This document shows, one piece after another, positions 1 to 32,101 of a stretch of DNA of 32,101 bases. The notes beneath the pieces were generated by a model, which was not told the DNA's origin, made no database searches, and worked only from the letters and a program-made list of their open reading frames with translations. The stretch is from the NCBI GenBank assembly GCA_947258515.1, contig CAMYIO010000007.1, positions 1 through 32,101 of the forward strand, given 5' to 3'. The stretch is from an uncultured Ectothiorhodospiraceae bacterium (lineage in GTDB: Bacteria > Pseudomonadota > Gammaproteobacteria > UBA9214). How positions within the stretch are numbered: the first letter of the stretch is position 1; every line of letters begins with the position of its first letter. A program made the position numbers and the translations under genes.

Positions 1-27
1 TATAATTATAACTTGTTGGTGACATCG

Positions 28-99
28 TGCAAGAGCGGCGTCCACGCCGCGATTCGAGGTGTAACAAAAAACAATCGCGGCGAGGACGCCGCTCCTACA
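28..99. repeat. Inverted pair of REP-like (repetitive extragenic palindromic) elements
   Basis: Left copy 28-54 TGCAAGAGCGGCGTCCACGCCGCGATT; reverse complement of right copy 73-99 TGTAGGAGCGGCGTCCTCGCCGCGATT (24/27 identical, inverted, 18-nt spacer). Each copy has its own 6-bp stem GCGGCG/CGCCGC. Resembles GTAGGAGCG...CGCGA REP families of gammaproteobacteria. Confidence 0.85.
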
Positions 100-832
100 A
101 GGTAGTGATCTCCTGCATGCGCGCTTCGATCCAGTCGGAGGCTTCGGCCAGTAGCTGCTGGGCCGATTTCCCGGCCGGATCGATGGGTGCGCCGATGCGA
201 ACCTGTATGACCCCTGGACGCTTGATAAAACTGCGACGTGGCCAGTACTCGCCCGCATTGTGTGCAACCGGCACAAGGGGATAACCGCTCTGCTCGGCCA
301 GCACGGCACCCCCTATGCGGTAGCGCCCGCGCGCTCCGGCCGGAATGCGGGTACCTTCAGGAAAGATGACGACCCAGATGCCTTCCCTGAGACGTGTCTG
401 TCCCTGGGTGACCAACTGCACGACAGCTGCCCGGCCACTGCCACGTTTAATGTGAATGCATTTCATTAATGCAAGGCCCCAGCCAAAAAACGGAATCCAC
501 ATCAATTCCCGCTTGGCGACCCAGACCTGAATAGGAAAAATTTGCTGCAGTGCAATTGTCTCCCAGGTGGACTGGTGCTTGGAAAAGACAATACCTGCAT
601 CCCTGGTGATATGTTCACTGCCCTGTATCTCGTGGGTGAGCTTGCAGGTGACTTTCAGCCACCAGAGGATAAAGTGCACCCATACCTGAACCAGTTGCCA
701 GCGCGTTTCGAGAGTAAAGAACACGGTAAACAGCAGCAGGGTGGCAAAGATCACCAGCGAAACAGGAAAGACGATCCAGAAGGCCAGCGAGCGTAACCAG
801 AGTACAAAATAGGAAGTGTTGTCTGTCGACAT
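95..832 (-). CDS. plsC: 1-acyl-sn-glycerol-3-phosphate acyltransferase (PlsC family)
   Basis: 245-aa ORF; acyltransferase motifs KHQSTWE (HX4E variant) and FPEGTR; N-terminal TM segment; adjacent to gmhB and glyS. Confidence 0.9.
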   Translation of the reverse strand: MSTDNTSYFVLWLRSLAFWIVFPVSLVIFATLLLFTVFFTLETRWQLVQVWVHFILWWLKVTCKLTHEIQGSEHITRDAGIVFSKHQSTWETIALQQIFPIQVWVAKRELMWIPFFGWGLALMKCIHIKRGSGRAAVVQLVTQGQTRLREGIWVVIFPEGTRIPAGARGRYRIGGAVLAEQSGYPLVPVAHNAGEYWPRRSFIKRPGVIQVRIGAPIDPAGKSAQQLLAEASDWIEARMQEITTL

Positions 833-840
833 GTGGTTCT

Positions 841-1386
841 TCAGTGGCTGTCTGTGTTTAATAAATGGTTGACGGCGCTGTAGAGGTCGTCGAATACAGC
901 AACCTCCGGATCCAGCTCCGGGCTGCTGACGGTACCGAATCCCTTACCCGTTTTGACCAGTATCGGTGTGGCTCCCGCGGCCGTGGCTGCCTGGATATCC
1001 CGTAGTGAATCACCAATGACAGGTACGCCGCGCAGATCAGTGCGTAACCGTGCTGCGATATCCAGAAGCAGGCCCGGCTTTGGCTTGCGACAGTTGCAGC
1101 CATCATCCGGACCATGTGGGCAGAAGAACACGGCATCGATCATGCCGCCGCATTCGATGATGCGGTGCTGCATGGTTTCATGTATCCGTGCGAGGGTATC
1201 CAGATCAAACAGTCGGCGTGCAATGCCCGACTGATTGGTGGCCACTACCACGTGCCAACCCGCGCGGTGCAGGCGTGCAATGGCCTCGAGGCTACCGCGA
1301 ATCGGCTGCCACTCCGATGGAGACTTGATGAATTCATCAGAGTCTTCATTGATGACACCATCACGGTCGAGGATGATCAGCTGCAT
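841..1386 (-). CDS. gmhB: D-glycero-beta-D-manno-heptose-1,7-bisphosphate 7-phosphatase
   Basis: HAD motif LDRDGVIN, ATNQSG, zinc-loop-like CPHGPDDGCNCRKPKPG. Confidence 0.93.
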   Translation of the reverse strand: MQLIILDRDGVINEDSDEFIKSPSEWQPIRGSLEAIARLHRAGWHVVVATNQSGIARRLFDLDTLARIHETMQHRIIECGGMIDAVFFCPHGPDDGCNCRKPKPGLLLDIAARLRTDLRGVPVIGDSLRDIQAATAAGATPILVKTGKGFGTVSSPELDPEVAVFDDLYSAVNHLLNTDSH

Positions 1387-1721
1387 CAGGTGTCCCTGAA
1401 TTCCGACACCCGTATACGACCATTGATCATGCGCGATTTGCGCTGCTCGATTTTTTCCATCTTTGCCCAGAAGGCATCATCAAGTTTGAAGTCGGCCGCA
1501 ATGGCAGTGCCGAGCAACAGGATCATCAGGTCTGCGCACTCCTCGGCGAGGCTCTCCACATTCTTGCCCTTGGTAACACAGGCAGAAATTTCACCAAGCT
1601 CCTCGGTCATCAGGGCAATGCGGTAGGCCAGTTCTTCGCCACCGGTATTTTTAAAGTCATGCTTGTCATGGAACGACTGGACGGCCGCAAGCATATCCCT
1701 GTATGAGTCTTTGTCAGTCAT
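1386..1721 (-). CDS. MazG-like nucleotide pyrophosphohydrolase
   Basis: 111 aa; EELGEISACV...EECADLMILLLG resembles the MazG EExxE/ExxD pattern. Confidence 0.75.
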   Translation of the reverse strand: MTDKDSYRDMLAAVQSFHDKHDFKNTGGEELAYRIALMTEELGEISACVTKGKNVESLAEECADLMILLLGTAIAADFKLDDAFWAKMEKIEQRKSRMINGRIRVSEFRDT

Positions 1722-1760
1722 GTATCTATTTTAACTGAATCAAAATTACCAGCGGGTGTG

Positions 1761-3836
1761 TCATCCATGCAGCAGGGAAATGTCAGCAACCTGCAGAAAC
1801 AGTTCAGACAGCGCCTGCAGCAGGGCGAGCCGATTGTCACGCAAGGCAGCATCATCCGCCATCACCATAACGTCATCAAAAAATGCATCCACTGGTGTTT
1901 GTAATGCGGCCAGTTGACACAATGCATCGGTGTAATCGCGCTGCTTGATCAGGGGCTGTGTCTGCGCGTCGAGCGTCCGCAAGGCTGTCGCAAGTCCCTG
2001 TTCAGCGGGTTCATGCAGCAGATCCATGTCGTAACAGGCGGGAATGGCGCTATCGGCCTTACGCAGAATATTGCGTATACGTTTGTTCGCCGCTGCCAGA
2101 TTCACGGCTTCAGGCAATTCACGAAAGGCACGGACGGCGCGCATGCGTTGATCAAAATCCAGCGGCCGTCGAGGTTGTCTGGCCAGCACGGCCTCGAAGA
2201 CGTGCACCTCGTAACCGGCATCGAGATACCAGGCACGCAGGCGATCCATCATGAAGTTGAACAGGGTATCGCCGATGTTGCCGGCATCAAGATTGGCGGG
2301 AAAATTGTTTGCCGCGCTGTCGATGAAGGCTCGCAGATCCAGGTCGAGTTGCTTTTCTATGAGTATACGCAGCAGACCAAGTGCGGAACGGCGCAGGCCA
2401 AACGGGTCCTTGTCACCCGTCGGTGTTTGCCCAATGGCAAAGATTCCGACCAGCGTATCCAGTCGTTCGGCAATCGCCAGTGCCTGTCCGGTTTCTGATT
2501 CCGGCAGGGTGTCGCCGGCAAAGCGGGGTTGATACTGCTCATCCAGTGCCCTGGCAACGTGTTCGTCCTCGCCATCGTGCAGCGCATAGTAACGCCCCAT
2601 GATGCCCTGCAAGTCAGGGAACTCGAACACCATGCTGGTGACCAGGTCGCACTTGCACAGGGCCGCCGCGCGCTGTACCTGCCCGACATTGAAATCCAGT
2701 GTCCCGGCGAGGGCAGTGGCAATAGCCGCAATGCGGTTTTGCTTGTCTCCCAGCGAACCGAGTCTTTTCTGGAAGGTCATGCCATGCAGTTGTGCGGCGC
2801 GACTGTGTAGTGATTGCTTGCGGTCCTGGTTCCAGAAGAACACCGCATCTTCCAGTCGTGCCCGGATGACGCGTTCGTTGCCTGCCTTGATCTGCTGCGG
2901 GTCCTTGCTGGCAATATTGGCGACCGTGATGAAGTGCGGCAGCAGTTTGCCCTGATCATCAACGACAGGAAAATATTTCTGGTGGTCCTGCATGCTGGAG
3001 ATCAGTGCTTCTGCGGGCACCTCGAGAAAGCGTGCATCATAACTGCCGCTGATGGCCACCGGCCATTCAACCAGTGCGTTGACCTCGTCCAGCAGGGCCG
3101 CATCGATCAGCGTCCGGCCGCCGAGTGCAGCACCGGCTTCCGTGACCTGGGTGCGGATAGAATCCCGTCGCCGTTCCATATCCACCTCGACCATGCCGTG
3201 CCGTTCCAGTGTCTGCACATAGTCGCCCGCTTCGGGAATCGCGATGGGCTCGTTGTGATGAAAGCGGTGGCCGCGCGAATAACGGTCGCTGTCGATGCCG
3301 AGCACGCGGGCCTTTATCGCTTCGCCACCGAACAGCAGCACAATCCAGTGGAGCGGACGCACGAACTCGATATCTGAATTGCCCCAGCGCATGCGTTTCG
3401 GCATCGGCAAGGTTTTCAGTGCCTTTTCAAGTAACCCGGGTATCACCTTGCTGCTCGCCTGGCCGGTCTCCGTGGAGTGATACACCAGCCAGCTGCCCTT
3501 GTCGGTTTGCAGCTCATCGAGTTCGCTCACCGTTACACCACAGGAACGCGCGAAGCCCTCGGCCGGTTTGGTCGGCGTGCCATCGGCATCGAAGGCGGCT
3601 TTCAGTGCCGGGCCGCGTTTTGTGACCTCACGGTCAGGTTGCGCCACGGGTACATCCCTGATGAGCATTGCCAGACGCCGCGGTGTGGCATAGGCGTGGC
3701 TGCTGCCGTGTGCCAGCCGATTTTCATCCAGCAGTGCATCCAGTGAAGCCTGCAGCGCGTCGCGCATACGACGCAGCGCTTTCGGCGGTAACTCCTCGGT
3801 ACCGATCTCGATGAGCAAATCACGCTGTGTCGTCAT
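1761..3836 (-). CDS. glyS: Glycine--tRNA ligase beta subunit
   Basis: 691 aa beginning [21 protein letters not shown]; overlaps the glyQ stop by 4 bp. Confidence 0.97.
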
Positions 3837-4744
3837 GCGGCACCCCCGTCATCGGTCAGCATGGGGAAGCCAAGTGCCTCACGGGCTGCAAAATAGGCCT
3901 CAGCTACCTGCCGGGAGAGGGTGCGTACACGCAGGATATAGCGTTGCCGTTCCGTCACCGAGATAGCATTGCGTGCATCCAGCAGGTTGAAGGTATGCGA
4001 GGCCTTGAGTACCATCTCATAGGCCGGCAGCGGCAGCTGTGCCTCGATCAGGCGGTTGCTTTCGCGTTCACAGGTATCGAACCAGTCGAGTAACGAGGCG
4101 ACATCGGCGTGTTCGAAATTGTAGGCCGACATTTCGACCTCGTTCTGGTGATAGACATCGCCGTAGCTGACCGGGCCGTCCGGGCCTTCGGTCCACACCA
4201 GGTCAAAGATGCTCTCGGCTTCCTGCAGGTACATGGCAATACGTTCGAGGCCGTAGGTCAGTTCGCCGCTGACCGGGTGGCACTCGAGGCCGCCGACCTG
4301 CTGAAAATAGGTGAATTGCGAAACCTCCATGCCGTTCAGCCAGATTTCCCAGCCGAGGCCCCAGGCGCCCAGCGTCGGTGATTCCCAGTTGTCCTCGACA
4401 AAGCGGATGTCGTGCACCAGCGGATCAATTCCCAGTTCACGCAGCGAACCCAGGTACAGTTCCTGTATGTCCAGGGGCGACGGTTTCAGCAGCACCTGGT
4501 ACTGGTAATAGTGCTGCAGGCGGTTCGGGTTTTCACCATAGCGGCCATCGGTGGGACGGCGCGAGGGTTGCACATAGGCTGCACGCCAGGGTTCGGGACC
4601 GATGGCGCGCAGGAAGGTGGCCGGGTGAAAGGTACCGGCACCGACCTCCATGTCATACGGTTGCAGCAAGGCGCAGCCTTGCCGGCTCCAGTAGTCTTGC
4701 AGCGCAAGTATCAGGCCCTGAAATGTTTTAGCTGTCTCTGCCAC
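3833..4744 (-). CDS. glyQ: Glycine--tRNA ligase alpha subunit
   Basis: 303 aa; [47 protein letters not shown]. Confidence 0.98.
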
Positions 4745-4966
4745 GTTTTTTCAAATCATTCGGAATGCGGATTGCAAGCCGCACAGTATAGCGTGCGGTG
4801 CCTCAAATTTCGCTACAGCCGCAGCAGGGATGCAAACTATACAGGCACTTTCGTGACAATCGACGTGTCTGTATGGTAAATGTGGTAGTCGATGTGCGCA
4901 GCAAGCGGCTTCAGACGCGACAGGCGGTAGCCGACACATTATTCAGTATCCAGGTGGAGGAAAAGC

Positions 4967-5533
4967 ATGTCCCGGCTAATTCTCGAACCCACACCGCAGG
5001 CCCAGTGGCAGGCACTGGTGCACGAGGCACAGGCAGCCTGCCACCGGCATCTTGATGAATCACTGGAAAGCTACCTGGTGTTTTTGCTGATGCGTTTCGC
5101 CGACAGGCCATACTGTACGGCACGCATCATGGCTGAAGACTATCTCAAGTCACAGGCGCTTCACGGCCAACAGCTTGCCGGGCAGCTGCGTGAAGTCGGT
5201 GATCACTGTTTGCTGTTCTCCGGCCTGTTTCCGCAGCTGGCCGAACGCCGCCTGGTACCCGTGAGCTATTTTGTCAACATCGGACGCAGTTCCTACCAGC
5301 AATTATCCACGGTACTGGATCGTGGCTGGTGTTCTGTATACAGCCATCTGTCCGAGACCTTTGTGGTACTGATGGATATCCTGCACGCCATGCGCGGCCT
5401 CGCTGGCGAGACCGTGTTGACGCCTATCCAGGCGATGGATCTGTGGCAGGATACCGGCAGCCGTCGCTGCTATGAGCAGATGTGTGCTGACGGTCGTTTC
5501 AGCCCGTCCCCCGCAAGTACTGATAAACACTGA
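4967..5533 (+). CDS. Hypothetical protein
   Basis: 188-aa ORF with an SD-like GGAGG (tggaggaaaagcATG), followed by a hairpin terminator; no family recognised. Confidence 0.7.
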   Translation: MSRLILEPTPQAQWQALVHEAQAACHRHLDESLESYLVFLLMRFADRPYCTARIMAEDYLKSQALHGQQLAGQLREVGDHCLLFSGLFPQLAERRLVPVSYFVNIGRSSYQQLSTVLDRGWCSVYSHLSETFVVLMDILHAMRGLAGETVLTPIQAMDLWQDTGSRRCYEQMCADGRFSPSPASTDKH

Positions 5534-5536
5534 ATC

Positions 5537-5558
5537 ACCCGGAAATAGTCCGGGTTTT
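5537..5558 (+). terminator. Rho-independent terminator after the hypothetical gene
   Basis: acccgga-aatag-tccgggt followed by tttt. Confidence 0.7.
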
Positions 5559-5634
5559 CTGCCGCGGCGGGTCGCGCATGCGGTAGAATCCGCGTGACAG
5601 ATTTCCCACACTCAATCACGCCCGCTCAATCACC

Positions 5635-6678
5635 ATGACCCGACAAGCAAAAGCTGTTGCACTGATTTCCGGTGGTCTTGATTCATTGCTTGCGGCACGG
5701 GTCGTGATGGAGCAGGGCGTTCACGTTGAAGGCATCAATTTTTATACCGGCTTTTGTATCGAAGGCCACACCCACGCCATCCGTAAAAAGGACCGGCAAC
5801 GGCCGAAGCGCAACAATGCCTTGTGGTCGGCAGAACAGCTCGGTATCAGGCTGCACATCGTGGACATTATTGAAGAGTACCAGGATGTGGTTATCAACCC
5901 GAAACACGGTTATGGCAGCAACCTCAATCCGTGCCTTGATTGCAAGGTCTTCATGGTTAACAAGGCACGTGAGTGGATAGACGCGAACGGTTTCGATTTC
6001 ATTATTACCGGTGAAGTCATTGGCCAGCGACCGATGTCGCAACGCAAGGACACGCTGCCGGTCATCGCGCGAGACTCGGGTGCCGGTGAGCGACTCGTGC
6101 GCCCCCTGTGTGCAAGAAACCTGCCCGCAACCTTGCCCGAGAAAGAGGGCTGGCTTGATCGTGAGCGCCTCTATGGTTTCAATGGCCGTTCACGCAAGCC
6201 GCAAATGGCGCTGGCCAAAGCGTTCGGATTCGAGGATTACGCACAGCCGGCCGGTGGTTGCTGTTTCCTCACGGATAAACAGTATTCGCTGAAGCTGGCA
6301 GACCTGTGGCGTACCCGCGGCAGGCGTGAATACGACCTCGACGATATCATGCTGTTGAAGGTCGGGCGGCACTTGCGGCCACGCGCGCATTTCAAAATCA
6401 TCGTCGGCCGCGAAGAAGGCGAAAACCGCTTTCTTGAAGGTTATAGAAAGCGCTTTATCAGTATGATACCGACCAGTCATACCGGTCCGCTGGTACTGAT
6501 CGATGGCGAGGTCGGTCCGGGGGATATTGAGCTGGCGGCCCGTCTGACGGCACGCTTCAGCCAGGGACGCGATGCGGCGCTGGTTACGGTAGAGGTCAGG
6601 CAGACAGATGGCATGACGCAATCACTGGATGTCATACCCGTGCCGAGCGAGGAGATACCCGGTGACTGGTATGTCTGA
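5635..6678 (+). CDS. MnmA-like PP-loop ATPase (predicted thiouridylase-like protein) with C-terminal NFACT-R-like domain
   Basis: SGGLDS PP-loop; NPCLDCK and AGGCCFLTD cysteine motifs as in MnmA/ThiI-type enzymes; tail LKVGRHLRPRAHFKIIVGREEGEN resembles NFACT-R/DUF814. Confidence 0.78.
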   Translation: MTRQAKAVALISGGLDSLLAARVVMEQGVHVEGINFYTGFCIEGHTHAIRKKDRQRPKRNNALWSAEQLGIRLHIVDIIEEYQDVVINPKHGYGSNLNPCLDCKVFMVNKAREWIDANGFDFIITGEVIGQRPMSQRKDTLPVIARDSGAGERLVRPLCARNLPATLPEKEGWLDRERLYGFNGRSRKPQMALAKAFGFEDYAQPAGGCCFLTDKQYSLKLADLWRTRGRREYDLDDIMLLKVGRHLRPRAHFKIIVGREEGENRFLEGYRKRFISMIPTSHTGPLVLIDGEVGPGDIELAARLTARFSQGRDAALVTVEVRQTDGMTQSLDVIPVPSEEIPGDWYV

Positions 6679-6728
6679 GTGCAGTTTGTTAGTGAAGCGT
6701 TGTCACGCACGCCAGGCGCTTTCCTAGT

Positions 6729-6962
6729 ATGGCTGCCGTCATCGTCGATGCCCGCAACCTGCTTTGTCCCATGCCGGTCATTCGCACCCAGGATGCCGTG
6801 GTAAAATTGCAGCCGGGTGATTCAATCAAGGTGCTGTGTACCGATCCGGGGGTGCTGCATGATATTCCGGCCTGGTGCCGGGTACACGGTCACGAGATCA
6901 GCAACATCGAAGAACATGAGCATGAAATTACCATTACCGTTCGAGTGGGCCAGTCCGGCTAG
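6729..6962 (+). CDS. TusA-family sulfurtransferase
   Basis: 77 aa; VDARNLLCPMPVIRTQDAV (CPxP motif) and GDSIKVLCTDPG. Confidence 0.9.
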   Translation: MAAVIVDARNLLCPMPVIRTQDAVVKLQPGDSIKVLCTDPGVLHDIPAWCRVHGHEISNIEEHEHEITITVRVGQSG

Positions 6963-6968
6963 TTTGTT

Positions 6969-8141
6969 ATGAGTCACACGCATCTCCCCGACCCGCTGGA
7001 TACACGCTACCGGGACATCCGCAAGGTGACACTGGTTGGTGCGGTCGTTGACCTGGTGCTGGGTGTTGCCAAGATAGTTGTCGGGGTCGTTGCCAGTTCA
7101 CAGGCGTTGATTGCCGATGGTATCCATTCATTGTCTGACCTGGCGACGGATTTCCTGGTGTTGTTTGCGGCCAAGCATGCACATCGCCAGGCCGATGACG
7201 AACATCCCTACGGTCATGGCCGTATCGAGACCGTGGCGACGGTGGTGCTGGGCGTGTCACTGGTCGCCGTTGCCGTCGGCATCAGTTACGACGCGGTACG
7301 GCGCCTGATGGCGCCGGAATTACTGCTGCACCCGGGCTGGCTGGCACTGCTGGTCGCGGTAATCTCGGTGCTGTCAAAGGAGCTGATCTACCAGTACACC
7401 GCACGTGCGGCGCGTCGTCTGCGTTCAAAGATGTTGCATGCCAATGCCTGGCACAGCCGCAGTGATGCCATATCCTCGATCATCGTCGTCATTGGCGTCA
7501 TCGCGACCATGCTGGGCTACCCATCGTTTGACGCGCTGGCTGCCGTGGCGGTTGCATTGATGGTTGCCAAGATCGGCTGGGACCTGCTGTGGAAAAGCCT
7601 GCAGGAATTGATTGATACCGCGCTGGACCCGGAGAGGGTCGAGGCGATCCGCGAAACCATCATGGCGATAGACGGTGTGCGTACCTGTCATATGCTGCGT
7701 ACGCGCCATAGCGGCAGTGATGCACTGGTGGATGTACATATCCTGGTTGATCCGGCCTTGAGTGTCTCGGAGGGCCACCAGATTGGCGAGGCGGTGCGCT
7801 GGCGCCTGATAAAAACCATAGATGATGTCTCGGACGTCACGGTGCATATCGATCCCGAGGATGATGAACTGGCCTCGGCCTGTGCCGGATTGCCATTGCG
7901 CGATGAAGTCCTGCGGCGGCTTGAACAGCAGTGGCAGCACCTCGATATCGGCGAGCGTCTCGACAAGGTGGTGGTGCACTACCTCGATGGCAAGGTGCAT
8001 GTGGAAGTGTTTCTGAACAGCACTGGCGAGGAATCACAACAGCTTGCCGAGTTGTCCACCGCGATCCGCGAGTCGGCGCAAAAGGCGCAGGACATTGGTG
8101 ATGTCAATGTCTATGTTCAACACGAAGGCGCACCAATATAG
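6969..8141 (+). CDS. Cation diffusion facilitator family transporter
   Basis: 390 aa; ADGIHSLSDLATD, HPYGHGRIE, HSRSD motifs; two soluble C-terminal segments. Confidence 0.93.
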   Translation: MSHTHLPDPLDTRYRDIRKVTLVGAVVDLVLGVAKIVVGVVASSQALIADGIHSLSDLATDFLVLFAAKHAHRQADDEHPYGHGRIETVATVVLGVSLVAVAVGISYDAVRRLMAPELLLHPGWLALLVAVISVLSKELIYQYTARAARRLRSKMLHANAWHSRSDAISSIIVVIGVIATMLGYPSFDALAAVAVALMVAKIGWDLLWKSLQELIDTALDPERVEAIRETIMAIDGVRTCHMLRTRHSGSDALVDVHILVDPALSVSEGHQIGEAVRWRLIKTIDDVSDVTVHIDPEDDELASACAGLPLRDEVLRRLEQQWQHLDIGERLDKVVVHYLDGKVHVEVFLNSTGEESQQLAELSTAIRESAQKAQDIGDVNVYVQHEGAPI

Positions 8142-8145
8142 TGCG
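8129..8145. promoter_or_regulatory. Putative NtrC binding site (upstream, glnA)
   Basis: CGCACCAATATAGTGCG compared with consensus TGCACCANNNTGGTGCA; overlaps the CDF stop codon. Confidence 0.7.
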
Positions 8146-8159
8146 GCCTGTTGAATGAT

Positions 8160-8176
8160 TGCACATAATTGGTGCG
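8160..8176. promoter_or_regulatory. Putative NtrC binding site (proximal, glnA)
   Basis: TGCACATAATTGGTGCG; centre lies 31 bp from the upstream site. Confidence 0.75.
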
Positions 8177-8239
8177 TCTGTAGGGGGTGGCTGTCAGCTA
8201 ACAGTGTGAATTTTAGAGAGTTGCCCACCGCCGCCGCCG

Positions 8240-8256
8240 TGGCATAATTCGTGCTT
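8240..8256 (+). promoter_or_regulatory. Putative sigma-54 promoter of glnA
   Basis: TGGCATAATTCGTGCTT: GG (8241-8242) and GC (8253-8254) separated by exactly 10 nt. Confidence 0.75.
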
Positions 8257-8352
8257 CAACAAGAAGCAAGATCGTAAAGATTTTAGTGTCCGCCGTTTTC
8301 GCCTGATAACGGCGTGTTATTTTTAGCGCAATTTGATTTGGGAGGAGTTGTA

Positions 8353-9762
8353 ATGTCAGTAGCAAAAGTTAACAAAATGATGAAGGACAACGAGGTGAAA
8401 TACGTTGACCTGCGGTTCACCGATACCATAGGCAAGGAACAGCATGTCACCATGCCCGTGAGTCAGGCGGGCAGCGGCCTGTTCAAGGATGGCAAGATGT
8501 TTGACGGTTCCAGTATCTCCGGCTGGAAGGGTATTAACGAGTCAGACATGGTACTGATGCCGGACACGACCACAGCTGTGATGGACCTGTTCAGTGACGA
8601 GCCTACCATCAATATCCGCTGCGACATTCTTGAACCGATGACCATGCAGGGCTACGAACGTGATCCGCGTTCCATCGCCAGGCGTGCCGAGGATTACCTG
8701 AAATCCACCAGGATTGCCGATACGGCTTTTTTTGGCCCGGAGCCGGAATTCTTCGTGCTCGACGATGTGCGCTGGGGTGCCGACATGAGCGGTTCCTTCT
8801 GCAAGGTGGATTCAGAGGAAGCCTCCTGGAACTCCGAGCGGGTATTTGAAGACGGCAACATCGGTCACCGTCCAACGGTCAAGGGTGGTTATTTCCCGGT
8901 TCCCCCGGTTGATTCGTTGCATGACCTGCGTGGTGCCATGTGTCTGGCTCTCGAGGAGATGGGTGTTTCCGTCGAGGTTCACCATCACGAGGTGGCGACC
9001 GCCGGGCAGTGCGAAATCGGTACCCGCTTCGACACCCTGGTCGCGCGCGCTGATCAGAACCAGATTCTCAAGTACGTGGTGCACAATGTCGCACACGGCT
9101 ACGGCAAGACGGCCACCTTCATGCCAAAGCCGATTGTCGGTGACAATGGCAGCGGCATGCATGTTCACCAGTCACTGGCCAAGGCCGGCAAGAACATCTT
9201 CACCGGCAACAAGTACGGTGGCTTGTCACAGCAGGCCCTGTATTACATCGGCGGTATCTTCAAGCATGCGCGGGCCCTGAATGCCTTTACCAATGCCAGC
9301 ACCAACAGCTACAAGCGCCTGGTGCCCGGTTTCGAGGCACCGGTGATGCTGGCCTACTCGGCCCGCAATCGTTCCGCCTCGGTACGCATTCCATTTGAAT
9401 CCAATCCGAAAGGCCGTCGTGTCGAAATACGTTTCCCCGATTCCGCCGGCAATCCCTATCTGTGTTTTGCATCCATGCTGATGGCTGGTCTTGACGGCAT
9501 CAAGAACAAGATCGATCCGGGCGAGGCCATGGACAAGGACCTGTACGACCTGCCGCCGGAAGAGGAAAGAATGATTTCGACCGTGTGCAGTTCGCTGGAC
9601 CAGGCGCTGGACGCGCTCGATGCTGACCGTGAGTTCCTCACCGCCGGTGGCGTGTTCACTGACGATATGATCGACGGCTATATTGATCTGAAGATGGAAG
9701 AAGTCACGCGTCTGCGCATGACCACCCATCCGGTCGAATTTGATATGTACTACAGTCTCTAG
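8353..9762 (+). CDS. glnA: Glutamine synthetase type I
   Basis: ATG preceded by [41 protein letters not shown] adenylylation-site motif. The ORF track start at 8314 is probably too far upstream. Confidence 0.98.
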
Positions 9763-9784
9763 CCGGCTCGCAGTGTTGTACCAT

Positions 9785-9815
9785 AAAGCCCCGCTCCGGT
9801 AGCGGGGCTTTTTTT
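9785..9815 (+). terminator. Rho-independent terminator of glnA
   Basis: aaagccccgct-ccggt-agcggggcttt followed by a T-run. Confidence 0.93.
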
Positions 9816-9840
9816 ATCTGTGTGGTATAAAGGTGAAACT

Positions 9841-10614
9841 ATGCGCGTGCCAGTAATACTGTTATTGATTTTTGCGGTTAACGCGCATGCGGACGTCTAC
9901 AAGTCCATCAATGCGGACGGAGAGGTGGTCTATACCGACCGGCCAACACAGGGTGCGGAGCGTGTGAAAATGCCGGCCCTGCCATCGTATACACCACGGC
10001 CGTTAAGGAGCCCCGGTCGCTCTGCACCTGCGCTTGAGCAGCAACTGCAATATGAGCGCTTTAGCATCACCCGTCCTGCCAATGACGCCACCATCAGGAA
10101 CAATCTCGGTACGGTCGAGATAGCAACACGACTGCTACCGGCGCTGCTGACAGCACTGGGCCACAGAATCCAGTATTACCTCGATGGCGTGGCACACGGT
10201 GCTTTGCATGACAGCACCACACTGACCCTGAGCAATGTCGAGCGCGGCGAGCACCGGCTCTCGGCCAGTGTCGTGGATGCGACAGGAACCGTCCTGATAT
10301 CAACAGCGGAGACGACGGTGTTCGTGAAGCGTGCTTCAAAACTGCACGGTAACAGGCAGGGGTCAGTGACAGATAACCCGGGTTATATCACGGACAATCC
10401 AAACCTTGTCGGCGATGAAGGCTTTCAGCCCTATCTGCGCAGGGACATCGCTGACTTCAGTGGCAATGCGGCAGACGACGATGACGCTGAGCTCGCAGAG
10501 CAACCGGCAAACCCCGGTTTTCGTAACCGCAATCCTAATATTCTCAGCCCCAACCCGAATATTCTTTCGCCCAATCCGAACCTGATCAATCCACCACGGC
10601 CCACGGAAGACTGA
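9841..10614 (+). CDS. Secreted DUF4124-domain protein with C-terminal NPN repeats
   Basis: Signal peptide MRVPVILLLIFAVNAHA followed by DVYKSINADGEVVYTDRPTQGAERVKMP; lies between glnA and ntrB. Confidence 0.82.
   Translation: MRVPVILLLIFAVNAHADVYKSINADGEVVYTDRPTQGAERVKMPALPSYTPRPLRSPGRSAPALEQQLQYERFSITRPANDATIRNNLGTVEIATRLLPALLTALGHRIQYYLDGVAHGALHDSTTLTLSNVERGEHRLSASVVDATGTVLISTAETTVFVKRASKLHGNRQGSVTDNPGYITDNPNLVGDEGFQPYLRRDIADFSGNAADDDDAELAEQPANPGFRNRNPNILSPNPNILSPNPNLINPPRPTED
10531..10593 (+). repeat. 21-bp in-frame coding tandem repeat (NPNILSP NPNILSP NPNLINP)
   Basis: aatcctaatattctcagcccc / aacccgaatattctttcgccc / aatccgaacctgatcaatcca. Confidence 0.85.
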
Positions 10615-10619
10615 CTCAG

Positions 10620-10636
10620 TGCACCATACTGGTGCA
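10620..10636. promoter_or_regulatory. Putative NtrC site upstream of ntrB
   Basis: TGCACCATACTGGTGCA, perfect 7-bp arms matching the NtrC consensus. Confidence 0.82.
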
Positions 10637-10761
10637 TTTTTGCTGCAGTTGTTATACTGCGGTGGCTTACCCCTGTTGTCCACGTGTGTTTGATTATATA
10701 TAACCAATTGAAATTTAATGAATATATTATATTTTTCGGAAGATCGATCGATTTGATGATG

Positions 10762-10779
10762 TTGGTTTGTTTTTTGCAC
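10762..10779 (+). promoter_or_regulatory. Putative sigma-54 promoter of ntrB
   Basis: TTGGTTTGTTTTTTGCAC: GG 10764-10765, 10-nt spacer, GC 10776-10777. Confidence 0.6.
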
Positions 10780-10792
10780 TAAAAAACACGTT

Positions 10793-11875
10793 ATGACTGC
10801 AGATTCCCCTCTATCCGAAGTAAATGCCGATCGGATACTCGACAACATGGGAACCGCGGTATTGGTATTCGATGCCCGCTTCAGACTGGTGTCGATCAAT
10901 CAGGCAGGCGAGGTGATGCTGGCCCACAGCGCGCGTCATGTCTGTGGTCGCAGAGTCAACGAACTGGTCCTGAATGCAGAAACGATAATGGAACAAATTA
11001 CCGGCTCCCTGGCCTCGGGGCGGGTAGTCAATCAGCGCAGCTGCCTGCTGGAGTTACCGGATGCAGCGAGCCTGCGAGTCAACTGTACCTTTACACCGAT
11101 GACAGACACTGCCGGCAACCACGAGGTACTGCTCGAGTTGCGCCAGATAGATCACCACCTGCGTGTCGAGCAGGAGGAGCGGCTCATTACGCAACAACAG
11201 GCCACACATGAACTGCTGCGCGGACTCGCACATGAGATCAAGAATCCGCTGGGCGGATTACGTGCTGCTGCACAATTACTGGAGCGGGAAATCAGTGATA
11301 CCGGGCTGAAGGAATTTACCCATATCATTATCAGCGAGGCAGATCGCCTGCAGTCATTGCTGGACCGCATGCTGGGCCCCAACAATTTGCCCAACATCCA
11401 GGCTGTCAATATTCACGACGTGCTCGAGCATGTGCGTGAACTGGTGCGGGTCGAAGCAGGTGAGCGCTTGCTGATAAAGTCTGACTATGATCCGGGTCTG
11501 CCGGACTTGCAGGCCGACAGGGACCTGCTGCTGCAATCAGTGCTCAACATCGTGCGCAATGCGGCACAGGCGCTGGAAAACGACGGCGTGATCACCCTGC
11601 GCACGCGCATACAGCGAAATTTCAATATCGGCAGCCATAAGCATCGCCTCGTTGCGCGTATAGAAGTGATTGATAACGGCCCCGGAATCAAGGAAGAATT
11701 GCGCAAGCAGATTTTCTACCCGATGATTACCGGTCGCAGTGATGGCACCGGCCTGGGGTTGTCTATCGCGCAGGCAATGATCAGTCGTCACCAGGGCCTG
11801 ATTGAATGCAGCAGTCAACCGGGAAAAACCGTATTTACAATTTTGCTGCCACTGGACGGAAAGCATGAGCCATAA
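10793..11875 (+). CDS. glnL: Nitrogen regulation sensor histidine kinase NtrB (GlnL)
   Basis: PAS-like N-terminus, RGLAHEIKNPLGGLRAAAQLL H-box, GTGLGLSIAQ G-box; followed by ntrC. Confidence 0.95.
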   Translation: MTADSPLSEVNADRILDNMGTAVLVFDARFRLVSINQAGEVMLAHSARHVCGRRVNELVLNAETIMEQITGSLASGRVVNQRSCLLELPDAASLRVNCTFTPMTDTAGNHEVLLELRQIDHHLRVEQEERLITQQQATHELLRGLAHEIKNPLGGLRAAAQLLEREISDTGLKEFTHIIISEADRLQSLLDRMLGPNNLPNIQAVNIHDVLEHVRELVRVEAGERLLIKSDYDPGLPDLQADRDLLLQSVLNIVRNAAQALENDGVITLRTRIQRNFNIGSHKHRLVARIEVIDNGPGIKEELRKQIFYPMITGRSDGTGLGLSIAQAMISRHQGLIECSSQPGKTVFTILLPLDGKHEP

Positions 11876-13271
11876 CGAAACAATCTGTGTCATCGATGAT
11901 GACAGTTCAATTCGCTGGGTGCTGGACAAGGCGCTCGGCAATGCCGGGCTGCAGGTCGCGGCATTTGATTCCGCAGACAGTGCACTGCAGGCCATCAGCA
12001 AACAGGAGCCGGCCGTCATCGTGACCGATATTCGCATGCCGGGCATGGACGGGCTGGCGCTGCTGGAGCACATCCATGGTCGTTATCCGGACTTGCCGGT
12101 GATTATCATGACGGCCCACTCCGATCTTGATAGTGCTGTTTCGGCCTACAAGGGTGGGGCCTTCGAGTATCTGCCAAAGCCGTTTGACATCGATGAAGCC
12201 GTGGCACTGGTCAGCCGCGCACTTGAATTGCGCGCCTCGAAACAGGTGGAAATGGTACCGCAGGTACTGGAGGAGGCACCGGAAATCATCGGCAAGGCAA
12301 CCGCGATGCAGGAAGTGTTTCGCGCCATCGGCCGCCTGGCGCACTCCAATGCCACGGTATTGATCAATGGTGAGTCGGGTACCGGAAAAGAGCTGGTTGC
12401 ACTGGCATTACATCAGCACAGTGCACGCGCAAAGCAGCCGTTTGTGGCGCTGAACATGGCGGCAATTCCCCGTGATTTACTGGAGTCCGAGCTATTCGGT
12501 CATGAACGAGGTGCGTTCACCGGGGCGCAAAACCGCCGTGCCGGACGTTTTGAGCAGGCCAATGGCGGTACGCTGATGCTGGATGAGATCGGTGATATGC
12601 CGGCCGAGTTGCAGACCCGCCTGCTACGTGTGCTGGCGGATGGCGTGTTTTATCCCGTCGGTGCACACACACCCAAAAAGGTCGATGTGCGTATTATTGC
12701 AGCGACCCACCAGAACCTGGAGCTGCGGGTGCGCGACGGACGGTTTCGTGAAGATCTGTTTCATCGTCTTAATGTTATTCGTATCCAGATCCCGCCGCTG
12801 CGTGAACGCCGTGAGGACATACCGCTGTTAATGAAGCACTTCCTGCAAAAGGCCGCCACCGAACTGGAAGTCGAGACAAAAACGTTGACCAGGGAAGCGG
12901 CTTCCATGCTGTCGGCTCTGGCCTGGCCTGGTAATGTACGGCAGCTTGAGAATTTATGCCGCTTGTTAACTGTGATGGCACCCGGTCAGGAAATCCATGT
13001 CGAGGACCTGCCGGATGAATTGATTGCGGCAGAGCACGGCACGACGCAGCCGACGGCAGACTGGCAAGGCCTGTTGCGGCAATGGGCACAACAGCAACTG
13101 GCAGGCGGGGCACAGCAGTTGCTGGATGAAGCGGTACCCGACTTTGAGCGCGTGCTCATAGAGGTTGCCTTGCAGCAAACCGGCGGGCGGCGCCAGGATG
13201 CGGCGCGCTTGCTCGGCTGGGGTCGCAATACGCTGACGCGCAAGTTGAAGGAGCTCGAAAGCCCCCGCTAG
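11865..13271 (+). CDS. glnG: Nitrogen regulation response regulator NtrC (GlnG)
   Basis: Receiver domain [28 protein letters not shown] Walker A, GAFTGA, C-terminal Fis-type HTH. Confidence 0.97.
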
Positions 13272-14245
13272 ACCGTGCACGGGCTGTTAGCAGCCGGGTT
13301 GAGCAACAGACTGCCGGTGAGTTCGCTGACCGAGGCCAGTTGATGCCGCTCAAGGTAGTCCAGCATGCCACGGTTCAGCTTGTCGCATAGCAGTGGGTCA
13401 TAGAACAGTGCGGTACCGACACCGACGGCGCTGGCACCGGCAAGGAGGAACTCGATGGTGTCCGTAGCCGTGGTGATACCGCCCTGGCCAATAATGGGAA
13501 TGTTGTGCGCCTTGCAGACCTGGTAGACCTGGTGCACCTTCAACAGCGCCACCGGTTTGATGGCCGGACCGGACAGCCCGCCCTGGTTGTTGCCGATGAC
13601 CGGTGTGCGTTTCTCGACATCGATGGCCATGCCCATCAGGGTGTTGATCACGGCGAAACCGTCGGTACCGGCGTCGATGCAGCGGCGGGCATTATCGCTG
13701 ATGTCGGTCTGGTTGGGCGACAGTTTGGTGATCAGTGGTTTGCGGGTTACCGCGCGGCAGGCCGCGACCACGCGTGCCGACATGTCCGGGTCATTGCCGA
13801 AAGTGACCCCGCCTTCCCTGACGTTCGGGCAGGAGATATTGATCTCGATGGCATCGATGGGGGAATCATCAAAGCGGCGCGTGACCTCTGCATATTCCTC
13901 CACCGTGGAACCGGAGACATTGGCAATAAAGCGTGTTTCACTGAAGTCCAGCGACGGCAGGATGTGCTTGATGACATGGTCTGTACCCGGGTTTTGAAGA
14001 CCGATGGCATTGAGCATGCCGGCCGGTGTTTCCGCGACCCGGTGTGGCCGGTTGCCGAGCCGCGGTTGCAGCGTGGTACCCTTCAGGCAGATGGCACCGA
14101 CATCCCGGTTGGAAAAGCCGGCAACCCGGGTATATTCTTCGCCGAAGCCGACGCAGCCGGATAACAGGACCAGTGGCGATGTCAGCGGCATCCCGCAGAA
14201 ATCCACTGCCAGTTTTTGCCGTTCAGTGTCTGTCATCACCATCAA
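13268..14245 (-). CDS. pyrD: Dihydroorotate dehydrogenase, class 1B catalytic-subunit type
   Basis: [18 protein letters not shown] with class 1B Cys, [32 protein letters not shown]. Confidence 0.9.
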
Positions 14246-14272
14246 CTAGATTCCGGACTGCAGGGGTTCCTG

Positions 14273-14746
14273 ATGTTTCATGTGGTGTTGTATCAGCCGG
14301 AGATTCCGCCCAATACGGGCAATATCATACGCCTTTGCGCCAATACCGGCAGTGCCTTGCACCTCATTCATCCACTCGGGTTTGAACTGGATGATCGCAA
14401 GTTGCGCCGCGCGGGTCTCGACTACCGCGAGTGGGCCACCATGCATGAGCATGACTCACTGGACGCCTTTATTGAAACCATCAAGCCGCTTCGGCTATGG
14501 GCCGTGTCGACCAGGGGCGCACGTTGCTACTCGGAGCCCGGTTACGCGGCGGGTGATGCCTTCCTGTTCGGACCGGAAACACGCGGCCTGCCCGATGAGG
14601 TGCTGCAGGCGATCGGTCGCACAGCCGTGTTGCGTGTGCCGATGACTGCTAACAGCCGTAGCCTGAATCTTTCGAATACCGTGTCCATACTGGTATACGA
14701 GGCCTGGCGACAACAGGCCTTCAAGGGTTCAACTGACGGACTCTGA
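14273..14746 (+). CDS. trmL: tRNA (cytidine(34)-2'-O)-methyltransferase
   Basis: [55 protein letters not shown]. Confidence 0.95.
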
Positions 14747-15736
14747 TTTAATTTCGCGTGCCAGCAGGTTATGCACGGCTTCAGCCGGTGGCAATCCTTC
14801 GTGCAGTACGCGGTAGACCTGCTCGGAAATCGGCAATTCAACCCGGTATCGTTCGGCGAGTTGCACCACTTCCCGGGCCGTGTTGTAACCCTCAACGACC
14901 TGGCCAATGTCCTTAATGGCCGTGTCGATTGCCGTGCCTTTTCCCAGCGCCAGCCCCAGTCGCCGGTTGCGCGACTGGTCATCGGTGCAGGTGAGGATCA
15001 GGTCGCCGACACCGGACAGACCCATCAGGGTTTCACGGCGCGCACCCATGGCATCGCCGAGGCGGATGATTTCCGCAAGCCCGCGTGTAATCAGTGCCGC
15101 GCGGCCATTGGCGCCGAATTGCATGCCATCGGCAATACCTGTGCCAATCGCAAGGACGTTCTTCACCGTTCCACCCAGCTGCACACCCAGCATGTCGTCA
15201 CTGGTGTAGGCACGCATGGTGCCACCATGCAGACGGCTCGCGATGTCGTTGGCAAACACCGGGTTGTATGAGGCGACGGTCAGTGCGGTTGGTAGACCGG
15301 CAGCGACTTCCCTGGCAAAGGTGGGTCCGGACACCACGGCAGCCGGATAGCTCGAGCCCAGCACATCCTCAAAGACATCACTCATAAACTTGCCGCTGAC
15401 ATGTTCCAGACCCTTGGTGGCCCAGGCGATGCGCGATTTTTCGTTAAGCAATGGCGCTACACTGGTCAGTACCTCGCGAAAGGCGTGGCTGGGAACGACG
15501 ATCAACAGGTCACGGTTGGCCTGTACCGCCCTGGCCAGGCCGGTTTCTATCACCAGGGATTCAGGAAACTGAAAGTCGGGGAGATACTGCCGGTTCTGGC
15601 GTTCCCGGGACAGTGTCGCCATGAAATCCGCTTCGTGGCCCCACAGGGAGGTTGCATTGTTATTCGTTGCCAGCCGGATGGCGAGTGCCGTGCCCCATGA
15701 GCCGGCGCCGAGGACAGTGATTCCGTTATCGCGCAT
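14729..15736 (-). CDS. gpsA: Glycerol-3-phosphate dehydrogenase [NAD(P)+]
   Basis: [50 protein letters not shown]. Confidence 0.97.
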
Positions 15737-15782
15737 TTATTTGCGGGGGAGCCGAATTTCCGTTAAGTCGGGGGATGCGTAG

Positions 15783-16268
15783 CTAATGTTTTGTTGTCGC
15801 CGTCTTTGCGGCTTGTGCTTCCTCGAGCCGCTTTTTATACATCAGATCAAAGTTGATCGGTGACAGGAGCAGCTGGGGGAAACCGCCCTTTGTGACCAGA
15901 TCGGAGAGCGCGGCACAGGCATAGGGGTAAAGGAAGCGGTTGCAAAAGACATTATGAAGGCGTTGAACTTCGTCGGGCTCGTGACCTGTAATAGAAAAGA
16001 TTCCTGCCTGGTGCACCTCGGCAAGATAGGCGGTTTCACCATTTACCGTGACCGTGACGGTTAGTGCGAGTATCACCTCATGCTGACCATCGTTGGTCAG
16101 TGCCGCACTGTTGCCGACCTGGAATTCAAGATTGGGTTTCCATTCTTTCAGGAAAATTGCGGGTGAGTTCGGCGTCTCGAAGGATACGTCTTTAAGATAG
16201 ATCTTTAGCAGCTGAATGGATTTCTGTTCTCCCTCGTTCTGAGGGGCTGCCGATTGTTTATCCGCCAT
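15783..16268 (-). CDS. secB: Protein-export chaperone SecB
   Basis: IYLKDVSFETPNSPAIF and LYPYACAALSDLVTKGGFPQLLLSPINFD. Confidence 0.96.
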   Translation of the reverse strand: MADKQSAAPQNEGEQKSIQLLKIYLKDVSFETPNSPAIFLKEWKPNLEFQVGNSAALTNDGQHEVILALTVTVTVNGETAYLAEVHQAGIFSITGHEPDEVQRLHNVFCNRFLYPYACAALSDLVTKGGFPQLLLSPINFDLMYKKRLEEAQAAKTATTKH

Positions 16269-16310
16269 GGGTAGGATTCCTTAGTAATCTATTCTGAGCT
16301 GAAAGACCGG

Positions 16311-16742
16311 TTAACTGTTTTTGGTCAGTGGCAGTTCCGCTTTTTGCCAGGCCAGAACACCGCCTTTCAGGTTATATACCGATTCAAACCCCTGTTTGCT
16401 GAGCTTGTTGCATAGCGCTGTGGAGCGCTGTCCTCGCTGGCAATAAACAACCACCGGACGTTCTCGGTGCTTGCTAAGGGACGCCGGAATGTCTGCATTC
16501 CCTGTTGGCACGTTAACGGCATTTGCAATATGGCCTTCACGATAGTCCTTGTCGGTGCGCATATCAATCATGGTGGCATTCTCATGATTGAGCAGGCGGG
16601 TGGCTTCGGCGGGACTGACCTCTTTGACACGACTGAGGCGCTGCTGTATCTCGGATACAATCAGCATCACGACAATGGCAAACAAGGCCATCACCAGCAG
16701 ACGGTGGTTACCGGCAAATTCTATCAGCTGGTGAGTATCCAT
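16311..16742 (-). CDS. Membrane-anchored rhodanese-like sulfurtransferase (YibN-like)
   Basis: N-terminal TM segment; VVVYCQRGQRSTALCNKLSKQGFESVYNLKGGVLAW. Confidence 0.93.
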   Translation of the reverse strand: MDTHQLIEFAGNHRLLVMALFAIVVMLIVSEIQQRLSRVKEVSPAEATRLLNHENATMIDMRTDKDYREGHIANAVNVPTGNADIPASLSKHRERPVVVYCQRGQRSTALCNKLSKQGFESVYNLKGGVLAWQKAELPLTKNS

Positions 16743-16804
16743 CGGGCTAAAAGTCTTTGTTGAGAAGAAAAATGATTCGGGGTGTTAGATTACAGAACAG
16801 TTAC

Positions 16805-17134
16805 TCAGGGGCTGTGACAAAACACTTCACGCATCATGCCAATCAATCGCAAGGTACGTGAATCACCGACGCGGTAGTAGACGCGGTTGGCGTCCTTGCG
16901 AGACGCAAGAATGCCCTTGTCTCTGAGAATGGCGAGATGCTGGGAAATATTGCTTTGCGAAGTGCCGACACGCTCCACAATATCCTGCACACTGATTTCC
17001 TGGTCGCCGAGTGTACAGAGAATTTTCAGTCGCAGCGGGTGCGACATGGCCTTGAGCGAGCGTGACGCGCGGTCGATGTCTTCATCACGCGTGATGAGAG
17101 TTTCACTGCTTATATTCATTAATTCGCCCCTCAA
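16805..17134 (-). CDS. ArsR/SmtB-family transcriptional regulator
   Basis: LKAMSHPLRLKILCTLG...VGTSQSNISQHLAILRDKGILASRKDANRVYYRV; Cys40 and Cys106. Confidence 0.92.
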   Translation of the reverse strand: MRGELMNISSETLITRDEDIDRASRSLKAMSHPLRLKILCTLGDQEISVQDIVERVGTSQSNISQHLAILRDKGILASRKDANRVYYRVGDSRTLRLIGMMREVFCHSP

Positions 17135-17317
17135 ATACCTGATTTAATTGTAGCTTACTGCATTCATTATTAAAACATTATACAATAATAAGCCGTTTCG
17201 GCTACAGACAAGGGCTGAAACATTGACATTACCGCCTGGTTCAGACAGTTTCTGCCAACAGCCTCCCGGCAACACTGGAAATCAGCAAGCAATCTGATTT
17301 AGACTCTTTCCAAATAC

Positions 17318-18940
17318 ATGAGCAAACAGCAAAAGAAGACATCCAATCGCAGCCCTGCACGGCCCATGGTACTGCTTATCCTCGATGGTTGGGGCTACAG
17401 TGAAACACCACAGCACAATGCCATTGCGGCAGCGAAAAAACCGGTCTGGGACAGGCTCTGGAACAGCTATCCACATACCCTGATACGCACCTCGGGCGCG
17501 GCGGTGGGCTTGCCCGCAGACCAGATGGGAAATTCCGAGGTCGGTCATCTGAACCTCGGCGCCGGTCGCGTGGTGTACCAGGAATTTACCCGCGTCAGCC
17601 GTGCCATTAAAACCGGTTCCTTTTTCAGAAACCACACGCTGACTGATGCAGTTGATCTGGCAATAGAAAATGACAAGGCCGTGCATGTACTCGGCCTGCT
17701 GTCCCCCGGTGGCGTGCACAGTCACGAAGAGCATATCCATGCCATGGTCGAGCTGGCACTGCAGCGTGGCGCGAAAAAGGTTTACCTGCATGCCTTTCTC
17801 GATGGTCGGGATACTTCTCCGCGCAGCGCAGCTGCGTCCATCGAATCCACACAACAATTGTTCGAAACACTCGGCGGTGGCCGCTTTGCCTCAATCATCG
17901 GTCGCTACTATGCCATGGACCGTGACCACCGCTGGCCGCGTATCCAGGCGGCCTACGATCTGATTACCCAGGGAAAAGCGGAGTTTCAGGCGCTGGATGC
18001 CATGAGCGCGCTGCAGATGGCCTACGCGCGCGACGAGGGCGATGAATTCGTCAAGGCAACCGCGATTGTCCCCGAGGGGAGCCAGCCAGTCACGGTCGAG
18101 GATGGCGATGTCATCGTCTTCATGAACTTTCGATCAGATCGGGCGCGGCAGATAACCCGACCCTTTATTGAGCCGGATTTCGACGGCTTTGTTCGACAGC
18201 GGCACCCCAGGCTTGGGAGCTTCGTCAGTTTGACCGAGTACAAGGCAACCTTTGATGTGCCGGTGGCCTATCCGGCAGAACGTCTCAAGGATGTGTTTGG
18301 AGATTATGTCGCGAAGAACGGTCTGCATCAGTTGCGACTTGCCGAGACCGAGAAATATGCACACGTGACGTTTTTTTTCAATGGCGGACGGGAAAAGCCA
18401 TTTGATGGGGAAGACCGGATAATGGTGAAATCACCCATGGTTCCCACCTATGACATGCAGCCGGAGATGAGCGCCCCCGAAGTGACTGACACACTGGTCG
18501 CTGCCATAGAGGGTGGCAGCTATGACGTAATAATCTGTAATTACGCCAATCCGGACATGGTCGGTCATACCGGTAAATTTGACGCCGCGGTGAAAGCCAT
18601 CGAGGCAGTCGACACCTGCCTGGGCCGGATCCTGGCGGCAATAGTCAACCATGGTGGTGAAATGCTGGTGACCGCGGATCATGGCAATGCCGAACTGATG
18701 CTGGATAATAATACCGGCCAGGCACACACCGCGCACACCATGAATCTTGTGCCACTTGTTTATGTCGGGCGTCCGGCACAGATGCTGGAGAATGGTGCGC
18801 TGTCAGATATCGCGCCGACGATGCTGGCGCTTATGAACATGCCGATACCGCCGGACATGACCGGCACCCCGCTGGTGGAACTGCTGTCGGACATCAACGA
18901 TGCCACCGAGCCGGAATCAGTCGCGGACGTGCGTGGCTGA
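17318..18940 (+). CDS. gpmI: 2,3-bisphosphoglycerate-independent phosphoglycerate mutase
   Basis: [38 protein letters not shown]. Confidence 0.97.
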
Positions 18941-20165
18941 TTCGCTGCGGCCGCCAGGCCGGCTGCGCATCATTCCTGCAGCTGTCGGTGCTGCCTTTCA
19001 TTGCTGTTACCGGGTGCTTTTTGTGCTACTGCTGGCAGCTGTGTCTGCGCCTGCGGCGGCCGGGGATATCGCGGTGCAGACAGAGAAACTGCAAAAGCTG
19101 CGTGCGCATATCCATGATATCAAGTCTGAAGTCGATTCTATGCGCGGTCAGCGCAGTGACGTGCAGGCAGCACTGGAAAAGACCGAAAAGGAGATTGGCA
19201 GGGTCACCGCCGAGCTCTATCAGCTGGACGCGGATGCAGACACTACACGCTTCAAGATAGCCTCATTGAACAACGATCGGGCCGCTGAACGCCTGTTGCT
19301 GGCGGACCTGCGCCAGACACTGGCTCTGGACCTGCAATCGGCGTACACAGCAGGGAGGCAGCAGCGGATCAAGCTGTTGCTAAACCAGCAGGACCCTGCC
19401 AGGGTTGGCCGCATGATGACCTACCATGGCTATTTCACCCGTGCACGCGCCACCCGACTGCAGGAGTTGCGCGCGACACTTGCCAGGATCAATGACATTG
19501 AGCGAGCACTTGTTGAGCAGCAGACAGAAATTGAACAAATGCGATTGCAGCAGCGGGATAAATCAGCGCGTCTGACGCAGCAACAGGACAAACGACGAAC
19601 GATACTTGCACAGCTGCAGCGCGATTTGCAGCTCAAGGCGGGCGAATTGTCCACCCTGCAGAAGGATGAAGAACGCCTGCAGACACTGCTACAGTCTTTG
19701 CAGGAAGCCATGCGCAAGGTTCCGCCGCAAGGCGCTGCCACACCGCTGCGTCAGCTGAAAGGAAAGCTGCAGTGGCCGGTGGCGGGGCGCATCACGCGGC
19801 GTTATGGAGAGAAGCAGGCGTCCGGGGAACTGCAATCCAGCGGTGTACTCATCGCCGCGCGTGCCGGTGCGGATGTACATGCCATTGCCAACGGTCGTGT
19901 TGCATTTGCCGACTGGTTACGGGGGTTTGGCCTGTTGCTGATTATCGACCATGGTGGCGGATATATGTCTCTGTACGGGCAGAATCGCGGCCTCTACAAG
20001 GCTGTCGGTGACTGGGTGAAGCACGGCGAGGTAGTGGCTGCCGCCGGCAGCAGCGGCGGGCAGGATCAGGACGGCCTGTACCTGGAGTTGCGCAAGGACG
20101 GACGGCCGTTTAACCCCACAGCCTGGTTCAAGGGACAGCCGTTACCGTTACAGTCAAAACACTAG
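18900..20165 (+). CDS. envC: Murein hydrolase activator EnvC (coiled coil plus degenerate LytM domain); start uncertain
   Basis: Coiled coil followed by a LytM domain lacking catalytic His/Asp residues ([32 protein letters not shown]); between gpmI and ctpA. A GTG near 18930 is an alternative start. Confidence 0.9.
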
Positions 20166-20377
20166 TATTTACCCCATTGCCCAGGAATTAAGCCGCTGCT
20201 GCAGTGTCTGAATGAGGGTAAATGGCAAATTACCGGCGGATGAAAGCTTTCAGGGCGGACGCCGATACCGCTGTAACCGGTGCTGTGATATTGTCGCGAT
20301 GTCTTGTCAGCGGCGACTCTTAACCCTTTTCAGGCAGTCAAGGCGAATTGCCTGCTGACCTTGTATGGAATAACAAC

Positions 20378-21691
20378 ATGAAACCCAAATTTCAGAATTA
20401 TTTGCTGGTCCTGACCGGGCTGGTTGCCGGTGTGCTGGTATCAATAGGACATGGTGTATTTGCTGAACGCGAGAGTGCCCAGGCCACGTTGCCGGTCGAG
20501 GAACTGCGCACCTTCAGTGATGTTTTCGGACGCATCAAGAATGACTATGTCGTTGATGTGGATGACAAGGAATTGATAGAAAATGCAATCCGCGGCATGT
20601 TGTCGGGACTGGATCCCCATTCCGCCTACCTGGATGCCGAACAGTTCACCGAACTGCAGGTCGGCACCACCGGCCAGTTCGGTGGTTTGGGTATCGAGGT
20701 AGGGATGGAAAACGGATTCGTCAAGGTGATTGCTCCGATCGATGACACCCCGGCTCAGCGTGCCGGCGTAGAGGCGGGCGATCTGGTTATCCGGCTCGAC
20801 GATACCCCGGTAAAGGGCATGACACTCAATGAAGCCGTGAAAATCATGCGTGGCAAGCCAGGTTCCGATATTGAATTGACCATTGTGCGTGAAGGTGTTG
20901 ATCAGCCCCTGAAGATCAGTATTACGCGCGATATCATCAAGGTAAAAAGTGTCAAGGCGCGTCTGCTTGAGCCCGGTTTTGGATATTTACGCATCTCCCA
21001 GTTCCAGTCAAAAACGGCAGAAAACATGATTGATGCCATTGCGAAATTGAAAAAGGAAAACAAGGGTGCGCTGCAGGGGCTGGTGCTGGATTTACGTAAC
21101 AATCCCGGCGGTGTGCTGAACGGTGCCGTCGCCGTTTCTGACGCCTTCCTCAAGAAGGGCATGATTGTCTACACCGAGGGACGCATCGCTGATTCCAGGT
21201 TGCGCTTCAACGCGACGCCGGATGATGTCATCAATGGCGCACCACTGGTGGTGCTGGTAAACCAGGGTTCAGCTTCTGCCTCGGAAATTGTTGCCGGTGC
21301 ACTGCAGGACCACAAGCGCGCCATCATCGTGGGTGTTAAAACATTCGGCAAGGGGTCGGTGCAGACCATTCTGCCGCTCAGTAGTGACTCCGCACTGAAG
21401 TTAACCACGGCACGCTATTACACGCCCTCGGGTAAATCGATACAGGCGGAGGGTATTACACCCGATATCGAACTGGAGAGCATTGAGGTCGCGGCCCTCG
21501 AGCGGAAAATCGAGCCATTGAAGGAAGCGAACCTGTCACGCCACCTGGAAAACGGTAATGGGGATGATGGCCAGGCATCCGATGACACTGAAGAAGATGA
21601 AGTCACGGTGTCTGTAACGGAAGACTACATGCTCTACGAGGCCCTGAACCTGCTGAAGGGCCTGGCGATTCTGCAGGAACGCATGCAGTAA
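20378..21691 (+). CDS. ctpA: S41-family C-terminal processing peptidase
   Basis: PDZ domain GLGIEVGMENGFVKVIAPIDDTPA; catalytic NQGSASASEIVAGALQDHKRAIIVGVKTFGKGSVQT. Confidence 0.95.
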   Translation: MKPKFQNYLLVLTGLVAGVLVSIGHGVFAERESAQATLPVEELRTFSDVFGRIKNDYVVDVDDKELIENAIRGMLSGLDPHSAYLDAEQFTELQVGTTGQFGGLGIEVGMENGFVKVIAPIDDTPAQRAGVEAGDLVIRLDDTPVKGMTLNEAVKIMRGKPGSDIELTIVREGVDQPLKISITRDIIKVKSVKARLLEPGFGYLRISQFQSKTAENMIDAIAKLKKENKGALQGLVLDLRNNPGGVLNGAVAVSDAFLKKGMIVYTEGRIADSRLRFNATPDDVINGAPLVVLVNQGSASASEIVAGALQDHKRAIIVGVKTFGKGSVQTILPLSSDSALKLTTARYYTPSGKSIQAEGITPDIELESIEVAALERKIEPLKEANLSRHLENGNGDDGQASDDTEEDEVTVSVTEDYMLYEALNLLKGLAILQERMQ

Positions 21692-21701
21692 TCACTAGTG
21701 C

Positions 21702-22520
21702 ATGAAATTCAAACCGGCGATATGGTGTTTCCCTGTTACCCTATGGCTGTATTTTCAATGGTTCGCGGTAATGGCTGTGCATGCCGCCCCTGCTGATACT
21801 GAAAAATACCTGCCCGCCATCGCACTGATTATTGATGATCTCGGCAATCAGCGCGAACAGGGCATGCGTGCCGTCTCACTGCCCGGCCCCGTCGCCTGTG
21901 CCTTCCTGCCCTATGGTCCGTTTACGAAAGCGCTTGCCAGCCAGGCCCACGCCTATCGCAAGGAAATCATGCTGCATCTACCAATGCAGGCCCTTGATCA
22001 CGGGCACAAGCGTGTCGAGAAGGGCACGTTGACGCTTGATATGACGGAACAGCAATTCATGGATGTACTGGCGCGCGGCATTGCGGCCGTTCCGCATGTC
22101 AGTGGTTTGAACAATCACAAGGGCAGTTTGCTAACACAGCACCCCGGTAACATGGCGTGGTTGATGCAAGACATCAATCAGCGCGGCAACCTTTTTTTTA
22201 TTGACAGCCGCACGACCAAGGCGACCGTCGCGAGACAGCTTGCCGTTGAATACGGTGTACCGAGCAGCTCCCGAAATGTATTTCTCGACAACAACCCTGA
22301 ACCCGAGGCAGTACGTGCGCAGTTCAGGAGGCTGGTCGTAATTGCCAAACGCGATGGCACCGCACTGGGGATCGGGCACCCTTTCCCGGGTACACTGGGT
22401 GTTTTGACAGAAGAGCTCGAAAACCTGCATCGGCAGGGGGTACAATTGCTGCCGGTATCACGCCTGATTGAACTGCAGAACGAACGGAGTATTGCATGGC
22501 AAACGCCCTTGTCCCGCTAG
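21702..22520 (+). CDS. Divergent polysaccharide deacetylase family protein (YibQ-like)
   Basis: LPAIALIIDDLGNQREQGMRAVSLPGPVACAFLPYGP; LNNHKGSLLT; signal peptide. Confidence 0.9.
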   Translation: MKFKPAIWCFPVTLWLYFQWFAVMAVHAAPADTEKYLPAIALIIDDLGNQREQGMRAVSLPGPVACAFLPYGPFTKALASQAHAYRKEIMLHLPMQALDHGHKRVEKGTLTLDMTEQQFMDVLARGIAAVPHVSGLNNHKGSLLTQHPGNMAWLMQDINQRGNLFFIDSRTTKATVARQLAVEYGVPSSSRNVFLDNNPEPEAVRAQFRRLVVIAKRDGTALGIGHPFPGTLGVLTEELENLHRQGVQLLPVSRLIELQNERSIAWQTPLSR

Positions 22521-23047
22521 CGCAGGGCTGCGAGGAACTGGAAGCGGTGACCGTGGTCGATCTGCTGCGACGCGCCGGTATCGAGGTGGTGACGGCGGGG
22601 CTGGATGAGCAGCCGGTGCGTGCTTCCCGTGGCCTGGTGCTGCTGCCTGACATGACCCTTGACAGGGCCTTGCAGCAGGAATACGACATGATCGTGCTAC
22701 CCGGCGGTCTGCCGGGTGCGGACCATCTTCGAGACGATGAACGCATCATCGAGCTGCTGCGCAGTATGTCAGCTGCTGGTAAATACACGGCAGCGATATG
22801 CGCCGCCCCCAGGGTGCTGGCGCAGGCCGGTTTACTGCACGGCAAGCGTGCGACCGGTTACCCCGGCACACTGGAAATTGACAGCATCCCGGGGCTTGAT
22901 TACCGGGAAGCACCCGTCGTTATCGATGGTACTGTCATTACCTCGCGGGGGCCAGGTACCGCGATGGACTTTGCACTGACCCTGATAGAGCTGCTTGCCG
23001 GCAAACAAAGGCGCGAGGAGGTTGAAGCAGGCCTGCAACGCGCCTGA
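22496..23047 (+). CDS. DJ-1/PfpI family protein (YajL-like)
   Basis: LVPLAQGCEELEAVTVVDLLRRAG; AAICAAPRVLAQAGLL; TSRGPGTAMDFALTLIELL. Confidence 0.93.
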   Translation: MANALVPLAQGCEELEAVTVVDLLRRAGIEVVTAGLDEQPVRASRGLVLLPDMTLDRALQQEYDMIVLPGGLPGADHLRDDERIIELLRSMSAAGKYTAAICAAPRVLAQAGLLHGKRATGYPGTLEIDSIPGLDYREAPVVIDGTVITSRGPGTAMDFALTLIELLAGKQRREEVEAGLQRA

Positions 23048-23102
23048 TAGCCGCTGTCACCCGCTACCTTGCCGAGTGCAGAATGTTCAGCACTGACAGG
23101 TT

Positions 23103-24761
23103 CTAGTCGTTGGCATCCGGCCAGTTGAGAAACAGCAGGAATAAACCCAGGCCTCCACATATCCAGCTTAGCAGCGGAGCACCCATGACCATCGGCGGTG
23201 CCGAGCCATCGAGACCGTAGATGATCGCTGCTGTGACAATCAGCCCGGTGCCAATGATGACGTTTGAATTGCGTCGATTGGCACGGCGCAGTTCAAGTCG
23301 CAGGCGTTTAAGCTCACGGGATGTCCATTCCACCTGCAGTTTGCCGCTGCTGGCCTGTTCCAGGACGCGGTGAGCCAGTATCGGCAGATCCGGCAGGCTG
23401 TCGCTCAACGCGGGCAGGCTCTCTTTCAGGTTGCGTAAAAAAGAACGTGCACCCAGTTGTTCGCTCATGGTGCGTTCCAGGAACGGCTTGGCGGTTTTCC
23501 AGAGATCCAGTTCGGGGTACAGCTGCCTGCCCAGGCCCTCGATATTCAACAGGGTCTTTTGTAACAGCACCAGTTGTGGCTGGACCTCCATGTTGAAGCG
23601 GCGTGCCGTCTGAAACAGCCTCAGCAGCACATTGCCAAACGAGATTTCGTTTAGTGGCTTTTCAAATATCGGTTCGCACACGGTGCGAATCGCGGCCTCG
23701 AATTCATCCACCCGGGTCCCTTCCGGAACCCATTCCGATTCGACATGCAGCTCGGCCACCCGCCGGTAATCACGGTTGAAGAAGGCCAGAAAATTCTCGG
23801 CAAGGTAGCGCTGATCGACGGGATTCAGGGTGCCCATGATGCCGAAATCCACCGCCATGTAACGACCGTCAGTGCCGACAAAGATATTGCCAGGATGCAT
23901 GTCGGCATGGAAAAAATTGTGGCGAAATACCTGTGTGAAAAAGATTTCAACACCGCGTTCCGAGAGGGTTTTCAGATCGATACCCTGAGCGCGCAGCTCG
24001 TCGATATCGCTGACCTGTATGCCATAAATGCGCTCCATCACCATGACGTCGGGGCGGCACCAGGGCCAGTACACCTCAGGAACATACAGCAGATCGGTGC
24101 CGCTGAAGTTGCGCCTCAGTTGCGAGGCATTGGCAGCCTCGCGCAACAGGTCGAGTTCGTCGTAGAGGATCTTTTCGAATTCGGCAATCACTTCACGCGG
24201 TCGCAGTCGGCGACCATGTTGCCAGTAACGCTCAGCCAGCCGCGCAATCGTGTACAGCAGGTTCACGTCACGTGTTATTTGCTGGCTGATATTCGGCCGC
24301 AGCACCTTGATGACGACGGCGGTACCATCCTTGAGCTGTGCGGCGTGGACCTGTGCGATGGACGCGGATGCCAGCGGTGTCTCGTCGAATTGCCGAAAAA
24401 TTTCTTCAACGGGTGCACCGAGCGCGGCCTCGATGGCAGCACGTGCCTGACTGCCGGGAAAGGGCGGCACATCATCCTGCAGGTGTGCCAGTTCCAGCGC
24501 GATGTCATCCGGCAACAGGTCCCGCCGTGTTGAGAGGATCTGTCCGAATTTCACATAGATGGGCCCCAGATCTTCGAGTGCGCGCCGGATACGTACCCCG
24601 CGTGGTCCACGCGTGCGTGGTATCCAGTTCCAGGGTGCCAGGTAGTAGAGAAACCGGAAAGGCCGGAACAGGTGTGTCGCGAGGATGATTTCATCCAGTC
24701 CATGCCGTGCCAGCACAAAATTAATATGTACCAGTCGTATAATTTGTGCCGGCCGTATCAT
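23103..24761 (-). CDS. ubiB: Ubiquinone biosynthesis protein UbiB
   Basis: [43 protein letters not shown]; two C-terminal TM helices. Confidence 0.97.
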
Positions 24762-24762
24762 G

Positions 24763-25389
24763 TCAGCTGTTGATGCCCTTTTCAGCCTTTGCCTGCAGGC
24801 GTTTCAGCCGGGCGTCGAGTCGCTCTGCATCCATACTGATGCGGGTCACGTCGCTGCTGAAGTTTTCTGTTTCTATGCGTGTCGGCAGCACCCGCAGTTC
24901 TTCCTGCAGGTACTCGCCGATGTCCTGTTCAAGGGTGCCAAGGCCAAGCCGGAATGCGCGGCGGCCACGGCGTGCCACGTTGCCGAGCTGGTGGGCGACG
25001 ACATCGCCGGTGAGTTTCGAGAGCTGTTCTTCCCAGTCGATATCCAGCTCATCGAGAATGGCCTTGAAGGCCTGTCCGGTTTCGACGTCACCCTCGATGA
25101 CCACGTCACCGGAAAACAGGGTTTTTGCGGTATTGCCGCCAATGCCAAGGCGTACCATGCCCAGCGGTGTGCCGCGCAATACCGTGTCCGGTTCGACTTC
25201 CGCATGGTCCCTGAGTTGAATGCCGTGTTCATCCGGGAAGACAAACAGGGTCAGGTCAAGCCCGCTGAGCGCAATGCCAATGCAGCGTCCGGACAAGGTG
25301 GCCATGCGTGAGCCGATCGCCGGGTCGAGCCGCAGGTAGCGGTTAACAAGCGCTTCAAGCCCCGTGATGGTGCTCGCGGGCAGTTGCAT
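24763..25389 (-). CDS. ubiJ: Ubiquinone biosynthesis accessory factor UbiJ (SCP2 domain)
   Basis: Between ubiB and ubiE; SCP2-like N-terminus and a C-terminal coiled coil. Confidence 0.9.
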
Positions 25390-25429
25390 CAGCCGCCTCC
25401 GGGACGCGCAGCTTGCTGCATGGCAGGCA

Positions 25430-26173
25430 TCAGAATTTGTACCCGCGGTGTATGGCCACGATGCCGCCCGTCAGGTTGTGGTAGTCACAGCGTTCAAAGC
25501 CGGCCTGTTCCATCATGGCTTGCAGGGTCGGCTGGTCGGGATGCATGCGTATCGATTCGGCCAGGTAGCGATAGCTGGGCGCATCCCTGGCAATCAACTG
25601 CCCGAGTTTCGGCAGTACAGTGAATGAATAAAAATCATAGGCTGGCTTCAGTGCGGCCACCGGTTTTGAAAATTCCAGCACCAGCAGGCGGCCACCGGGT
25701 CTGAGCACGCGGAAGATGGCATTCAGTGCGCGCTGCTTGTCGGTGACATTGCGCAGTCCAAAGGCCATGGTCACCAGGTCAAAGCGGTTATCCGCAAACG
25801 GTAATTGCTCGGCGTTCGCCAGGGCAAAGGTGACATTCCCGGCAATCCCCTTGTCCAGCAGTTGCCGGCGCCCGTTGTCCAGCATGGCGGCATTGATATC
25901 CGAGAGCACGATGTGTCCGGAGGGGCCTACGGCGGGTGCCATCAGTCGGGTCAGGTCGCCGGTACCACCGGCCAGGTCCAGTACCTGCTGACCCTGTTTC
26001 AGGGCAGCCATGTTGATGGCAAAGCGCTTCCACAAGCGGTGGATGCCGAACGACATCAGGTCGTTCATCAAGTCATAGTTGTCCGCAACGGAATCAAATA
26101 CCTGTCGAACATGCCGCGTCTTCTCGGAGACAGGTACATTGCGAAAGCCGAAATGTGTGGTCTTGTCTGGCAT
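25430..26173 (-). CDS. ubiE: Ubiquinone/menaquinone biosynthesis C-methyltransferase
   Basis: [59 protein letters not shown]. Confidence 0.98.
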
Positions 26174-26250
26174 GGCTGGTTTTATTATGGCCTTATTTGG
26201 AAAGCGTTCGCAAAAAAGCCTGCGTTGTTGAAATGTCCAGATAGCCGGAT

Positions 26251-26619
26251 CTAGACCCTTTGCTGGTGCGTATGACCGGCTTTTTCCAGTTTTTCCAGGT
26301 ATTCCTTCCAGTACCTGTCCCTGTTCCTGCCCATGTCATAGAGCGTTTCCCAGGAGTAGATGCCGGTATCATGGCCGTCATCGAACGATGGCTGGATCGC
26401 ATATCTGCCGACCGGTTCGATGTGGGTGATCATGACATCCTGCTTGCCAGTCTGCAGCACACCCTGGCCCGGTCCGTGGCCCTGCACTTCTGCGGAGGGT
26501 GAATGCACGCGCATAAACTCGTAGCTGAGTTCGAAACGTTCGCCATCCGAATAACTGATTTCCAGAATCCGGGATTTCTGATGCAGGTTGATCTCAACGG
26601 GCTTGGGTGCGTCTGTCAT
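26251..26619 (-). CDS. DUF971 (gamma-butyrobetaine hydroxylase-like N-terminal) protein
   Basis: [60 protein letters not shown]. Confidence 0.93.
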
Positions 26620-26663
26620 GTCGTCCTCTGTGTGTATGCAGTGATGGCGTATAGCCTGTCTGT

Positions 26664-27992
26664 TTACAGTATGTAGCGGCTCAGGTCTTCATCCTTGACC
26701 AGTGCATCGAGATGTTCATTGACGTAGGCTGCATCGATAACCAGCTTCATGCCGGCACTGTCGGTGGCCTCAAACGAGATCTTTTCCAGCAAACGTTCCA
26801 TCACCGTGTGCAGGCGCCGTGCACCGATATTTTCCGTGCGTTCATTGATCTGACTGGCGATTTCGGCAATGCGCACAATGCCGTTTTCGGAAAACTCCAG
26901 GGTGACGTTCTCGGTAGCCATGAGCGCGGCGTATTGTTCCGTCAACGAGGCATCCGGTTCCGTAAGGATACGGGTAAATTCGGCGGCACCCAGATCATCG
27001 AGCTCAACCCGAATGGGTAGCCGCCCCTGCAGTTCCGGTATCAGGTCCGAGGGTTTCGAGAGGTGAAACGCACCCGAGGCAATAAACAGAATATGATCGG
27101 TCTTTACCATGCCGTGCTTGGTCGAGACGGTGCTGCCTTCGACCAGGGGTAACAGGTCACGCTGCACGCCTTCACGCGAGACGTCTGGTCCACTGGACTC
27201 GCCACGCCGGGTGACCTTGTCGATTTCATCGAGGAACACGATGCCGTTTTGCTCGACGTTTTCCAGTGCGCTGTGTTTAAGGTCGTCCTCGTTAATCATT
27301 CTGGCAGCTTCCTCGTCACAGAGCAGCTTGCGTGCATCCTTGATGCGCAGTTTGCGTGACTTGGTACGGTTGCCGCCCATATTCTGGAACATGCCCTGCA
27401 GCTGGCTGGTCATCTCTTCCATGCCGGGTGGTGCCATGATTTCCACACCCACGGGGGTAACCGAGAGCTCGATCTCGATTTCCCTGTCATCCAGCGTACC
27501 CTCGCGGAGGCGCTTGCGAAATTTCTGACGGGTTTCGGATGTGCTGTCATCTGCCGCGCCAGGCGCCATGCCCTTGGGTGATGGCAGCAGGGCATCCAGA
27601 ATACGGTCTTCCGCGGCATCTTCTGCACGGTGGCGCACCTTGTCCATGGCGGTCTCGCGTGCCAGCTTGATGGCGGCATCGGCAAGATCGCGCACGATAG
27701 ACTCGACATCACGACCCACGTAGCCCACTTCGGTAAACTTGGTGGCCTCGACCTTGATGAAGGGGGCATTGGCAAGCCGTGCCAGGCGACGCGCGATCTC
27801 TGTTTTACCCACGCCTGTGGGGCCGATCATGAGGATGTTCTTCGGGGTGATCTCTGCACGCAGCTGCTCGTCGACCTGCATACGCCGCCAGCGGTTGCGC
27901 AAGGCAATGGCTACCGAGCGCTTGGCGTCATCCTGGCCGATGATGTGTTTGTCCAGTTCCTGGACGATTTCTCTGGGTGTCATTTGCGACAT
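26664..27992 (-). CDS. hslU: ATP-dependent protease ATPase subunit HslU
   Basis: Start [37 protein letters not shown]; Walker [10 protein letters not shown]. The ORF-track extension upstream runs through the REP-like sequence. Confidence 0.97.
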
Positions 27993-28005
27993 ACTTTCTT
28001 CCCGG

Positions 28006-28491
28006 TTATTGACAGCCCGACCGCAGGAGCGCCCCATTGGGCGCGAACATGTCGGTATTATCCAGCAGCGCACGGGCCGCTGCCTGTGCATAGGGTCCGC
28101 CCGAGCCAATCGCCATGAGGGAGTTTTCCGGCTCGATCACATCGCCGTTGCCGCTGATAATCAACGAGGTCTCGCTATCAGCCACGGCCAGCAGGGCCTC
28201 GAGGTTGCGCAGCATCTTGTTGGTGCGCCAGTCCTTTGCCAGTTCAACCGCCGCCCGTGTCAGCTGACCGCTGTGTTTCTCCAGTTTGCCTTCAAACAGT
28301 TCGAACAGGGTAAAGGCATCGGCCGTCCCGCCGGCAAAACCCGCGATGACCTTGTCATCATAGAGGCGGCGGACCTTGCGGGCATTGCCCTTCATAATAG
28401 TGTCGCCCATGGTTACCTGGCCATCACCACCAATGGCAACGCTGTTGCCGCGCCGGACAGAAAGGATGGTTGTGCCGTGAAATTGGTCCAC
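28006..28491 (-). pseudogene. hslV: HslV protease subunit, C-terminally truncated (GTG start at 28491)
   Basis: Intact from [12 protein letters not shown] through [16 protein letters not shown], then [13 protein letters not shown]-stop instead of the expected helix and GDICIYTN segment; the tail is encoded by a REP-like hairpin. Could be a modified functional gene. Confidence 0.75.
28022..28048 (+). repeat. REP-like element within/at the 3' end of hslV
   Basis: CGCAGGAGCGCCCCATTGGGCGCGAAC: same 27-nt layout as the elements at 28-54 and 73-99 (6-bp stem at 8-13/18-23, 4-nt loop), with compensatory stem changes. Confidence 0.75.
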
Positions 28492-28576
28492 ATTGAGCCT
28501 CCGCAAAAAGGGCGTTCGATTGTACACCAAACAATTGGGACAATCGGACTGAATAAAAAGGGGTTTTAAAACGCGG

Positions 28577-29476
28577 TTATTTCGCTTTGCGCGCGCGCGG
28601 GTGGGCCTTGTCGTAGACCTGTGCAAGGTGCTGGAAATCAAGGTGGGTATAGATCTGCGTGGTGCTGATATCCGCGTGTCCGAGGAGTTCCTGCACGGCG
28701 CGCAGGTCGCCGCTGGATTCCAGCAGGTGACTGGCGAAGGAGTGTCGCAGCGTGTGCGGGTGTACATCACCCGGAATACCCTGCCGACGCGCCCAGTCCT
28801 TGACGCGTTGTTGCACCGCCCGTACCCCCAGACGCTTGCCGCCGCGACCGGTAAAGATGGCGGCTTCGCTGCCACGCTGCGGACGCAGTTGCTGCCAGGC
28901 ACGCAAGGCACTGATGGCCTTGCCACCCACCGGTAGCACACGTGTTTTTGCCCCCTTGCCGGTGACCCGCACGGTGCGGTCATTAAAATCCACATCGCCG
29001 TCATTCAGGCCGACCAGCTCAGAGAGCCGCAGACCGGATGAATACATCAGTTCCAGCATGGCGAGGTCACGTACCACCAGCAGGTCCTCGCTGTTGACGT
29101 TCAACAGACTGGCGATGTCATCGACGTTGAGGGTATCCGGCAGATGCTGCTCCGATTTCGGTGCACGCACATCCAGACCGGGGTTCAGGGTGACCGCGTG
29201 TTCGCGCAGCAGGTAGTTGTAGAACGAACGCAGTGCTGACAGGCGTCGCTGAATGCTGCGTCCGCTCAGACCGCGACGGTGGCACTGCGCCGCATAGTGT
29301 CTGACGTGCCGGCTATCAAGATCGCGCCAGTCATTGACGCCGGCCTTTTCACACCAGCCCTGCAGTTCCAGCAGGTCACGCCGGTAGTGCTTGCCGGTGT
29401 TGTCCGAGAGCCGTCGCTCGGTCCGCAGATGATGCAGGAATTTGTTGATCCAGTGCAGGGTAGGGGGGGATGCCAC
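28577..29476 (-). CDS. xerC: Tyrosine recombinase XerC
   Basis: [51 protein letters not shown]; between hslV and DUF484. Confidence 0.95.
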
Positions 29477-29513
29477 GATCTTCAGGCACTGCAGGGCGAT
29501 GTCAGGTCCCGCT

Positions 29514-30236
29514 TCAGTCTGTCACCGGGGCGTCGGTCTTGAGGTGCTCGGTCAGCAACAGGTCCATCAGTTCACCCAGGTGGGTCAGGAACAGTGTGCC
29601 CATACCGGGGTGGAAGCGGCTGGCTTCGCGGCTGCCGATTGCCAGCACACCTTGCTGGCAGTGATGGCCCAGCGGAATCAGGGCCGCTGATTCAATCGCC
29701 TGTGCCTGGTCGCCAAACAGGTACTGCAGCTGCTCCTGTTTAAAGCGTCCGCACTGCGGCCGTGAGGTCTTCAGAAATGCCTCGAAATGCCGTAGCTCGG
29801 CTGCGTTCGGGTCATAGACTTCAACGCCGCATTCACGTGTTTGTGTCTCCGTCATGCCGGCCAGACGCATGACGACGGTATCGGCGTTGAACTCGCCCAG
29901 CAGGTTTTCGGTGAGGGTGTCCAGCAGTGTTTCCAGCGAGTGTGCCTTGACAAGGCCAAGGGTCAGCTGGTGCATGCGTTCATTGAGGCGATTGTTGTCG
30001 CGGGCGACATGCACCAGGTCCATGAGCTTGCGCTTTAGCTGACTGTTTTGATCGCGCAGTACCTTGACCTGGTGTTCCACCAGTGAAACGGCGGGACCCA
30101 CGGCATGTGGTATTTGCAGGGAGGCCAGCAGGCTGGCGTTGTTATGAAAGAACTCGGGATTGTCACGCAGATAATCGGCAACCGTTTTTTCTTCCAGTGG
30201 CAGTGCCGGTGATTGAGTCTGCTGAGATGTCGTCAT
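29514..30236 (-). CDS. DUF484 family protein
   Basis: VADYLRDNPEFFHNNASLLASLQIPH; GAF-like C-terminus; start ATGA overlaps the dapF stop. Confidence 0.93.
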   Translation of the reverse strand: MTTSQQTQSPALPLEEKTVADYLRDNPEFFHNNASLLASLQIPHAVGPAVSLVEHQVKVLRDQNSQLKRKLMDLVHVARDNNRLNERMHQLTLGLVKAHSLETLLDTLTENLLGEFNADTVVMRLAGMTETQTRECGVEVYDPNAAELRHFEAFLKTSRPQCGRFKQEQLQYLFGDQAQAIESAALIPLGHHCQQGVLAIGSREASRFHPGMGTLFLTHLGELMDLLLTEHLKTDAPVTD

Positions 30237-31063
30237 AGTTCCATGCGCCCTTGGTAGACTGTCGTGGCGGGCCCGGTCATCAGCACCGGCTGCCCCTCGC
30301 CGGCCCAGCTTACCACAAGTTCGCCGCCGTTCAGGAGTACTTTGACACTTTCTGACAATCGTTCCCACAGGCGTCCGGCCACAACGGCGGCGCAGGCGCC
30401 GCTGCCGCAGGCGAGCGTTTCACCGGCGCCGCGCTCAAAGACACGCAAGCGGATGCAGCTATCATCCACGATCTGCATGAAGCCGACATTGGCGCGTTCC
30501 GGAAAGCGCGGATGATGTTCGAGAGCCGGGCCGACGCTGGCGACGGGGGCGTTCTCGATGTCATCGACCCGCAGCACGGCATGCGGGTTGCCCATGGAAA
30601 TGGCCGCGATTTCCAGGTGCCGGTCAAGGACATCCAGCACGTAGGCAGGCTCGCGCTGCGGCGCGACAAAAGGAATGTCAGCCGGTTCCAGCCGCGGTAC
30701 GCCCATGTCGACGCTAATCCGGCCGTCGGCCTGCAGGGTGAGCTGCAGCGGGCCGCCGAGAGTTTCGACCTGCAGCTGCGACTTGTCCGTCAGGCCCTGG
30801 TCACGGACAAAGCGCATGAAGCAGCGCGCACCATTGCCGCACTGCTGCACTTCACCGCCATCGGCATTGTAAATGCGGTAACGAAAGTCCGACGCGGCGG
30901 TAGTGGCTGCCTCAACCAGCAGCAACTGGTCACAGCCGATGCCGAAATGGCGGTCAGCCAGCTGCTGTACCTGCTGCGGCGTCAGGGATACGCACTGGTT
31001 GATGGCGTCGATGACGATAAAGTCATTGCCGAGCCCGTGCATCTTGGTGAAGTTCAAGACCAT
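30233..31063 (-). CDS. dapF: Diaminopimelate epimerase
   Basis: FTKMHGLGNDFIVID; GNGARCFMRF; ETLACGSGACAAVVAG. Confidence 0.98.
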   Translation of the reverse strand: MVLNFTKMHGLGNDFIVIDAINQCVSLTPQQVQQLADRHFGIGCDQLLLVEAATTAASDFRYRIYNADGGEVQQCGNGARCFMRFVRDQGLTDKSQLQVETLGGPLQLTLQADGRISVDMGVPRLEPADIPFVAPQREPAYVLDVLDRHLEIAAISMGNPHAVLRVDDIENAPVASVGPALEHHPRFPERANVGFMQIVDDSCIRLRVFERGAGETLACGSGACAAVVAGRLWERLSESVKVLLNGGELVVSWAGEGQPVLMTGPATTVYQGRMEL

Positions 31064-31066
31064 GAC

Positions 31067-31920
31067 TCAGGACGGCAGTAGTTGTTCGTGGCGATAAAGA
31101 TCATCCAGCGTTTCCCGTTCACGGATCACAAACACGCGGTTGCCGTCCACCATGACTTCGGCCGCACGCGGGCGTGAGTTGTAATTGGAGCTCATGGTGA
31201 AGCCGTAGGCACCGGCGGAGCGGATTGCCAGCCGGTCACCTTCGGCCAGTAACAGCTCGCGATCCTTGCCAAGGAAGTCACCCGTTTCGCAAACCGGGCC
31301 AACGACATCATAGCGTGTTGGCGTACCCTCGCGTGGCTGTACCGGCACGATGTCGTGCCAGGCATCGTACAGCGCAGGGCGTTGCAGATCGTTCATGGCC
31401 GCATCGATAATCGCAAAGTTCTTGTGCGGTGTATGTTTCAGGTATTCCACGGTCGTCAGCAGTATGCCGGCATTGCCGGCAATGGCGCGGCCCGGTTCCA
31501 GCAGCAGTTCCTGCGGGCGGCCTGACATGCGTGCCAGCAGGGCACGTGCATAGGCATCCGGCAGTGGCGGTTGCTCCCGGTCACTGTAGGAAATGCCGAG
31601 GCCGCCACCGAGGTCGATATGCGCCAGTTCAATGCCGTCTGACTGCAGCCGGTCCACCAGTTGCAGCACCCGTTCGAGTGCATCCACAAACGGTGCGGTA
31701 TCGGTCAGCTGTGAACCAATGTGACAGTCAATACCGGTTACCTGCAGATGTGGCAGGTCGGTAGCGTGCTGATACACCTGCAGTGCCGTGTCGACATCAA
31801 TGCCAAACTTGTTATCGCGCAGCCCCGTGGAAATATAGGGGTGTGTCCGTGCATCGACATCCGGGTTGACACGTATTGATACCGGTGCGATGTGTCCGCT
31901 CCCGGCAGCCACCATCCAGT
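31067..31920 (-). CDS. lysA: Diaminopimelate decarboxylase, 5'-truncated at a chimeric junction
   Basis: VSIRVNPDVDARTHPYISTGLRDNKFGID; HIDLGGGLGISY; LEPGRAIAGNAG; GAYGFTMSSNYNSRPRAAEVMV. The N-terminal half including the PLP-Lys motif is absent. Confidence 0.95.
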
Positions 31921-32101
31921 CGATCCGGCAGAACCGGGTCGGGATCAAGGGCCCGCTTCAAACGCCGATCGGCGGCGGGTGGCGCTCGGTGAACGTGTCG
32001 ATCCGCCAGGCGCTCGACCTCTACGTGTCGCTCCGGCCGGTCAGGACGCTGCCAGGACCGAGCAAGTCACGGTATACAGACGTCGACGTTGTGGTCGTTC
32101 G
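31917..32101 (+). CDS. Isocitrate dehydrogenase-like fragment (partial; probably foreign or chimeric)
   Basis: Plus-strand frame reads QSIRQNRVGIKGPLQTPIGGGWRSVNVSIRQALDLYVSLRPVRTLPGPSKSRYTDVDVVVVR, matching the conserved IDH/IPMDH KGPxxTPxGGG and LDLYxxxRPVR region. Confidence 0.88.

Follow-up and report, generated by a model that had tools for sequence, protein, structure and literature searches.

Apparent loss of the HslV C-terminal tail at a REP element beside an intact hslU gene in a draft gammaproteobacterial genome

In an uncultured Ectothiorhodospiraceae bacterium, homology of the hslV gene to its relatives stops at a REP element, and the frame runs on into 13 unrelated codons next to a full-length hslU. 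The lesion, read from one draft assembly, is probably a recent REP-associated deletion that inactivated HslV and left HslU intact. Positions are those of the whole 32,101-nt stretch of DNA that was analysed (the window):

26664-27992, minus strand: hslU, full length, 442 aa, with an intact C-terminus, DEDLSRYIL.
27993-28022, minus strand: 30-nt remainder holding the end of the new tail, its stop and purine-rich GGGAAGAAAG, a possible hslU ribosome-binding site.
28006-28491, minus strand: hslV frame of 161 codons, GTG start at 28491, TAA stop at 28006-28008.
28048-28491, minus strand: hslV core, 148 codons from the GTG start through DNTDM; the catalytic TT at residues 7-8 is kept.
28006-28047, minus strand: non-homologous replacement tail, 13 codons and the TAA stop.
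28023-28047, minus strand: REP TTCGCGCCCAATGGGGCGCTCCTGC, 25 nt, GTAG-type, GCAG variant; on the plus strand 5'-GCAGGAGCG...CGCGAA.
75-98, plus strand: second REP in the window, whose GTAG end gives the TAG stop of an acyltransferase (PlsC-like) gene at 95-832 (minus strand).

Residues 1-148 of the window HslV, up to DNTDM, align with HslV of relatives and the final 13 do not, just as the initial annotation had read them. Homology stops at 28047, where the REP begins, and the last homologous codon adjoins the element. In full-length relatives DNTDM is followed by a tail of approximately 31 residues, consisting of a helix and a strand with DICIYTN. The initial annotation had expected about 30 further residues including this segment, and indeed none of the 109 related hslV loci examined lacks the tail, whether among the 29 taken from the closest genomes or the 80 from GTDB species; the single locus missed by the tail motif reads DTCIYTN and therefore has the tail. 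The recommended alignment with close relatives thus shows the tail missing only here, with no other tail-less HslV among the 109 loci. The tail is also present in every HslV match listed from a profile search of 232 gammaproteobacterial genomes, each at least 95% complete; that listing stops short of some 50 matches with lower scores, the one from this genome among them. The tail is found in no frame of the 30 nt between the REP and the hslU ATG (27992), as had been claimed, and the proposed search for another hslV returned neither a second copy nor a displaced tail in this genome, which rules out both possibilities. The window HslV scores 239.9 bits against TIGR03692, above the curated cut-off of 157.75, and its match stops at position 144 of the 171 in the profile, while that of a relative (L081) reaches 171. 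By this profile it lacks a complete HslV domain through the C-terminal strand; it has also lost residues L158, A161, C165, T168, N169 and E175, which do not vary among 32 relatives.

The divergence had been placed at the edge of a REP-like hairpin; the break does lie there, at 28047, and the element is a true REP. Its hairpin, GCGCCC-AATG-GGGCGC at 28044-28029, has a folding energy of -8.3 kcal/mol as DNA. At the foot of the hairpin GCAG replaces the GTAG tag, a common variant in this genome; the loop is a rare variant present in a single copy, and similar loops are found elsewhere in the bacterial family. A strict REP pattern built from the conserved flanks (TCGCG-N7-16-CGCTCCTRC) has 353 matches in the genome (175 and 178 copies per strand), versus 0 for the same pattern read backwards, so that the REP identity is beyond chance. 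The copies lie mostly in opposed (inverted) pairs, as REPs do in BIMEs, and the family is accordingly a high-copy conserved palindrome in inverted pairs, as expected of GTAG-type REPs. The pattern is present in 22 of 23 genomes of the bacterial family. Across species of the genus the copy number ranges from 3 (G003) to 353 (this genome). Long frames containing REPs near other REPs were considered as further candidates and set aside: most look spurious, and the longest (L037) has no family match.

The genome contains three RAYT-like genes, on contigs C34, C48 and C102. Those on C34 (146 bits) and C48 (147.7 bits) pass the NCBIfam REP_Tyr_transpos cut-off of 80, and the one on C102 falls just below it. 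The C34 gene (L159, positions 754-1651) is preceded by four REPs and followed by three, and is thus a REP-associated tyrosine transposase gene flanked by REPs. The C48 gene (L161) is cut by the contig end and has a REP after it. Near the third gene there is a run of N at about 340-370 of L160 (contig C102).

The hslV core and the hslU start are separated by 55 nt, compared with 124-190 nt in 16 relatives, giving a net loss of 69-135 nt despite the 25-nt REP added; thus, sequence has been lost and not only added. The lost stretch comprises about 31 codons with their stop, as well as part of the spacer between the two genes. The hslV-side break of the deletion falls on the outer edge of the REP; since species do not share a conserved spacer, its far end cannot be located. 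The new hslV stop lies 13 nt from the hslU ATG. REP insertion plus deletion had been proposed from the start: the REP at the break and the net loss uphold that proposal in part, and insertion may have been the cause. That the REP brought about the deletion, that HslV is inactive and that HslU acts alone are inferences beyond what the sequence shows.

From the observed REP, break and loss, we infer an order of events and an enzyme. A REP of the abundant GTAG-type family would have inserted in or beside the end of hslV, and its mobilisation was probably the work of the REP-associated tyrosine transposases that this genome encodes. A deletion bounded on one side by the edge of the element would then have taken away the last approximately 31 codons together with the stop and a large part of the spacer, and the new frame would have gained 13 REP- and spacer-derived codons before reaching a stop. 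The shortened HslV would be inactive, with hslU still made.

Hairpins promote replication slippage. If the lesion is real, there is somewhat less than an even chance that the deletion arose when replication slipped at the hairpin of a REP that the spacer already contained, the transposase playing no part at that step, a route that overlaps with the explanation preferred here. A relative (L010) has TAGGAGCG, a REP-like stretch, directly 3' of its hslV stop, and REPs commonly lie just after genes (PMC3733652); however, no REP was found in the hslV-hslU spacer of the genus relatives examined, and sequence alone does not separate slippage from RAYT action.

By either route, the deletion would be young. 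The HslV core has a dN/dS of 0.04-0.08 against sister species, indicating strong purifying selection, and nonsynonymous:synonymous changes on the terminal branch number 9:23 in the hslV core, 5:18 in the sister and 16:59 in hslU. Because the core dN/dS is low and the branch counts are in line with those of the sister and of hslU, the lesion is, to judge from these estimates, either young in relation to the time since the species diverged or an artefact. They also rule out hslV as a long-standing pseudogene.

An artefact would mean that the real tail and spacer are normal and that the assembler skipped approximately 100 nt at the hairpin or between strain variants. The draft genome has 269 contigs and is apparently a MAG, and REPs lie close to the ends of several of these contigs (C7:75, C18:145 and C26:13, among others), from which it follows that they disturb assembly; the absence of relaxed selection on the HslV core and the intact tail in all relatives examined point the same way. 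However, the loop variant of the hslV REP occurs only once in the genome, and the 88-nt junction has exact matches of at most 15 nt in the rest of the genome, under the usual assembly k-mer, which argues against repeat collapse. No orphan hslV tail was found on another contig, and the other large genes nearby are open frames. An assembly error at this junction is therefore unlikely, though well worth bearing in mind, and a REP-associated deletion is the better explanation.

The reading of hslU as intact from 27992 proved correct: its 442-aa product matches TIGR00390 over positions 1-441 of 441. A purine-rich stretch precedes its ATG, and its C-terminal DEDLSRYIL docks into HslV, as is generally known and as one source describes (PMC6429459). 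Since the start site, the likely ribosome-binding site and the docking tail are kept, HslU production probably continues. In AlphaFold2 predictions made with small alignments and for the monomer only, the window HslV reached a pLDDT of 71.7 and a pTM of 0.68, versus 88.5 and 0.86 for a full-length relative; confidence drops over residues 121-161 and around the N-terminal strands, in the region bearing the catalytic threonine. Because the Ntn-hydrolase sandwich has lost its final strand and the C-terminal helix is gone as well, the short HslV most likely fails to fold or to assemble into an active dodecamer, and HslUV proteolysis would be lost; on these structural grounds the cell appears to have no working HslUV protease. 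HslV is dispensable in the class, as 23 of the 232 near-complete gammaproteobacterial genomes have no match to it; since ClpP is also present in this genome, its loss is plausibly tolerable.

Another genome of the bacterial family (G018) also has a damaged hslV, at approximately 1433-1923 of L163 (G018:C7:37700-40400), where an internal deletion around residues 57-76 shifts the frame while hslU beside it is intact; this could be another loss or an error of assembly. It is improbable that hslV has been lost repeatedly in the family, by a REP here and by internal deletion in G018, with HslU retained and working without the protease. Very unlikely, too, is a short HslV that still functions with a replaced tail, the REP-encoded codons possibly serving as a substitute helix: the core and hslU are under purifying selection, AlphaFold2 draws a helix at 152-160 and C-terminal REP-encoded residues may leave function unaffected (PMC3733652), but the pLDDT of that helix is under 60, the last strand went with the lost segment, as did the residues that do not vary among 32 relatives, and every relative examined keeps the tail.

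If real, the lesion is a clear, datable case of a REP marking partial loss of a conserved housekeeping protease subunit with its partner ATPase intact, and would offer a natural test of whether HslU has any role once HslV is gone; if not, it amounts to routine gene decay or an assembly error. No description of a truncated HslV or of REP-caused tail loss was found in the literature. REPs at or inside gene ends are already known (PMC3733652), and the hslV case is a further example.

Compared with other HslV/ClpQ peptidases, the window HslV shares core residues 1-148, the catalytic Thr and the operon with hslU, but its C-terminal helix and last strand are absent. The G018 lesion is alike in that hslV is disrupted beside an intact hslU; it differs in being an internal deletion with a frameshift and no REP. 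As in RAYT/REP (REPtron) systems (PMC2817692), the genome has many inverted-pair REPs and a RAYT gene flanked by REPs, that on C34, whereas the hslV REP stands alone and has a loop variant unique in the genome. Most GTAG-type REPs lie just 3' of genes, where they often give the stop codon; some fall within coding regions, and of these intragenic copies slightly more than 10% are at the coding end (PMC3733652). At hslV the palindrome likewise overlaps the 3' end of the gene and supplies codons, and the window REP at 75-98 provides a stop codon as such elements do. However, gene-end GTAG REPs mostly decorate a complete protein (PMC3733652), whereas hslV loses a conserved segment at the REP edge.
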